Translations under genes and position numbers: made by a program
Source of the DNA: Thiorhodospira sibirica ATCC 700588
Lineage (GTDB): Bacteria > Pseudomonadota > Gammaproteobacteria > Ectothiorhodospirales > Ectothiorhodospiraceae
DNA: 64,000 nt
Direction of reading: 5' to 3'
Assembly (NCBI RefSeq): GCF_000227725.2
Contig: NZ_MU255056.1
Span: 2,339,169-2,403,168, forward strand
Shown here: one piece after another, positions 1 through 64,000 of the stretch
Position numbering within the stretch: position 1 is the first letter of the stretch
Layout: each line of letters opens with the position of its first letter
Notes under the pieces: model-generated
Seen by the model: the letters and a program-made list of their open reading frames with translations, nothing else
Databases searched by the model: none
Told to the model about the DNA's origin: nothing

Positions 1-1160
1 ACGCCATTGCCGAGACAGTACGCCAGGAGGTGCTCGCCTTGGTCAAGACGCACTACACCGACTTTGGCCCCACCCTGGCCTGCGACCCCCTGGCCGAGCG
101 CCATGGTCATCATCTCTCGGTCGAGACCCTGCGCCAGTGGATGGTGGCCGATGGGCTATGGCAGCCCAAGCAACGCAAGCAAGCCCGCATTCATCAGCGC
201 CGTCCACGCCGCCCCTGCCTGGGGGAGCTCATTCAAATCGACGGCTCGCCCCATGACTGGTTTGAGGTGCGCGGCCCGCGCTGTACCCTCATGGTGTTCA
301 TCGACGACGCCACAGGGCGCCTGATGGCCCTGCGCTTCGTGCCCGCCGAAACCACCCAGGCCTACATGGAGACCCTACAGCAATACCTGGATCAGCACGG
401 ACGTCCGGTGGCCCTCTACTCAGACAAACACAGCATCTTCCGTGTCAATCATCCTGAGCACGACGGGGAGCCTGACCCAGTTTCCCGCGCCCTCAAGACC
501 CTCGACATCGCCGCCATTCATGCCAACACGCCTCAGGCCAAGGGGCGGGTGGAGCGGGCCAACCAGACCCTGCAAGACCGTTTGGTCAAGGAGCTGCGCC
601 TGCGTGAGATCTCGGACATCGACGCCGCCAACGCCTTCCTCCCCACCTTCATGGCCGACTTCAACGCCCGCTTCGCCGTCGAGCCACAAAGCCCCCAGGA
701 TGCCCACCGACCGGTGCTGCACAGCCCCGAGGAGCAGGCCCTCATCCTTTGCCTGCACCATACCCGTAAGCTCTCCAAGAACCTTTGCTTCCAGTTCAAG
801 AACCGGGAATATCAGCTTCAGGGACAGGGCAAGGGCTACCGCCTGCGGGGTGCCACCCTCACCGTCTGCGAGGCCTTCGACGGCACCATCACCCTCCTGC
901 ACCAGGGGCACATCATGCCTTACCGTCTGTTGGCTGAGGGCGAACCGCCCACACCGCTGGATGATGAAAAAAGTGTCCACCACAGCGTCGACCAGGCCAA
1001 GGCAAAACAGACCGCCAAGCCAACCTACAAACCGGCGCCGGACCACCCTTGGAGAGGTCGGGGCAACATCACTCCGGCACCAGCCCAAACACCATAACCA
1101 CGCATTCTACGGGGGACACTTCTGCTTTGCACAAAAGGGGACTTTTCTGAATTGGGTTGA
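1..1160 (+). mobile_element. ISNCY-type insertion sequence, copy 1, cut by the window start
   Basis: This is the right-hand part of an insertion sequence whose complete copy lies at 54655-56095 in the opposite orientation. The element ends near 1160-1161, where the sequence reads GAATTGGGTTGAC, matching the terminal inverted repeat of the complete copy. Only the transposase gene and the right terminus are visible; the left end is outside the window. The two copies are nearly identical but copy 1 carries three small clusters of changes (see findings). Confidence 0.9.
3..1097 (+). CDS. ISNCY-family transposase (N-terminus outside the window)
   Basis: DDE transposase that would catalyse strand transfer of its own element. 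The reading frame is open from the first bases and lacks only about the first 70 residues (helix-turn-helix part) of the complete copy. The integrase-core acidic residues are all present: Asp codon at 240 (context QIDGSPHDW), Asp at 423 (LYSDKHS) and Glu at 552 (KGRVERAN). Compared with the complete copy it reads CDPLAE instead of CEKLAE, and GEPDPVSRAL instead of GELTQFSRAL. The second change comes from an extra C near 471 compensated by a missing T near 481-484. The complete copy has the form I know from this family, so copy 1 is the altered one. Whether it is still active is unknown. Confidence 0.9.
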   Translation, partial: AIAETVRQEVLALVKTHYTDFGPTLACDPLAERHGHHLSVETLRQWMVADGLWQPKQRKQARIHQRRPRRPCLGELIQIDGSPHDWFEVRGPRCTLMVFIDDATGRLMALRFVPAETTQAYMETLQQYLDQHGRPVALYSDKHSIFRVNHPEHDGEPDPVSRALKTLDIAAIHANTPQAKGRVERANQTLQDRLVKELRLREISDIDAANAFLPTFMADFNARFAVEPQSPQDAHRPVLHSPEEQALILCLHHTRKLSKNLCFQFKNREYQLQGQGKGYRLRGATLTVCEAFDGTITLLHQGHIMPYRLLAEGEPPTPLDDEKSVHHSVDQAKAKQTAKPTYKPAPDHPWRGRGNITPAPAQTP

Positions 1161-1369
1161 CAGAGAGGAATCAAGGCGGGCGCATGATACATCGCTGAAA
1201 ACACGAGTTTCACCGTCAGCATGACGCGCTACGTCTGGGAGTGACTCGTGAAATCTCTGGCCTCGTTGCGTAGCTGTGGAGTGTCCCGGAAATCCCGGAA
1301 TGTGCTATTTTGCGGGTCTATACGGTCCGGGGCGGGGTGCGTCTCGGCGGGTTTGGGAGGTGGGCTGTT

Positions 1370-2815
1370 ATGAAGGTATTGGTTTTCGGGGCATCGGGGT
1401 ATATCGGCACGAATCTGGTGCCTAAGCTAGTCAGTGCCGGTTTGACGGTGCGAGCGGCGGCGCGTTCGATGAGTGTGTTGAAGGCGCGTGATTGGCAAGG
1501 GGTGGAGCTGGTCAAGGCGGATGTGTTGCAGCCCGACACCCTGGCGCCTGCGCTGGAAGGGGTGGAGATTGCCTATTATCTGGTGCATTCGATGGCCTCG
1601 GGCAAGTCCTTCGGTCGTCTGGATATTGAGGCGGCTGCTAATTTTGCCAAGGCGGCTGAGGCTGCCGGGGTGAAGCGCATTATTTATCTAGGCGGCTTGT
1701 TGCCGCCCAATGCCAAGAGTGAACATATCATTTCCAGGGCCCAGACCGGCGAGGAGCTGCGGCGGGGAGTTGTGCCGGTGACCGAGATTCGCGCCGGGAT
1801 CATCGTCGGCCCAGGCTCGGCGGCCTTTGAGGTGATGCGCGATCTGGTGTTGCATCTGCCGATCATGGTGACGCCGCGCTGGGTGCGGGCCAAATCGCCC
1901 CCGATTGCCCTGGAGAATCTGCTGGAATATCTACACCGGGTGGCCTTTATCCCGGAGGCTGCGGGCAAAACCTTTGATGCCGCCGGGCCTGAGCATATTC
2001 CCTATGATCAGGCGATGCGCATTCTTGCCAAGGAGGCCGGGCATAAGCCGCCGATTATCCTGCCCGTGCCCTTGCTAAGCCCTAAATTATCCTCGTATTG
2101 GCTGAAATGGGTCACGGCGGTGCCAACGTCAGTGGCCCGCGCCCTGATTGAAGGCTTGCGTGAGGATTTTATTGCCGATGATCGGGCCTTGCGGGCTTTG
2201 GTGCCGCAGCCGCTGCTGGATTTTCGGGCGGCAGTGCGGGCGGTTTTTGAGGCTGAGCGGCAACATGCGGTGGCGGCGCGCTGGACCGAAGGGGCCTTCA
2301 TGTTCCGCAACTACCGCCTGGATTATTCCTATTATGCCAAGCGGGCGGGCGGTACCTACCTGTCCTCAGCCAGCCCTGCACAGATCTGGCCGATCATTAC
2401 CGCCATCGGTGGCGATAATCGCTATTATTTTATGAACGGTCTGTGGAAGGTCCGCGAGATCCTTGACTGGCTGGTCGGCGGGCAGGGCTTGAATTATGGT
2501 CGGCGCCATCCGGTGGAGGTGCGCTTGGGCGATACCATCGACTCCTGGCGGGTGATTGGGGTAGAACGTGAGCGGCGCTTGAGCCTGTTTTTCGGCATGA
2601 AGGCCCCCGGCTCCGGAGTATTGGAATTTGAGCTGAGTCCGGAGGCCAACGGCACACGCATCCAGGTCAACGCGCATTTTCACCCCGCCGGGGTGTGGGG
2701 GCTTTTGTATTGGTACACTCTGATCCCGACGCATCAATTTATGTTCAAGGGCCTGTGCAAAGCGATTGCGCAACGCGCCGAGGCTCGCGCAAATACCTCA
2801 GAGAATGCGCCATGA
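1370..2815 (+). CDS. NAD(P)-binding SDR-like protein with C-terminal DUF2867-type domain
   Basis: A 481-residue protein beginning with a Rossmann nucleotide-binding motif, [14 protein letters not shown], typical of atypical short-chain dehydrogenases that bind NAD(P). The first ~290 residues look like an NmrA/epimerase fold, and the last ~170 residues resemble the SRPBCC-like DUF2867 domain often fused to it (features [16 protein letters not shown]). The substrate is unknown. The start is ATG 1370, preceded by GGGAGG, and not the upstream in-frame codon at 1310. A possible -10 (TGCTATTTT) lies near 1301-1309. The stop overlaps the lipA start by 4 bases (ATGA), so the two are probably cotranscribed. 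Function beyond redox or ligand binding is not predictable here. Confidence 0.85.
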
Positions 2816-3768
2816 GTCACAAAGTCCGGCGTGCGGGCGATAAGCAGCGGGCGGCAGAGAAAGTCGCGCCCGTAGCCATCACCGTCGAGGCCAGCCCCGC
2901 CCCGGCGCGCAAACCCGCCTGGATTCGCACGCGCATCCATCATGCCGCACAGGTTCAGCAGATCAAGCGACTGCTGCGCGCCGGACATTTGCATACGGTG
3001 TGCGAGGAAGCCAGTTGCCCCAATCTTGGTGAGTGTTTCAGCAGTGGGACCGCTACGTTCATGATCATGGGCGCAATCTGTACCCGGCGCTGCCCCTTTT
3101 GTGATGTGGCACATGGCAGACCGCTGCCTCTGGATGCCCAGGAACCGCACACCCTGGCAGAGGCGGTTGCCGCCATGCAACTGCGCTATGTGGTGCTGAC
3201 TTCGGTGAATCGTGATGATTTGCGGGATGGCGGCGGTGCCCATTTTGCCGCCTGTATCGCCGCGATTCGGGCGCGCACCCAGGGCGTTCGCATTGAGGCG
3301 CTGGTGCCGGATTTTCGCGGACGGGTTGATCCTGCCCTGAATGCCTTGTGCCAACATCCGCCGGATGTGTTTAATCACAATCTGGAAACCGTCCCGCGTT
3401 TGTATCACACCGTGCGCCCGGGGGCGGATTATCAAGGCTCCCTGGCCTTATTGGCGCAGATTCGGCAAAGACTGCCCGGCGTGGCGACCAAATCCGGGCT
3501 GATGTTGGGGCTGGGGGAAAGCGATGACGAAGTGCTGGCCGTATTGCAGGATTTACGCGCTCATGGCTGCGAGCGCCTGACCTTAGGGCAATATCTGCAA
3601 CCCAGCCGCCATCATTTGCCCGTGAGCCGCTATGTCACCCCAGAAGCATTTAGCGCCTGGGGAGAACAGGCCAAAGCGCTTGGCTTTCTCCAGGTTGCCA
3701 GCGCGCCGCTGGTACGCTCTTCTTACCATGCGGCCATACACGACCAGCACACCCCCCACGATACCTGA
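2812..3768 (+). CDS. lipA: Lipoyl synthase LipA
   Basis: Radical-SAM enzyme that inserts two sulfur atoms into protein-bound octanoyl groups to make lipoyl cofactors for 2-oxoacid dehydrogenases and the glycine cleavage system. The 318-residue product carries both cluster motifs: auxiliary cluster cysteines in [12 protein letters not shown] and radical-SAM cysteines in CTRRCPFC. The C-terminal RSSYHA segment, whose serine ligates the auxiliary cluster, is also present. The length is normal. The ATG at 2812 overlaps the stop of the SDR gene, so an upstream in-frame codon at 2695 is rejected. The usual partner lipB is not adjacent; a lipoate-protein ligase lies at 40743. A hairpin at 3821-3844 separates lipA from the convergent prpC. 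Confidence 0.97.
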
Positions 3769-3814
3769 GTTGCGGGTTTATCTCTGCCTGAAATATGTTT
3801 GTATTTGACGCCAT

Positions 3815-3844
3815 AAAAAAACGGCCACCTGATGCGGTGGCCGT
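3815..3844 (-). terminator. Rho-independent terminator between convergent lipA and prpC
   Basis: Perfect 9-bp stem ACGGCCACC / GGTGGCCGT (3821-3829 with 3836-3844) and loop TGATGC. A run of A at 3815-3820 becomes a T run for minus-strand transcripts, so it should end prpC transcription. The plus-strand side has only a weak T stretch (GGTTTT), so termination of lipA there is less certain. Confidence 0.8.
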
Positions 3845-3866
3845 TGTGGTTTTGCACGATGAGTAA

Positions 3867-5021
3867 TCAGCGCTGGTTGAGGGGTTTCCAGGCGCGATTT
3901 TCCGGGCCGATGTAGTTGGCGCTGGGGCGGATGATTTTGCCATCCTGGCGCTGTTCGATGACATGCGCCACCCAGCCGGTGGTGCGGGCAATCACGAAGA
4001 TGGGGGTAAACATGGCAGTGGGAACACCCATCATGTGATAAGACACGGCGGAGAACCAGTCCAGATTAGGGAACATTTTCTTTTGTTCCCACATCACCGC
4101 TTCCAGTCGGTCGGCGACGTCAAACATGCGCAGGTTGCCGCGCTCTGTGGAGAGGCGGTGGGCCACGTCTTTGATGACTTTGTTGCGCGGGTCGCTGATG
4201 GTGTAGACCGGATGACCAAAACCGATGATGATTTCCTTGGCCTCAACACGGCGGCGGATATCCGCCTCGGCTTCATCGGCGCTGCTGTAACGCAGCTGGA
4301 TCTCGCAGGCCACTTCATTAGCGCCGCCGTGCTTAGGCCCTCGCAGGGCACCAATCGCGCCGGTGATGGCAGAGTGGATGTCGGAATTTGTGCCAGCCAC
4401 CACGCGAGCGGCGAAGGTCGAGGCGTTGAATTCGTGTTCGGCGTAGAGGTTTAATGAGGTGTGCATGGCGCGCACCCAGGATTCCTGCGGGACGCGCCCA
4501 TGCAGCAGATGCAGAAAGTGACCGCCTACGCTTTCATCATCGGTTTCTACCTCGATGCGCCGACCGTGGCGCGAGTAGTGATGCCAGTATAAAAGCGCCG
4601 AACCCAGACAGGCCACCAGCCGATCACCGATAGCGCGCGCGCCGTGGACGCTCATATCGTCTTTTTCGGTTTCCAGGGTGCCCAGCATGGAGACTGCCGT
4701 GCGCATCACATCCATCGGATGGGCGCTGGGGGGGATTTGCTCTAACACGCTACGCAGGGCGGCAGGCAGGCCACGCTGTCCTTTGAGGTGTTCCTGATAG
4801 CTGCGCAGTTGGGCGCTATTGGGCAATTCACCGTGAATCAGCAGGTAGGCAATCTCCTCAAAGGAGGTATTGTCTGCAAAATCCAGGATGTCATAACCGC
4901 GATAATGCAGGTCATTTCCTGTGCGCCCTACGGTGCAAATGCCCGTGTTGCCTGCCGAAGTACCCGAGAGGGCAACGGATTTTTTAGGCTTGCGGGCATC
5001 AGTTTGTGGCTGTTCGGTCAT
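3867..5021 (-). CDS. prpC: 2-methylcitrate synthase PrpC
   Basis: Condenses propionyl-CoA with oxaloacetate in the methylcitrate cycle. The 384-residue protein has the citrate-synthase signature region GFGHPVY plus the catalytic histidines ([15 protein letters not shown]) and the aspartate region near the C-terminus. It begins with the short N-terminus typical of PrpC ([14 protein letters not shown]). It lies downstream of prpB and a GntR/FCD regulator on the same strand, which favours PrpC over a housekeeping GltA. A ~400-bp structured non-coding element separates it from prpB. Its own SD (GGAGG at 5026-5030) lies just outside that element. A type II citrate synthase with methylcitrate activity remains possible but less likely. 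Confidence 0.93.
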
Positions 5022-5035
5022 CAGTTCCTCCGCGA

Positions 5036-5437
5036 AAAACCCCGACCTTCAGGCCGGGGAGGGATAGCGGCTACGACCTCGCAGCCGCCGGAAATAGTTA
5101 GGTGCAGGCCTTCCACCTGCTGGGCCGTGAGGCTCTGCCCGTAAGGGCCTGGTGACGGAGCCTTGCGGCTCGCTCCCCTCGCCAATGTGTACAACCGGCT
5201 CCCGCTTGACAGCGGCGATCAAAACCTTCGACGTTTTACCTTGCGTCAGCATGATCCTGACCTTCCAGAGCGGCAGACTGAGGAAGCATCCGCCGGTGAG
5301 TCTTAACGACCTGTTGTACACGTAGCCCCTTTCGACCTTTCTGGTCAGGCGGGCTTAGGCTGGTCAACCTAGCTTGCTTTCACCTGTCTGCGTCGCGGCA
5401 GGCAGGCAAGCTCCGGCTTTAGGCCGGGGTAGTTGAC
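5036..5437 (-). mobile_element. IS200/IS605-like non-autonomous element with structured RNA (HEARO / omega-RNA-like)
   Basis: Intergenic block bounded on the minus strand by a hairpin with stem CCGGC/GCCGG (5411-5429) and ended by CCCCGGCC-TGAA-GGTCGGGG (5040-5055). That second stem pairs fully only on the minus strand, through a G-U pair. The interior is dense in stems: GAGCC-GCAA-GGCTC (5158-5171), GCCC-TTAC-GGGC (5138-5149), AGGTG/CACCT near 5101-5118, and GCGGCT/AGCCGC near 5066-5088. End hairpins of this form flanking a folded interior are known from IS200/IS605-type elements and the HEARO RNAs of IscB loci. No tnpA, tnpB or iscB gene is inside. The element reaches into prpB and supplies its last residues and stop. 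The assignment to a named RNA family is recollection of the pattern, not a search result. Confidence 0.55.
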
Positions 5438-6330
5438 GCCTTTTTATCCCCTTCGTGTTGGAATAGTTGATCAAGTTTTTGCTCATAGGCGTGATAGCCT
5501 AGGTGCTCATAGAGTTGTGCGCGGGTTTGCATCAGATCCACAACCCCGGCCTGGGTGCCATCACGGCGGATGGCCTGATAGACGGTCAGCGCCGCCTGAT
5601 TCATTGCACGGAAGGCCGACAAGGGATACAACACCAGCGATACCCCGACCTTGCCAAGCTCTGTGGTGGTAAACAGCGGTGTCTGGCCAAATTCGGTGAT
5701 ATTGGCCAACACCGGCACATTCACCGCCTGCACAAACTGTTGATATTGTTCCAGCGTGTTAATCGCTTCGGGAAAAAGCATATCGGCACCGGCCTCAACA
5801 CAGGCCACCGCCCGTGCAATCGCAGAATCCATCCCCTCAACCGCCAGCGCATCGGTGCGCGCCATAATCACAAAGTCATGGCTGCGGGCATCGGCAGCAG
5901 CTTTGATACGATCCACCATCTCGCCCAGCGAGACAATCGCCTTGCCAGGACGATGTCCGCAGCGCTTGGCCTGTACCTGATCCTCAATATGACACCCAGC
6001 CGCACCGGCCCGGATCAGCTCGCGCACCGTGCGGGTGATGTTAAAGGCACTGGAGCCAAAACCGGTATCAGCATCCACCAATAACGGGGCCTCGGTGACG
6101 TAGGTGATACGGCGCACATCTTCGAGCACATCATGTAAAGTGCTGATACCCAGATCCGGCAGCCCCAGGGAACCGGCCGCCACGCCGCCGCCAGACAAAT
6201 ACAGCGCCCGGTAGCCGGTTTGTTGGGCCATCATGGCATGATAGGCGTTGATCACGCCGACCACTTGCAGTGGGTGTTCTTCGGTGACAGCCTGACGCAG
6301 ACGGGCACCGGGGGAGTCGTGTGTGGACAT
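5419..6330 (-). CDS. prpB: 2-methylisocitrate lyase PrpB
   Basis: Cleaves 2-methylisocitrate to pyruvate and succinate, the last methylcitrate-cycle step. The 303-residue protein shows the PEP-mutase/ICL fold signatures: [17 protein letters not shown] near the N-terminus, DADTGFG for metal binding, and the catalytic-loop region with KRCGHRPGK. The ATG at 6330 starts [15 protein letters not shown]. The last codons (S-T-T-P-A-stop) are written by the terminal hairpin of the adjacent IS605-like element, so the native C-terminus has been replaced. The protein is a few residues longer than the E. coli enzyme (296). The change is at the extreme end, outside the active site, so activity is probably kept. 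It lies 65 bp downstream of the GntR-type regulator. Confidence 0.95.
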
Positions 6331-6395
6331 GTGGACTTCCTGCGGGTTAGGTTGAGGTGAATGGTTTGCGCTGTGGTTGTGCGGCTTGCCGGTCG

Positions 6396-7070
6396 CTACA
6401 CCAGGTGGCGTGCGGCGTTTTCGCGTGAGGCGCGGATATGGCGGCGCATCAGCAGCTCAGCCATTTCGCCGTCGCCATCGGCAATCGCCTCAATCACGTA
6501 TTCATGCTCCTTAAATGCATGATCAGCGCGATTGCCACTCATGCCGAACTGATAGCGGTACATGCGCAATAAATGATACAGATCATCACACAGCAGATTG
6601 ATCAGGCGCGGGCTTTGACTGGCCTGCACGATGCGATAATGAAAATCCAGATCGCCCTCTTTCTGAAAATAGGCGATGCCCTCCTGCGCTGCACCGCGCT
6701 GGCGATACTCCTGCAACAACTCCCGCAGACCCTGCACCAGCGCCGGGGTTTTACGCGTCGCTGCCAGCCGGGCTGCCGTGCCTTCCAGGGCCTCACGCAA
6801 TAAATACAATTCGAGCAAATCCTCCCGGCTCAACGAGATCACCCGGGCACCCACATTGGCGCGCCGCTGCACCAAGTGACAGGCCTCCAGCCGCCCGATG
6901 GCATCACGCAACGGCCCGCGACTGATGCCGTAAGCACTGGCCAGCTCCGGCTCACGGATGCGACTGCCCGGCGGAATCTCCCCGGCAATAATGGCATTGC
7001 GCAAGCGCACAAACACACGATCTGCCAGCGTGGTCGATGGATTCGCTATATTGTTGACAATATCTGACAT
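6396..7070 (-). CDS. GntR-family transcriptional regulator, FCD subfamily
   Basis: A 224-residue regulator: N-terminal winged helix (about residues 12-75, with the recognition region [12 protein letters not shown]) and a C-terminal all-helical FCD ligand domain. The FCD domain has the usual histidines ([16 protein letters not shown]) that bind a metal and a carboxylate effector. It is the first gene of a regulator-prpB-prpC unit, so it likely controls propionate or methylcitrate metabolism; the effector is inferred only from neighbours. Identical inverted 12-mers ATTGTTGACAAT lie inside its own codons 4-7 (7050-7061) and over the -35 of its promoter (7124-7135), indicating autoregulation. Confidence 0.9.
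7050..7061. promoter_or_regulatory. Candidate operator O1 of the GntR/FCD regulator
   Basis: The near-palindrome ATTGTTGACAAT lies within codons 4-7 of the regulator gene. The same 12-mer occurs in inverse orientation 74 bp upstream. FCD-type GntR regulators are known to bind short TTGT-N-ACAA dyads. Confidence 0.55.
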
Positions 7071-7102
7071 GGACTCACAGTCATGTGCTATCTGTGGCCG
7101 CG

Positions 7103-7135
7103 ATTTTGGGTTTTCAGAAAGAGATTGTCAACAAT
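7103..7135 (-). promoter_or_regulatory. Promoter of the regulator-prpBC unit with overlapping operator O2
   Basis: On the minus strand a perfect -35 TTGACA (7131-7126) is followed after 17 bp by CAAAAT (7108-7103), a 4/6 match to the -10. The -35 is embedded in the operator-like 12-mer at 7124-7135, so binding of the regulator would block RNA polymerase. O1 and O2 centres are 74 bp apart, close to seven helical turns, which would allow looping. Confidence 0.6.
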
Positions 7136-7136
7136 T

Positions 7137-7994
7137 TTATTTCCACGCCGGCGAGTAAAGCGCCTGCCCCACAATCCACAGATAGTCTTTGCGCGACAGC
7201 CGGGGGCGGGAAAACAGATCATCCTCCTGGCGTTTAAGGTGCCACAGCACCCGCTGCCCGGCCGCCATGATCAGGCGCAATTCCAGACCAAAACGCCCAC
7301 CGACCTGCCCACCCAGTGGGCGACCGTCATGCAGCCATTCTTCAACCCGGGCAAACTGAAACTGCATCAAGGCGCGCATGGGCGCATCGCTGATCGCCTG
7401 CGCCAAATGAGACTCACTCACCCCAAAACGCTGCATTTCATCCTGGGGCAAATAAATCCGCCCCATTTCCGCATAATCCTGGCGCAAATCCTGATAAAAA
7501 TTGATCAACTGCAAGGCGGTACAAATGGCATCGGATTTAAGCAGCAAAGCCTCTTCGCGGTAGCCGCACAAATGCAACAGCATACGCCCGATGGGATTAG
7601 CCGAGCGGCGGCAATAATCCCGCAGCGTGGCAAAATCGGCATAGCGTTGCTGCGTAACATCCTGGGCAAAGGCACTGAGCAAATCGTGCACCAGCGCCAC
7701 CGGGACGCGATGACGGCTGAACGTATCGGCCAGCGCAAGCATCACCGGATCATCCGCCGGCTGGCCCTGCGCGGCACACTCCACCGCCTGGCCCAACGCC
7801 TGCAAACCCGCCAAACGCTCCGCCGCACTCAGCGAGCCCTCATCCGCCAGATCATCGCCACGCCGGGCCACCGCATAAATCGCCGCTACCGGCCCCCGCA
7901 CCCGCGTCGGCAACAGGCGCGATGCCACCGGGAAGTTTTCATAATGGCCTTGTGCAATACGCAAACAATGCGCATAAGCCTGTGCTGTAGTCAT
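7137..7994 (-). CDS. hpnC: Hydroxysqualene synthase HpnC (squalene/phytoene synthase family)
   Basis: A 285-residue trans-isoprenyl diphosphate synthase-like protein. In the HpnCDE route, HpnC converts presqualene diphosphate to hydroxysqualene for hopanoid or squalene synthesis. Diagnostic features are YENFPVASRLLP near the N-terminus, the first aspartate-rich motif DDLADE, and the second motif NFYQDLRQDY followed by GRIYLP. The ENFPVAS opening separates HpnC from HpnD and from phytoene synthases. Neither hpnD nor hpnE is in the window. The stop at 7137 lies directly beside the regulator promoter (7103-7135). The ATG at 7994 is the first good start; no strong SD is seen. Confidence 0.88.
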   Translation of the reverse strand: MTTAQAYAHCLRIAQGHYENFPVASRLLPTRVRGPVAAIYAVARRGDDLADEGSLSAAERLAGLQALGQAVECAAQGQPADDPVMLALADTFSRHRVPVALVHDLLSAFAQDVTQQRYADFATLRDYCRRSANPIGRMLLHLCGYREEALLLKSDAICTALQLINFYQDLRQDYAEMGRIYLPQDEMQRFGVSESHLAQAISDAPMRALMQFQFARVEEWLHDGRPLGGQVGGRFGLELRLIMAAGQRVLWHLKRQEDDLFSRPRLSRKDYLWIVGQALYSPAWK

Positions 7995-8049
7995 AAGTTT
8001 GTCTGTTTGTTTATTTCAATCAACGCGCCCGCGTGGAGCGCGAACAGTG

Positions 8050-8070
8050 GCGGCATCATCTTGATGCCGC
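8050..8070. repeat. Intergenic palindrome GCGGCATCA-TCT-TGATGCCGC
   Basis: Perfect 9-bp inverted repeat with a 3-base spacer. The same GCGGCATC core recurs near 39790, 41797 and 43207. It overlaps the 3' end of the Nudix-ThiE gene and encodes that gene's last residues and stop. Confidence 0.7.
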
Positions 8071-9036
8071 ATGAAGTGGCATTTGCCACAGTGCCCGGAT
8101 AGCGGCGATGCCGCAGGCGCGGTGGTTTAACGCGGTGGGCAGGTCGGCCATATCCAAGCCGCCGAGGGCGTAGATCGGGATTGGGCTGTGCTGGGCGAGT
8201 TTGCAAAAGGCATCCCAGCCCAGTGTTGGGGTGTCGGGGTGGCTGGCCGTGGGGGCCAGGGGTGAGAGGGTAAGAAAATCCAGCGGCAGGGATGCGGCCA
8301 CGCTCAGGCTGTGGGCGTCATGCACCGAGGCCCCATAGCACAGTGACTGCTGTGCCATTTGACGCACGGGCAGTCCTTGCAGCAGGTGTTGCTGGGAAAA
8401 ATGCACGCCATCGGCGCCGCTACGCTGGGCCAGCGGTACATCATCACTGAGCAACGCCTGTACCTGCTGGTGCTGACAGCAGCGCACGAATTCAGCCACC
8501 TGGGTGAGTGACAGCGGTGTCTGGGCGGTGCTGCGCAGGCGCACCATGCCGATATCGCCGTGACTTAAGCGTTGTTGCAGATGCTGTAAAAAACCGGCCC
8601 AGTCAGCGCCCGGCTCGGGGGTGATCAGGTAGTACAGCGGCAGTGGACGGGGCCGGGCCAGAAGGGTTTGCAGGATGATCTGATTGGCCGGCCAAAAGCG
8701 GTAGCGCGGCAGTTGCTGGCGGTCTACCCAGCGTAACTGCTGGCCTTCGCAGGGCTGGGGGGGGCGGTCGATGGCGCGCACACAATGCACCTCAAGGCAC
8801 ACCGCGTCTTGCACGACACTTAGCAAGGGGTCTTGCACCAGCGGATATACCCCCAGTTCTTCGCAAAGTTCGCGCTGTAATGCCTGTGCAGTGGTTTCAC
8901 CCGGCTCAATCTTGCCGCCGGGAAATTCCCAGAGGGCCTCGGTATGTCCTGGCGGGATGCGCGAGGCGATGAGATACTGATCCAGGGCGTTGCTGATCAG
9001 TGCCACCGCCACGCGCTGAGGTAAGTCCTTAGCCAT
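8056..9036 (-). CDS. Nudix hydrolase (MutT-like) fused to a thiamine-phosphate-synthase (ThiE/TenI) domain
   Basis: A 326-residue two-domain protein. Residues ~5-130 are a Nudix domain with the box GGKIEPGE...RELCEELG, probably sanitising oxidised nucleotides such as 8-oxo-dGTP. Residues ~140-320 form a TIM-barrel ThiE/TenI-like domain with weak active-site conservation (VRLRS, DGVHFS, LSPLAPTASHP, YALGG). This fusion is widespread in beta- and gammaproteobacteria; the role of the ThiE half is unclear, and a genuine thiE lies at 49053. The ATG at 9036 overlaps the end of mnhG by 8 bp (ATGGCTAA); a longer frame to 9168 lies inside mnhG and is rejected. The stop and C-terminal AASR are encoded by a repeated palindrome. 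Confidence 0.88.
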   Translation of the reverse strand: MAKDLPQRVAVALISNALDQYLIASRIPPGHTEALWEFPGGKIEPGETTAQALQRELCEELGVYPLVQDPLLSVVQDAVCLEVHCVRAIDRPPQPCEGQQLRWVDRQQLPRYRFWPANQIILQTLLARPRPLPLYYLITPEPGADWAGFLQHLQQRLSHGDIGMVRLRSTAQTPLSLTQVAEFVRCCQHQQVQALLSDDVPLAQRSGADGVHFSQQHLLQGLPVRQMAQQSLCYGASVHDAHSLSVAASLPLDFLTLSPLAPTASHPDTPTLGWDAFCKLAQHSPIPIYALGGLDMADLPTALNHRACGIAAIRALWQMPLHAASR

Positions 9037-9433
9037 CCGCCTTGGGGCTGGGCGGTTTGGTCGGGCTGGCGGGCGGGGCGTCGAAGGTGCTCCAACCGTG
9101 CGGACGCTGGGTCTGCGGTAGGTCTTTTTGCGGGTCAGTGTGACGCAGCAGATACGCCTTGGCGACAAAATGCGCGGTGATCGGTGCGGTCAGGAATAAA
9201 AACAGCAAAATCAGGATTTCGTGCATGGAAATCTTGGACTCAAAGACCAGGAAATACACCATCGAGGCCAGCAGGGTACTGCCCACGCCCAAGGTGGTGG
9301 CCTTGGTGGGGGCATGCAGGCGGGTCATCAGGTCTTTGAGTTTGATCAGCCCAAAGGAGCCGACCAGCGAAAAGATCCCCCCGGCGACGATCAGCACAGA
9401 AACCAGCAGTTCAGCAAAAAAGATTTTGTCCAT
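9029..9433 (-). CDS. mnhG: Monovalent cation/H+ antiporter subunit G
   Basis: A 134-residue small membrane subunit of the Mrp/Mnh Na+(K+)/H+ antiporter. Three hydrophobic helices occupy roughly residues 5-27, 40-62 and 68-92. The motif GSFGLIKLKDLMTRLHAPTKA is typical of MnhG, where this segment joins helices 1 and 2. The C-terminal ~35 residues are a proline-rich cytosolic tail (ASPTKPPSPKADG) longer than in most homologues. It follows mnhF after 27 bp and overlaps the Nudix gene, so it is the last antiporter gene of the operon. Confidence 0.93.
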   Translation of the reverse strand: MDKIFFAELLVSVLIVAGGIFSLVGSFGLIKLKDLMTRLHAPTKATTLGVGSTLLASMVYFLVFESKISMHEILILLFLFLTAPITAHFVAKAYLLRHTDPQKDLPQTQRPHGWSTFDAPPASPTKPPSPKADG

Positions 9434-9460
9434 CAGTTAGCTCCGTGGTGTCACAAACAG

Positions 9461-9730
9461 TTATTCAATGACATCGCCGCGCAGCAAAAACTTGCAATAG
9501 GCGACGGTCGAGATAAAGCCGAACATGGCAAACAGCAGGGCTGCCTCAAAATAGACGGCGGTGGTTTCCATGATGCCATAGAGCATGATCAGGGCGATGA
9601 CGTTGATTACCATGGTATCGCCCGCCAGGACACGGTCTGTCAGCGTGGGGCCAAGCACCAGCCGCCACAGATTCAGCAAAAACGCCAAGGACAGGCAGAC
9701 AAAGCCAAACAGCAGGGCATAACCGATCAT
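9461..9730 (-). CDS. mnhF: Monovalent cation/H+ antiporter subunit F
   Basis: An 89-residue subunit with three predicted transmembrane helices. The conserved loop LVLGPTLTDRVLAGDTMVIN is the MnhF hallmark. Its start overlaps the mnhE stop by 4 bp, which argues for translational coupling in the mnhAB-C-D-E-F-G operon. The family is required for antiport but its individual function is not known. Confidence 0.93.
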   Translation of the reverse strand: MIGYALLFGFVCLSLAFLLNLWRLVLGPTLTDRVLAGDTMVINVIALIMLYGIMETTAVYFEAALLFAMFGFISTVAYCKFLLRGDVIE

Positions 9731-10242
9731 TCAAAGATCTCCTTCAAACGTGCCTCATAGCGGGTCTTGATGTGGGCCACGGCAGCGGCGGGGTCGGGGG
9801 CATCCAGACAATGCACCAGCAAGGCCCGGCCATCGGCGGATAAATCGCTGCTCACCGTGCCCGGTGTCATGGTGACGGTGCCTGCCAGCAGGGTAATCGC
9901 CTCGGGCGATTTAAGATCCAGCGGTACGCTGATCCAGCAGCTACGCAGCTTGTCCGCCCGGCGAAACAAAATCAGGTACGCTACCTGGATATTGGCAACG
10001 ACGATATCCCACATCACCACCAAGGCGTAGCTGATAAATTTGTGCAGGGATTTCAGGCGGGGGCGATCCGGCCAGAAATGGCTGCTAAGGATCGGGATCA
10101 AAATCCCCAGCACCAGCCCGACCACCAGCCCCCCCCAACTGAGGCTGTTGAGCAATAACATCCACACCACCGTCAGCGTTAGGGTTAGCAGTGGATGAGG
10201 CAGATAGCGCTTGAAAAAACCGGGTTTTGCAGGAGATGCCAT
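9727..10242 (-). CDS. mnhE: Monovalent cation/H+ antiporter subunit E
   Basis: A 171-residue membrane subunit (PF01899 type). Two N-terminal hydrophobic segments (LLTLTLTVVWMLLLNSLSWG, then VVGLVLGILIPIL) precede a region with the conserved sense LAGTVTMTPGTVSSDL and a cytoplasmic tail. The stop overlaps mnhF; the start is 3 bp from the mnhD stop. It is part of the antiporter complex; its role is structural or assembly-related in studied systems. Confidence 0.93.
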   Translation of the reverse strand: MASPAKPGFFKRYLPHPLLTLTLTVVWMLLLNSLSWGGLVVGLVLGILIPILSSHFWPDRPRLKSLHKFISYALVVMWDIVVANIQVAYLILFRRADKLRSCWISVPLDLKSPEAITLLAGTVTMTPGTVSSDLSADGRALLVHCLDAPDPAAAVAHIKTRYEARLKEIFE

Positions 10243-10245
10243 GAT

Positions 10246-11763
10246 TTACCCTCCCAAGACAGCGTGGATATAGCGTGTTGGCTCAAACAGCTGCGCGGCG
10301 GTTTGATCCAGATACAGCGCCACCGGCCCGGCAAAGGCCGTGAGTATCACCATGCAGGCCAATAATCCGCCCGTGGCCACAAAGGGCAGGGCATTGCCGA
10401 CCGGAAGGCGTCTGGCACGACGGCGCAAGGGTTGACCCGCCTCGTGAGTTTTCCAGAACACCAGACTGCCCGCCCGGGCAAAGCCAATGATGGCCAACAA
10501 TGAGGTGAACAGGATCAAGCCCCAGATCCACGCCATCAAGGTACTGTCGCGGGCGCTGTCTAAGATCAGCAACTTACCGATAAAGCCCGACAGCGGCGGC
10601 ATCCCGGTCATGGCAATTGCGCCCAGGAAAAACAGCCCGGCAATCAGGCCCATTTGTGCAAACGGGGCAGTCAGGGAGAGATGGTCTGCAACCTCCTTGC
10701 GCCGTTGTGCCACCATATCCACAATCAAAAACAGGGCCGCAGCGGCGAGAGTGGAATGCACCATATAATACAGCGCCGCCGACATCGCCGGGGCGGTGAA
10801 CAGGGCCACCGGAATCAGCAGGGTGCCCATCGAGCCAATGACCGCAAAGCTCACCATCTGCCCCAGACTACGGGCGGCCAAGACCCCGATCATGCCGACC
10901 ACCAACGTGATCAAGGCTGCTGGCATCAGCCACGCTGCCGCCAGCCAGGCAGAATCCCCGGCGCCTTCGCCAAAGGCCAGGGTATACAGGCGAATAATGG
11001 CATAAGCCCCGACCTTGGTCATGATGGCAAACAGCGCCGCCACCGGCGCGGGCGCGAGGCTATAGGTTCCCGGTAACCAGAAATGCACCGGCACCAGCGC
11101 GGCCTTAACCGCAAACACCAGCAATAACAGCAAGGCGCCGATATGCAAAATGGCCTGATCCGCTGGCGGAATATGCGGGACCTGCTGCGCCAGATCGGCC
11201 ATATTAAGCGTGCCGGTGACGCTATAAATCAGCCCCACAGCGAACAAAAACAGGGTCGATCCAGCCAGGTTAATCACCACATATTGCACCCCGGCCTTAA
11301 GCCGCATCGCACCGCCGGCATGCACCATCAGGCCATAGGAGGCAATCAGCAACACCTCAAAAAACACAAAGAGATTGAAGAAGTCGCCGGTCAGAAAGGC
11401 CCCGTTCAGGCCCATCAGCAAAAACAAAAACAGCGCGTGAAAATGGCGGCCGCGCCGGTCCCAGCCGGCAATGGCATGGAGCAGCACAAACAGCGCCAGC
11501 ACCGAGGTCAGCAAGAGCATCAAAGCCGACAGACGATCCAGCACCAGGGTAATCCCAAAGGGCGCCGGCCAGTTGCCCAGGGCATAGGTATGGGTGTGGC
11601 CGTCACTGGCCTTAAATACCAGCAACACCGACAACAGCACCAAGGCCACCGTGGTGGCTACGGAAAACACCCGCGCCAGCACAATGTCCTGACGCATCCC
11701 CATGGCAATCAGCGGCGCGGCAATCGCGGGAATGATCACCGGCATCACAATCCAGTGTTGCAT
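10246..11763 (-). CDS. mnhD: Monovalent cation/H+ antiporter subunit D
   Basis: A 505-residue, ~14-helix NuoN/NuoM-like proton-translocating subunit. Conserved charged and histidine positions are visible around LIASYGLMVHAGG, FAVKAALVPVHFWLPGTYS (the key lysine and HFWLP segment of antiporter-like subunits) and SGFIGKLLIL. With subunit A it forms the ion path of the complex. Its ATG shares one base with the mnhC stop (TGATG), indicating coupled translation. The length is normal for the family. Confidence 0.95.
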   Translation of the reverse strand: MQHWIVMPVIIPAIAAPLIAMGMRQDIVLARVFSVATTVALVLLSVLLVFKASDGHTHTYALGNWPAPFGITLVLDRLSALMLLLTSVLALFVLLHAIAGWDRRGRHFHALFLFLLMGLNGAFLTGDFFNLFVFFEVLLIASYGLMVHAGGAMRLKAGVQYVVINLAGSTLFLFAVGLIYSVTGTLNMADLAQQVPHIPPADQAILHIGALLLLLVFAVKAALVPVHFWLPGTYSLAPAPVAALFAIMTKVGAYAIIRLYTLAFGEGAGDSAWLAAAWLMPAALITLVVGMIGVLAARSLGQMVSFAVIGSMGTLLIPVALFTAPAMSAALYYMVHSTLAAAALFLIVDMVAQRRKEVADHLSLTAPFAQMGLIAGLFFLGAIAMTGMPPLSGFIGKLLILDSARDSTLMAWIWGLILFTSLLAIIGFARAGSLVFWKTHEAGQPLRRRARRLPVGNALPFVATGGLLACMVILTAFAGPVALYLDQTAAQLFEPTRYIHAVLGG

Positions 11764-12113
11764 CAGTGGGGGCCTCCCTTGAGGTCGCCATCGGTGGCGA
11801 TATCCACATGATCAGAATCGCTTTCCAGATAGGCCCGCAACGCCAGCACCACCAGCAAGGCGGTCATCCCGAAAGAGATCACAATGGCCGTGAGCACCAG
11901 GGCCTGGGGCAAGGGATCACTGTAACCGGGGCTGGTGGCGGTGATCACCGGCGGCATGTTTATCGCCAGACGGCCCATCGCAAATAAAAACACATTCACC
12001 GCATAGGTCAGCAGCGCCAGCCCCAAGACCACCGGAAAGGTGCGCGCCCGTAACAGAAGATATACACCCGCCGCAGTGAGCAGACCCACCGTGCTGGCTA
12101 CCAGAAATTCCAT
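11763..12113 (-). CDS. mnhC: Monovalent cation/H+ antiporter subunit C
   Basis: A 116-residue NuoK-like subunit with three transmembrane helices. The motif DPLPQALVLTAIVISFG is the MnhC/NuoK signature. It lies between the fused mnhAB (51-bp gap) and mnhD (one-base overlap). Confidence 0.94.
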   Translation of the reverse strand: MEFLVASTVGLLTAAGVYLLLRARTFPVVLGLALLTYAVNVFLFAMGRLAINMPPVITATSPGYSDPLPQALVLTAIVISFGMTALLVVLALRAYLESDSDHVDIATDGDLKGGPH

Positions 12114-12164
12114 AGCTGTCCTCGTCGTAAACTTAAGCCAAAATGGGTAAAACCGGGACCCCGG

Positions 12165-15005
12165 TTAATTTTTTGTATTCTCCAGGGGATTGACATCCAT
12201 AGGCTGCTCATTGATCTGCTGATGCTGGGCGCGGCGCCCGATGCGCGACAGATTCGCCAGGGTCAGCATCACAGCCCCCACCACGGTCAAAAACACCCCG
12301 GTATCAAAGGCAATGGCGCTGGCCAGTTCAAATTTGCCAACCAGTGGCCAGGTGAAATATTCAAAGGCGCTGGTGAGGAACGGATGCCCGGCAATCCAGG
12401 AGCCAATGCCGGTGGCAGCGGCGATTAAAATCCCCGCGCCCACCATGCCGTGATAATCCACACGCATCCGCTTGGCGGTCCAGCCAAAGCCGCTGGCCAT
12501 GTATTGCATGATCAGGGCAATGGCCACCACCAGCCCGGCAATAAAGCCACCGCCGGGGACGTTATGCCCGCGCAGGAAGATATAGGCCCCGACCAGCAGC
12601 GCCAGCGGCAACATCACCCGCGTGGCCACCACCAGCATCATCGGATGGCGATTCATGGAGCGTTGCTCAGTACTCACCCAGGCATCCAGCTTGCGCCCGA
12701 CCTCGCCGCGCAATGCCCCGTCCAGCAAGGCAAAAATGGCCAGCGCGGCAATCCCCAGCACGATGATCTCACCGAAGGTATCAAAGCCGCGAAAATCTAC
12801 CAGGATCACATTGACCACATTGGTGCCGCCGCCACCGGGCAGGGATTGTTCCAGATAAAAATCCGAGAGGGTGACAAAATCGCGCGTCATGGCCGCAAAG
12901 GCTATCGCCCCCACGCCAAGACCGGCCACCACCGCCAGCACCCCATCACGCACCTTGCGCACGCTCATGCTCTCCGCCGGGGTATGCTTGGGCAAGAAAT
13001 TCAGCGCCAGCAGCAGCAAAACAACCGTGACCACCTCTACCGAGATCTGGGTCAGCGCGAGATCCGGCGCTGACAGATAGACAAAGCCGATAGAGACAAT
13101 CAGGCCGATCACCCCGACGGTAATCAGCGCCAAAAGGCGATCCCGATGCAAAGCCATCAGCGCCGCACAGCCACCGATCAACAACAGCCAGCCGACGATG
13201 GCCACCGGCGCGGCAGGCAGCATGGCGCGGTTCCCGGCCTCATGCGAACTCAGCCAGAAGGTGACATAACCGATGACCACACAGGCCCCGATAAACCAGG
13301 CCAGATAACGCTGCAACGAGCCGTTATGCAGGCGATAGGTCAATGCGCTGCTCACCGCCACCGCCCCGGTCAGGGTGCGGTCAAACAGGGCTTTGGCCTG
13401 TGGATGCGGGCCTTTTTGCCAGGCAGCGCGCACCTGCGTATAACGCCACAGAATCACGATCCCAAGCCCCAGCGCCACCGCCGACATGAATAACGCCGGG
13501 GTCAAACCGTGCCAGATGGACAGATAATAATCCGGCAATGGCCCACCGATCACCGCCCCGGCACTGGCCGCCACCAGCGGCCCGGCGAAGGTCTGCGGAA
13601 ACAGGCCGATAAGCATCACCAGGCCCACCAGAAAGGCTGGCGGCAGCCACATGCCCATAGGGGGATCATGCGGGGTGCTGGGATAATGTTCGCGCACCGG
13701 GCCAAAAAAGACCTGCGTGATATAACGCAGCGAATAGGCCACTGACAGCATCGCCCCGGCAGTCGCCAGCAGCGGAATCAGCCACGCCTGCCCGGCCCAG
13801 ACGGTATGCGCTGCCTCTTCAAGCATCATCTCCTTGGACAAAAAGCCATTGAGCAGCGGAATCCCCGCCATTGAGGCCGCCGCGATGGTCGCCAGGGTAG
13901 CGGTAATCGGCATCAGCATCACCAGCCCGCCCAGATGCTTGATATCCCGCGAGCCGACCTCGTGATCAACAATCCCCGCGCTCATAAACAAGGCCGCCTT
14001 AAAGGTGGCGTGATTGATAATATGAAACACCGCCGCCACCGCCGCCAACGGCGTTCCAAAGCCCAGCAGCATGGTAACCAAGCCCAGATGGCTGACGGTG
14101 GAATAGGCCAGTAGCGCCTTGAGATCATCCTTAAACAGCGCGATATACGCCGCCACCACCATCGTGATCAGACCGGTGGTGGTCACCAGATAAAACCAGA
14201 TCTCGGTGCCTGCCAGCACCGGCCACAGCCGCGCCAGCAAAAAAATCCCGGCCTTGACCATGGTCGCCGAGTGCAGATAGGCCGACACCGGCGTGGGGGC
14301 AGCCATGGCATGAGGTAACCAGAAATGCAGGGGAAATTGCGCCGATTTGGCAAAAGCGCCGATTAAAATCAGCAACAGCGCCGGGACATACAGCGGTGAA
14401 GCCTGAATCAGCTCCTTGTGTTGCAGGATCACGCTTAAATCATAAGAACCGACAATCTGCCCGAGTAACAGCGCCCCGGCAATCATCGCCAGGCCCCCGC
14501 CACCGGTCACTGCCAGCGCCATACGCGCCCCCTGGCGGCCCTCGGGGAGGTGTTTCCAGTAGCCGATCAGCAAAAACGACGACAGACTGGTCAGCTCCCA
14601 GAAAATCAGCAACATTAAAATATTATCAGAGAGTACAATGCCCACCATCGCGCCCTGAAACAGCAGCAGATAGGTGAAAAACGTCCCCATCGGGTCTTCC
14701 TTGGCCAGATAAAAGCGGGCATAAATGATGATCAACAGCCCGATGCCCAGAATCAGACTGGCAAACAACAGCCCCAGACCATCAAGAAAGAAGTTGGCAT
14801 TCAAACCCAGTCCGGGCAACCAATCCCAGCCGACCTGCACGACTTCACCGCGCAACACCGCCGGGACATGCGTCATCAGCAGCGCAAAAGCTAAAATAGT
14901 GACCGAGGCCGTAGCGATGGTACAGGCATTACGGCCCGTGCGAATCATCAGCGCAGGCAACACTGCACCGATGAACGGCAGCATGACAATTAAAACGAGG
15001 CTCAT
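12165..15005 (-). CDS. mnhA: Fused monovalent cation/H+ antiporter subunits A and B
   Basis: A 946-residue protein and first gene of the antiporter operon. Residues ~1-500 are the NuoL-like A subunit (PMGTFFTYLLLFQGAMVG, LPHAMAAPTPVSAYLHSATM with the conserved lysine and histidine positions). Residues ~600-770 carry the extra C-terminal A domain, including VNVILVDFRGFDTFGEI. Residues ~790-930 are a complete MnhB-like domain (RGHNVPGGGFIAGLV). A-B fusion is characteristic of group-2 (Pha-type) Mrp systems. The complex exchanges cytoplasmic Na+ or K+ for H+ and commonly supports pH and salt tolerance. The ATG at 15005 is followed by an obvious hydrophobic helix. No dedicated regulator is seen upstream. 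Confidence 0.95.
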   Translation of the reverse strand: MSLVLIVMLPFIGAVLPALMIRTGRNACTIATASVTILAFALLMTHVPAVLRGEVVQVGWDWLPGLGLNANFFLDGLGLLFASLILGIGLLIIIYARFYLAKEDPMGTFFTYLLLFQGAMVGIVLSDNILMLLIFWELTSLSSFLLIGYWKHLPEGRQGARMALAVTGGGGLAMIAGALLLGQIVGSYDLSVILQHKELIQASPLYVPALLLILIGAFAKSAQFPLHFWLPHAMAAPTPVSAYLHSATMVKAGIFLLARLWPVLAGTEIWFYLVTTTGLITMVVAAYIALFKDDLKALLAYSTVSHLGLVTMLLGFGTPLAAVAAVFHIINHATFKAALFMSAGIVDHEVGSRDIKHLGGLVMLMPITATLATIAAASMAGIPLLNGFLSKEMMLEEAAHTVWAGQAWLIPLLATAGAMLSVAYSLRYITQVFFGPVREHYPSTPHDPPMGMWLPPAFLVGLVMLIGLFPQTFAGPLVAASAGAVIGGPLPDYYLSIWHGLTPALFMSAVALGLGIVILWRYTQVRAAWQKGPHPQAKALFDRTLTGAVAVSSALTYRLHNGSLQRYLAWFIGACVVIGYVTFWLSSHEAGNRAMLPAAPVAIVGWLLLIGGCAALMALHRDRLLALITVGVIGLIVSIGFVYLSAPDLALTQISVEVVTVVLLLLALNFLPKHTPAESMSVRKVRDGVLAVVAGLGVGAIAFAAMTRDFVTLSDFYLEQSLPGGGGTNVVNVILVDFRGFDTFGEIIVLGIAALAIFALLDGALRGEVGRKLDAWVSTEQRSMNRHPMMLVVATRVMLPLALLVGAYIFLRGHNVPGGGFIAGLVVAIALIMQYMASGFGWTAKRMRVDYHGMVGAGILIAAATGIGSWIAGHPFLTSAFEYFTWPLVGKFELASAIAFDTGVFLTVVGAVMLTLANLSRIGRRAQHQQINEQPMDVNPLENTKN

Positions 15006-15310
15006 GGTGTCTTAAAATTCCTGATCAAGCGTCGCGGCGGCTTCCCGCTGTCGCACGTACATTTCAAAGATGTATGAATCTTGCAGCGCGTAATCCTACA
15101 CCAAAGCCGCACAAGCGTCTAAACCTTTGGGATATGCAAAAACGTGGCGACACCTTCCAGGTGTCGCTCTGGAAGCGCGGAGCACCCGCTCCGCGCCATG
15201 GAACGTCGCTCTCCAGAGCGGCTTTATCAAATGACTCATGAGCAAAGACCTTAGCGCTAAAACACCGCCAAACATGGCGGGAAACATGCGTGATACGGAG
15301 CATATATTGA
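15006..15310. other. Divergent intergenic region between mnhAB and ribE with palindromic repeats
   Basis: Both flanking genes are transcribed outward from this region. The middle (15158-15224) is a string of three hairpins: GCGACACC/GGTGTCGC, GCGCGGAGC-ACCC-GCTCCGCGC, and a GTCGCTCTCCAGAGCGGC stem. The last is preceded by CATGGAACG, a phrase found again at 30365. I looked for an FMN riboswitch before ribE and did not find its conserved segments. No convincing gene is present. Confidence 0.6.
15158..15224. repeat. Dispersed intergenic palindrome cluster (GGAGC-type)
   Basis: Three consecutive stem-loops as described for the surrounding region. The third, with its preceding CATGGAACG, matches 30365-30394 (CATGGAACGCCGCTTACCAGAGCGGC), which shows a repeat family and not a chance palindrome. 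Confidence 0.65.
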
Positions 15311-15967
15311 ATGTTTACCGGCATCATTGAAGCGGTCGGCGAGCTGGCCGCCATTACCTGGCAGGGGAGCGATGCCCGGCTGCACATCCGCAGCCGCCAG
15401 CTTGACCTAAACGATGTGCGCCTGGGCGATAGTATTGCCGTCAACGGCGTTTGTCTGACGGTGGTGACGTTGCACGCGGATGGCTTTATCGCCGATGCCT
15501 CACGCGAAACCCTCACCCTGACCACCCTGGGGCGGCTTCCCTTGCAAAGCCCGCTGAATCTGGAAAAGGCCCTGACGCCGACCACCCGCCTGGGCGGTCA
15601 TCTGGTCAGCGGTCATGTCGATGGCATTGCCAAAATCCGCAGCCGCAAAGACGATGGGCGCTCGCTGCACCTGGAACTGGAAGCCCCCCCCGCACTGGCG
15701 CATTACATCGCTCCCAAAGGCTCGGTGTGTCTGGATGGCACCAGCCTGACGGTAAACCGCGTCAACGCGCATTACTTCACCGTCAACATCGTTCCGCACA
15801 CCCAGACGGGCACCATCATCCCCGGCTATCGCATCGGCACCGAGGTCAATCTGGAGGTGGATCTGATTGCCCGTTATCTGGAGCGCCTGCTGCAAGGCCA
15901 GCAGCCCGCCCCACACAAAGACATCAGCACTGCCTTTCTTGCCGCACACGGCTTTTTCAAAACATAA
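15311..15967 (+). CDS. ribE: Riboflavin synthase, alpha chain
   Basis: A 218-residue enzyme that dismutates two 6,7-dimethyl-8-ribityllumazine molecules to riboflavin. It has the characteristic N-terminus [12 protein letters not shown] and two homologous barrels (residues ~1-95 and ~98-190), each with the lumazine-binding pattern: [12 protein letters not shown] in the first, [10 protein letters not shown] in the second, and [11 protein letters not shown] at the junction. The gene precedes ribBX by 8 bp, forming a two-gene riboflavin operon. The start codon is fixed by the conserved MFTG. A known E. coli name for this enzyme is ribC. Confidence 0.96.
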
Positions 15968-15975
15968 GGAATGAC

Positions 15976-17097
15976 ATGACATTTAATACAACCGAAGAGA
16001 TTCTTGCAGAACTGCGCGCCGGGCGTATGGTCATCATCGTCGATGATGAAGACCGCGAAAACGAAGGCGACTTGCTCATGGTCGCCTCGCAGGTACGCCC
16101 TGAAGACATCAACTTCATGGCCAAATATGGCCGGGGATTGATCTGTCTCACCCTCACCCAGGAGCGCTGCCGCCAGTTACGCCTGCCGCTGATGGTGGGC
16201 GACACCAATGCCAAGCATGCCACCAACTTCACCGTCTCCATCGAGGCCGCCGAAGGCGTCACCACCGGCATCTCCGCCTACGACCGCGCCCATACGGTGC
16301 GCACCGCCGTAGCCCCGGCGGCCCAACCCGCCGATCTCATCCAGCCGGGGCACATCTTTCCACTGATGGCCCAGCCCGGCGGCGTCTTGGTGCGTGCTGG
16401 CCATACGGAAGCGGGCTGCGATTACGCCCGCCTCGCCGGCTTTGAACCCGCCGCTGTCATCGTGGAAATCCTCAACGAAGACGGCAGCATGGCGCGCCGC
16501 GATGACCTCGAACAGTTTGCAGCGCAACATGGTCTGAAAATGGGCACCATCGAAGACCTCATCCGTTACCGCATCGAAAATGAAAAAACCGTCGAGCGCG
16601 TGGCCCACACCCCCTTTCCCACAGAGTTCGGCCGGTTTGAACTCTACGCCTACAGCGACAGCATCGACAAAGGGCTGCATTTTGCCCTGGTCAAAGGCGA
16701 AGTTGACTCCAGCGCGCCCACGCTGGTGCGGGTACATCTGGAACATACCCTGTGCGACACCCTCAACTACCACGGCATCGAATGCGGCTGGCCCCTGCGC
16801 GATGCCATGCGCCTGATTGCCGAACAAGGCCAAGGCGTTGCCGTGGTCATCTGCAAAACAGAACCCCCGCGCGAGATCATTTTAAAATTACGCGAAATGG
16901 CCCTACGCCAAGGCGAAGCCACCCCAGAATCAAATGACTCCGCCCGCCACGCCGACCTTCGCACCCACGGCATCGGCGCACAAATCCTTGCCGACCTCGG
17001 CGTCCATCAAATGCGCCTGCTATCCGCCCCCAAACGCTTCCACAGCCTCGGCGGCTTCGGTCTCGAAGTCGTCGAATACATCACCGGCCGCAGCTAA
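15976..17097 (+). CDS. ribB: 3,4-dihydroxy-2-butanone-4-phosphate synthase with degenerate GTP cyclohydrolase II domain (RibBX type)
   Basis: A 373-residue hybrid. Residues 1-~205 are an intact DHBP synthase, making the four-carbon unit of riboflavin from ribulose 5-phosphate: [11 protein letters not shown] for substrate and metal, [11 protein letters not shown], and [16 protein letters not shown]. The rest resembles GTP cyclohydrolase II but the zinc-binding cysteine cluster (normally like SLRCDCG) is missing; the aligned stretch reads [14 protein letters not shown]. The C-terminal half is therefore probably not a cyclohydrolase. Such RibBX hybrids are known in gammaproteobacteria, with a separate ribA elsewhere. 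The start is ATG 15976; an ATG five bases earlier meets a stop at once. Confidence 0.93.
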
Positions 17098-17345
17098 TCA
17101 TGGGAGCGCGTAGCCCCCTGGGAACGCGCAGCACCCGCTGCGCATAGTCATTAAACCCCACGAGGCCTACGGCCTCGTTGCGGAGCGGGTGCTCCACACT
17201 CCCACCCAACACTTGTCCAAGTCCTGATCATAATCAAGAAAAAACATATTTTTAATTGTCACGCGAAAATTTACAGGCATTATATGTTATAGCTTTTAGC
17301 TATAAGCGTTTAACTTTAAAATATAAGAAAACTTTGAAGGAGTTC
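17098..17345. other. Intergenic region: palindromic repeats then AT-rich promoter-like segment
   Basis: 17101-17210 carries GGAGCGC/GCGCAGC-type palindromes of the dispersed family. 17221-17340 is strikingly AT-rich compared with its surroundings. It contains a perfect 8-bp dyad TTATAGCT-TTT-AGCTATAA (17287-17305) and ends in a strong SD (GAAGGAG) before ATG 17346. It looks like the promoter and start of a gene whose body is now lost to the transposon beside it. Confidence 0.5.
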
Positions 17346-17381
17346 ATGGATGAACGACGACCCCCCAGCCCGGATGCGTAG
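17346..17381 (+). pseudogene. Orphan translation start of a destroyed gene
   Basis: The strong SD GAAGGAG (17336-17342) precedes ATG 17346, but the frame (MDERRPPSPDA) stops after 11 codons as it enters transposon-like sequence. The most economical reading is a gene interrupted or deleted by the TnpB element; its identity is unknown. It cannot be tied to the mtrB/pioB stump on the other side of the element from sequence alone. Confidence 0.3.
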
Positions 17382-17408
17382 CTTGCGGAGCAGAGGGCGC
17401 GAGGGCTA

Positions 17409-17615
17409 TCAAGGGTTGTCCGCCCCACCCTCCTTCGAGCGCAGCGAGCCTCTTCGGCGCAGTTCTTCGACACGCTGTCGGGCTAAATGCTTGAGCCAGG
17501 TGCCGAGTGATTTTTTCCCATCGGCTAACACGGCTTCGCGAAACAGCGCTTTCTCTTCTGGTGATAGCCGGAGGCACGTTGCTGGATGGCTCTTGATGGT
17601 AGAAAGGTCTTTCAT
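17409..17615 (-). CDS. Small DNA-binding-like protein divergent from tnpB
   Basis: A 68-residue basic protein (starts MKDLSTIKSHPATCLRLS). The centre, CLRLSPEEKALFREAVLADG, has the strand-then-helices pattern of ribbon-helix-helix repressors, followed by an arginine-rich tail. It is divergent from tnpB: its ATG at 17615 lies immediately beside a 33-bp palindrome (17618-17650) that covers the tnpB promoter. A longer frame from 17666 would read through that palindrome and is less likely; AAGGGG serves as SD for 17615. I infer that it represses itself and tnpB. I do not recognise the family firmly, and small genes next to tnpB can also be passengers. Confidence 0.55.
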   Translation of the reverse strand: MKDLSTIKSHPATCLRLSPEEKALFREAVLADGKKSLGTWLKHLARQRVEELRRRGSLRSKEGGADNP

Positions 17616-17617
17616 GA

Positions 17618-17650
17618 AGTATGCACCCCTTGACATTGACGGTGCATACT
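17618..17650. promoter_or_regulatory. 33-bp operator-like palindrome between tnpB and its divergent neighbour
   Basis: Perfect 10-bp arms AGTATGCACC (17618-17627) and GGTGCATACT (17641-17650) are separated by 13 bp. The arrangement between two divergent genes, one encoding a ribbon-helix-helix-like protein, is typical of an autoregulatory operator. Confidence 0.65.
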
Positions 17651-17657
17651 CTATCAT
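17630..17657 (+). promoter_or_regulatory. tnpB promoter, probably leaderless
   Basis: Perfect -35 TTGACA (17630-17635), 16-bp spacer, -10 TATCAT (17652-17657). The predicted start of transcription is at about 17664, and the tnpB ATG is at 17665, so the mRNA would be leaderless. The right palindrome arm lies in the spacer, so repressor binding would exclude RNA polymerase. Confidence 0.6.
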
Positions 17658-17664
17658 ATCCCCC

Positions 17665-18885
17665 ATGATTCAGCGATCCTACCAATTCAGGTTTTACCCG
17701 ACCGCCGTGCAAATGGTGCTGCTCGCACAATGCTTTGGCGCGGCTCGATGGGTCTGGAATACCGCGCTGGCTTGGCGTTCGCACTGTTACAAGATCGCGG
17801 GCGAGAAGGTCACTGGCGTGGATTTCTCGCGTGAATTGACCTGGCTGAAAAAGATCGAAGCCTTCGCCTGGCTGGCGACGATCCCCTCCACGGTGCTGAC
17901 GCAAGCCCTGCGTGACCAGGATCGGGCCTTTGCCAACTTCTTTGCCAAGCGCGCCAGATACCCGCGATTCAAGAAACACCGTGAAGCCGCGTCGATCCGT
18001 TTCCAGATTGATCAGCGGGGGGTGATGAACGCCTATCGCGCGGGCGAATTTCTGAAGCTGCCCGGTCTTGGCCTGCTCGATGTCCGGTGGTCGCGGATCC
18101 CTGGCGGTGTCCCCAAGATGGTCACCATCCGTCGCGATGCCGCCGGGCGGTATTTCGTGGCCTTCATGGTTGAAGAAGCGATCCAGCAAGCCCCCGTCAG
18201 CACTCAAAGCGTGGGCATTGATGTCGGGCTGAAGGATGTCATCATCACCAGCGCTGGCCAAAAGTCCGGCAACCCGCGCTATCTGCGCAGGTATCAGCGC
18301 CGCTTGAAGATGGCCCAACGGCGATTGAGCCGGAAGCAAAAAGGCTCGAACCGCTGGCATCGGCAAAAGCGCCGAGTCGCACGGATTCATGCCCGTATCT
18401 CCGATTCCCGCAAAGACTTCCTGCACAAGCAAACCACGGCGCTGGTTCATGACCATGGCGTCATCGCCATTGAAGACCTGTGCGTGAAAGGGCTGGTCAG
18501 AACTCGCCTGGCGAAATCCATGAGTGATGCGGCGCTGGGTGAATTGCGCCGTCAGCTCGAATACAAGTGCCAATGGCACGGGCGCGTGTTGCTGGTCGCT
18601 GACCGCTTCGCCCCCACAAGTAAAACCTGCTCCAGTTGCGGCACGGTGCAAGCCGAAATGCCGTTGCGGATCCGGGACTGGACCTGTCCCGACTGCGGAG
18701 CCGTTCACGAGAGAGACGTAAACGCTGCCGTGAATGTACTCATGTTCGCTACGGGCGGTAGGCCCGAAGGTCATGCGCGTGGAGGGCGAGAGACCCCAAG
18801 CGCCGGAGTCCCTGTGGACCTCGGAAAGCTGGCGCCCGATGAAGCGCGAACCAAACCGGAATGCGCGGGAGCGTGTCATGGATGA
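17665..18885 (+). CDS. tnpB: TnpB, RNA-guided nuclease of an IS200/IS605-type (IS1341-like) element
   Basis: A 406-residue OrfB_IS605 protein. TnpB proteins are RuvC-type nucleases guided by the RNA encoded at the 3' end of their own element. All three RuvC acids are present: D186 (GIDVG), E270 (IAIEDL) and D351 (ERDVNAAVN). A zinc finger is formed by C322/C325 (CSSCG) and C341/C344 (CPDCG). The N-terminal domain opens RSYQFRFYPT as in the family. No tnpA is present, so the element cannot move by itself. The ATG at 17665 matches the conserved N-terminus; longer frames run back through the divergent gene and are rejected. The stop lies in a terminal hairpin TGTCAT-GG-ATGACA (18873-18886). It appears catalytically intact, not converted to a dead regulator. 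Confidence 0.93.
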   Translation: MIQRSYQFRFYPTAVQMVLLAQCFGAARWVWNTALAWRSHCYKIAGEKVTGVDFSRELTWLKKIEAFAWLATIPSTVLTQALRDQDRAFANFFAKRARYPRFKKHREAASIRFQIDQRGVMNAYRAGEFLKLPGLGLLDVRWSRIPGGVPKMVTIRRDAAGRYFVAFMVEEAIQQAPVSTQSVGIDVGLKDVIITSAGQKSGNPRYLRRYQRRLKMAQRRLSRKQKGSNRWHRQKRRVARIHARISDSRKDFLHKQTTALVHDHGVIAIEDLCVKGLVRTRLAKSMSDAALGELRRQLEYKCQWHGRVLLVADRFAPTSKTCSSCGTVQAEMPLRIRDWTCPDCGAVHERDVNAAVNVLMFATGGRPEGHARGGRETPSAGVPVDLGKLAPDEARTKPECAGACHG

Positions 18886-18903
18886 CATGCGACTAAGCAT
18901 TAG
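18740..18903 (+). ncRNA. Probable omega RNA / right end of the TnpB element
   Basis: TnpB guide RNAs come from the tnpB 3' end and the element's right end. Here the last ~50 codons are non-conserved and rich in complementary stretches (GGGCGAGAGACCC, GTCCCTGTGGAC, GGCGCC...), followed by the TGTCAT-GG-ATGACA hairpin and GCGACTAAGCATTAGGGG. If the right end is at about 18903, the guide would begin in the mtrB/pioB stump. Boundaries are not certain. Confidence 0.4.
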
Positions 18904-19239
18904 GGGCGGACTCCAATTTTTTTACTACCGGGAACTGCCCAACGCGCTGCATGGGTCTACATGGAAACCGCTGGACGTAACGACGTGTATGCCCCCCTGG
19001 ACAGTGTTGCCTATCCGATCTTGAAATCCCATCTGCAACAATGGACCTTATATGGCAACTACCGCCTGCGCCACAATCTCGACCTGCGCCTGCGCTACAT
19101 GCTTGAGCAATACCGCGAATCGGATTGGGGCCTGCACATCGACGGTATGCGCGGCGTAGGCGATTTGATTTTGCTGGATCAAAACAGCCCCAGCTACACC
19201 GCCCACCTCATGGCCGCCACACTGCTATATCGCTTTTAA
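18904..19239 (+). pseudogene. C-terminal remnant of an MtrB/PioB-family outer-membrane beta-barrel
   Basis: About 110 in-frame codons without a start, ending in the beta-barrel C-terminus TAHLMAATLLYRF (terminal Phe). The alternating-strand text (LYGNYRLRHNLDLRLRYMLE) and the DLILLDQNSPSYTAHLM end resemble the last strands of MtrB/PioB proteins. These are outer-membrane sheaths for decahaem cytochromes in extracellular electron transfer or iron oxidation. An intact homologue is ~650-900 residues. The 5' side is truncated exactly at the right end of the TnpB element. No decahaem cytochrome gene is nearby, so the electron-transfer cluster appears to have been lost. Identification rests on a short segment. 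Confidence 0.5.
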
Positions 19240-19536
19240 TGGTGGGGTTTGTAACGTGTTTAGTGACGTTGACCCAAGGCACAACAAGCCCGTCCTTCAG
19301 GGTTTGAGCAATCGCAGCACAACAGACGCTTGGCACTATTTGACATCCCCCCGGTTAAAGCACAAAGCCGGGGGATTCCACCGACGAAACAGCCAGCCCA
19401 ACTTGAGAGAACGAACAAATCGCGCTTAGCCGAAGGATTTCAGAACGTGGATCGGTAGTTGAGAGACGATGGCAGCAAGATGCCTACTGAAGGTTTAAGG
19501 ATGTTATTATAATAAGATTTTGCAAAACCTTACCGC
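19240..19536. other. Intergenic region with an IS605-like end hairpin
   Basis: TTTGACATC is followed by an inverted repeat CCCCCGG/CCGGGGG (19348-19374) and ATTCC. This is the arrangement seen at ends of IS200/IS605-type elements and may be the relic of a second copy. Near pcnB there is a good -10 TATAAT (19508-19513) without a clear -35. No gene is seen. Confidence 0.4.
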
Positions 19537-20934
19537 GTGTCGAAAAAACTATCCGTGCAAGCCAAGTCATCGTCGCAAAACACCCTGCCACTCGGCCCTC
19601 GCGTTATTCCGCGTGCGGAGCATCCGATCTCCCGGGCACAGATTAACGAACATGCACTCAAAGTGCTTTACAAGCTCAAAGACGCTGGCTTTCGCGCCTG
19701 TCTGGTGGGCGGTGGGGTGCGTGATCTGCTGCTGGGGCGTGAACCCAAAGACTTTGATATCGCCACCGATGCCCACCCGGAACAGGTGCGCCAGATCTTT
19801 CGCAATTGTCGCCTCATTGGGCGGCGGTTTCGCCTGGCGCATGTGTTTTTTGGCCGTGAGATTATCGAAGTGGCCACCTTCCGGGCAGCCCTTGGCGATG
19901 AGCACACAGACGGCAAGCCACGCAGTGGGGCCTTGCTCGAAGATGGGCGGATCATCCGCGATAACGTCTATGGCACCATTGAGCAGGACGCTTGGCGGCG
20001 GGATTTTTCCGTCAATGCCCTGTATTACGACATCAGCACCTTTTCGGTACTGGACTATACCGGCGGCATGGACGATCTCAAGCGCGGCGTGTTGCGCCTG
20101 ATCGGTGATCCCGCCGTGCGTTTTCGTGAAGATCCGGTGCGCCTGTTACGCGCCGTGCGTTTTGCGGCCAAACTGGGGTTCAAGCTTGATCCTGCCACCG
20201 AATATCACCTGCCCCGGCTGGGCTATTTGCTGGATGATGTTTCCCCGGCGCGCTTATTTGACGAGGCAATCAAGCTGTTTCAGGGCGGGTATGGGGTGCA
20301 GACCTTTGAGATGCTGCGCCATTATGATCTGTTTTGCTGCCTGTTTCCGCAGACTGAAGAGGCCCTAACGCACGAGGAGCACGGCTTTCCCCTGACCTTT
20401 GTCGTGCATGCCCTGCGCAGCACCGATGAGCGCATCGCCACCAATAAGCCCGTCAATCCGGCTTTTTTATATGCGGCGCTGCTATGGGAACCGGTGCGCC
20501 TGATGGCCGAGGCGCGTGTGACCAAAGGAGACTGCGCTATCGTCCCGGCGTTGCAGCTGGCGGCTGATGCCGTGTTGGCCCGGCAGATGCACTGCACCAG
20601 CATCCCGCGCCATCTCAGCAATATCATGCGTGAGATCTGGTCTTTGCAGCCTGGACTGTTAATTTGCAAAGGGCCGAAGGTTTTCAAAATCATGGCCCAT
20701 CCGCGTTTTCGGGCGGCTTATGACTTTTTCTGCCTGCGCGCCCAGGCTGGCGAAGTCTCTGAGGAATTGTGCCAATGGTGGACGCAGATCCAGACGCTCA
20801 ACGAGGCGGAACAAAAGCGCATGGCTGGACTGGGTGATAACACCGGCAAGAAACGCAAGAAACGCAAAAAGCGCACGGCCAAGCCTAAGACCCAACAAGA
20901 CCAAGCCCCGCAGGGCACCTCTCATGCCCCCTAA
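19537..20934 (+). CDS. pcnB: Poly(A) polymerase I
   Basis: A 465-residue class II nucleotidyltransferase that adds 3' poly(A) tails to RNA, promoting decay. The catalytic motif LVGGGVRDLLLG...DFDIATDA is present, as are RRFRLAHV, EVATFR and RRDFSVNALYYD. The C-terminus is lysine-rich and basic (KKRKKRKKRTAKPK), as in PcnB and unlike the CCA-adding enzyme. A GTG at 19537 gives an N-terminus like that of E. coli PcnB (VIPRAEHPISR aligns with VIPREQHAISR) but has no clear SD, so the exact start is uncertain. Its 3' end overlaps nth by 11 bp. Confidence 0.94.
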   Translation: MSKKLSVQAKSSSQNTLPLGPRVIPRAEHPISRAQINEHALKVLYKLKDAGFRACLVGGGVRDLLLGREPKDFDIATDAHPEQVRQIFRNCRLIGRRFRLAHVFFGREIIEVATFRAALGDEHTDGKPRSGALLEDGRIIRDNVYGTIEQDAWRRDFSVNALYYDISTFSVLDYTGGMDDLKRGVLRLIGDPAVRFREDPVRLLRAVRFAAKLGFKLDPATEYHLPRLGYLLDDVSPARLFDEAIKLFQGGYGVQTFEMLRHYDLFCCLFPQTEEALTHEEHGFPLTFVVHALRSTDERIATNKPVNPAFLYAALLWEPVRLMAEARVTKGDCAIVPALQLAADAVLARQMHCTSIPRHLSNIMREIWSLQPGLLICKGPKVFKIMAHPRFRAAYDFFCLRAQAGEVSEELCQWWTQIQTLNEAEQKRMAGLGDNTGKKRKKRKKRTAKPKTQQDQAPQGTSHAP

Positions 20935-21574
20935 AGCTATATCGGCATCGCGGCGCAGCGCACAGATCTTTGAGCGCCTGGCCCACGCCAACCCACACCC
21001 TACCACTGAGCTGCTTTACGAAAACCCCTTTCAGCTGCTCATTGCAGTGATGCTCTCCGCACAGGCCACTGACAAAAGCGTTAACCGGGTCACGCCGGGG
21101 CTATTTGCCCAGGCTCCCACGCCTCAAGCCATGTTCGCCTTGGGCGTAGAAGGCATCAAAGCACACATTAAAACCATCGGACTTTACAACCACAAAGCGG
21201 CCCATATTCACCAAAGCTGCGCGATCTTGTTGCACCAACATCAAGGCCAGGTTCCACGCGAGCGCGCCCAGCTTGAAGCACTGCCCGGCGTAGGGCGCAA
21301 AACCGCCAATGTCATCCTCAACACCGCCTTTGGTGAGCCAACCATTGCCGTAGACACCCATATCTTTCGCGTCGCCAACCGTACCGGTATCGCTGAGGCT
21401 AAAACCGTCAATAGCGTTGAAAAAATCCTCCTGGAAGTTGTCCCTGATTCCTTCAAACAACACGCCCACCACTGGCTCATTCTGCACGGACGCTATACCT
21501 GCACCGCCCGCAAACCCGCCTGCAACACCTGCCTGATTGCTGATTTATGCAAGACAGTCAACACCGCGCCTTAG
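20924..21574 (+). CDS. nth: Endonuclease III
   Basis: A 216-residue base-excision-repair DNA glycosylase/AP lyase acting on oxidised pyrimidines. The helix-hairpin-helix motif LPGVGRKTANVILN includes the catalytic lysine. VDTHIFR carries the catalytic aspartate. The [4Fe-4S] ligands are spaced C-x6-C-x2-C-x5-C at the C-terminus. The ATG at 20924 lies inside the end of pcnB; the frame extending back to 20720 is antiparallel noise over pcnB and is rejected. The length is standard. Confidence 0.97.
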   Translation: MPPKAISASRRSAQIFERLAHANPHPTTELLYENPFQLLIAVMLSAQATDKSVNRVTPGLFAQAPTPQAMFALGVEGIKAHIKTIGLYNHKAAHIHQSCAILLHQHQGQVPRERAQLEALPGVGRKTANVILNTAFGEPTIAVDTHIFRVANRTGIAEAKTVNSVEKILLEVVPDSFKQHAHHWLILHGRYTCTARKPACNTCLIADLCKTVNTAP

Positions 21575-21582
21575 CGTGGTCC

Positions 21583-21700
21583 TGGGAGCGCCGGGCACCA
21601 CCCCGGCAGATTTTTCTATGTAGGCAGCTCCGGCGGGCGGCGTTGCACATTTTTATGCGGAGTGGATGCGCCGCGCTCCCAGGGGCGTGGGCTGCCGCCT
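21583..21700. repeat. Dispersed intergenic palindromes after nth
   Basis: CTGGGAGCGCCGGGCACCACCCCGGCAG and further GCTCCGGCGG / GGATGCGCCGCGCTCCCAGG stretches belong to the GGAGCGC repeat family seen at 15158, 17101, 30340 and 39757. The outer arms CTGGGAGCGC and GCGCTCCCAGG are complementary over about 100 bp. Confidence 0.55.
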
Positions 21701-21828
21701 GGGTTGCAGTCGCACTTTCATATCAACGACAATGGTCACAATGAAGCGATCATGATACTGGCTTGGCAGGGTTTTCATGTTGATCTGGTGGGCGATGCTT
21801 CATCAACAGCATTCAGTATGGAGGTTTT

Positions 21829-22437
21829 ATGGATATCGTGCGTGTGTGGTGCCTATGTTCTGCCCTATGGCTTGCTTTATCAGGCTGTGCAAATACCAGC
21901 ACCGACCCTCGCGAAGGCGGCTTGCTGGGCGGTATAGCCGGTCTGCAATCGGGGGCCTATGAACAGCGTATTGCGGAGCGCGAGCAGCGTCTGGCCGAGT
22001 TGCGCGCAACCCAGGAAGCGCTGCATGATGAAAGCGTTTGGCTGGATGCGTGGCAGGAATCGGTGACCGCTGAGGTGTTGCACGAGCGCGAACGTCTGGA
22101 CGCGCTGCGATATGATCTTTCGCAGTTGGAGCAGCGCGTAAACAGCCTGAGTCGTGAACAGGCACACAGCGATCAACGCATTCAGGCTCTGCAAGAACGC
22201 CTCGCAACCCTCAGACAACAGCTCGACACACATCATAGCCACTTGCAAGGCTATCAGGGACACACCCCCTCACATACGGGCGCTGCGCTGATTTCGACGG
22301 TCTATAATCCCGAGACCAATGATGATGTGCCGGACGCGGAAGCCGATGAACGCTTGCAGGCCCTGCAAGCGCAGCGACGCGCCTTGCAACAGGAATATGA
22401 ATCACTGATTGAGCTGTCTTTACAGCTTGCCTTGTAA
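21829..22437 (+). CDS. Coiled-coil lipoprotein of unknown function
   Basis: A 202-residue secreted lipoprotein: signal peptide of about 19 residues ending in the lipobox LSGC, so Cys20 would be lipidated. Residues ~40-135 are a long heptad coiled coil rich in Arg, Glu, Gln and Leu (EQRIAEREQRLAEL), and a second short coil occupies ~170-200. The ATG at 21829 has an excellent SD (TGGAGG). It is followed, on the same strand, by a vWA protein and a LolD/TagT-like ATPase. TagQ, a lipoprotein in the T6SS threonine-phosphorylation pathway, occupies an analogous position in Pseudomonas, but no sequence match to TagQ is claimed. Confidence 0.75.
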   Translation: MDIVRVWCLCSALWLALSGCANTSTDPREGGLLGGIAGLQSGAYEQRIAEREQRLAELRATQEALHDESVWLDAWQESVTAEVLHERERLDALRYDLSQLEQRVNSLSREQAHSDQRIQALQERLATLRQQLDTHHSHLQGYQGHTPSHTGAALISTVYNPETNDDVPDAEADERLQALQAQRRALQQEYESLIELSLQLAL

Positions 22438-22498
22438 AAAGCGCAACACACGGCCACTCGGGCGGTTGCGCCTGCATCATGCGATGGAGGATTTTTCG

Positions 22499-24577
22499 AT
22501 GTTGCACTGCTTTCACCCTGCCTTTAACGCCGGGCGGTTCAGCCTGATCTTGGTGGCTTTGCTGCTTTGGCCCGTCAGCGCATGGGCCCAGTTGCATGAA
22601 CTGGAAGGTACGCACGGCCATACCCCTGAAGTCGATGCGGCTAATACCGCGCTGTCTGGTTATCTGCGTTGCGAGGGGGATGCGGCCTGTATCGACACCC
22701 GCACCCAGCTGCCCTTGCGCGTGTTGCCGCGCCCTTTTTCCAATCTGTATACCAGCACCCGCGCTGACGCCGGGGCTATCCTGCAGGCCAACATCCCGGC
22801 CTTTCATCCGCTGTATGTCTTTGCCCGCGAAGGGGTTGATCTGAGTGATCCGGCCAATCCACGCGGCTGGTATCAGGTCGGCAATACCCGCACTCAGGCC
22901 AGTGGCTGGATGCAGGCTCTCGATGTGCTGGAATGGCATCAGGCGCTGCTGGTGTCATACACCCACCCCGGCGGCGTCCTGGAAGGTCGTCACCCCGTCT
23001 TGATGTTTCGTGACAAGGCGACGCTGGAGGGGCTGGTGGACTCCTTTGATATGCGCAGCGATGCCGAGGTGTTTTACCAGCACATCCAGGCGGGTGAAAT
23101 ACCCGAAAGCCTGATCAGCATGGAACCACAGCGCTTTGTCGATATTACCCGCCAGTTTTACATCCTGCCGATTCTGGACTGGGAAGAGCTGCGCATCGAC
23201 GGTGATGATGTCCGCCTGTTACAAATCGCGGCGGCGGTGCCGCGTGAGCGGGGTGCTGATACCCTGCAAGATGGCGATTATCTGCAACAGGTCACGGTAG
23301 CCCGCGATGCCCAGCAAGGCATTGATCTTGATGCGCTCACGGTCGATATTGTCTTTGTCATCGACACCACCCGCAGTATGCAGCCCTTCATCGACATAAC
23401 CCGTGATGCGGTATTGCGCGTGGCCCAACGCTTTAGCGAGGAGATTGGCGAACGAGTGCGCTTTGGCCTGGTGACCTTCCGCGACTCGCTGGAAGTCATT
23501 CCACAGCTGGGCTATGACACCCGCAACTGGACACCGAACTTTGTAGACAGCAAGGCCTTGGCCGCCTTGCTCACTGATGAAGTCAAGGCCACCCAGGTCG
23601 GCAGTCTGGATTATGCCGAGGAGGTCTTTGCCGGGGTCAATCTGGCGCTGCGTTCCAACTGGCGTGAGGGCGCGCTGCGCTTTATGATCCTCATCGGCGA
23701 TGCCAGCTCGCACCCCAAGGGACATCCGCAAAACATCACCGGCAAAGACGAAACGGATCTGCGTCTGGAAGCCGATGATGCCCAGGTGCATCTGACCGCC
23801 ATTCACCTGCTGGAACCCCGCGCTGCGGAAGATCACCCCATTGCCGAGGCGCAATTTCGGCATTTGGCGCGGATTCGTGGCTCCCGCAATGAAGCGGCCT
23901 ATGAATCGGTGGATTTCAATGATCCCAAAGCCTTTGATCGCCTGATTGATGGGGTCGCCAATGGCTTGATTGCCCGCCTGGCGAGCACGCTGGGGGCATC
24001 CGTAGACACCGGGCAAGTGGCCACACCGCCTTCCGTCGAACGCATCTGGGAAGCCGCCCTGATCGAATATCTGGGTAAAGGCGCCAGCCCCCCGAAAGAT
24101 GTGGTGGCCTGGGTACTGGATCGTGACCTGATCAATCCGGTGGATCGCTCCCTGGATGTGCGTGTGCTGGTGACTCGGGAGCAGCTCAGCAGCCTGTCAC
24201 AGGCCCTAAACCAAGTAGTGCAGGCCCTGATGCGCGCCGAAGTCACGCAATCGCAGTTTTTCGAGGCCTTGCAAAGCGTCGCCGGGCAGACCATGAAACG
24301 CCCGGAGGACATCGGCCAGGCCCGTCAGCTTGCCGATACAGGACTATTGCCCGCCTTTATCCAGACCCTACCCTATCGCAGCGACATTCTCTCGCTCAGT
24401 GATGAAATGTTTGCCAGCATGACCGCCGAGCAACGCTCACAGCTTGAATGGAGCATCCTGGCCAAGCTGGAGCAGTACCGCGCCATCAACGAACAGGTCG
24501 ATGCCTGGTTTCGTCTCAATGACGCCGACGCTGACCGGGATCGGGTCTATCCGCTGCATCTGGACTATCTCCCCTGA
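22499..24577 (+). CDS. Secreted von Willebrand factor A domain protein (PpkA-vWA-like)
   Basis: A 692-residue periplasmic protein. It has a cleavable signal peptide (hydrophobic run SLILVALLLWP, cut after AWA), a ~250-residue N-terminal part of unknown fold containing an SH3-like stretch (GWYQVGNTRTQASGWMQ), and a vWA domain from ~285. The MIDAS motif DTTRS is at 289-293 in the context VDIVFVIDTTRSMQPFI, closely like the vWA region of PpkA kinases, but there is no kinase domain. The start is ATG 22499 with GGAGG eight bases upstream; an ATG at 22484 precedes the SD. It is 33 bp upstream of an ABC ATPase. A role in envelope signalling is inference. Confidence 0.8.
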   Translation: MLHCFHPAFNAGRFSLILVALLLWPVSAWAQLHELEGTHGHTPEVDAANTALSGYLRCEGDAACIDTRTQLPLRVLPRPFSNLYTSTRADAGAILQANIPAFHPLYVFAREGVDLSDPANPRGWYQVGNTRTQASGWMQALDVLEWHQALLVSYTHPGGVLEGRHPVLMFRDKATLEGLVDSFDMRSDAEVFYQHIQAGEIPESLISMEPQRFVDITRQFYILPILDWEELRIDGDDVRLLQIAAAVPRERGADTLQDGDYLQQVTVARDAQQGIDLDALTVDIVFVIDTTRSMQPFIDITRDAVLRVAQRFSEEIGERVRFGLVTFRDSLEVIPQLGYDTRNWTPNFVDSKALAALLTDEVKATQVGSLDYAEEVFAGVNLALRSNWREGALRFMILIGDASSHPKGHPQNITGKDETDLRLEADDAQVHLTAIHLLEPRAAEDHPIAEAQFRHLARIRGSRNEAAYESVDFNDPKAFDRLIDGVANGLIARLASTLGASVDTGQVATPPSVERIWEAALIEYLGKGASPPKDVVAWVLDRDLINPVDRSLDVRVLVTREQLSSLSQALNQVVQALMRAEVTQSQFFEALQSVAGQTMKRPEDIGQARQLADTGLLPAFIQTLPYRSDILSLSDEMFASMTAEQRSQLEWSILAKLEQYRAINEQVDAWFRLNDADADRDRVYPLHLDYLP

Positions 24578-24610
24578 GCCACCCGCCCGGAAGATATAAG
24601 GTTAAACCGC

Positions 24611-25393
24611 ATGGCTACGACGCAAACGCAGGCAAGGCAAAGCGATACTGCACTGGTATCCATTGAGGGTCTGCACAAGCGTCGTAGCCAGGGCGATAGC
24701 AGTTTCGTGCTGGATGTTCCGACGCTGCATATCCGCCCCGGCGAGGTGGTGGCGATCGTCGGTGATAGCGGCTGCGGCAAAAGCACCCTGCTCGATTTAC
24801 TCGCCCTGGTGATGCAACCCACTCGCGTCAGCACATTTACCATGCACCCCGATATCACCACCGAGGTTGATGTCGCCGCACTTTGGGCCATGCACCAGGA
24901 AACACGCCTGGCCCGGCTACGCTGCCAATCGCTAGGCTACATCCTGCAAACCGGCGGCCTCTTGCCGTTTCTGAATGTCTATGCCAATGCCGCCCTCAGC
25001 GCCCGCATCAAGGGCCTGCAGGAATCCGCCTATGCAAACCGCCTCCACGAACTGGCCACGCGGCTGGGCGTTGCAAACTGCCTGCCACGTATGCCAGATT
25101 CCCTGTCACTGGGCCAGCGCCAACGCATCGCCATCCTGCGGGCCTTGGTACACAATCCCGACATCATCCTGGCTGATGAACCCACCGCCTCGGTGGATAA
25201 AACCCGCGCCCGCAGCATCATGCAAGATCTCAACGCACTCGCCCGCGAACAAGGCGTCGCCGTAGTCATCGTCACCCACGATGTCGATCTGGTCGCCCCC
25301 TTTGCCGACATCACCTACGGCTTTGAAGTCCGCGAAATCTCCGCACAGGAAACGCATTCCTTGTTCATACCGCTACCCTCAAGCCATCAATAG
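24611..25393 (+). CDS. ABC transporter ATP-binding protein, LolD/MacB/TagT-like
   Basis: A 260-residue cytoplasmic ATPase. Walker A GDSGCGKST, signature LSLGQRQR, Walker B DIILADEPTAS and switch histidine (VTHDVD) are all intact. The subgroup (lipoprotein-release or MacB-like) normally pairs with an FtsX-type permease, and TagT does so with TagS. No permease gene exists here: the next gene, 249 bp on, is mutS. Either the permease is encoded elsewhere or the cassette has lost it. The ATG at 24611 is weakly preceded by AAGATATAAGG. Confidence 0.88.
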   Translation: MATTQTQARQSDTALVSIEGLHKRRSQGDSSFVLDVPTLHIRPGEVVAIVGDSGCGKSTLLDLLALVMQPTRVSTFTMHPDITTEVDVAALWAMHQETRLARLRCQSLGYILQTGGLLPFLNVYANAALSARIKGLQESAYANRLHELATRLGVANCLPRMPDSLSLGQRQRIAILRALVHNPDIILADEPTASVDKTRARSIMQDLNALAREQGVAVVIVTHDVDLVAPFADITYGFEVREISAQETHSLFIPLPSSHQ

Positions 25394-25642
25394 AACGCCC
25401 CTCCACCTGATAAGGTATCGCTGCGTCGGCATTCCAACCGGGTCTTGCCTTGGTGTCGGGCGTGGGGCTGCGGGCGGCATTTGCCAGAGGCGGCACAGGC
25501 AAAATGCCCGATGCGCCCGCCGCTTTGATAAGGATGTCAAGGCTTTGCATTTGGAATGGCGGTTGATCTTTATAACCGCCGTGATTTTCACCAAAGAATT
25601 CAGGCACTATACAAAATTTCAAATGATCCATTCCGCCGCTCA

Positions 25643-28219
25643 ATGCTTATGACGCCATCCAATCCTTCGCAACACACCCCCATGATGCAGCAGTATCTGC
25701 GCATCAAAGCCGAGCATCCTGATGTCTTGGTGCTGTATCGCATGGGCGATTTTTATGAACTGTTTTTTGATGATGCGGTGCGCGCTGGCCGCTTGCTGGA
25801 TATTACCCTGACCAAGCGCGGGCAGTCGGCAGGCGAGCCGATTCCGATGGCCGGGGTGCCGGTACATGCCCTGGAGACCTATCTGGCGCGTTTGTTACGT
25901 CTGGGCGAGTCGGCGGCCATCTGTGAGCAGATTGGCGATCCGGCCACCAGCAAAGGCCCGGTAGAGCGCAAGGTGGTACGCATCCTGACGCCGGGCACGG
26001 TGACTGATGAGGCCTTGCTGGATGACCGGCAGGAGCATTTGCTGGTGGCGGTGTGTGAGCACAGTGAGCGCTTTGGTCTGGCCAGTCTGGATTTGGCCGC
26101 CGGGCGTTTTCAGGTGCAGGAGTTTAACGGTCTGGAGGCGCTGGAAAGCGAGCTGGAGCGGCTGCATCCGGCAGAATTACTGGTGCCGGAGGGCTTTAAC
26201 CGCATTGCCCCCCGTGCCCACACGCGCCAGCGTCCGCCGTGGCATTTTGAGGCCGAGACCGCTCAGCGCCTGCTGACGCAACAGTTTAATACTCAGGATC
26301 TCAGTGGCTTTGGCTGTGAGGGGCACCCGTTGGCCATCACCGCTGCCGGGGCTTTGCTGCAGTACGTGCAGGAGACGCAGAAAAGCGCCCTGCCGCATAT
26401 CACCAGTCTGCGCCTGGAACAGCGCGAGGACTGGATCATTCTGGACGCGGCCACGCGGCGCAATCTGGAACTCAGCCGCAATCTCTCCGGGGGGCGTGAA
26501 CATACGCTGCTGGCGGTGCTGGATCATAGCGCCACGGCGATGGGTTCACGCCTGCTGGCGCGCTGGATTCATCAGCCAATCCGCGCCCATGCCATCCTCA
26601 AAGCCCGCCATAGCGCCGTGCAAACCTTGCTGGATCTGGATATCAGCGCTGACCTTTATGACAGCCTGCATCAGGTCGGGGATCTGGAGCGCATCCTTAC
26701 GCGCATCGCCTTGGGAACCGCTCGCCCCCGCGATCTCACCACTTTGCGCGATGCGCTGGGGCTGTTACCAGAGCTGCAAACCCTGCTGGCCCAGGTATCC
26801 ACCCGTCACTTGAGCGATCTGGCGCAGCGCATCGCCACCCACCCGGAGATATTCGCGCTGCTGCGCCGCGCCCTGCTGGAGCAACCGCCGGTGTTATTGC
26901 GTGATGGCGGGGTAATTGCGCCGGGCTATGATGCCGAGCTGGATGAATTGCGCGGCTTATCGCAGAACGCCGATCAATTCCTGCTGGACCTGGAACAGCG
27001 CGAGCGCACCCGTACCGGCATTGCTACCCTCAAGGTCGCCTATAACCGCGTGCATGGCTATTATATTGAGATCGGGCGCGTACACGCCGACAAGGTGCCC
27101 ATCGACTACACCCGCCGCCAGACCCTCAAAGGTGCGGAGCGTTATATCACCCCGGAACTTAAAGGTTTTGAAGACAAGGTGTTATCGGCCAAAGAGCGGG
27201 CCTTGGCCAGAGAAAAGCTTTTGTATGAGCAACTGCTTTCGCTGCTGCTAGCGCCGCTGGAAGACTTGCAACGCTGTGCCACAGCCCTGGCCGAGCTGGA
27301 TGTGCTGAATACTTTTGCCCAGCGGGCGCGGGCCTTGAATTATCAGGCCCCGAGCTTTCAGACACGCGCCGGTATCACCATTGAGCAAGGGCGTCATCCG
27401 GTGGTTGAGCAGGTGCAATCCAGTCCGTTCGTGGCCAATGATTTGGAACTGCACACCAAGCGGCGCATGTTGATTGTTACCGGGCCAAATATGGGCGGAA
27501 AATCCACCTATATGCGACAAACAGCGTTGATTGTGCTGATGGCGCATATCGGTGCCTTTGTTCCGGCCAAGCGGGCGGTGATCGGGCCGATTGACCGCAT
27601 TTTTACCCGTATCGGCGCCTCGGATGACCTGGCTGGGGGGCGCTCGACCTTTATGGTGGAAATGACTGAGGCGGCCAATATCCTGCACCATGCCAGCGAG
27701 CACAGCCTGGTATTGATGGATGAAATCGGGCGCGGCACCAGTACTTTTGATGGGCTTTCGCTGGCCTGGGCCTGTGCGGAATATCTGCTGATCCAAAACC
27801 GCGCCTTTTGCCTGTTTGCCACCCATTATTTTGAACTGACCACCCTCAGCGAAGACCACGAAGGCATCAGCAACGTGCATATTGATGCGGTCAAGCACGG
27901 CGAGCGCATCATCTTCCTGCATGCCGTCAAGGACGGGGCGGCCAGCCAAAGCTATGGTCTGCACGTCGCCGCGCTTGCCGGGGTGCCAAAAAAGGTTATT
28001 ATGCAGGCGCAAAAACGCCTGGCCGAGCTGGAATCACAGGCCTTTGCCCAGCGCACCCATTGCGCCCAGATGGATCTGTTTGCCAGTATGCCCCCGCCCG
28101 ATCCGCTGTGCCAGACGCTGCGGGGGATGCTTGAAACGCTCAACCCTGATACATTGACACCGCGCCAGGCGCTGGAGCTGGTCTATCAGTTGTGCGAATT
28201 ACGCAATGCGCACGCGTGA
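25643..28219 (+). CDS. mutS: DNA mismatch repair protein MutS
   Basis: An 858-residue mismatch-recognition ATPase. The mismatch-binding Phe-x-Glu motif is in [12 protein letters not shown] at the N-terminus. The C-terminal ATPase has Walker [14 protein letters not shown], then [24 protein letters not shown] and TATHYFELT-like FATHYFELT. The length equals that of typical MutS (about 850). Two in-frame ATGs (25643, 25649) are possible and neither has a clear SD. It stands alone with a 249-bp upstream gap holding an imperfect GGCATTTGCC/GGCAAAATGCC hairpin. Confidence 0.97.
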
Positions 28220-28235
28220 CATGGAGCACAGCAAA

Positions 28236-28312
28236 GACACCTCTCCTTTGCAAGGAGGGGTGTCCCGTCAGGGGCGGGGTGGTTCTGACTCCCCCTTGAC
28301 AGGGGGAGGGTT
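28236..28312. repeat. Palindromic CCTCC/GGAGG repeats downstream of mutS
   Basis: ACACCTCTCCTTTGCAAGGAGGGGTGT (split here as arms ACACCTCTCCTT and AAGGAGGGGTGT) is followed by a second dyad CCCCCTTGACAGGGGG. A related arm pair (ACACCCCTTC / AAGGAGGGGGTGT) stands at 30403-30432 after prpE. These may serve as transcription terminators or be REP-like repeats. Confidence 0.55.
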
Positions 28313-28427
28313 TTAACCACGCAAAGGCCGGGTGGTTAGAAAGCCCCGCCTGCACCAAGCAACCGATAACAATGCCGCAATCACTGATATGCGGCTGACA
28401 ACCATCAATCACAGGAGTTTAGAAAAA

Positions 28428-30329
28428 ATGTATGCCGATATTTACGCCCGCTCAGTGCGCGATCCGCAAGGCTTTTGGGGAGAGGCGGCACAGGCCATCA
28501 CCTGGTACAAATCCTATGAAAAAGTCCTTGATGACAGCAACAAACCCTTCTATCGCTGGTTTAGCGGCGGTCAGCTCAATACCTGCTATAACGCCCTGGA
28601 TCGCCACATCGAAGCCGGACGCGGCGCCCAGCTCGCCCTGATCTATGACAGCCCGGTCACCCAAACTCAGCGCAGCTATACCTACGCCCAGTTGCGCGAG
28701 GCGGTGGCGCTGTTTGCCGGGGCTTTGGCGCAGCAGGGGGTACGCAAGGGTGATCGGGTGATTATCTACATGCCGATGGTTGCCGAGGCGGTGATTGCGA
28801 TGCTCGCCTGTGCGCGGATCGGCGCAGTACATTCGGTGGTCTTTGGCGGTTTTTCGGCACAAGAACTGACCACCCGCATTGATGACGCCAAGCCGCGTGT
28901 CATGGTCGCCGCCTCCTGCGGCATTGAGCCTAACCGCGTGGTGCATTATAAACCCCTGCTGGATCGGGCGATTGAGCAAGCCAGCCACAAACCGGAACGC
29001 TGCATCATCCTGCAACGCCCGCAAGAACCCGGCACCCTGGTTGAGGGGCGTGATATCGAATGGAATGACGCCATCGCCCAGGCCAGCCCGCATGAATGCG
29101 TCCCGGTCGAGGCCACTGATCCTTTATATATCCTCTACACCTCCGGCACCACCGGCAAACCCAAAGGCGTAGTGCGTGACAATGGTGGCCATGCCGTCGC
29201 CCTGCACTGGAGCATGAAACACATCTACGGCATGCAGCCCGGTGAAGTCTTCTGGGCCGCCTCGGATGTTGGCTGGGTGGTCGGACACTCCTACATTGTC
29301 TACGCCCCGCTGCTTTACGGCTGCACCACCGTGGTCTATGAAGGCAAGCCGGTAGGCACCCCCGATCCCGGCGCATTCTGGCGGGTGATCAGCGAACACA
29401 AAGTCTCGGTGATGTTCACCGCGCCCACCGCTTTTCGTGCCATCAAGCGCGAAGACCCGCGTGCCCAACACCTGAAAAACTACGATATGAGTCATTTCCG
29501 GGCGCTGTTTTTGGCCGGCGAACGCTGTGACCCTGACACCCTCACCTGGGCTCAGGTTATGCTGGAGCGCCCGGTCATTGACCACTGGTGGCAGACGGAA
29601 ACCGGCTGGGGCATCGCCGCCAATTTCCTCGGCATTGAAACCCTGCCCGTCAAAGTCGGTGCCGCCGGCAAACCGGTACCGGGCTATAATGTGCATATTC
29701 TGGATGATGACGGGCACGAAGTCCCGGCCACCCAGATGGGGCGCATCATGGTACGTCTGCCGCTGCCGCCGGGGTGTCTGCCAACACTGTGGAACAATGA
29801 CGAGCGCTATGTCTCCTCCTATCTGAGCGCCCAGCCGGGCTATTATCTTAGCGGTGATTCCGGCTACTTTGACGAAGACGGCTATCTCTACGTCATGGGC
29901 CGCATTGACGACACCATCAACGTCGCCGGCCATCGCCTCTCCACCGGCGCCATGGAAGAAGTGCTCGCCTCTCATCACGATGTCGCTGAATGCGCCGTGA
30001 TTGGCGTGGCCGATGAACTCAAAGGCTCACTGCCGCTGGGCATGGTCGTGCTTAAAAACGGCGTCAAACGCGATACCGACGAACTGCGCAAAGAACTGGT
30101 GAACTTGGTCCGTGACCGCATCGGCCCGGTCGCCGCGTTTAAACTGGTCACCGTGGTTGACCGCCTGCCCAAAACCCGCTCCGGCAAAATCCTGCGCGCC
30201 ACCATGCGCAAAATTGCCGATGGTGAGGCATTCCAGATGCCCGCCACCATTGACGACCCCATGATCCTTGAAGAAATCCAGCAGGCCATGCAAACCATCG
30301 GCTACGCCGCCAAAGAGAAAGACATCTAA
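28428..30329 (+). CDS. prpE: Propionyl-CoA synthetase PrpE
   Basis: A 633-residue acyl-CoA synthetase activating propionate for the methylcitrate cycle. The AMP-binding signature YTSGTTGKPKGV carries PRDNGGH-like RDNGGHAVAL after it, typical of PrpE as opposed to acetyl-CoA synthetase. Other motifs are WWQTETGW, YLSGDSGYFDEDGY and the catalytic-lysine motif KTRSGKILR. The N-terminal DPQGFWGE is also family-typical. The ATG at 28428 has an SD (ACAGGAG at 28410-28416). It lies 22 kb from prpBC, so it is not in that operon. An acetyl- or broad-specificity synthetase is the alternative. Confidence 0.9.
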   Translation: MYADIYARSVRDPQGFWGEAAQAITWYKSYEKVLDDSNKPFYRWFSGGQLNTCYNALDRHIEAGRGAQLALIYDSPVTQTQRSYTYAQLREAVALFAGALAQQGVRKGDRVIIYMPMVAEAVIAMLACARIGAVHSVVFGGFSAQELTTRIDDAKPRVMVAASCGIEPNRVVHYKPLLDRAIEQASHKPERCIILQRPQEPGTLVEGRDIEWNDAIAQASPHECVPVEATDPLYILYTSGTTGKPKGVVRDNGGHAVALHWSMKHIYGMQPGEVFWAASDVGWVVGHSYIVYAPLLYGCTTVVYEGKPVGTPDPGAFWRVISEHKVSVMFTAPTAFRAIKREDPRAQHLKNYDMSHFRALFLAGERCDPDTLTWAQVMLERPVIDHWWQTETGWGIAANFLGIETLPVKVGAAGKPVPGYNVHILDDDGHEVPATQMGRIMVRLPLPPGCLPTLWNNDERYVSSYLSAQPGYYLSGDSGYFDEDGYLYVMGRIDDTINVAGHRLSTGAMEEVLASHHDVAECAVIGVADELKGSLPLGMVVLKNGVKRDTDELRKELVNLVRDRIGPVAAFKLVTVVDRLPKTRSGKILRATMRKIADGEAFQMPATIDDPMILEEIQQAMQTIGYAAKEKDI

Positions 30330-30339
30330 ATAGACGCGC

Positions 30340-30433
30340 CGATGGGAGCGCCGAGCCCCAGCTCGGCATCATGGAACGCCGCTTACCAGAGCGGCATAAA
30401 AAAACACCCCTTCTTTTCAAGGAGGGGGTGTCG
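30340..30433. repeat. Dispersed palindrome cluster downstream of prpE
   Basis: GCCGAGC-CCCA-GCTCGGC, then CATGGAACGCCGCT-TACC-AGAGCGGC, then a CACCCCTTC/AAGGAGGGGGTG dyad. The first two repeat the structure and partly the letters of the cluster at 15180-15224. Confidence 0.65.
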
Positions 30434-30558
30434 CGCAGCGATTATCCTGGATCCTCGCCCACCAAAACGGTATGCAAGAAAAACGGGACAAAAAGGGTAC
30501 AGGAGTGCAAGGAATACAAAAGAAGAAAAATGAAAAACGGGTAAGCAATTGATTTAAT

Positions 30559-30634
30559 TGGTGGGTCGTGTAGGATTCGAACCTACGACCAATGGATTAA
30601 AAGTCCACTGCTCTACCAGCTGAGCTAACGACCC
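30559..30634 (-). tRNA. tRNA-Lys (anticodon TTT)
   Basis: A 76-nt cloverleaf on the minus strand. The acceptor stem is GGGTCGT/ACGACCC, the D arm is GCTC...GAGC, the anticodon loop is CTTTTAA with anticodon TTT, the T arm is CGTAGGTTCGAATCCTACG, and CCA is encoded at the 3' end (30559-30561). All stems pair. Confidence 0.98.
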
Positions 30635-30892
30635 ATTGCATAATGCATTTGCGTAAAGAGTGCAACGAGGAGGCAATATTTTACTGAAGCATTAAAAAAT
30701 AGCAAGCATTTTTTTGATATTGTTTAATTCATTGAAAAAAGGCACTAAGCCTCAGGGACTGGAAAACTATAAGCTTGTATGTGCTTGTTTTTCAGTATCT
30801 TGATGGCAAGCAAAGCTTCCTGGCTTTTGTGTTTGAAGGGCAAATTTGCTAATATCTTGCCCCTTCATTTACAAGGAAATCCAGTGGTCAGT
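30635..30892. other. AT-rich upstream region of the type I secretion operon
   Basis: Divergent from the tRNA gene. It is low in GC compared with its neighbours and holds several T and A runs, but I see no promoter pair that stands out and no gene. Confidence 0.5.
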
Positions 30893-32239
30893 ATGTCTAT
30901 TAGACGATCCGGTTTTTTCCCTCCGCTTGCCGTGCTCCTGCTTTTTTTTACCGCCGTGCCCATGATGACGACACAGGCGGCTGAGGATGCAGCAGGCTTG
31001 CGTGAGGTTTTTGAGCTTGCCTTGGTGTATGACGATGCTTGGTCGGCGGCGCAGGCGCGTGCCCGAGCGGCTGCGGAGTCTTATCCCATTGCCCGTGCGG
31101 GTCTGCTGCCGAGTCTTTCGGCGACGGGGACGCTGGGGCGCACCCATCGTGAAACTGATCAGGCCGGGCAGGAGTTATCGCGTGAATATGCCCAGGATAC
31201 CTTGCGGTTGCAGGCTCGCCAGCCGTTGTTAAATCGTGAGCGCTGGATGCGGGTGCGCATGGCGCAGCGTGACGCCGACATCGGCGGGTTGGAGCTGGAT
31301 CTGGCGTATCAGGATCTGATTCAGCGCACGGTGAATGCGTATTTAAATTTGTTGCAGGCCCAGGAACAACGCGCTTTGGTGCAGGCCGAGATCGACGCCA
31401 TTGATGCGCAGATGCAGCAGATTAAGCGGATGCGTGAGGGTGGCGTGGCCACGGTGACGGATGTGTATGAGGCGCAGGCACGCCTGGATCTGGCGCGTGC
31501 GCGGGAGATTGAGGCGCGTAATCTGCAGGAAATCCGCCGCCGCGAGTTGCTCAAGATCATCCGCCAGCCGGTTGGCATGATCAAGGTGCTTGGTGAGCAG
31601 GCCGGTTATGAGCGTCCCATTCCCTATGATATGGATGCCTGGACACAGATGGCCAGTGATAATGCCCTGGAAGTGCAGGCGCAGAAACTGGCTCTGGAAC
31701 GCGCTGGGTTTAATGTGGATCGGGCCCGCAGCCAGCATTTGCCAACCCTGGATGGGGTGGCGGCCTGGGAACGTTTCGGCAATTCGGATCTGGGGTATGC
31801 GCGGGATCGCTATGGACGGGTTTCTCTGGAGTTGCATGTACCCTTGTATATGGGCGGGCGCATCAGTGCGGAGACCCGCGAGGCCCGTGCCCGTTTTGAT
31901 CAGGCCCTGGATGAATCGGAATTGACCCGCCGTGAAAGCGAGCTCAAGGCCAGCAGCGCCTTTTTGGAGCTTTCCAGCAGTCTGGCACGCATTGAAGCCC
32001 TGGAGCAGGCCGTGCGCTCCAGTGAGGTGGCCTTGCAAGCCTCAGAAATTTCCTTGTCAGTGGCTTATCGAACCTTTGTCGATGTGCTGGATGCACAACA
32101 GCAGCTGTACCGTACCCGTTTTGATCTGCTGGGCGCCCGTATTGAATATGTGCGCGCCATGGTTGCACTCAACGCGGCGGTGGGGATGCTCAACGAAGAT
32201 ACCATTGACCATATTGATACCTGGATGGAGACTTTTTAA
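30893..32239 (+). CDS. TolC-family outer-membrane protein of a type I secretion system
   Basis: A 448-residue outer-membrane channel subunit. The signal peptide (hydrophobic run FFPPLAVLLLFFTAVPM, cut near TQA-AED) is followed by two repeated halves with long helices and TolC/OEP features (NRERWMRVRMAQRDADIG, VTDVYEAQARLDLARA, and the mirrored FVDVLDAQQQLYRTR). The repeat of the (V)xDVxxAQxxLxxxR helix is diagnostic. It is the first gene of a three-gene unit with a PrtD-like ABC exporter (3 bp on) and an HlyD-like adaptor. The start is ATG 30893; a GTG nine bases earlier is closer to the AAGGA at 30872. Confidence 0.92.
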   Translation: MSIRRSGFFPPLAVLLLFFTAVPMMTTQAAEDAAGLREVFELALVYDDAWSAAQARARAAAESYPIARAGLLPSLSATGTLGRTHRETDQAGQELSREYAQDTLRLQARQPLLNRERWMRVRMAQRDADIGGLELDLAYQDLIQRTVNAYLNLLQAQEQRALVQAEIDAIDAQMQQIKRMREGGVATVTDVYEAQARLDLARAREIEARNLQEIRRRELLKIIRQPVGMIKVLGEQAGYERPIPYDMDAWTQMASDNALEVQAQKLALERAGFNVDRARSQHLPTLDGVAAWERFGNSDLGYARDRYGRVSLELHVPLYMGGRISAETREARARFDQALDESELTRRESELKASSAFLELSSSLARIEALEQAVRSSEVALQASEISLSVAYRTFVDVLDAQQQLYRTRFDLLGARIEYVRAMVALNAAVGMLNEDTIDHIDTWMETF

Positions 32240-32242
32240 CCC

Positions 32243-33961
32243 GTGCGTCGCAACCCTAACGAGGAATCCCGCTCTGCCATTTTAGGCGTACTGCGTGAGT
32301 TCCGCCATATCATTCTCTCCGCTGGTGCTTTCAGCATGGTCATTAACGTGCTCATGCTGTTGCCGGCGATTTATATGTTGCAGTTATATGACCGGGTGCT
32401 GGCGAGTATGAACGTCACCACGCTGGTCATGCTGACCATCATCGTTGTCGTGCTGTATATCCTCATGGGCACGATGGAGGCGATTCGCGGCAAAACCCTG
32501 ATTCGTATGGGCAATCGCCTGGATGCCCGGCTCAATGGACGGGTATTTCGCGCCACCTACGAAAGCTATCTGCGTCAGGGTAATGGCAACGCCCAGCAGG
32601 CTCTGGGTGACTTTACCAATGTGCGCCAGTTTGTCACCGGTCAGGGCATCATTGCCTTTTTTGATGCGCCGTGGACGCCGATTTTTATCATCATCATGTT
32701 TTTGTTTCACTGGATGATCGGCCTGCTGGCGGTGTTTGGGGTGTTGCTGCTGGTGACTTTGACCATCATCAACGAGCTGGTCACCCAAAAGGCCCTGCAG
32801 GAGGCCAACCGGGTGGCGATTCGCGCCAATGCCCAGGCAGCCAGCAATCTGCGCAATGCCGAGGTGATTGAGGCGATGGGGATGTTTGAGCGCATCCGGG
32901 GCCGCTGGCTGTCGATGCACCACACCATGCTCGGCCATCAAACGGTTGCCAGTGAGCGCGCTGCGGTGATCACTGCCACCACCAAGACCTTCAGCATTGC
33001 GATGCAATCCTTTGCCCTGGGTCTGGGTGCCTGGCTGGTGCTGCAAAACGAGATCACCGCCGGGATGATGATTGCCGGCTCGATTCTGATGGGCCGTGCC
33101 CTGGCACCGGTGCAGCTGCTGATCGGTTCGTGGAAGGGTTTTATTGCCGCCCGTGGTGCCCATGAACGTCTCAACGGCCTGCTCAAAACTTTCCCCGAAC
33201 AGGACGATCCTCTCAGCCTGCCGCCACCCAAGGGTAATCTGCAGCTGGAAGGGGTGTATGCCGCCCCGCCAGGGATGCAGCGTCCGATGCTGATCAATAA
33301 CGTCTCCTTTACCCTGCCGGCAGGTGAAATCCTCGCGATCGTGGGACCCAGCGCCTCGGGCAAGTCCACCTTGGCGCGCCTGATTGTCGGCGTGTGGTCA
33401 ACGGTGGCGGGCAAGGTGCGTCTGGATGGTGCGGATGTGTACACCTGGAACAAGATGGAACTGGGGCCACATGTCGGCTATCTGCCGCAGGATATCGAAT
33501 TATTTGACGGCACGGTGGCCGAAAACATCGCCCGCTTTGGGCAGATCAATGCACAGCAGGTGGTGCAGGCGGCGAAACTGGCCGGGGTGCATGAGATGAT
33601 TTTGCACTTCCCCAACGGCTATGACACGGTGATTGGTGCCGGTGGCGTCAATCTTTCGGGCGGACAACGCCAGCGGATCGCCCTGGCGCGTGCGGTGTAT
33701 GGCAATCCCTGCCTGCTGGTGCTCGATGAGCCCAATTCCAACCTGGATGATGCTGGCGAGCAGGCCCTGATTCAAACCGTCAAAACGCTCAAGGAACAAG
33801 GGGCGACCGTGCTCATTATCACCCACCGCACCAGCATCATCGCGGCGGTGGATCGCATGCTGGTGATGCGCGACGGACAATTGGCCATGATTGGCCAGCG
33901 TGATGAGGTGCTGGCCGCACTTAAGGCCCCCGGCGGCGGTAATATGCCTGCCAAAACTTAA
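32243..33961 (+). CDS. Type I secretion ABC transporter (PrtD/HlyB-like, no C39 domain)
   Basis: A 572-residue inner-membrane exporter: six-helix transmembrane domain (about residues 20-300, beginning SMVINVLMLLPAIYMLQLYD, the PrtD hallmark) plus an ATPase domain. The ATPase has Walker A GPSASGKST, signature LSGGQRQR, Walker B LLVLDEPNSNLD and the H-loop ITHR. There is no N-terminal peptidase-like domain, so it belongs to the PrtD/LipB type that exports repeat-in-toxin proteases, lipases or S-layer proteins. It starts at GTG 32243, three bases after the TolC-like gene. No substrate gene with glycine-rich nonapeptides is adjacent. Confidence 0.93.
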   Translation: MRRNPNEESRSAILGVLREFRHIILSAGAFSMVINVLMLLPAIYMLQLYDRVLASMNVTTLVMLTIIVVVLYILMGTMEAIRGKTLIRMGNRLDARLNGRVFRATYESYLRQGNGNAQQALGDFTNVRQFVTGQGIIAFFDAPWTPIFIIIMFLFHWMIGLLAVFGVLLLVTLTIINELVTQKALQEANRVAIRANAQAASNLRNAEVIEAMGMFERIRGRWLSMHHTMLGHQTVASERAAVITATTKTFSIAMQSFALGLGAWLVLQNEITAGMMIAGSILMGRALAPVQLLIGSWKGFIAARGAHERLNGLLKTFPEQDDPLSLPPPKGNLQLEGVYAAPPGMQRPMLINNVSFTLPAGEILAIVGPSASGKSTLARLIVGVWSTVAGKVRLDGADVYTWNKMELGPHVGYLPQDIELFDGTVAENIARFGQINAQQVVQAAKLAGVHEMILHFPNGYDTVIGAGGVNLSGGQRQRIALARAVYGNPCLLVLDEPNSNLDDAGEQALIQTVKTLKEQGATVLIITHRTSIIAAVDRMLVMRDGQLAMIGQRDEVLAALKAPGGGNMPAKT

Positions 33962-34071
33962 TACTACGCAGACAGGCGTGTTAAGCCCTAACGATCCTAC
34001 CTACGCGGTGTTGCGTGCCCGCCCCAAGGGCCAGCGGGCAACATCGCGCCTTTTCTATTGCAGGACAGAGC

Positions 34072-35448
34072 ATGTCGGTAAATAAACCCATTGAAGGCAA
34101 GGTACTTGCTGCCACTCCCAGTGAGCGGACCCTGGATGTCGCGCCCGATCCTCATCAGGGAGCGATTGAGCGCAGCCCTGCCAGCATTGTCGTGATCGGC
34201 TGGCTGGTGATGCTGCTTGGCTTTTTCGGCTTTCTGATCTGGGCCGCCCTGGCGCCGCTGGATTCTGGCGTGACTGCACCCGGTGAGATTGTCGTGGATT
34301 CCAGTCGGCAAAAGGTGCAGCACCTCACCGGCGGTATTGTGGATGAGATTTTAGTGCGTGATGGCGATCATGTGGAGCGCCATGATGTGCTGATACGCCT
34401 CAACCGCACCCGTCCACAGTCCGAGCTGGCCATCGTGCGCGCACAGCTATTATCCTCACAGGCCGTGGAGGCCCGTCTGCTGGCCGAGCGCGACGGCCGC
34501 AAGACGATTGACTTTCCGCCCAGCGTACTGGATGAGCTCAACGATCCGCGCATTGCCGATGTGGTGCGCACTCAGCGCCAGTTGTTCGCCTCCCGGCGCG
34601 ATGGCCTGCTCAGTGAGTTATCCATTCTTGATGAAAATCTGCGCGGCATTGATGAACAGGTTAAAGGCTTGCGCGCTCAGGAAGAAGGCAAGGCGCGTCA
34701 GGTAGCCTTGTTACAAGAAGAACTGGAGGCGCTCAGGCGCTTGTTTGACGAAGGCTATGTGCCGCGTAACCGCATCTTTGAGCTGGAGCGCATGATTGCC
34801 GATGTGCAGGCGCGGCGCAGCGAGGATCTTTCCGCCATTGCCCGTGCTCAGTCAAGCTTGAGCGAAGTCCGTCTGCGCAAGATTCAGCGTCAACAGGAAT
34901 ACTCCAAAGAGGTCGAAAGCGAGCTGACCGGTATCCAGCGCGAGGTGGACAGCCTTGAACAGCGCCGCATCGCCCTGCAAGATGAGCTGGAACGCATTGA
35001 AATCCGCGCCCCGGTCGCCGGAGTGGTGGTAGGAATGCGGGTACACAGCTTGGGCAGCATCATTCGTCCGGGGGATGATATCCTTGATCTTGTGCCCGAT
35101 GGTGAACCACTGGTGATCAAGGCGCAAGTCGCGCCACAATCCATTGAGCTGGTGCATGTCGGGCTGGAGGCGATGATCCGCTTTAGTGCCTTGAGCACGC
35201 TCAACCCCGTGGTCAATGGCTTGGTGGTCAATGTCTCGGCAGACCGCCTCACCGATGAGCGCACGGGCATGCCCTACTTTGAGGCGCGCATCGAGGTGCC
35301 GGTGGAAGAACTCGCCCGTCTGACCTACGAGCGCATTATCCCCGGAATGCCCGCCGAGGTGGTGATTCGCACCGGTGAAAACACCGTCTTGCATTACCTG
35401 CTCAAGCCGGTACTTGATCACATCTTCAGCGCCTTCCGCGAACGCTGA
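34072..35448 (+). CDS. Type I secretion periplasmic adaptor (HlyD/PrtE-like)
   Basis: A 458-residue membrane-fusion protein linking the ABC exporter to the TolC-like channel. One N-terminal transmembrane helix (IVVIGWLVMLLGFFGFLIW, about residues 42-60) is followed by a lipoyl/biotinyl half-motif (VTAPGEIVVDSSRQKVQHL), a long alpha-helical hairpin (~115-290, rich in coiled coil), the second lipoyl half (IRAPVAGVVVGMRVHSLG) and a beta-barrel. The HlyD signature near the end reads GMPAEVVIRTGENT. The ATG at 34072 is preceded by AGGACAGAG. It is 110 bp from the ABC gene and completes the secretion trio. Confidence 0.93.
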   Translation: MSVNKPIEGKVLAATPSERTLDVAPDPHQGAIERSPASIVVIGWLVMLLGFFGFLIWAALAPLDSGVTAPGEIVVDSSRQKVQHLTGGIVDEILVRDGDHVERHDVLIRLNRTRPQSELAIVRAQLLSSQAVEARLLAERDGRKTIDFPPSVLDELNDPRIADVVRTQRQLFASRRDGLLSELSILDENLRGIDEQVKGLRAQEEGKARQVALLQEELEALRRLFDEGYVPRNRIFELERMIADVQARRSEDLSAIARAQSSLSEVRLRKIQRQQEYSKEVESELTGIQREVDSLEQRRIALQDELERIEIRAPVAGVVVGMRVHSLGSIIRPGDDILDLVPDGEPLVIKAQVAPQSIELVHVGLEAMIRFSALSTLNPVVNGLVVNVSADRLTDERTGMPYFEARIEVPVEELARLTYERIIPGMPAEVVIRTGENTVLHYLLKPVLDHIFSAFRER

Positions 35449-35454
35449 ACCGCT

Positions 35455-35490
35455 GAATGCGGCGCTTAAGCTCCGCGTTCCCAGGCGGTG
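35455..35490. repeat. Dispersed GGAGC-type palindrome
   Basis: GCGGCGCTTAAGCTCCGCG followed by TTCCCAGGCGG. It resembles the intergenic repeat family but is partial. Confidence 0.35.
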
Positions 35491-35504
35491 AAATTCCCGC
35501 GATG

Positions 35505-35516
35505 GCGTGCTATGAT
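35505..35516 (+). promoter_or_regulatory. Extended -10 promoter of a candidate small RNA
   Basis: GTGCTATGAT contains TGC followed directly by TATGAT (35511-35516), an extended -10. Transcription would begin at about 35522. No good -35 is visible, which is acceptable for an extended -10. Confidence 0.4.
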
Positions 35517-35520
35517 CCGG

Positions 35521-35631
35521 GCATTTCGCAATGCTTTGGCGGTCGCGGTGATGGGCACCTCCCACGTGGCCCCGCTTGAGACTGAAACAAACGGCATTAT
35601 TGCCCGGCCTGGTGTCGGGCTTTGTGTTTTG
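35521..35631 (+). ncRNA. Candidate small RNA or leader between the secretion operon and menF
   Basis: A promoter-like element at 35511 is followed by ~110 bp with paired segments and a terminator-like hairpin GCCCG/CGGGC (35602-35606 with 35616-35620) plus TTTGTGTTTTG. Internal stems include GGG-CAC/GTG-G-CCC (35553-35572), and CGGGCA near the start can pair with TGCCCG near 35601. No open frame of note. It does not match 6S, 4.5S or tmRNA signatures that I know. It could be a free RNA or an attenuator for menF. Confidence 0.35.
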
Positions 35632-35712
35632 TTGCAAACCTAAACCACGTTTCCCGGCATATTGTGGCACTCAAGCGTCAAGGCCGGATTTACGCAAACC
35701 GGAAGAGACTCG

Positions 35713-37104
35713 ATGTACAACCCCTCGCTGCCTGATAAGCATCCGCTGATGCAGCGACTAGACCGTAATCACTTAGCCGATCTGCCAACCGATGCCCGGC
35801 TTTTAACCCTCACCCTGTCTTTGCCTTCCTGCCGGATTCATGGCCTGCCTGCGCTGGACGGTGACTGGTTTTACTGGGCGTGCCCGCAGGCGAGGCAGTA
35901 TCTGCTAGGTCTGGGGCAGGCGTATATGGCACAGGTAACGGGTTGTGGGCGCCTGGAGGCTTTGTCGCAGGCGTTTACTGCCTTGCAACAGAGCTGGCAT
36001 CATCGCGATCTGGATCACACGGGGCTAAGCCCGGTGGCCTTTACCGGCTTTGCCTTTGATGGGCGTGACCCGATGGCCCAAGGGTGGGAGGGCTTGCCCA
36101 ATGCGATGCTGGTGGTGCCGGAATTGCTCTTGCATCAACAGGGCGATCAGACCTGCATCAGCCTGAGCTGTGCCTTGCCCCAGGCCCATCCTGAACAGGT
36201 GTTGCAGCGCTGGTCGCAGCGATTGCAGACGCTGTTGACGGCCTTGGCGATGCCCCCGCGCAATACGCTGGCCACGCTGGCGGTACGCGTTGAGCAACAT
36301 CCGCCGTTGGATGCCTGGCCTGATCTGGTGGCCAAGGCGCTGGCGGCCATTGCGGCCCAGCAGCTGGAAAAGGTGGTCCTGGCGCGCAGCCTGCGAGTAC
36401 ACACCACGCCGCAGATTGATCCGACCGAACTGATGGCCGTTTTGGATCGGCTGTATCCGGATTGTCGGCATTTTGCCATCCGCGCCGCCGATCTTGTGTT
36501 TGCCGCTGCCACCCCGGAACGCTTGCTCACCCGCACCGGCGAGCGGATTTGTGCCGATGCCCTGGCGGGTTCCACGCCAGTCAGCCTCGATGCCGACACG
36601 GATCAGTGCTTGCGGGATGAGCTGCACCATTCCCCCAAAAACCGCCACGAGCATCAACTGGTCGTGCGCGGGATGCAGGCTGCCCTGGCCCCGCTGTGTC
36701 ATGAGGTACGCTATGCCGAACCGCCGGATATCTTGCGGCTGCGCCATGTACAGCACCTCTGGACGGAAATCCACGCCACCCCCAAAGACGGGGTGAATCT
36801 GTTTGATCTGGCGGCCCGCCTGCATCCCACTGCCGCCGTTTCGGGGACACCCTCAAAGACGGCGCAAAACTGGATTGAGACACATGAAGGCCTGGCGCGG
36901 GGCTGGTATACCGGGGGCGGTGGCTTTATTCATGCCAATGGTGATGGCGAAATTGCGGTGTTGTTGCGCTGTGCACGTCTGCGCGGTCAGGAGGCGGCCT
37001 TGTATGCCGGTGCCGGGATTGTCGCGGGTTCCGATACCCAGGCGGAATGCCATGAGATTGATGTCAAACTAAAAGCCATTTTGGAGGCATTGGGTCTTGT
37101 CTGA
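35713..37104 (+). CDS. menF: Isochorismate synthase MenF
   Basis: A 463-residue chorismate-binding enzyme making isochorismate for menaquinone. The C-terminal half carries the conserved motifs LEKVVLARSL (with the general-base lysine), ALAGSTPVS, ELHHSPKNRHEHQLVV and HLWTEIHATP, plus LHPTAAVSGTP, where TAAV is typical of isochorismate rather than anthranilate synthases. Its gene overlaps menD by 8 bp, so identification by context is strong. An entC-like siderophore role is excluded by the neighbours. The ATG at 35713 is preceded by GGAAGAG. Confidence 0.93.
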   Translation: MYNPSLPDKHPLMQRLDRNHLADLPTDARLLTLTLSLPSCRIHGLPALDGDWFYWACPQARQYLLGLGQAYMAQVTGCGRLEALSQAFTALQQSWHHRDLDHTGLSPVAFTGFAFDGRDPMAQGWEGLPNAMLVVPELLLHQQGDQTCISLSCALPQAHPEQVLQRWSQRLQTLLTALAMPPRNTLATLAVRVEQHPPLDAWPDLVAKALAAIAAQQLEKVVLARSLRVHTTPQIDPTELMAVLDRLYPDCRHFAIRAADLVFAAATPERLLTRTGERICADALAGSTPVSLDADTDQCLRDELHHSPKNRHEHQLVVRGMQAALAPLCHEVRYAEPPDILRLRHVQHLWTEIHATPKDGVNLFDLAARLHPTAAVSGTPSKTAQNWIETHEGLARGWYTGGGGFIHANGDGEIAVLLRCARLRGQEAALYAGAGIVAGSDTQAECHEIDVKLKAILEALGLV

Positions 37105-38851
37105 GCGCTCCTGCACGCTTGCTACACTGAATCTGCACTGGTGCGAAGCCCTGTTCGCGGGTCTGGCGCAGGGCGGGCTTAGCGATTGTGTGATCTCGCC
37201 GGGCTCACGCTCAACCCCGCTGGTGCTGGCGGCTGATCGACATCCCTGGATACGTACCCATGTCTGCCTGGATGAGCGGGTGGCCGGCTTCATGGCCTTG
37301 GGGCTGGCGCTGCGCTCGCAGCGTCCAGTGGCCTTGGTGGCCACCTCCGGCAGTGCCCCGGCGCATTGGTATCCAGCCGTCATGGAAGCCCATCATGTCG
37401 GCGCCTCGCTAATATTGCTCTCGGCAGACCGCCCGCCGGAATTGCACGGCTTTGGGGCCAACCAGACCACGGATCAGCAACGGCTCTTTGGCACGCATCT
37501 GCGCGCCTTTTATGATCCCGGCGCGCCACGCGATGATGATCATGCCCTGCGCTATTTGCACGCCCTCGCCCAACAAGCCTGTCTGCAAAGCCGCTGGCCG
37601 CATCCCGGCCCGGTACAGATCAATCTCCCGGTGCGCGAGCCTTTGGTGCCTGAGCAATGGCCCGCCGCTTTATGCACAGCTTTAGCTCCGCGCTCCCAGC
37701 TGCCGCCTTTGGCCAAAATCACACCCGATCCGCATGCGGTGGCAGCACTGGCCACCCAGATGCGCCAAGGCCCGGGGTTGATCCTGTGTGGGCCGGGGCA
37801 GTATCCCGCTGGCTTTGCCGAGGCATTGATGGCCTTGCAACAGACGGTAAATGCGCCGGTCTTGGCGGATCCCTTGAGCGGTCTGCGCTTTGGTACGCAT
37901 CTTGATGACCCGGCCCGGGTCTGTGTGCATTATGATGCCTGGCTGCGCTGTGCCACGGCCCTGCCCGAACCGCCTGCCTGGGTATTACAGTTTGGGCGTA
38001 TGCCGGTCTCGCAAGCCTTGGCCAACTACTTGAAGCATGAGGCCCTGCCGCTGCGTTATCTGGTCAATCCCTACGCACATTGGCCCGATCCGCTGCACCG
38101 CAGTCATCTGCCGCTGTTGGCCTGTCCATTGGCCTTATGTCAGGCCCTGCTGGCACAATCCTGGCCAGCACCCTCGCCAAATGCGCTATACCCGCGCTGT
38201 CTTGCGCTGGAATCGCAGACGCAGACCTACGCCACGCACCTGTTGCAGCATAGCGAGGCGCTGTTTGAAGGCCACCTGATTCGCGCCTTGCTGGAGGTCT
38301 TGCCCGCCGAAACCCTGTTGTTCAGCAGCAACTCCCTGCCGATTCGCCAACTGGACACCTGGTCAGGCAGTCGCCGTGCGCCCTTGCATGTCTTTGCCAA
38401 TCGCGGCCTGAGCGGGATTGACGGCAATCTGGCCACGTTGCTGGGACTGGCCCAGGCTCACGATACAGGGCCGGTGGTGGGACTGTTGGGCGATCTCGCC
38501 CTGGTGCATGATCTGGGTGCGCTGGTCAAGGCCCAAGGTCAATCCCTGCTACTGATTGTGATCAACAATGGCGGCGGCGGCATCTTTGGTTACCTGCCCC
38601 AGGCGCACCTGGAAAGCTTTAGTCAGTATTGGCACACCCCGCATCCGCTTGATCTACGCGCCTTGGCCGGTCTGTTCGGCGCACAGTATTTCCAGCTCAC
38701 TGAGCGGGCGCAGCTAAGCATCACGCTGGATGCGGCGCTGACGGCGCCCGGACTGCGCATCCTGGAAGTGGTGGTGGATGCCACCTACAGTCAGACCACT
38801 CACCGCACCTATTGGCAAACGCTGGCCACCCTGCAAACAGGCTTAGCCTGA
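37097..38851 (+). CDS. menD: 2-succinyl-5-enolpyruvyl-6-hydroxy-3-cyclohexene-1-carboxylate synthase MenD
   Basis: A 584-residue thiamine-diphosphate enzyme adding succinic semialdehyde (from 2-oxoglutarate) to isochorismate. The N-terminus shows the MenD pattern NLHWCEALFAGLAQGGL and VISPGSRSTPL, then ERVAGFMALGLAL with the ThDP-activating glutamate, TSGSAPAHWYPAVMEA, and the C-terminal ThDP motif region LFSSNSLPIRQLD...ANRGLSGIDG...GDLALVHDLGAL. TTG 37097 is taken as start because GGAGG lies nine bases upstream and the conserved N-terminus begins directly after it. It overlaps menF. Confidence 0.95.
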   Translation: MSERSCTLATLNLHWCEALFAGLAQGGLSDCVISPGSRSTPLVLAADRHPWIRTHVCLDERVAGFMALGLALRSQRPVALVATSGSAPAHWYPAVMEAHHVGASLILLSADRPPELHGFGANQTTDQQRLFGTHLRAFYDPGAPRDDDHALRYLHALAQQACLQSRWPHPGPVQINLPVREPLVPEQWPAALCTALAPRSQLPPLAKITPDPHAVAALATQMRQGPGLILCGPGQYPAGFAEALMALQQTVNAPVLADPLSGLRFGTHLDDPARVCVHYDAWLRCATALPEPPAWVLQFGRMPVSQALANYLKHEALPLRYLVNPYAHWPDPLHRSHLPLLACPLALCQALLAQSWPAPSPNALYPRCLALESQTQTYATHLLQHSEALFEGHLIRALLEVLPAETLLFSSNSLPIRQLDTWSGSRRAPLHVFANRGLSGIDGNLATLLGLAQAHDTGPVVGLLGDLALVHDLGALVKAQGQSLLLIVINNGGGGIFGYLPQAHLESFSQYWHTPHPLDLRALAGLFGAQYFQLTERAQLSITLDAALTAPGLRILEVVVDATYSQTTHRTYWQTLATLQTGLA

Positions 38852-38914
38852 TGGATGCGACGGCCCGCCTTGCCCGTGTTTCTTCCCACTCATTCGCTTG
38901 AGGAATATGTACTG

Positions 38915-39748
38915 ATGTCCGAACCGATTCAATGGCACACCCGCACTGATCTGAACTACACCGACCTGCTCTATCAACAGGCCGAAGGCATCGCCAAAAT
39001 TGCCATCAACCGGCCCGAGGTGCGCAACGCCTTTCGTCCCGAAACGGTCAAGGAGCTGATTCACGCCTTCCATCACGCCCACACCGACCCCGATGTCGGC
39101 GTGATCATCTTCACCGGCGTGGGCAACGATGCCTTTTGCTCCGGCGGAGATCAGCGGGTGCGTGGCGAGGCCGGCTACCGCGATCAAAGCGGCCAGCAAC
39201 ACCTCAATGTGCTGGATTTACAAATGCAGATTCGTCGCCTGCCCAAGCCCGTGGTGGCGATGGTCGCCGGTTACGCCATCGGCGGCGGGCACGTATTGCA
39301 TCTGATCTGTGATTTAAGCATCGCTGCCGATAATGCCCGCTTTGGGCAAACCGGCCCTCGCGTAGGCAGCTTTGATGGCGGCTTTGGCGCTGGCTTGCTG
39401 GCGCGCACCGTGGGCATGAAAAAAGCCAAGGAAATCTGGTTTTTATGCCGCCAATACAACGCCCAGGAAGCCCTGGACATGGGGCTGGTTAATACCGTCG
39501 TGCCTTTGGACACACTGGAGCAGGAAACCGTGGAATGGTGTCGGCAAATGCTGCGCCTGTCCCCCACCGCCCTGCGTATGCTCAAATCCGCCTTCAATGC
39601 CGACACCGATGGCCTGGCGGGGATTCAGGAACTGGCGGGCAATGCCACCGGACTTTATTATATGACCGAGGAAGGTCAGGAAGGCCGCAATGCCTATCTG
39701 GAAAAACGCCCGCCTGATTTTAGCCCCTATCGCAAGCTGCGCCTTTAG
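38915..39748 (+). CDS. menB: 1,4-dihydroxy-2-naphthoyl-CoA synthase MenB
   Basis: A 277-residue crotonase-fold enzyme that closes the naphthoquinone ring from o-succinylbenzoyl-CoA. MenB-specific stretches are present: [25 protein letters not shown], the oxyanion-hole [12 protein letters not shown]-like [27 protein letters not shown] and the C-terminal [14 protein letters not shown]. The ATG at 38915 has GAGGA eleven bases before it and lies 63 bp after menD. menC, menE and menA, needed for the complete pathway, are not in the window. Confidence 0.96.
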
Positions 39749-39756
39749 AATCTAGC

Positions 39757-39897
39757 CGTGGCGGACGCATCCTGCGTTCGCTAAAGTTTAGCGGCATCTG
39801 GAAGATGCCGCCACGAGGAGCGCCGAGTTGCACTCGGCTGATTTTTGATCCGTGTCCCGACTGGCCGAGTACAACTCGGCGATCCCAGCCGCCACGA
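39757..39897. repeat. Array of intergenic palindromes after menB
   Basis: Successive dyads: GTGGCGG...CCGCCAC outer arms; GCGGCATC-TGGAA-GATGCCGC (39792-39811); GCCGAGT-TGCA-CTCGGC (39822-39838); GGCCGAGT-ACA-ACTCGGC (39862-39880). Members of both dispersed families (GCGGCATC and GGAGCGCCGAG) occur side by side here. Confidence 0.65.
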
Positions 39898-39898
39898 G

Positions 39899-40233
39899 AC
39901 TGCTCCTAAAAACCTAAACAAAGTTGCTTATGCGATTTTTAGGCACTTCGCTCTCCGTTGATAGCGCCCCGAAGGGCGAGCAACTGGAGTCCTGGTTGAG
40001 CAGTCCCAACCGAATGGCCGGTCAACACCGGCAACATGGGCGGTTTCAGCCGTCGAAACCCAGCTTGCGCCATAAAAGTGGCCTCGGCGTTCATCCTGAA
40101 CAGAGAACAACTTTGCGATTCGACTTCGACCCCGACCATGGAACGCGAAACCTTCGCGCTTGTAGATAACCTATCTACAGTAGGGAATTTTGATGAAGAA
40201 TGAAGAAAAAATCAAGAACTTTTTTTTGCTCTT
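39899..40233 (-). ncRNA. 335-bp structured repeat, copy A
   Basis: Nearly identical to 56758-57092 (copy B) in reverse orientation: eight differences in 335 bases. The minus strand is taken as the sense strand because its pairing includes G-U compensated positions. Hairpins, in minus-strand order: TGTAGATA-GGT-TATCTACA, CGCGAA-GGT-TTCGCG, GGTTTC/GAAACC, GCCGGT-GTTG-ACCGGC, GGTTG/CAACC, GTTG..CGCCC-TTCG-GGGCG..CAAC (39957-39984), and CCTAAAAA/TTTTTAGG (39905-39943). The UUCG loop is replaced by GCAA in copy B. A 66-codon frame (MVGVEVESQSC...) crosses these stems and is probably not translated. The copy lies upstream of erpA, which is transcribed away from it. The family is not recognised; function unknown. 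Confidence 0.65.
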
Positions 40234-40247
40234 TTGCAAGATAATTC

Positions 40248-40276
40248 TTGACTGTAAAACTCGGAAAATGATAGCT
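40248..40276 (+). promoter_or_regulatory. erpA promoter with possible IscR-type site
   Basis: CTTGACTGTAAAACTCGG (40247-40264) resembles type 1 IscR sites (TTGACT...AGTCGG) that overlap promoters of Fe-S genes. TTGACT (40248-40253) could also serve as -35, with GATAGCT near 40270-40276 as a weak -10. Control of erpA by IscR is known in E. coli; here it is inferred from the motif only. Confidence 0.4.
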
Positions 40277-40334
40277 TGAGGCCATCAAATCCTTTGCGTA
40301 TCGCCCACATTACCACTCTTGGGAGTTTTTCATT

Positions 40335-40682
40335 ATGAGCCATGCTGAAATCCCCTCACCGTTGATTTTCACCGATTCTGCGGCCAACAAGGTCAAGGAT
40401 CTGATTGCCGAGGAAAACAACCCCAACCTCAAGCTGCGCGTCTTTGTCAGCGGCGGCGGCTGCTCGGGGTTTCAATACGGTTTCACCTTCGATGAAAACA
40501 CCACCGAAGGCGATACCATCGTGGAAAAAGGCGGCGTCACCCTGTTAATCGACCCGATGAGCTATCAATACCTGATCGGCGCCGAGATCGACTACACCGA
40601 AGGTCTGGAGGGCGCGCAGTTTGTGATCCGCAACCCCAACGCCACCACCACCTGCGGCTGTGGCTCCTCATTTTCCGCCTAA
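40335..40682 (+). CDS. erpA: Iron-sulfur cluster insertion protein ErpA
   Basis: A 115-residue A-type carrier that delivers Fe-S clusters to apoproteins, including isoprenoid-synthesis enzymes and lipoyl synthase-like targets. The three cluster-binding cysteines are in GGGCSGFQ and at the C-terminus TTCGCGSSF. The segment [10 protein letters not shown]-like [14 protein letters not shown] and the pattern [16 protein letters not shown] are typical of ErpA rather than IscA. SD GGGAG is at 40321-40325. It ends in a clear terminator and probably forms a single-gene unit. Confidence 0.96.
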
Positions 40683-40705
40683 GCCCGTATCCCCTTGAGT
40701 TAAAT

Positions 40706-40731
40706 AACCCGCCGCCTGGCGGGTTTTTTTT
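40706..40731 (+). terminator. Rho-independent terminator of erpA
   Basis: Perfect 8-bp stem AACCCGCC-GCCT-GGCGGGTT (40706-40725) followed by a run of T to 40731. Confidence 0.93.
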
Positions 40732-40742
40732 GGAGCACGCCC

Positions 40743-41813
40743 ATGACCCGACATTCCCAAACGCTGCGCGTACTGGATACCGGTTTACGCCGTGGCGCAG
40801 AAAACATCGCCTTGAACCGGGCACTGCTGGAGGCCCATCAGGCCGGTGAAACACCGCACACCCTGCGCTTTTTACGCTTCACCCCGGCAGCGCTGGTCGG
40901 TTTTCATCAAGATGTCGCCCAGGAATTGCGCGTTGATTACTGCCAGGCGCATCAGATCGAAATCCAGCGCCGCATCACCGGTGGGGGGGCAATTTATTTT
41001 GATGAAACCCAGCTAGGCTGGGAGCTGTATCTGGACAAGGCTTTTTTAGGCAGCGCCGATATGACCGAGATTGCCGAGCGCATCTGCGTGGCCGCCGCTC
41101 AGGGCATCAGCCGACTCGGCATCGAGGCCCAGTTTCGCCCGCGCAATGATATTGAGGTGAATGGGCGCAAGATTTCCGGCACCGGAGGGGCATTTGATGG
41201 CAACTCCATCATGTATCAGGGCACCCTGCTGCTGGATTTTGATATTGAGCGCATGCTCAAGGTCCTGCACATCCCCGCCGAAAAACTCGCCGACAAAGCC
41301 ATCGCCTCGGCGCGTGAACGCGTGGTCAATCTCAAGGAACTGCTCGGCTATCTGCCGAGCTTCGCCGAAGTACAAGGCCACCTGGCGCACGCCTTTGCCG
41401 AGGACTTTGCGGTATCACTGGACTGGGATAATGCACTCAATCCCCAGGAACAGGCGCGCTTTGAGGCGGCACTGGCCGAGATTGACAGCCCGGAATGGGT
41501 TTATCAACACACCCGCCCCGCCACCGCGCACATGGTTGAGCGGGTATACAAAGCCAAAGGCGGGCTGCTGCGCGCTGCCTTACAGATCGACACACAGACC
41601 GCGTGTCTTAAGCAGGTCTGGATCACCGGCGATTTTTTCGTCAAACCGCAACGCCTCATCCTTGATCTGGAAGCCTTCTTGAAAGACACCCCACTCGATC
41701 AACTCCCGGCCCGCATCCAGACATTTTTCGCCGACTACCCGGCGGAATTATTGGCCCTGAATCCAGAGGATTTCATCGCCTTGTTGTGTCCAGAAGTGGC
41801 GGCATCATCTTAA
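40743..41813 (+). CDS. lplA: Lipoate-protein ligase A family protein
   Basis: A 356-residue ligase of the BPL/LplA fold. The signature RRITGGGAIYFDETQLGWEL matches the lipoate-binding RRxSGGGAVYxDxGN loop, with NGRKISGTGGAFDG as the adenylate/lysine loop. Residues ~250-350 form an LplA C-terminal-like accessory domain. It would activate lipoate (or octanoate) with ATP and transfer it to carrier domains, complementing lipA at 2812. Sulfur oxidisers use related ligases for their lipoate-binding sulfur-oxidation proteins, but no such gene cluster is here. SD GGAG is ten bases upstream. The last residues (VAASS) and the stop are encoded by an intergenic repeat. Confidence 0.85.
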   Translation: MTRHSQTLRVLDTGLRRGAENIALNRALLEAHQAGETPHTLRFLRFTPAALVGFHQDVAQELRVDYCQAHQIEIQRRITGGGAIYFDETQLGWELYLDKAFLGSADMTEIAERICVAAAQGISRLGIEAQFRPRNDIEVNGRKISGTGGAFDGNSIMYQGTLLLDFDIERMLKVLHIPAEKLADKAIASARERVVNLKELLGYLPSFAEVQGHLAHAFAEDFAVSLDWDNALNPQEQARFEAALAEIDSPEWVYQHTRPATAHMVERVYKAKGGLLRAALQIDTQTACLKQVWITGDFFVKPQRLILDLEAFLKDTPLDQLPARIQTFFADYPAELLALNPEDFIALLCPEVAASS

Positions 41814-41849
41814 TGCCACTGCAAAAAAGCGACGGCTAGAAGCCGCCGC
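41796..41849 (-). terminator. Repeat-derived palindrome and probable glyA terminator
   Basis: On the minus strand the stem GCGGCGGCT-TCT-AGCCGTCGC (41849-41829, one mismatch) is followed by TTTTTT (41828-41823), a Rho-independent terminator for glyA. It is continuous with a GTGGCGGCATCATCTT repeat unit that contains the lplA stop codon (41811-41813). Confidence 0.65.
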
Positions 41850-41888
41850 CACTTCGTGCCGAGCCAGAGCGCGGCATTCCCGATGGGC

Positions 41889-43145
41889 TTAGTCCTGACG
41901 ATAGACCGGGAAGCGGGCGCAGACATCGAGTACCTGTTGCTTGACCCGTTCCAGCACTGCCGGGTTTTCATGGTCATCCAGAATATCTGCAATCCAGTGG
42001 GCTAGTTGCTGGGCCTCGTTTAGACCAAAGCCCCGGGTAGTGATGGCCGGGGTGCCGATGCGAATGCCGCTGGTGACAAAGGGCGATTGCGGGTCATTGG
42101 GAACGGTGTTTTTATTGACCGTGATATAGGCCTGTCCCAAAGCAGCATCAGCGGCTTTGCCGGTCAGCCCCTTGGCAATCAGATCGACCAAAAACAGGTG
42201 ATTATCGGTGCCGCCCGAGACGATGCGATGCCCACGTTCGATCAATACCGCCGCCATGGCGCGGGCGTTGTCGATGACCTGTTGTTGATACTGTTTGAAC
42301 TCGGGCTCCAGCGCTTCCTTGAAGGCCACCGCTTTGGCGGCAATCGCATGCATCAGCGGGCCACCCTGGGTTCCCGGAAACACCAGGGAATTGAGCTTTT
42401 TCTCGATCTCGGGGTTGGCTTTGGCCAGAATCATGCCACCGCGTGGGCCGCGCAGGGTTTTGTGGGTGGTGGTGGTGGTGACATCGGCAATGCTGACCGG
42501 GTTGGGATACAAGCCAGCGGCCACCAGACCGGCGACATGGGCCATATCCACCAGCAGATAGGCGCCGACTTCATCGGCAATGGCGCGAAAACGTGCCCAG
42601 TCAATCACCCGCGAATAGGCCGAAAAACCCGCCACAATCAGCTTGGGGCGATGTTCCAGCGCCAATTGCTCGACCTGGGCATAATCCAGATAGCCCTGAT
42701 CATCTACGCCATATTGCACGGCATGATACAGCTTGCCGGAAAAGTTGACCTTGGCGCCGTGGGTCAGATGTCCGCCGTGGGCCAGACTCATGCCCAGCAC
42801 GGTTTCACCCGGCTCCACCAGGGCCATATACACCGCCGCATTGGCCTGTGAACCGGAATGCGGCTGGACATTGGCATAATCGGCGCCAAACAGGGCCTTG
42901 GCCCGTTCCAGCGCCAGTTCCTCGGCGATATCTACAAACTCACAGCCGCCGTAATAGCGTTTGCCGGGATAGCCTTCGGCATATTTGTTGGTCAGCACAC
43001 TGCCCTGAGCCTGTAACACTCTGGGGCTGGTGTAGTTTTCCGAGGCAATCAGCTCGATATGTTGCTCCTGGCGGACGGCCTCGGATTGCATGGCATCCCA
43101 CAGCACATCATCATATCCGGCCAGGGTCATACGGCTTGAAAACAT
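41889..43145 (-). CDS. glyA: Serine hydroxymethyltransferase
   Basis: A 418-residue PLP enzyme interconverting serine and glycine with transfer of a one-carbon unit to tetrahydrofolate. Conserved motifs: [45 protein letters not shown], the lysine-bearing [15 protein letters not shown] and GTPAITTRG. The length and N-terminus are standard; the ATG at 43145 is preceded by GGAG. It is monocistronic, bounded by the terminator at 41829 and a short repeat-containing gap to the kinase gene. Confidence 0.98.
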
Positions 43146-43200
43146 ATTAAGTAAACTCCATAAGGCAAATAATAAGGTAGTAAGTCAGGTTTAGCGTTTA

Positions 43201-43235
43201 AGGCCACCGCGACATCTGGAAGATGCCGCTACTTT
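43201..43235. repeat. GCGACATC/GATGCCGC-type palindrome
   Basis: ACCGCGACATCTGGAAGATGCCGCTACT lies between the kinase and glyA genes. It contains the phrase ATCTGGAAGATGCCGC found identically at 39796-39811 after menB. Confidence 0.55.
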
Positions 43236-43237
43236 GC

Positions 43238-46200
43238 TCAGTCCAGCGCAAACGCTGTTTTCATCTGCGCAGACATCTCCGGGAGCTGGGCCTGTAATGC
43301 CTCAAAATCAGCCAGCGCTGCCGGCAGGTCATGGCGCCGACAGGCCTGTTCGATGGCCAGGGCCAGCGTATACAGACGATGGGCGCTCATATTACCAGCC
43401 ATTCCTTTGATGGTGTGACTCAGTTGCATGGCCTGCGGCAAATTATCCTGCGCCAGATGTTCTGCTAGTGTGGTAATGCGTTGCGGGAGATCCTGCAAAA
43501 AATCATTGACCAGCTGTGCCGCCAGTTCGCGATCATCCATCAGCCGCTCCAGCAGTTCGGCCTGGGCAAAGACGAGCGCACTGGCAATAGGATCTGCCTG
43601 CGCGGCGGCGCTGGCCCCGGCCTGGGCGGTCTGCGGGTGGCGTGGCAACCACTTTTGCAGTATCTGCAACAGCGCATCGGGTGAGACCGGTTTTTGCAGA
43701 TAATCATCCATCCCCGCCTGCAGACAGCGCTCCCGATCGCCTTGCATGGCGTGGGCGGTCATGGCAATGATGGGAATATGCGCCACCGCTCCTGCCATCT
43801 GTGCCTCGTTTTCACGAATCCATTGGGTGGCCTGCAGGCCGTCCATCTCAGGCATTTGTACATCCATCAGGACCAGATCATAGGGCAGACTGCTCAGAGC
43901 GCTGAGAGCCTCCATGCCATTGGCCACCGCATCGGCGCGCAGGCCGAATTTGCGCAGGATACCCAAGGCGACTTGCTGGTTGATGATATTGTCCTCTGCC
44001 AGCAGGATGCGCGCCTTGCTGTCCTTGAAATACTCGGCGGCCTGACTTTTGTGCAGCTCGTGCGTCAGGTGCTGGGTGATCAGCGGGGCGTGCTGTTCAC
44101 GCGCCAATGCCAGCGATAGACAATCAAACAGCTCCAGATGTTGCAGCGGCTTGCTCAGATAGCCGGAAAAACCGATCTCTTCCAGGCGTTTGCCCTGACC
44201 GCGCTGCCCGACCGAGGTCATCATTACCAAACGGGTCTCCTGCAATCGCGTATCGGCACGAATCACCCGGCCCAGGGTTTCACCATCCATGCCCGGCATA
44301 CACATATCCAGAATCGCCAGCTGATACGGGTCTTGTTCGCTCAGCCCCTGATACAACAGGGCCAGCGCCTGTGGCCCATCACAGGCGCTGCTGGTACGCA
44401 TCTGCCAGTGCTTGAGGCGCTGTTCCAGGATCTCCCGATTGGTGGCGTTGTCATCGACAATCAGGGCGCGCACACCGTGCAATGATGCGATCAGTAGCGT
44501 TGACTCTGCCTGTGCATCACCCTCCTGACACCCGAGTTTTACGGTAAACCAGAAGGTAGACCCCTCGCCTTGTACGCTGTCAACGCCAATCTCCCCGCCC
44601 ATGAGAATGGCCAGTTGCCGGGAAATCGCCAGCCCCAGCCCGGTGCCGCCAAATTCGCGGGTAATCGAGGCATCAACCTGGGAAAAGCTTTGAAACAGCC
44701 GGTCCATTTTATCTTTGGGGATGCCGATGCCGGTATCACGCACGCTAAAGCGCAGATGAGCGGTTTGGGCATCGGTATGCACACAGCTTACGCGCACTGC
44801 TACCTCGCCCTGATGGGTGAATTTGATGGCGTTGCTGACCAGATTGGTGAGAATCTGGCGCAGGCGCCCGGGATCACCGCACAGCAGTACCGGCACATCC
44901 ACATCCGCCGCACAGATAAACTCAAGTCCCTTCTCCTCGGCCTTGAAGGCCATCATCATGGCAAAATCATCCAGGGTGGTGCGCAAATCAAAATCCAGGG
45001 TTTCCAGATCCAGTTTCCCCGCTTCTATTTTGGAAAAGTCCAAGATGTCGTTAATCAGCGCCAGCAAGGCCTCGGCACTGGCCTTGACGGTGTTGGCATA
45101 ATGACGCTGTTCGCCGTTGAGTTCGGTATCCAGGAGCAGCCCGGTCATACCGATCACTCCGTTCATCGGTGTGCGGATTTCATGGCTCATATTGGCCAGA
45201 AACTCGCTTTTGGCCTGACTGGCCTGTTGCGCTTTCAACAAGGCCAAATCGAGTTCGATATTTGTGCAGGCCAGTTCGTGGGCATAGGCATTGAGCTTTT
45301 CCTCGGCGAATTTGCGGGCGGTAATATCGCGGGCCACCGCATAAATCATCTCCCCTTGCGGAATAGAACGCCACTCGATCCAGCAATAGCTGCCGTCTTT
45401 GTGACGATAGCGGTTTTCAAAGCCGATCACCTCCTCTTGCTGTTTGAGCATACTCACGGCCTGATGGGTGCTGGCAATATCATCAGGATGGATAAACTCA
45501 AAAAAGGAGCGCCCTTCCACCTCGCTCATGGTATAGCCGAGCACCTGCTGCCATTGCGGATTGAGGCGGATAAACTGGCCTTGGGTATTGGCGATGCATA
45601 GCAAATCCAGACTGGTGTTGAAATAGCGGTCAAGCTCGGCACTCTTGGCTTTCAGGGCGATTTCTGCCTGCTTGCGGTCGGTGATGTCCTGATGGGTGCC
45701 GGCCATGCGCAAAGGCCGCCCATCGTTTGCCCATTCAATGACCTTGCCGCGATCCAGCACCCATACCCAGGAGCCGTCTTTATGATGCATGCGGCACTCG
45801 CATTCGTAATACGCCAGATCACCGGCGAAGTGTTCGGTCAGCCGCTGGTTGCTGATGATGGCGTCTTCGGGATGCAATTTATCCAGCCAGGTCTGGATGC
45901 TGATCGGTGCCAGCTCATCCAGGGTATGGCCGATAATCTGCGCCCAGCGCTCATTGAAGATGGTACGACCACTGAGGATATCCCATTCCCAGGTACCCAC
46001 ATGGGTGCCTTCGATAATATGCGCGAGGCGCTGGCGCTGTTGTTCTAATTGCAGCTCGATGTTTTTCAGGTGCGTCTGATCGAACATATAGCCACGGATT
46101 TTAACGACCTCGCCGTGCTCATTGAGTTCGAGCATGGTGAAATCATAAAACCACTTATAAATCCCTTCCTGGGTGCGCAGCCGGTAGGATTGTTCATAGG

Positions 46201-47833
46201 TGCTGATACCTTGTTCGATATTGTATGACACCTCGGCTTTGATCAGCGCCGCATCTTCGGGATGCAGCAAATCCTGGAAATGAAACCCAGGATGTTTCAT
46301 TTGCTCGGGGGTATAACCCAGAATGGCCGTGACATTTTCCGAGACATACAACACCGGCCAGTGCGCCTGCGGTGACCACACAATGGTCAGCACCGGGCCA
46401 TTGGAGAATAGCTTGCGTTCGGCCTGAAGCTCCTCTTCGGCCTGTTTGCGTTCGCTGATATCAATAAAGGCGCCGATCAGCTCCACCAGCTCACCGGCCT
46501 CATCGAAACACACCCGCCAGCGATCTTCCAGCCAGACCCAATGCCCGGCCGTGTGGCGAATACGATAGGTGCAAGTCCAAACGCCTTCATGGTTGTGCTG
46601 TTGCCAGCGCTTTTTGGTTTCTATGACAGCTTGCCGGTCATCCGGGTGCAGGGCCTCATGCCACCAGCGCGTATCATCGAGCGCCTGGTCAGGCGGGATG
46701 CCAAGTACGGCGTGAATATTGTGGGTCAGAAAGGTGAAAGCATCACAGTCTGGCTTGGTGGTATAAATCACCACCGGGCTGTTGGCCAGGAGCTGATCCA
46801 GGCGCTGGCGCGAGGTGAAAGCATTTTCCAGGGTGGCAAAGCTTTGGTTGAAGGTCTGGGCCAGCAGGGCTAATTCACGCGGCCCCCGCTCCGGCAGGCG
46901 CGCACTCAGCGAGGGCTTGTTGGCCAAGGCACGCAAATGCTGCGCAAATACCGCCACCGGACGGGCGGTCAGATAGGCCGCCAGGACGGTGGCCAGAATC
47001 ACCATCAGCAGACTGAGCAATAAAATGACGCTTAAATGGGTGCGCAGGGTTTCCACGCCCTGAAAAGCCTGCTGATAGGTGAGCGCCACCGCGATCTCAA
47101 GATGCTCAAGGCCCGGCGAATCCAGCGGTGTTTGCTGCACCAACCAGTGGCTTTGCGGCGGTGGCCAGGTCTGCAGTGCGGCATGTTCATGCCAAAACTG
47201 ATTGGCGACGATCAATTCACCATCATGATCAAGCAAGGCAACCGCATAACGCTGACGATCCCAAAACGAGAGAAATTGCTGCCAGGCTTGATATCCCAAG
47301 GTCACGATCAAAGCGCCTTCCGGGGAATCATGGATAAATACCGGGGTGGCAAACACCAGTCCTTTGGCATCTAGATACCAGAGCGTGCGCCCTGAGGCCG
47401 GTAGATGGTTCAGCCGCAAGGACTGTAGATCGTGCACCGTAGGTTCGCCGTTGCTGATGATCTCGCGGCCCTGAAAATCGAGCAGGGCAAAGTGGGCTTT
47501 GGCCTGCATACCGGCAATATCCCCCAGCGAACGAAACAGCACCGGCAGATAACGGTAGCGGTCTTCGGTATCAATCAGGCCATTGATGACCAGATCATTG
47601 TCCGCCAGGGTTTGCGCTCTCGCCTGGATGGCATACAGATGACTGCGCAGCAGGTCATGGTTGTATTCCAGCAGGTGATCCATGCGGGCATGTACCTCCT
47701 GCTCCATGCCTTTTTGGTAAAAATGCGCCAACAGGCCGCCGACAATGGCCAGGCTGCACAAGGTCAGCGGTAACACCCACAGCAAAACCTGGGTCGGCAG
47801 GCGATATTCTTGTAAACGCGGGAATTTCTTCAC
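43238..47833 (-). CDS. Multi-PAS hybrid sensor histidine kinase with two receivers and an HPt domain
   Basis: A 1531-residue inner-membrane phosphorelay protein. In order: TM1 (~12-35), a ~240-residue periplasmic sensor, TM2 (~280-305) with a HAMP-like follow-on, four PAS/PAC domains (~350-850), and the histidine kinase (phospho-acceptor in [16 protein letters not shown] box [13 protein letters not shown] boxes DTGIGIP and [10 protein letters not shown]). Receiver 1 has the acceptor in [12 protein letters not shown], receiver 2 in [13 protein letters not shown], and the HPt has its histidine in [11 protein letters not shown]. All phosphotransfer residues are present. A GTG at 47833 is preferred; the ATG at 47884 would overlap the upstream gene by 32 bp. 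The upstream secreted binding protein probably presents a ligand to the sensor domain. No separate output regulator is adjacent. Confidence 0.92.
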
Positions 47834-47852
47834 GATGCCCTGCTTATGGCGG

Positions 47853-49028
47853 TTATTCTTTGACGGATAGGGGGATGATCCCACCCTCGCGGGAGAAACG
47901 CCCCATCTGCAAGTCGCTGATATCTAGTGCATCATGGCGCTCCGGGGCAAAGGGCGGATGATAATCACGCACCAGCCCTTCGTGTGGCGCGAGTTTTTCT
48001 AAGGCCTGTTGTACGGCACTGCGCTCCACCACCCCAGCCTGGGTAATGGCGCTGGCCAGCAGATGCACCAGATCATAGCTGTGCGCGACGGCTGAGGGGG
48101 CGTAAATGTCGGCGATGCTGCGGGTCTGCGGAAACAGCGCCCTATAACCCTCCAGAAATTGCTCGGCACGCGCTGGAAACGGTGGATTAAAAAAGGAAAA
48201 AGTCTGCACAAAGCACAAATCCAATTCACCCAGTTGCGCAGCCAGGCGCTGCTCAAATTCCCCGCCAATCAGGCCCCAGTGAGAAATCACCGGCAGGCGC
48301 TGGGGCGGTGGCTGGTCTTGCAGGGCCAGCATAAAGTTCGCCGCATCGGGGGCATTGCCGACAAAGATCACAGCATCCACATCGGCCTGCTGGATGCGTT
48401 GCAGGGTATGCTTAAAACGCTGCTCCCCCCAGTTAAACCATTCCACCCAGGCCGGAGCCAGGCCATGATCACGCAATGCCAGGGTGAGAGATAGTTCATT
48501 AGAGCGCCCCCAGCTGGTTTGTTCGAGTACCAGCGCGAGGCGTTTGTACCCTTGCGCAAGGGCATGATCAATCAAGAATTGCCCGGCAAATTCATCCCGA
48601 ATGGATACGCGAAAAACAAAATTAGGGCGCCGGTGGTGTTCTACCAGATGCGTTCCGGCGGCCCACGGTATCAGATACGGGATGCCATAGCTGTGAATCA
48701 GCTCAAGTTGTGCGTGAATCACCGGGGTGTGTTTGCCGCCAAGAATGGCGATAACCTGCGCATTTTTAGCAATCTGGCGAACATTTTCCACGCCGCGTGC
48801 GGGATTGCGCCGATGATCATGGATCTCCAGCATCAGCGGTCGGCCCAGAACCCCACCGGCACGATTGAGTTCACGAATCGCCACCAGCGCGCCGCGCCGA
48901 ATGGCCTCACCGGCCTCGGCATCTTTGCTGGATAAATCGACATTGAGGGCGATGACAATCGGTGCGCCAGCCTGCAAGGGACTGATCGACAGGACACTGA
49001 GCATAATCAACAAAAGAATGCGTAACAT
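47853..49028 (-). CDS. Periplasmic ABC-type substrate-binding protein (Leu/Ile/Val-binding family), orphan
   Basis: A 391-residue secreted type I periplasmic binding protein: signal peptide (ILLLIMLSVLSISPLQAGA) then the two-lobed fold with family features (GALVAIRELNRAGGVLGRPL, VIAILGGKHTPVIHA, VDAVIFVGNAPDAANFM). No permease or ATPase genes accompany it. Instead it is followed after 19 bp by a hybrid kinase with a periplasmic domain, so a sensory role is likely: ligand capture and presentation to the kinase. The ligand is unknown; amino acids or short-chain amides are usual for the family. It lies 24 bp downstream of thiE, possibly in the same transcript. Confidence 0.85.
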   Translation of the reverse strand: MLRILLLIMLSVLSISPLQAGAPIVIALNVDLSSKDAEAGEAIRRGALVAIRELNRAGGVLGRPLMLEIHDHRRNPARGVENVRQIAKNAQVIAILGGKHTPVIHAQLELIHSYGIPYLIPWAAGTHLVEHHRRPNFVFRVSIRDEFAGQFLIDHALAQGYKRLALVLEQTSWGRSNELSLTLALRDHGLAPAWVEWFNWGEQRFKHTLQRIQQADVDAVIFVGNAPDAANFMLALQDQPPPQRLPVISHWGLIGGEFEQRLAAQLGELDLCFVQTFSFFNPPFPARAEQFLEGYRALFPQTRSIADIYAPSAVAHSYDLVHLLASAITQAGVVERSAVQQALEKLAPHEGLVRDYHPPFAPERHDALDISDLQMGRFSREGGIIPLSVKE

Positions 49029-49052
49029 AGATCTCGCAAAATCAGGCAGAGG

Positions 49053-49691
49053 TTAAGCGGAGATGGCGTACAGCCGGGCAAGCTGCGCGGCGGCCTGTTG
49101 CGTATCGGCGCTGGCAAATACCCCGGCGGTCACGGCGAGTAAATCTGCCCCGGCGGCGACCAAGGGGGCGGCATTGTCTGCCGTGATACCGCCAATGGCA
49201 CACAGCGGCAGTGAGAGTTGTTGCTTGGCTTGGTGTAAAAGCGCTAGGGGTGCAGACGCTGCCTGGGGTTTGGTCACAGAAGGATAAAAGGCACCGAAGG
49301 CCAGGTAATCGGCCCCTTGGGCAACCGCCTGATAGGCCAGCGCCAGGGAAGCGTGACAGGTGATGCCGATGAGCTTATCAGGCCCCAGCAAGGCGCGGGC
49401 CTGTGGCAATGGCATATCGGACTGCCCCAGATGTACCCCGTCGGCATCCACGGCTTGTGCCAGCGCCACATCATCATTGACCAGAAACAAAGCGCCGAAG
49501 CGCTGACACAGTGCGCGTAATTGCTGCGCTTGCGTCAAACGCACCGAAGCGGCACTGTGTTTATCGCGGTATTGCACCAGTCGCGCTCCGCCCTGCAAGG
49601 CAGCCTCAACCTCAGACAGCAAATGCGGTGCGGGCATAAGTGTCTGATCTGTCAGCACATATAAGCCGCACAGGCGGGTTTTATTTATCAT
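49053..49691 (-). CDS. thiE: Thiamine-phosphate synthase
   Basis: A 212-residue TIM-barrel enzyme joining HMP-pyrophosphate and thiazole phosphate. Active-site motifs are intact: VQYRDKHSA (diphosphate and Lys), LVNDDVALA, DGVHLGQSDMP, GITCHA, ADYLAFGAFYPSVTK and CAIGGIT. The ATG at 49691 starts 11 bp before the thiD stop, so the two are translationally coupled. A longer frame back to 49937 lies within thiD and is rejected. This is the bona fide ThiE; the Nudix-fused copy at 8056 is divergent. Confidence 0.95.
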   Translation of the reverse strand: MINKTRLCGLYVLTDQTLMPAPHLLSEVEAALQGGARLVQYRDKHSAASVRLTQAQQLRALCQRFGALFLVNDDVALAQAVDADGVHLGQSDMPLPQARALLGPDKLIGITCHASLALAYQAVAQGADYLAFGAFYPSVTKPQAASAPLALLHQAKQQLSLPLCAIGGITADNAAPLVAAGADLLAVTAGVFASADTQQAAAQLARLYAISA

Positions 49692-50490
49692 CACCCTCAT
49701 CATCCAGGGACCAGAACAAACGGTTGGGCAGATGTTGGCCTTTGCCGGGGCAGTAGCCGGATTGCAGGGCTTGCCAGGTGAAATCCTGCGCCTCATGCAG
49801 CGCGGCAATGGGGTCGGTGTCTTGGGCCAGCAGCGCGGCGATACTGGCAGAAAGAGTACATCCCGAGCCATGATAGCTGGGCTTAAGGCGGTCCCAGGTA
49901 AAGGTACGCAGGCGCGCCTGACCGCTGTAGAGCACATTGTGTACCTTCAGGGTTTCCTCGTGGGTGCCGGTAATCAGGACAAACTGACAGCCACGCTGCA
50001 ATAAGGCCAGCGCGCAGGCATCCAGACTATCGCCCTCGGGTGCCAGGGCGCGGGCCTCCAGGCTGTTGGGGGTGAGCACCGTGGCCAAGGGGACGAGCTG
50101 TTCCAGCAGCGCCTGGGTAATCGCCTCGCTCGACAGCGCACCCCCGCCGCCGGCTTTGAGTATGGGGTCAAGCACCACCGGAATGCGCGGATATTCCTGC
50201 AATAACGTATGCACGGCCGCCACGGCCTCAAGGCTGCCAAGCATCCCGATCTTGATACCCTTGACCGGCATATCATCGAGCACGGCGCGGGCCTGCTTGA
50301 GAATCAGCTCCGCACTGACCGGCATGAATTCCAGCACATCTGAGGTGTTTTGTACGGTGATGGCGGTAATCACTGACACCGGATGACAGCCCATGCTCAA
50401 GATGGATTCTGCATCCGCCAGGACCCCAGCACCGCCTGTCGGGTCGCTGCCCGCGATGGTCATCACGACTGGAATAGGCTGTTCACTCAT
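49681..50490 (-). CDS. thiD: Hydroxymethylpyrimidine/phosphomethylpyrimidine kinase
   Basis: A 269-residue ribokinase-family enzyme performing both phosphorylations of the HMP moiety of thiamine. Motifs: MTIAGSDPTGGAGVLAD at the N-terminus, GMLGSLEAV, PVVLDPILKAGGGG, and the anion-hole GSGCTLSASIAA with the catalytic region. It overlaps thiE. The upstream region was checked for a TPP riboswitch and lacks the CTGAGA...GGGAA core on this strand. The ATG at 50490 fits the conserved start. Confidence 0.95.
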   Translation of the reverse strand: MSEQPIPVVMTIAGSDPTGGAGVLADAESILSMGCHPVSVITAITVQNTSDVLEFMPVSAELILKQARAVLDDMPVKGIKIGMLGSLEAVAAVHTLLQEYPRIPVVLDPILKAGGGGALSSEAITQALLEQLVPLATVLTPNSLEARALAPEGDSLDACALALLQRGCQFVLITGTHEETLKVHNVLYSGQARLRTFTWDRLKPSYHGSGCTLSASIAALLAQDTDPIAALHEAQDFTWQALQSGYCPGKGQHLPNRLFWSLDDEGDDK

Positions 50491-50828
50491 GGATTAACAT
50501 TACCGGGAAACATATCTGTGTTGGCGGCATGCCCGTGGCATCGGTGTCCGCCAGATCAGCGAAAACCGCCCTCGGCATGTCTGGGCAAGCCTGGTTGACC
50601 GATTGCAGCGTGCTTTGCGACATGAAAGATAAGCGGTACCGTATGCCATTCTGAGATTAAAGCGCTGCGTGCGGATTTTGTTAAAATTTACCGCCACGGT
50701 CTCAACGTCCGTATGTATGATAGAGTGTAGCATCCAAAGAATAGACAAGACAGTTTTGCACACCAGAAGTACGGGCTATTGGCGCCTGTGTGCTGTCAGC
50801 CGAGCAATCAATCAAGGGGGATAAGGCA
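50491..50828. other. Divergent intergenic region between thiD and the receiver gene
   Basis: 338 bp with outward-facing genes. It holds an AT-rich patch (TTTTGTTAAAATTTA, 50676-50690) and a TATGAT at 50716-50721 that could be a -10 for the receiver gene, without a matching -35. No riboswitch, repeat or gene was recognised. Confidence 0.4.
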
Positions 50829-52412
50829 TTGTCTGCTGATCTAAGGACTGAGGTCACCGCAACCCATCAGACCAGCATTTTGATCGTAGATGATTCACGG
50901 GTCATGCGCCAGGCGCTCAAAAAAGCCCTTAAATCACACTACAACGTGTTGGAGGCCGCTGATGGCGAACAGGCCTGGGAGATGTTGTGCCAACATCCAC
51001 AGATTCAAGGCCTGTTTACGGATTTGTCCATGCCCAAATTGGACGGCTATGGCCTGATTGCGCGCATTCGCGCCAGTCAGGAGGCCCATCTGGCCGGTCT
51101 GCCAGTGATTGTGATCACCGGCAAGGAAAATGAGGGCGATGCCTTGACCGAGGTGCGTGCGCAAGGGGCTGATGATGTGCTGCTCAAGCCCTTTGAGGAT
51201 GCCCGCATCCTGGCCCTAGCGGCCCAGTATCTGCAAGGCCGTGATGCACAGACTACGCCGCCTGTCGAGGCGACGGATGCTGAACCTGCTGTTCCCTCGC
51301 CACCGCCCGCGCCGAATACCGCCGCACCCGCCATTGATGCGCCTCCTGTAGATCCCGACGCCGCCCCGTCATTGCAAAACCAGCTCGCTGAGGCGCGGGC
51401 GCAACTCAACAGCCTGCGGGAAGAGCGTGATACCCTCCAGCAAGAGCTTGAACAGCTGCGCACTGAACTGTTTTTGCGCCAGCAAACCTCGGATGAACGT
51501 CGGGCCCAGACGCGCATCAAAGAACTTGAACAGGCCAATGCTCAGGCAGCGGACGCCCTGGCGGCAGAAAATGCCCGCGCCAATGAGCAAGAGGCCAGGG
51601 TGCTGGGCCTGCAAAGCGACATCGGTGAGGCCGCCTCGAAACTGCAGGCCCAGCGTGAACAGATCAAGCAGCTGGAACAGGAACGCGCAGACCTGCATCA
51701 GGCGCTGGAAGCTGCACAACAGCGGACGCAAATGGCCGAGCAGTTGCTTGCCCAGGCGCGTGGCGAAGCGGTCAGCGACAGCTTTGCCCCAAGTGCGGCA
51801 CTCGACACCCTGTCAGGGACTGCCCCGGACAGTGAAGCCCTCCGGCTGCGCTTGCAAGCTGCTGAGCTGGCTCAACTGCGGGCCGAGGATGAAATGGTCG
51901 AAGTGGCCTCGCGCCTGGAACTCGCTGAGGCCAATTTTCAGCAGGCCCAAGAGGAAAACCAGCGCCTGAGTCGGGAACTGAACCGCCTGCGCAATCACCT
52001 GCGAGAGATGGAAAAGGAGATCGTCTCGCAGCGTCTGGAGTTTGAGGAAAGCCTGCGGCGTAGCCAGGAAGCCCCGTCAGCGGACACCGGCGGCGAAACG
52101 CGTACACCTTCTGCGGCAACAGGCCGCTCGGCCACAGACTCGTCACCGCGCAGTGCCGACAGCGAGGCCGGATTCACAGAGACCACCCCCTCAGAGCAAG
52201 GTTTTACGATGCTCAATACCCAGGGTGAGCCGGTTCCGGTTGCCACGCGGGCGGGCGGTCAGCGGCATTATCCACGCGGCTTTGAGGAAGTGATCCAGCG
52301 CTGGGAGACAGAACGGCGCCGCCAGCGCTTGGTGCAAGGTATTTTGCTGAGCATTATCGTGGCGATGGGTGCCCTGATCCTCTTCTTGCTAAGCGGCTGG
52401 TTGCGAACCTAG
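50829..52412 (+). CDS. Response-regulator receiver protein with long coiled coil and C-terminal membrane anchor
   Basis: A 527-residue protein. Residues ~12-130 are a CheY-like receiver: acidic pair in IVDDSR, phospho-acceptor Asp in GLFTDLSMPKLDG, conserved Thr-like ITGKEN and Lys in LLKPFE. A Pro/Ala linker (~140-180) leads into a ~230-residue coiled coil (~185-415), a Ser/Thr-rich region, a basic stretch (RWETERRRQRL) and one hydrophobic helix (GILLSIIVAMGALILFLLSGW) at the very C-terminus. That topology would be tail-anchored with the receiver in the cytoplasm. TTG 50829 is preferred because CAAGGGGG lies eight bases upstream; a GTG at 50790 has none. It precedes an HDOD gene by 64 bp. 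I know no close characterised relative. Confidence 0.8.
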   Translation: MSADLRTEVTATHQTSILIVDDSRVMRQALKKALKSHYNVLEAADGEQAWEMLCQHPQIQGLFTDLSMPKLDGYGLIARIRASQEAHLAGLPVIVITGKENEGDALTEVRAQGADDVLLKPFEDARILALAAQYLQGRDAQTTPPVEATDAEPAVPSPPPAPNTAAPAIDAPPVDPDAAPSLQNQLAEARAQLNSLREERDTLQQELEQLRTELFLRQQTSDERRAQTRIKELEQANAQAADALAAENARANEQEARVLGLQSDIGEAASKLQAQREQIKQLEQERADLHQALEAAQQRTQMAEQLLAQARGEAVSDSFAPSAALDTLSGTAPDSEALRLRLQAAELAQLRAEDEMVEVASRLELAEANFQQAQEENQRLSRELNRLRNHLREMEKEIVSQRLEFEESLRRSQEAPSADTGGETRTPSAATGRSATDSSPRSADSEAGFTETTPSEQGFTMLNTQGEPVPVATRAGGQRHYPRGFEEVIQRWETERRRQRLVQGILLSIIVAMGALILFLLSGWLRT

Positions 52413-52476
52413 GCTTTTACGGTAACGGCGTGCAGACTGAATATCATATTTTTATCGTGATCAAGGGGATAGCTTA

Positions 52477-53343
52477 ATGGCGCTCACATTGGAACAATTA
52501 CTGGATCATTCCACCGGTCTGGTGTCTTTACCCGCCGTTGCGATGCGTTTAAATCAGATGGTGGATGATCCCAATGCCACGGTGATCGACATCGGCCACT
52601 TGATCAGCCAGGATCCGGCGCTGACAATTCGCTTGCTCAAACTGGCCAACAGCCCCTTTTATGGGCTGACCCATGAGATTGACACCATCTCGCGGGCGGT
52701 CACCGTCATTGGCATCAAGCAGATTCGTGATTTGGTCTTGGCCACTGAGGTTACGCGGGTTTTTCATGAAATGCTCAATGATGTGGTATCAATGGAGGCC
52801 TTCTGGCGTCACAGCATTTACTGCGGCCTGGCGGCGCGGATGCTGGCAAAACATGGTCTGCCACGCAAGGGGGAATTTTTGTTTATCTGCGGTCTGCTAC
52901 ACGATATTGGCCGCCTGCTGATCTACAAACACGAACCCAAAGCCGCACACGAGGCGTTTTTGCTCGGACTGCGGCGACGCGGCGAAATGTCGCCCACCCA
53001 GGCGGAAAAGGAAATTTTAGGCTATGACCATGCCGAAGTCGGCGGCGCCCTGGCGCAACGCTGGCAACTGCCGCAAAGCCTGCAATCCTGCATCTTCTAT
53101 CACCACAACCCCGCCGGGGCGGGTGAGTTTCAAATCGAGGCGAGCATCGTGCATATTGCCAACAGCATTGCCCACATGGCCGAACTCGATACCCGCGATG
53201 AACGTGATGTACCGCCGATTCAGCCGCAGGCCTGGGAGCGTATCCAGCTGACGGCAGCGGTCTTGCCCGAGATCATCGAAAAAGCCCAGCAGCAGGTAGT
53301 GGAAGTAGAATCCCTGCTGCTGCGGGATGGTGAAGTGTTCTAA
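52477..53343 (+). CDS. HDOD domain protein
   Basis: A 288-residue HDOD (HD-related output domain) signalling protein. The fold is recognisable from ISQDPALTIRLLKLANSPFYG, the mid-region TISRAVTVIGIKQIRDLVL and FWRHSIYCGLAARMLA. Unlike many HDOD proteins it keeps HD-type residues (LLHDIGRLL, DHAEVGG), so some metal binding or phosphohydrolase activity cannot be excluded. HDOD proteins act in cell-cycle, motility and stress signalling. Its neighbour is a membrane-anchored receiver protein, and a joint pathway is likely. SD AAGGGG is eleven bases upstream of the ATG at 52477. Confidence 0.9.
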   Translation: MALTLEQLLDHSTGLVSLPAVAMRLNQMVDDPNATVIDIGHLISQDPALTIRLLKLANSPFYGLTHEIDTISRAVTVIGIKQIRDLVLATEVTRVFHEMLNDVVSMEAFWRHSIYCGLAARMLAKHGLPRKGEFLFICGLLHDIGRLLIYKHEPKAAHEAFLLGLRRRGEMSPTQAEKEILGYDHAEVGGALAQRWQLPQSLQSCIFYHHNPAGAGEFQIEASIVHIANSIAHMAELDTRDERDVPPIQPQAWERIQLTAAVLPEIIEKAQQQVVEVESLLLRDGEVF

Positions 53344-53348
53344 GCGTT

Positions 53349-53921
53349 ATGGGTATGTATGCCATGCCTGAACGAATACCCTCTCCCGCCTTGGTGTGGT
53401 GCATGTGCATCATCTGGGTGGCCACGCTCAGTGCCTGCGCCACCGGGCCGATTCCCGCCGCCTTGCAGATGCCTCCCGGCCCCTTGCCAACACTGCATGA
53501 GGTGCGTAACGACCCGGCGGCGCACCTTGGGCAGCCCGTGCGCTGGGGTGGCACCATTGCCCAGATCGAAAATCTGCCCAGCGAAACCCAACTGGAACTG
53601 GTGTCGCGTCCCTTGGGTAATACTACGCGGCCGCAGGAAACGGATCTCACGGAAGGCCGCTTTGTGGCCATCCTGCCCGGCTTTCTCGACCCGGCAATTT
53701 ATGCCCCCGGACGCGAGCTGACGCTGGTGGGGCAGATCGAAGGCACCCTCAGCCGAACCATCGGCACCCATCCTTACGCCTTTGTCCTGATACGCGCCCA
53801 GGCGCATCACCTCTGGCCCGAGCGCGAAGTACTCCCCCCATATCCCCTGCACTGGAATCCCTGGTTTTATGACCCTTGGTATGCCCCGCATCCCTTTCAT
53901 CGCCCCTGGCCATATCACTGA
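53349..53921 (+). CDS. Slp-family outer-membrane lipoprotein, copy 1
   Basis: A 190-residue lipoprotein: signal peptide with lipobox LSAC, then the Slp-type beta domain beginning VRWGGTIAQIENLPSETQLELVSRPL with the conserved RFVAILPGFLDPAIYAPGRELTLVG. The C-terminus is rich in Pro, Trp, Tyr and His (NPWFYDPWYAPHPFHRPWPYH), as often seen in this family. Slp in E. coli is a starvation and acid-induced lipoprotein of unclear function. Three in-frame ATGs (53349, 53355, 53364) are possible. It is 5 bp from the HDOD stop and 41 bp from a second paralogue. Confidence 0.88.
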   Translation: MGMYAMPERIPSPALVWCMCIIWVATLSACATGPIPAALQMPPGPLPTLHEVRNDPAAHLGQPVRWGGTIAQIENLPSETQLELVSRPLGNTTRPQETDLTEGRFVAILPGFLDPAIYAPGRELTLVGQIEGTLSRTIGTHPYAFVLIRAQAHHLWPEREVLPPYPLHWNPWFYDPWYAPHPFHRPWPYH

Positions 53922-53962
53922 GCCGGTATAGCCCCGTGGAGCGCGTGAGCAAAACCAGCACC

Positions 53963-54454
53963 ATGTCTCGCATCGGGCTGATCGCGTTACTCCTCGTGCT
54001 GTGGCTGAGCGGCTGCGCCACCGGCCCGCGTTATGACACCGAGGGGATTGATCTTAGCCTCTCACCGCGCAGCGTGATCGAAGTCGGCACATTTCCTGCC
54101 GGTCAACGCATCCTCTGGGGCGGTGCGATCATCGAAGTGCGCAATCTGCACCAGAGCAGCGAAATTGAGCTAATGGCCTTTCCCCTGGATCAGCAGCAAC
54201 GTCCCCAGACCCACAAAGCTGCCCAAGGCCGCTTCCTGGCCCACTGGCCTGCCTATCTGGAGGCCATGGACTACGCCCCAGGGCGCCTGTTGACCGTGAC
54301 AGGCACCCTCATCGACATCACCACCGGCCCCATCGGCGCCGCGACCTATCACTATCCCAACGTGCAGATTGAACAGCTACACCTCTGGCCTGCACAGGCA
54401 TCGCCCACCCGCCCACGCCTGCACATCGGCATCGGCGTCACCTTGGGCAATTAA
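53963..54454 (+). CDS. Slp-family outer-membrane lipoprotein, copy 2
   Basis: A 163-residue paralogue of the preceding gene: signal peptide ending in LSGC, then ILWGGAIIEVRNLHQSSEIELMAFPL aligned with the same segment of copy 1 (WGGxIxxxxNLxxxxxxEL), and RFLAHWPAYLEAMDYAPGRLLTVTG aligned with its second motif. It lacks the Trp/Pro-rich tail. The pair probably arose by tandem duplication and has diverged far. The ATG at 53963 is used because the signal peptide starts there; an in-frame extension to 53876 runs back into copy 1. Confidence 0.87.
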   Translation: MSRIGLIALLLVLWLSGCATGPRYDTEGIDLSLSPRSVIEVGTFPAGQRILWGGAIIEVRNLHQSSEIELMAFPLDQQQRPQTHKAAQGRFLAHWPAYLEAMDYAPGRLLTVTGTLIDITTGPIGAATYHYPNVQIEQLHLWPAQASPTRPRLHIGIGVTLGN

Positions 54455-54615
54455 CCCATGCCAAGGCGGGTGTAGCAAGGCAATGATGTCCTCAGCGCTT
54501 CTTCAATAATCTGCGCACACTCCGTTTTTACCGGCGTTTCTCCTGTCAGGAAGCGATGCTTGCCTTCATGTTCAATGCCTTTGATCAATCCTTCTCGAAC
54601 CCCACTTATGGGCAA
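54451..54615 (-). pseudogene. Possible gene remnant beside the insertion sequence
   Basis: A 54-codon frame on the minus strand (reading ...GIEHEGKHRFLTGETPVK...) has a protein-like composition but only a TTG start and no SD. Upstream a second frame (MAMIAHKWGS) breaks off, as if one gene had been split by a frameshift. I do not recognise it. It ends against the 3' end of the second Slp gene. Confidence 0.2.
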
Positions 54616-54636
54616 TCATCGCCATAGTTGAGAATC

Positions 54637-54654
54637 CATCGTCTGCCTAAAGCT
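54637..54654. repeat. Left target-site duplication of the ISNCY copy
   Basis: CATCGTCTGCCTAAAGCT is repeated exactly at 56095-56112 on the other side of the element. 17 or 18 bp, depending on whether the terminal C belongs to the element. Long duplications are known in the ISNCY/IS1202 group. Confidence 0.9.
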
Positions 54655-56095
54655 GTCAACCCAATTCAGAAAAGTCCCCTTTTGTGCAAAGCAGAAGTGT
54701 CCCCCGTAGAATGCGTGGTTATGGTGTTTGGGCTGGTGCCGGAGTGATGTTGCCCCGACCTCTCCAAGGGTGGTCCGGCGCCGGTTTGTAGGTTGGCTTG
54801 GCGGTCTGTTTTGCCTTGGCCTGGTCGACGCTGTGGTGGACACTTTTTTCATCATCCAGCGGTGTGGGCGGTTCGCCCTCAGCCAACAGACGGTAAGGCA
54901 TGATGTGCCCCTGGTGCAGGAGGGTGATGGTGCCGTCGAAGGCCTCGCAGACGGTGAGGGTGGCACCCCGCAGGCGGTAGCCCTTGCCCTGTCCCTGAAG
55001 CTGATATTCCCGGTTCTTGAACTGGAAGCAAAGGTTCTTGGAGAGCTTACGGGTATGGTGCAGGCAAAGGATGAGGGCCTGCTCCTCGGGGCTGTGCAGC
55101 ACCGGTCGGTGGGCATCCTGGGGGCTTTGTGGCTCGACGGCGAAGCGGGCGTTGAAGTCGGCCATGAAGGTGGGGAGGAAGGCGTTGGCGGCGTCGATGT
55201 CCGAGATCTCACGCAGGCGCAGCTCCTTGACCAAACGGTCTTGCAGGGTCTGGTTGGCCCGCTCCACCCGCCCCTTGGCCTGAGGCGTGTTGGCATGAAT
55301 GGCGGCGATGTCGAGGGTCTTGAGGGCGCGGGAAAACTGGGTCAGCTCCCCGTCGTGCTCAGGATGATTGACACGGAAGATGCTGTGTTTGTCTGAGTAG
55401 AGGGCCACCGGACGTCCGTGCTGATCCAGGTATTGCTGTAGGGTCTCCATGTAGGCCTGGGTGGTCTCGGCGGGCACGAAGCGCAGGGCCATCAGGCGCC
55501 CTGTGGCGTCGTCGATGAACACAATCAGGGTACAGCGCGGGCCGCGCACCTCAAACCAGTCATGGGGCGAGCCGTCGATTTGAATGAGCTCCCCCAGGCA
55601 GGGGCGGCGTGGACGGCGCTGATGAATGCGGGCTTGCTTGCGTTGCTTGGGCTGCCATAGCCCATCGGCCACCATCCACTGGCGCAGGGTCTCGACCGAG
55701 AGATGATGACCATGGCGCTCGGCCAGCTTTTCGCAGGCCAGGGTGGGGCCAAAGTCGGTGTAGTGCGTCTTGACCAAGGCGAGCACCTCCTGGCGTACTG
55801 TCTCGGCAATGGCGTTATTGGGACGTCGGCCACGGTGGCCACTGCGTAGCCCTGTCGCCCCATGCTCACGATAGCGGCGAACCAGGCGCTTGACCTGGCG
55901 CACGCTCAACCCCAGGCGCTGGGCCGCCTCGGCCTGCCGCAGATGCTTGTTCGCCACCGCCTGAATCATCTCTAGTCGGTCAATTTCTTTGTGACTCATC
56001 GTAATGTGCTCCTTCGTCATGCGTGCCCCTCCCGCTTAAATATAAAGGGGACATTTTAGAATTGGACGAAGGGGACATTACTGCTTTGGGCTAAC
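54655..56095 (-). mobile_element. ISNCY-type insertion sequence, complete copy 2
   Basis: About 1.44 kb with imperfect ~26-bp terminal inverted repeats: TCAACCCAATTCAG...GTCCCCTT on the left and, as reverse complement from 56094, TTAGCCCAAAGCAG...GTCCCCTT. It encodes one transposase and is bordered by an 18-bp direct repeat. Oriented opposite to copy 1 at 1-1160. It was inserted 75 bp upstream of dksA. The intact duplication suggests a fairly recent insertion. Confidence 0.93.
54719..55999 (-). CDS. ISNCY-family transposase (complete)
   Basis: A 426-residue DDE transposase. An N-terminal helix-turn-helix (residues ~1-60, QAEAAQRLGLSVRQVKRLV) recognises element ends; a second winged/helical part (~70-130) follows, then the rve integrase core with DDE residues in QIDGSPHDW, LYSDKHS and KGRVERAN (60 and 42 residues apart), and a basic C-terminal domain. 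The start is taken at ATG 55999 (MSHKEIDRL) because AAGGAG lies nine bases upstream; an ATG seven codons earlier precedes that SD. All catalytic positions are intact and the frame is undamaged, so the element may be active. Confidence 0.94.
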   Translation of the reverse strand: MSHKEIDRLEMIQAVANKHLRQAEAAQRLGLSVRQVKRLVRRYREHGATGLRSGHRGRRPNNAIAETVRQEVLALVKTHYTDFGPTLACEKLAERHGHHLSVETLRQWMVADGLWQPKQRKQARIHQRRPRRPCLGELIQIDGSPHDWFEVRGPRCTLIVFIDDATGRLMALRFVPAETTQAYMETLQQYLDQHGRPVALYSDKHSIFRVNHPEHDGELTQFSRALKTLDIAAIHANTPQAKGRVERANQTLQDRLVKELRLREISDIDAANAFLPTFMADFNARFAVEPQSPQDAHRPVLHSPEEQALILCLHHTRKLSKNLCFQFKNREYQLQGQGKGYRLRGATLTVCEAFDGTITLLHQGHIMPYRLLAEGEPPTPLDDEKSVHHSVDQAKAKQTAKPTYKPAPDHPWRGRGNITPAPAQTP

Positions 56096-56112
56096 ATCGT
56101 CTGCCTAAAGCT
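56095..56112. repeat. Right target-site duplication of the ISNCY copy
   Basis: Exact copy of 54637-54654. Its last base is also the first T of the dksA -35 hexamer. Confidence 0.9.
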
Positions 56113-56140
56113 TGCCAGCCAGTCGATTCTCTGCTAAAAA
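56112..56140 (+). promoter_or_regulatory. dksA promoter adjoining the insertion sequence
   Basis: TTGCCA (56112-56117, 5/6 of consensus), exactly 17 bp, TAAAAA (56135-56140, 4/6). The -35 begins at the last base of the target duplication, so the insertion left the core promoter whole but replaced everything upstream of it. Confidence 0.6.
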
Positions 56141-56170
56141 CACTCGCCTTTTCCACGAGGAGAGATCACC

Positions 56171-56650
56171 ATGGCCGCAAAAGGTAGTAAAGCACGTTCC
56201 CCCAAGGCGAAAGCAAAGGAAACCCCTTCTCAGGATGCGGCGGCTGCCAAAGAAATTGCACCGTATGAAGCCAGTGAAGGTGAGGAGTACATGAGTCCAG
56301 AGCAACAGGCGCATTTCCGCCAAATTCTGCTGGCGTGGAAGCAAAACCTGATGGAAGAGGTTGACCGCACCGTGGATCATATGAAGGAGGATGCCTCAAA
56401 TTTCGCCGATCCCGCTGACCGCGCCACGCAAGAAGAAGAATTCAGCCTGGAATTGCGCACCCGCGACCGCGAGCGCAAATTGATCAAAAAAATTGATGAG
56501 GCCATGGCCAGCATTGAAAACGGTGATTATGGCTATTGTGAGGCCTGCGGCATCGAAATCGGTGTCCGCCGCCTGGAGGCCCGCCCCACCGCCACGTTGT
56601 GCATTGACTGCAAAACTTTGCAGGAAATCAAGGAAAAACAAATGGCATAA
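56171..56650 (+). CDS. dksA: RNA polymerase-binding transcription factor DksA
   Basis: A 159-residue ppGpp co-regulator that enters the RNA polymerase secondary channel. The coiled-coil region contains the tip motif DPADRATQEEE with the functional Asp and Ala. The C-terminal zinc finger has four cysteines in CEACGIEIGVRR...LCIDC, and the last helix is KTLQEIKEKQ. The N-terminal ~35 residues are an unusually basic, Ala/Lys-rich extension (GSKARSPKAKAKE). SD GAGGAGAG is upstream of ATG 56171. A new ISNCY insertion lies 75 bp upstream. It appears monocistronic. Confidence 0.97.
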   Translation: MAAKGSKARSPKAKAKETPSQDAAAAKEIAPYEASEGEEYMSPEQQAHFRQILLAWKQNLMEEVDRTVDHMKEDASNFADPADRATQEEEFSLELRTRDRERKLIKKIDEAMASIENGDYGYCEACGIEIGVRRLEARPTATLCIDCKTLQEIKEKQMA

Positions 56651-56695
56651 CCGCCACCACGACGTGGTAAACGCCGCATGCCTTTGCACACAGCA

Positions 56696-56757
56696 ATTGA
56701 GCAGGAGGGGGTTACTTCCCCCATCCTCTCATACCACCGGGCATACGGCCTCGTCCC
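56696..56757 (-). other. Possible remnant of a group II intron 3' end (domains V-VI)
   Basis: Read on the minus strand: GAGGCCGTATGCCCGGTGG, then TATGAGAGGAT, then a stem GGGGG-AAGTAA-CCCCC and TCCTGCTCAAT. This follows the layout of bacterial group II intron domains V and VI ending in a -AT 3' end. The domain V match is imperfect and no intron-encoded reverse transcriptase is present, so it would be a relic. It abuts the structured repeat at 56758. Confidence 0.4.
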
Positions 56758-57092
56758 AAGAGCAAAAAACAGTTCTTGATTTTTTCTTCATTCTTCATCA
56801 AAATTTCCTACTGTAGATAGGTTATCTACAAGCGCGAAGGTTTCGCGTTCCATGGTCGGGGTCGAAGTCGAATCGCAAAGTTGTTCTCTGTTCAGGATGA
56901 ACGCCGAGGCCACTTTTATGGCGCAAGCTGGGTTTCGACGGCTGAAACCGCCCATGTTGCCGGTGTTGACCGGCCATTCGGTTGGGACTGCTCAACCAGG
57001 ACTCCAGTTGCTCGCCCGCAAGGGTGTTATCAACGGAGAGCGAAGTGCCTAAAAATCGCATAAGCAACTTTGTTTAGGTTTTTAGGAGCAGT
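56758..57092 (+). ncRNA. 335-bp structured repeat, copy B
   Basis: Same element as 39899-40233, here with the sense strand on plus. Stems: TGTAGATA-GGT-TATCTACA (56812-56830), CGCGAA-GGT-TTCGCG (56833-56847), GGTTTC/GAAACC (56931-56949), GCCGGT-GTTG-ACCGGC (56959-56974), GGTTG/CAACC (56980-56997), GTTG..CGCCC-GCAA-GGGTG..CAAC (57007-57034), and CCTAAAAA/TTTTTAGG (57048-57086). In copy A the sixth stem has a TTCG loop and GGGCG instead; pairing is kept in both. Only two of the eight differences lie elsewhere (one in the AT-rich 5' segment, one after the first stem's 5' side). No terminal inverted repeats or target duplication are evident, so the means of duplication is unknown. Confidence 0.65.
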
Positions 57093-57247
57093 ACATGAGC
57101 TGATGGCAATCCCCATCAGCGATATGCGTCCCAGCCTACCAACAAATGGCCGATGGCGCTGTGGAGGTGATGGACACGCAGCAAAGTCCTACCAAGCCGT
57201 TGCTTGGCGTTTTATGGGCGACATCAGGACAATGCCGCCACGATCCA
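57093..57247. other. Gap between structured repeat B and the AAA ATPase gene
   Basis: It contains one small dyad, CTGATGG-CAATCC-CCATCAG (57101-57120). No gene or terminator is evident otherwise. Confidence 0.4.
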
Positions 57248-58822
57248 TTAAGCCCGCACCACCTGCACAGCCCGCCCCTGCGGGCTGGTATGGGTTTCAC
57301 AGGAGGTGCGGGTTTCAATGGCGGGCTGATCTGAGCGGCGATCAAAAATCACCAGCCAGCCGCTGTCCAGGCCCAAGCCCGAGAGATACCCATCCAGTTG
57401 TTCCAAGCCTTCCATCAAAGGATCAGGGCGGGTATCGCGCCAGACTTTAAGCTCAATGCCTAAGGTCACATCCCCATAGCGCAGACACAAATCCATCCGC
57501 CCTGAGCCAATGGCATATTCGCGCTCCAAACTCCCACCGCCATTGACCACCCGATGCAAAAAGGCCATCAATACCAGGTGGGGGGCGATTTCATGATAGG
57601 GCGTGCTTTTTAACAAAGGCGCGCCGTGCTGCCGCCAGAAACTGAGAAAAGCCGCCAGCAGTTTTTCTGGATTGAGGGATTCATCTGGATTCAGCCAACT
57701 CGGCGCAATACGCGGCAAGGTGTCCTGAGGGGCACCGGCCAGTGACCGCGGTAGCACTTCCCGATAGATGGGGTTGGCCACCACCAGACCGCCGGCACCG
57801 TCACGACGCAATAAGCCCAGATCCACCAGATATTGGCGATCATCTTCCGAGGCATCCTCCATCCATTCACCCGCCAGCATCGGCTCAATCACCCGGCGTA
57901 CCCGGGGTTCCTGGAGTTTATGCGCCAGTTGATCCAAATGGGTCACCCGTTCCACAATCATGGCCTCCTTGGCCTGCTCAATCCGTTCCACGGTGATGGG
58001 CTGTGCGCGATCCCGCCCGGCACGAATCTTAAAGGTGGCCCGATAGGCCAGGGCATTGACCAGCCACGGCTGGCCTTGGGTTAATTCCCAGATCCGATCC
58101 AGGGCCTCGGGGGTAAAAATCTGCCCGGTTTCTTGGGTGTGTTCGAGCAACAGCGTCAGGGTTTCATCGCGGGTGAAATCCCCCAGACGCAGGGATTCCG
58201 CTTTGATATTGAACGCACTGCCGCCGGTGATGGGGTCTTTCTCGGAGCTGGCATGGATGCGGTAGTCGCGCAGATCGCGTACCCCACACAAGATGATGGT
58301 CTGGGGGAAGGCCGTGGGGCGTTGCGGATACCCGGCGCGTAACTGGCGCAGCAAGGACAGCAGGGTATCACCAATCAGGGCGTCCACCTCATCCAGCAAG
58401 AGCACTAAGGGTTTGGGTGAAATGGTGCTCCACTGACTGAGAAATGTACTGAGCGCTGAGCCTGGGGCAGTGGTCGCTAAAATCTCACGGGCATGCTGTG
58501 GACGTTCATGATCCTGGGTCCAGATCTGTGCCGAGGAGGCGATATCCGTGACCATGGTCGCCATCGCCTCGTCAATGCGCTCACGCCAGGCCTGCGCACC
58601 TTCCAGATTGGCATACACCGCCCGATAATGCCCCTCACGGTTTAAATATTCCATCAAGGCCAAAAGACAGGAGGTTTTACCGGTTTGACGCGGGGCATGA
58701 AGCAGGAAGTATTTTTTCTGGTCGATCAGGCTGAGCACTTCATCGAGATCCCAGCGGGATAACGGCGGCACGATGTAATGATCCTCAGAGCGCACCGGCC
58801 CTTCGGTGTTGAAAAAGCGCAT
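57248..58822 (-). CDS. AAA-family ATPase with C-terminal PD-(D/E)XK nuclease-like domain
   Basis: A 524-residue protein. Residues ~10-330 are an archaeal-type/STAND-like AAA ATPase: Walker A HAPRQTGKTS, Walker B LVLLLDEVDAL, a sensor-like region and the winged-helix-like LTQGQPWLVNAL. Residues ~430-510 look like a PD-(D/E)XK nuclease with the core GRMDLCLRYGD...LGIELKVWRD and a following EQLDGYL, so the Asp and the E-x-K are present. Such ATPases are scattered among bacteria, often near mobile elements. Defence or selfish DNA roles are suspected but unproven. The start is ATG 58822 (MRFFNTEGPV); an in-frame ATG at 58900 adds an unrelated leader. It is divergent from the chemotaxis-like gene. 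Confidence 0.85.
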   Translation of the reverse strand: MRFFNTEGPVRSEDHYIVPPLSRWDLDEVLSLIDQKKYFLLHAPRQTGKTSCLLALMEYLNREGHYRAVYANLEGAQAWRERIDEAMATMVTDIASSAQIWTQDHERPQHAREILATTAPGSALSTFLSQWSTISPKPLVLLLDEVDALIGDTLLSLLRQLRAGYPQRPTAFPQTIILCGVRDLRDYRIHASSEKDPITGGSAFNIKAESLRLGDFTRDETLTLLLEHTQETGQIFTPEALDRIWELTQGQPWLVNALAYRATFKIRAGRDRAQPITVERIEQAKEAMIVERVTHLDQLAHKLQEPRVRRVIEPMLAGEWMEDASEDDRQYLVDLGLLRRDGAGGLVVANPIYREVLPRSLAGAPQDTLPRIAPSWLNPDESLNPEKLLAAFLSFWRQHGAPLLKSTPYHEIAPHLVLMAFLHRVVNGGGSLEREYAIGSGRMDLCLRYGDVTLGIELKVWRDTRPDPLMEGLEQLDGYLSGLGLDSGWLVIFDRRSDQPAIETRTSCETHTSPQGRAVQVVRA

Positions 58823-59069
58823 GGGATACCTCGCAACATGGGCTACATAGCTTAAACACTGAGCATAACATGGCCACGGGAGCGCCAAATCCTGGATCAA
58901 TAGAGCATCAATCCTGCGGATATCGGGTGCTTCATGGATATTGATGTATAGACAGGACCTGGGTCAAACACCCGCAAGCCTCCCCTATCTCCAGTATCAA
59001 AGGATATACTGTGACCATCCTGGCGGATACGCAGACCGACCGATTAATCTTAAGTATGGAGCCTTTGGC

Positions 59070-62069
59070 ATGGGTAAACACGCGCCTGAAACCTTGGGTG
59101 TTAGAAAAAAAATGCAGCTCAAAGATACTGACCTTTCTACCACTGTTGCGGAGAAAGCCGCGCCGCCGGTCGTTGCATTTGACGGCTATGTGATCGGTAT
59201 TGGGGCTTCGGCGGGGGGGCTGGAGGCGTTGGAGTTATCCTTTCAGAATATGCCAGTCAATATGAACGCCGCTTTTGTGGTGGTGCAGCATCTGTCGCCG
59301 GATCATAAAAGCCTGATGGCCAATCTGCTCGCACGGCATACACATATGCCGGTGACCACGGTGGAAGATGGCATGGCCTTGCAGGCCAATCATGTCTATC
59401 TGATCCCGCCGGCCAGTCTGATGACGCTTTCCAAAGCGCGGTTACGCCTGATTCCCAAAAATCCCCGGGGGCTGTCGCTGCCGATTGATTTTTTCTTTTC
59501 CTCGCTGGCGGAAAATTTTGGCAATCGGGCCATTGGGGTGATTTTATCGGGCACGGGTTCAGATGGCACCCGGGGTTCGGTGGCCATCAATGATGCCGGC
59601 GGATTGTTACTGGCGCAAAACCCGGAAAGCGCGAAATTTGACGGGATGCCGCGCAGCGTGATCGCCACCGGAATTGTGGATGATATTGTCGCACCCGAGG
59701 ATCTGGGTCAGCGCATCCGCGAACACATTGATCACATTCCCAAGACGCTGAGCGAACGCCCCGACAAGCCCACCAGTCAGGTCGAGCGCGGCTCGGCGCT
59801 GGAAGAAATTCTGCATATCTTGCAAACCCAGGGAGGGATTGATTTTCGTGAATACAAACCCGCCACGGTCTTGCGGCGCATTGAGCGGCGTATGCAAGTG
59901 CGCCATATCAGCGACTTTGAAAACTATATGCGTCTGCTGCAGGATGACCGTGCCGAGGTTTCCTTGCTGCGGCGTGATATTTTGATCCCGGTGACCAATT
60001 TTTTCCGCGATGTGGAGGCCTTTGAGGAGCTAAGCAACAGTGCGGTGGATCAGATTGTCAGCGAGCACAAAGACAATCAGCCGATCCGCGTGTGGGTGGC
60101 GGGAATGTCCACCGGCGAGGAGGCGTATTCGATTGCCATCCTGTTTGCCGAGGCCTTTGAGCGGGTGCGCCGCTGGCCCAATCTGAAAATCTTTGCCACG
60201 GATGTGGAACAGCAAAATGTCGATGCCGCCAGTGCCGGGGTGTTTTCTGAGTCCATTATCGCCGAGGTCTCACCGGAGCGACTTGAGCGTTTTTTCACAA
60301 AACGCGGCAATCATTTTGTGATTCGTCCGGAGATTCGTCAGAATTTGGTTTTTGCGCGGCATAATCTGCTCGAAGACCCGCCATTTACGCGCATGGATCT
60401 GGTGTCTTGCCGCAATCTGCTGATCTATTTTCTGCCCAACGCGCAGGATCGCGCCTTATTGCGTATGCAATATGCCCTAGCCCCCGGCGGGTATTTGTTT
60501 TTAGGCAGCAGTGAATCCCTGGCGGGTTTAAGTCGCGACTTTTCTCCGGTGAATAATAAGCACAAACTGTATCGCGTCTTGCGTCAACCGGCCTTGCCCT
60601 TAGACCTTGGGTTGGCCGGCAATCTGTCGCGTGAGCGCCGTCCGGATAACAAACAGCGGATGTTGCCGACCGGGCGCTCGCGGGATGCCAATGCCATTGA
60701 CGCTGCGCATCAAACGCTGCTCCAGGATCATGCGCCCCCCAGCCTGTTATTGACCCAGGCGCGGGAGGTGATTCATATCTTTGGCAATGCGCGCCGTTAT
60801 CTGCATTTGCCGGAAGGCAGTCTGTCCTTTGAGGTCAGCCGTCTGCTGCCACCACAACTTTCACCGATTGCCCATGCCCTGCTGCATCGTGTGCAAAAGG
60901 ACAATGCCCGCGTGGTGGCCGAACCCACGACCTTTCAGCTCAGTGATGATGTGGTGGTGCGGCTGCGCCTGATTGCGCGTCCCATTAGCCTGCCCACCGG
61001 CGGTGAACCCTATTTGTTGCTCTCCTTTGAGGATACCAGCAGCGAAAGCCACGCCGAGGATGCCGGCACCAATACCCTGGATGTCAATGTCGAGTCGATG
61101 GATCGGATTCAGTCCCTGGAGCGGGAGCTGGCCACGACCCGCGAAAGCTTGCAGGCGACCATTGAAGAGCTGGAAACCTCTAACGAGGAGTTGCAGGCCA
61201 CCAATGAGGAAATGATGGCCTCCAACGAGGAATTGCAAAGCTCCAACGAGGAGCTGCAATCCATGAACGAGGAGCTGTATACCGTCAATGCAGAAAATCA
61301 GGAAAAGATTCAGATCCTCAATCGGCTCAATGCCGATCTGGACAGCATGGCCAAGGCCAGCTCGATTGCCACCATCTTTTTAAATGAAGAATTGCGCATC
61401 ACCCGCTTCACCCCGGAATCGCGCATGATCTTCAACATAGAAGACAGCGACATCGGCAGACCCATTCAGAACTTCACCCATAATCTGCGCTATGCGGAGC
61501 TGACCAAGGATCTGGAAAAAACCCTCTCGCAAAACGAGATGTTTGAGCGTGAGGTGCGTTCGGAAAATGATCAGAAGCTCTATCTGGTAAGGATTTTGCC
61601 GTACAAGGTGCATGGCTCGATCAAAAATGGCGCGGTGATGAGCTTTGTCGATGTGACTTCCCTGCGCGATGTGCAACGCCTGCAAGCGGTGCTCGATTCG
61701 CTGCCGGTGCATGTCGCGGTGCTGGATACCACCGGCAAGGTTACCTTGCTCAATCAGGTCTGGCAAAAATTCATCAAACGCGATGATGATCATGCGCTAT
61801 TGCATTCCGGCATTGGCTCGAATTACCTCAAGGCCTGCGAGCGCGAAATTCAACGCGAAAATGGCCAATACGCTCAGGCCGCCGTGCAGGGACTGAGCAA
61901 GGTTTTGGAGGGCAAGCTTGAGCGCTTTACCCACGAATACCCCTATTATGATGCGGCCAAACCGCGTCGCTTCCTGATGCATGCGGCCCCGCTGCATCAC
62001 CCGACCGGCGGCATCGTCGTCAGTCACATTGAGATCACGCACGATCGCAGCCGAGATGTCGATTCTTGA
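59070..62069 (+). CDS. CheB-CheR fusion protein with PAS domains
   Basis: A 999-residue signalling protein. Residues ~35-225: CheB methylesterase with catalytic Ser in GASAGG, His in VVQHLSPDH and Asp in GTGSDGTRG. Residues ~240-500: CheR methyltransferase with the SAM-binding [14 protein letters not shown] and PVTNFFRD. It continues with a PAS-like segment (~560-680), a coiled coil with repeated (S/T)NEELQ heptads (~690-755) and two PAS domains (~765-985). It lacks its own receiver domain. Such fusions are common in aquatic proteobacteria and need not act in classical chemotaxis. ATG 59070 is preceded by GGAG; an in-frame ATG at 58941 lacks support. Its stop overlaps the next start (TGATG). 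Confidence 0.92.
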
Positions 62070-64000
62070 TGATTCCTAAGAAGCAACAGGCCCTGAGCAC
62101 GGAGGACACAGAAGAGCTTAAAGCATTGGGTGAGCGCGCCCTGATTATGTTGCGCAACGGGGATGTCAGTCTCGCGGAAGAAATGCTCAACCACGGCGAT
62201 GTCAGTCTGGCAGAGCTGGTGGAAAACCTGCGGGTGCATCAGGCGGAACTGGAAATCCAAAATGAAGAGCTGCGGGCGGCACGATTGCAGCAGCAATACG
62301 CCTTTGAGCGCTTCAGTACCTTGTTTAATCTGGCGCCCATGCCTATGCTGGTGATGGATCGTACCGGCTTGATTCTGGAAGGCAACCGGGCGGCGGCCAA
62401 TGTTTTTGGTCTGGAAAATCGCCATCTGCGTCAGCACTTTTTTCGCGCCTTAATCCGCCCGGAAGATCAGGCCAGGGCCTTGGGTGGCTTTTCCGTGGCC
62501 TCCGCGCATGGCGAGGCGCATATCACGGAACTGCATTTCGTGCTTGGTGCAGGGCAGGGCTTTTTGGGCGATTTGCACATTGCCTCACTGCCCGCCGCGC
62601 AGCGTCTGGATGTGTGGTCATTCATCTGCGTGGTCATGGATCAAAGCGACCAGATCCGCCAGCGTGAAATCATCAGTGATGCCGAGCGCGCCAATCGCAT
62701 CATTGCCGAAAAGCTGACCGAGCGGCTCAAGGAAATCCGCTTTTTGCAATATGTGACTGAACAGCTCCAGCACACCGAACAGATTGATATCGCGTTATTG
62801 CAGCGTGTGGTGGATGAACTGCCGAGTGCGATGCGCTTTAGTCACGACATCTCCGCCCGTATCCGGCTCAACCACGATGAAGTCAGCACCGCCAACTTCA
62901 AACACGGCGCCGCGAATATCCGCACACGCATCCGGCTCAATCATCCGCATAAGGGGCTGATTGAGGTTTGCTATCTTGCCGATCCGGCGCATGAACCGCC
63001 GTTTGATTTTTTGCCCGAAGAGCAGGATCTGATCCAGACCCTGGCCGGCATTCTCGGCAACGCCCTGGAACGCGAACACGCCCAGCGCGAGCGGGATCAG
63101 ATCTTTGCCACCTCGGTGGATATGATGTGTGTGGCCGGCTTTGATGGCTATCTCAAACAGCTCAACCCTGCCTGGCAGCGAACTTTGGGCTGGACGGAAA
63201 CACAGATGACCGAGAAGCCCTGGCTGGATTTTGTGCATCCGGAAGATGTCGCCAATACCCTCATGGCCCTGGATGCGCTCAAGACCGGGCAGACGGTGCT
63301 TGAGTTTGAAAACCGCTACCGCTGTCGGGATGGCACCTATCGCTGGCTGGCCTGGAACAGCTACCCTGACATCCCCAATCAGCGCCTGTTTGCGGTGGTG
63401 CGCGACATCACCGAGCGCAAATTACACGAAGATGCCCTGCGCCAGGCAGCGACCGTCTTTGAAAATACCCGCGATGGGGTGATCATCACCGATTTGCAAC
63501 CGCGCATTCTCGGCGTCAATCGCGCCTATACCGACATCACCGGCTATACCCATGATGAGGTCTTTGGCCTGAATCCGCGCATCCTGCAATCGGAACGCCA
63601 CCACAAAGCCTTTTATCAGGCGATGTGGCGCAGCATCAAAGACAACGGCTACTGGCAGGGCGAGATCTGGAACCGACGCAAGAGCGGTGAAATTTATCCG
63701 GAATGGCTCACCATCAGCACCGTGCGCAATGCCGATGGCCAGCCCACCCACTATGTCGGCGTGTTTACCGACATCAGCCGCCTGAAAAAAACCGAGGCCC
63801 GGCTGGAGCATCTCGCCCACCACGACCCGCTAACCGACCTGCCTAACCGTTTACTGTTTTTGTCCCGCGTGCAACACGCCCTGGCCAGTGCGCGACGCCG
63901 TAAAGAAAAGATTGCCGTACTTTTTCTGGATCTGGATCGCTTCAAAACCGTCAATGACAGCCTTGGCCATCCCTCCGGCGATGAGCTCCTGGTCGCCATT
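62069..64000 (+). CDS. PAS-GAF-like sensor with GGDEF domain, truncated by the window end
   Basis: The frame is open from ATG 62069 (overlapping the cheB-cheR stop by one base) to the end of the window, 644 codons. The order is: short helical N-terminus, a PAS domain (~85-200), a region resembling a GAF or linker with a helix (~220-340), PAS/PAC domains at ~345-450 (ending VVRDITERK) and ~455-575 (ending VFTDISRLKKTE), then the start of a GGDEF domain: HHDPLTDLPNR, LFLDLDRFKTVNDSLGH. The GG(D/E)EF active-site loop itself and any EAL domain lie beyond the window. It is probably a diguanylate cyclase acting with the CheB-CheR-PAS protein. Confidence 0.9.
   Translation, partial: MIPKKQQALSTEDTEELKALGERALIMLRNGDVSLAEEMLNHGDVSLAELVENLRVHQAELEIQNEELRAARLQQQYAFERFSTLFNLAPMPMLVMDRTGLILEGNRAAANVFGLENRHLRQHFFRALIRPEDQARALGGFSVASAHGEAHITELHFVLGAGQGFLGDLHIASLPAAQRLDVWSFICVVMDQSDQIRQREIISDAERANRIIAEKLTERLKEIRFLQYVTEQLQHTEQIDIALLQRVVDELPSAMRFSHDISARIRLNHDEVSTANFKHGAANIRTRIRLNHPHKGLIEVCYLADPAHEPPFDFLPEEQDLIQTLAGILGNALEREHAQRERDQIFATSVDMMCVAGFDGYLKQLNPAWQRTLGWTETQMTEKPWLDFVHPEDVANTLMALDALKTGQTVLEFENRYRCRDGTYRWLAWNSYPDIPNQRLFAVVRDITERKLHEDALRQAATVFENTRDGVIITDLQPRILGVNRAYTDITGYTHDEVFGLNPRILQSERHHKAFYQAMWRSIKDNGYWQGEIWNRRKSGEIYPEWLTISTVRNADGQPTHYVGVFTDISRLKKTEARLEHLAHHDPLTDLPNRLLFLSRVQHALASARRRKEKIAVLFLDLDRFKTVNDSLGHPSGDELLVAI

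What the first reader, a model, noticed from the sequence alone, without database searches (positions are those of the whole stretch)
17409..17665. tnpB under apparent repressor control: divergent RHH-like gene, 33-bp perfect palindrome, leaderless start
tnpB is normally carried as a passenger without its own repressor. Here a 68-residue ribbon-helix-helix-like gene is divergent from it, with AGTATGCACC-N13-GGTGCATACT between them overlapping a perfect -35 and the spacer. Transcription is predicted to start at the A of the tnpB ATG. This would give tight control of an intact RNA-guided nuclease.
Basis: partly seen in the sequence, partly recalled or inferred. Interest (0 to 1): 0.72.

Follow-up and report, generated by a model that had tools for sequence, protein, structure and literature searches.

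The report
RNA-guided nuclease gene with own repressor
A small mobile element carrying tnpB, an RNA-guided DNA-cutting enzyme, also carries next to it a tiny DNA-binding protein gene whose paired operator sits on the tnpB promoter, so this copy probably makes its own off-switch, which such elements normally lack.

Summary
In detail: a 68-aa ORF (17409-17615, -) diverges from an intact tnpB (17665-18885, +). Between them AGTATGCACC-N13-GGTGCATACT (17618-17650) flanks a perfect -35. It is an inverted repeat with a 13-nt spacer, not an uninterrupted 33-bp palindrome. The protein is a ribbon-helix-helix (RHH) relative of small 'YlcI/YnfO' and 'HicB family' regulators of P4-like satellites, prophages and plasmids. 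Those genes carry, at their start codons, an inverted pair of GTN4AC dyads: 22 of 38 non-redundant loci against 0.02 expected. The window pair is the same motif, 23 bp apart instead of mostly 35. The best reading is an autorepressor that also occludes the tnpB promoter. Judged by shared ends with the closest relative (Thiospirillum, 66% TnpB identity, no RHH gene), the regulator lies inside the tnpB element. I found no RHH gene of this family beside any other tnpB examined, so the pairing is a singleton here and repression of tnpB remains inference. The leaderless start is not special: the -10 starts exactly 13 nt before the start codon in 47 of 98 related tnpB genes.

The parts
17409..17615 (-). 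68-aa RHH repressor gene (YlcI/YnfO/HicB-like small family)
17618..17627 (.). operator arm 1, dyad GTATGCAC
17641..17650 (.). operator arm 2, dyad GTGCATAC, within the -35/-10 spacer of tnpB
17630..17635 (+). tnpB -35 TTGACA, between the two operator arms
17652..17657 (+). tnpB -10 TATCAT; first base 13 nt before the ATG, the position favoured in related tnpB genes
17653..17658 (-). possible -10 (TATGAT) of the RHH gene, no good -35; weak
   Evidence: read from sequence
17665..18885 (+). tnpB, intact, 406 aa
17416..17426 (.). inferred left end TTGTCCGCCCC, shared with the Thiospirillum element
18735..18916 (+). guide-RNA scaffold region and inferred right end (GGGGCGGAC at 18903-18911); DNA identity with Thiospirillum stops at 18916

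Best explanation
The 68-aa gene encodes an RHH repressor of the small YlcI/YnfO/HicB-like family, acquired within the left end of an IS1341-like tnpB element. Dimers bind the two inverted GTN4AC dyads at 17618-17650. Because the dyads lie at the RHH start codon and bracket the tnpB -35, the bound protein shuts off both its own gene and tnpB. Expected behaviour is low steady tnpB expression once repressor has accumulated, with a transient burst when the element enters a cell without repressor. Shown by sequence: RHH family, operator class, promoter overlap, intact TnpB. Inferred: binding, autorepression, repression of tnpB, the burst on entry.
For: RHH profile match 39.7-42 bits against at most 11.7 in 5000 shuffles; family profile finds Arc, Mnt, AmrZ and HP0222 in the PDB; alignment-based model matches mostly RHH antitoxins and repressors. 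Relatives carry inverted repeats at the RHH start: 27 of 39 non-redundant loci with perfect arms of 9 bp or more, window included, 0.6 expected; GTN4AC inverted pair in 22 of 38, 0.02 expected. Operator overlaps an 11/12 sigma-70 promoter match of tnpB. RHH gene lies between inferred element ends shared with Thiospirillum.
Against: The pairing with tnpB was found only here. The dyad spacing (23) differs from the commonest in the family (35). In relatives the divergent gene starts about 130 bp away, so control of the neighbour is not a shown family trait. Individual fold matches are weak (E 0.7 or worse). No binding or expression data.
Confidence: 0.72

Rival explanations
1. The RHH protein only autoregulates; its operator overlaps the tnpB promoter by accident of compactness and the effect on tnpB is slight or none.
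For: In relatives the repeat lies at the RHH start while the divergent gene begins about 130 bp off.
Against: Here the arms bracket the tnpB -35, where bound dimers should block RNA polymerase.
Confidence: 0.17
2. The RHH gene and its repeat are host or satellite DNA that happened to lie beside the insertion site; it is not part of the tnpB element.
For: The Thiospirillum relative lacks it and the family is otherwise found in satellites, prophages and plasmids.
Against: The shared left-end motif TTGTCCGCCCC lies beyond the RHH gene's far side, so the gene is between the inferred ends; the tnpB promoter lies within the operator region.
Confidence: 0.06
3. The 68-aa ORF is not expressed and the repeat is chance or only a DNA structure.
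For: Direct family searches of the single sequence are not significant; the region is open in several frames.
Against: Profile match to an RHH family that independently carries the same class of repeat at the same place.
Confidence: 0.05

Closest known systems
Small divergent RHH proteins annotated YlcI/YnfO or 'HicB family antitoxin' in P4-like satellites, prophages and plasmids
   Same: RHH domain, about 60 aa, divergent from a neighbour, paired inverted GTN4AC repeat at the start codon
   Different: Neighbours there are Icd-like, SymE or hypothetical genes, not tnpB; dyads mostly 35 bp apart instead of 23; window protein has a 3-residue insertion and a longer tail
IS1341-type (tnpB-only) IS200/IS605 elements, closest relative in Thiospirillum jenense (L023)
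   Same: 66% identical TnpB, same inferred ends, same promoter position
   Different: No RHH gene and no inverted repeat before tnpB in the relative
Arc and Mnt repressors
   Same: RHH fold; dimers bind paired operator half-sites (established knowledge; profile match)
   Different: Arc and Mnt control phage P22 immunity genes; sequence similarity is weak
TldR, TnpB-derived RNA-guided repressors
   Same: tnpB family and transcription control in one story (PMC13418256)
   Different: In TldR the TnpB homologue is itself the regulator; here TnpB keeps its catalytic motifs and is the regulated gene

Membership tests
Ribbon-helix-helix regulators (YlcI/YnfO / HicB-like small family) | RHH domain sequence (conserved R in the strand, G-x-S-L-x-x-W-x-K in the helices) | tested here: met
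   family profile to Arc/Mnt
Ribbon-helix-helix regulators (YlcI/YnfO / HicB-like small family) | paired inverted repeat at the RHH start codon | tested here: met
   spacing 23 instead of mostly 35
Ribbon-helix-helix regulators (YlcI/YnfO / HicB-like small family) | dimeric beta-sheet DNA-binding fold | tested here: inconclusive
   monomer model pLDDT 74, two helices, no strand formed without the partner; matches mostly RHH but E 0.7 or worse
Ribbon-helix-helix regulators (YlcI/YnfO / HicB-like small family) | binding to the operator and repression | not testable with these tools
   needs gel shift and reporters
HicAB toxin-antitoxin antitoxin | adjacent HicA toxin and N-terminal HicB antitoxin domain | tested here: not met
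   68 aa, RHH part only; neighbours are tnpB and the ribBA-like gene
IS200/IS605 TnpB RNA-guided nuclease | RuvC motifs and zinc ribbon intact, TNB and OrfB domains | tested here: met
IS200/IS605 TnpB RNA-guided nuclease | guide RNA from the right end | tested here: inconclusive
   tail after the catalytic part conserved with Thiospirillum to 18916, fold z -2.08, no Rfam match
IS1341-type element | TnpB as the only gene between the ends | tested here: not met
   RHH gene also lies between the inferred ends; definition from PMC9956272

The most novel reading that the evidence does not exclude
A tnpB element has acquired a satellite/prophage-type RHH autorepressor that silences its RNA-guided nuclease in cells that already carry the element and lets it burst on entry to a new cell, a zygotic-induction switch for a TnpB nuclease.
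Probability: 0.35. Interest if true: 0.7.

Novelty: new variant of a known kind. Interest (0 to 1): 0.56.

Why it matters
IS1341 elements are described as encoding only TnpB, and how tnpB expression is held in check is little known. An element with its own operator and repressor would give a simple system in which to switch an RNA-guided transposon nuclease on and off and ask what that does to retention and spread. The paired GTN4AC operator of the YlcI/YnfO/HicB-like family, and the fixed leaderless promoter of tnpB genes, are general predictions that can be tested at once.

Tried and rejected
Single-sequence searches of the 68-aa protein in Pfam, NCBIfam, PHROGs and PDB gave nothing significant. 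Single-sequence structure and its fold search were uninformative. Exact-peptide scans of 84,980 genomes and of viral contigs found no close relative. Searching viral contigs for the exact operator arms gave 18 stretches, about chance by my estimate, none near an RHH gene of the family. Divergent ORFs before other tnpB genes were listed and none matched the RHH profile. The idea that the leaderless start is part of the special control was rejected. No paper joining TnpB with an RHH repressor or a leaderless start was found in the held library.

Full report
Observation. The ORF, the repeat, the promoter match and the intact tnpB are all present at the stated coordinates. The repeat consists of perfect 10-bp arms separated by 13 nt, not an uninterrupted palindrome. 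It is unique in the window (0.00 expected) and in the 3.2-Mb genome; a perfect 10-bp inverted repeat of any kind appears in 14 of 50,000 shuffles of the 49-bp intergenic stretch. The genome has 34 TnpB-like places but only this one copy of the operator and no other clear member of the RHH family.

What the small protein is. Direct searches are not significant. The weak plasmid hits at E up to 10, however, are led by one family: 'YlcI/YnfO family' or 'toxin-antitoxin system HicB family antitoxin' proteins of about 60 aa. These match Pfam HicB, Arc, RHH_1 and NikA. A profile of five plasmid relatives scores the window protein at 42 bits, against at most 11.7 for 5000 shuffles. Those five were found with the query, so this score is flattered; a profile of 31 relatives from viral contigs, which were reached through three of those five, gives 39.7 bits. 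The family profile finds Arc, Mnt, AmrZ and HP0222 in the PDB, the best at E 0.048, and the alignment-based model matches mostly RHH antitoxins and repressors, each weakly. Taken together I regard RHH as well supported; the dimer was not modelled.

What the repeat is. In four of five annotated relatives an inverted repeat lies immediately before or over the RHH start codon: L158 AGTGTATAGACC-N23-GGTCTATACACT, L159 GTACGTACCT-N23-AGGTACGTAC, L160 TGTATGGACC-N25-GGTCCATACA, L161 ATGGTAATTACC-N20-GGTAATTACCAT; L162 lacks a clear one. Among 39 non-redundant loci, window included, 27 have perfect arms of at least 9 bp where 0.6 are expected. Many arms share a GTN4AC dyad; an inverted identical pair occurs in 22 of 38 relatives, 0.02 expected, with 35 bp between dyads in 14 of the 22. 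The motif was read from the same loci, but one search used no motif and shows the same excess. The window pair (GTATGCAC / GTGCATAC) is 23 bp apart, 12 fewer, roughly one helical turn. So the repeat is best read as the operator of this RHH protein.

Consequence for tnpB. TTGACA lies between the two arms and the second arm lies in the -35/-10 spacer. A bound pair of dimers should occlude the tnpB promoter. This step is inference. In the relatives the divergent gene starts about 130 bp away, so control of the neighbour is not a demonstrated family trait.

Is the regulator part of the element? The closest TnpB found in a scan of 84,980 species genomes is in Thiospirillum jenense, 66% identical; the next are below 50%. 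DNA identity with it runs through the tnpB stop to window 18916 and ends. On the left, TTGTCCGCCCC occurs in both, about 70 nt before tnpB there and about 250 nt here, and its GTCCGCCCC is the reverse complement of GGGGCGGAC at both right ends. The RHH gene fills the difference, its stop codon lying just outside this left end. The boundary is inferred from one relative only.

Conservation of the pair. The RHH profile matches nothing convincing in about 130 other tnpB-bearing loci or beside eight plasmid tnpB genes; none of the RHH-family loci carries a tnpB in the DNA held. The pairing is thus a singleton in what I could search. The metagenome collection was not open to me.

Leaderless start. 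Across 98 distinct upstream regions of related tnpB genes, a TA...T hexamer begins exactly 13 nt before the start codon in 47, against 0 to 5 at every other position from -40 to -6, in proteobacteria, actinobacteria and cyanobacteria. Leaderless transcription is therefore predicted to be usual for this tnpB group and is not tied to the repressor. More distant tnpB genes of the same genome and order did not show it (0 of 7).

Literature. IS1341 elements are described as encoding only TnpB between their ends (PMC9956272); I found no report of an RHH repressor with tnpB in the held library.

Noticed in passing
upstream of tnpB in the window and loci L005-L157: In 47 of 98 distinct upstream regions of related tnpB genes a -10-like hexamer starts exactly 13 nt before the start codon, so tnpB of this group is probably transcribed leaderless as a rule.
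   Followed up: partly
L158-L162 and L177-L287, at RHH start codons: Small YlcI/YnfO/HicB-like RHH genes of satellites, prophages and plasmids carry a paired inverted GTN4AC operator, most often 35 bp apart, whose centre bases vary between subfamilies.
   Followed up: partly
window 17101-17204: Dispersed REP-like repeat with about 60 matching places in the genome, several in tandem on contig C5 near 206570-206838.
   Followed up: no
window 18961-19239: C-terminal fragment of an MtrB/PioB outer-membrane porin gene just downstream of the element; the rest of the gene is not beside it.
   Followed up: no
genome G000: 34 TnpB-like places but only two Y1 transposase matches: tnpB far outnumbers its usual transposase here.
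   Followed up: no
L288 and L293: On Citrobacter and Salmonella plasmids related tnpB genes sit at the same place between trbC and a thioredoxin-fold gene.
   Followed up: no
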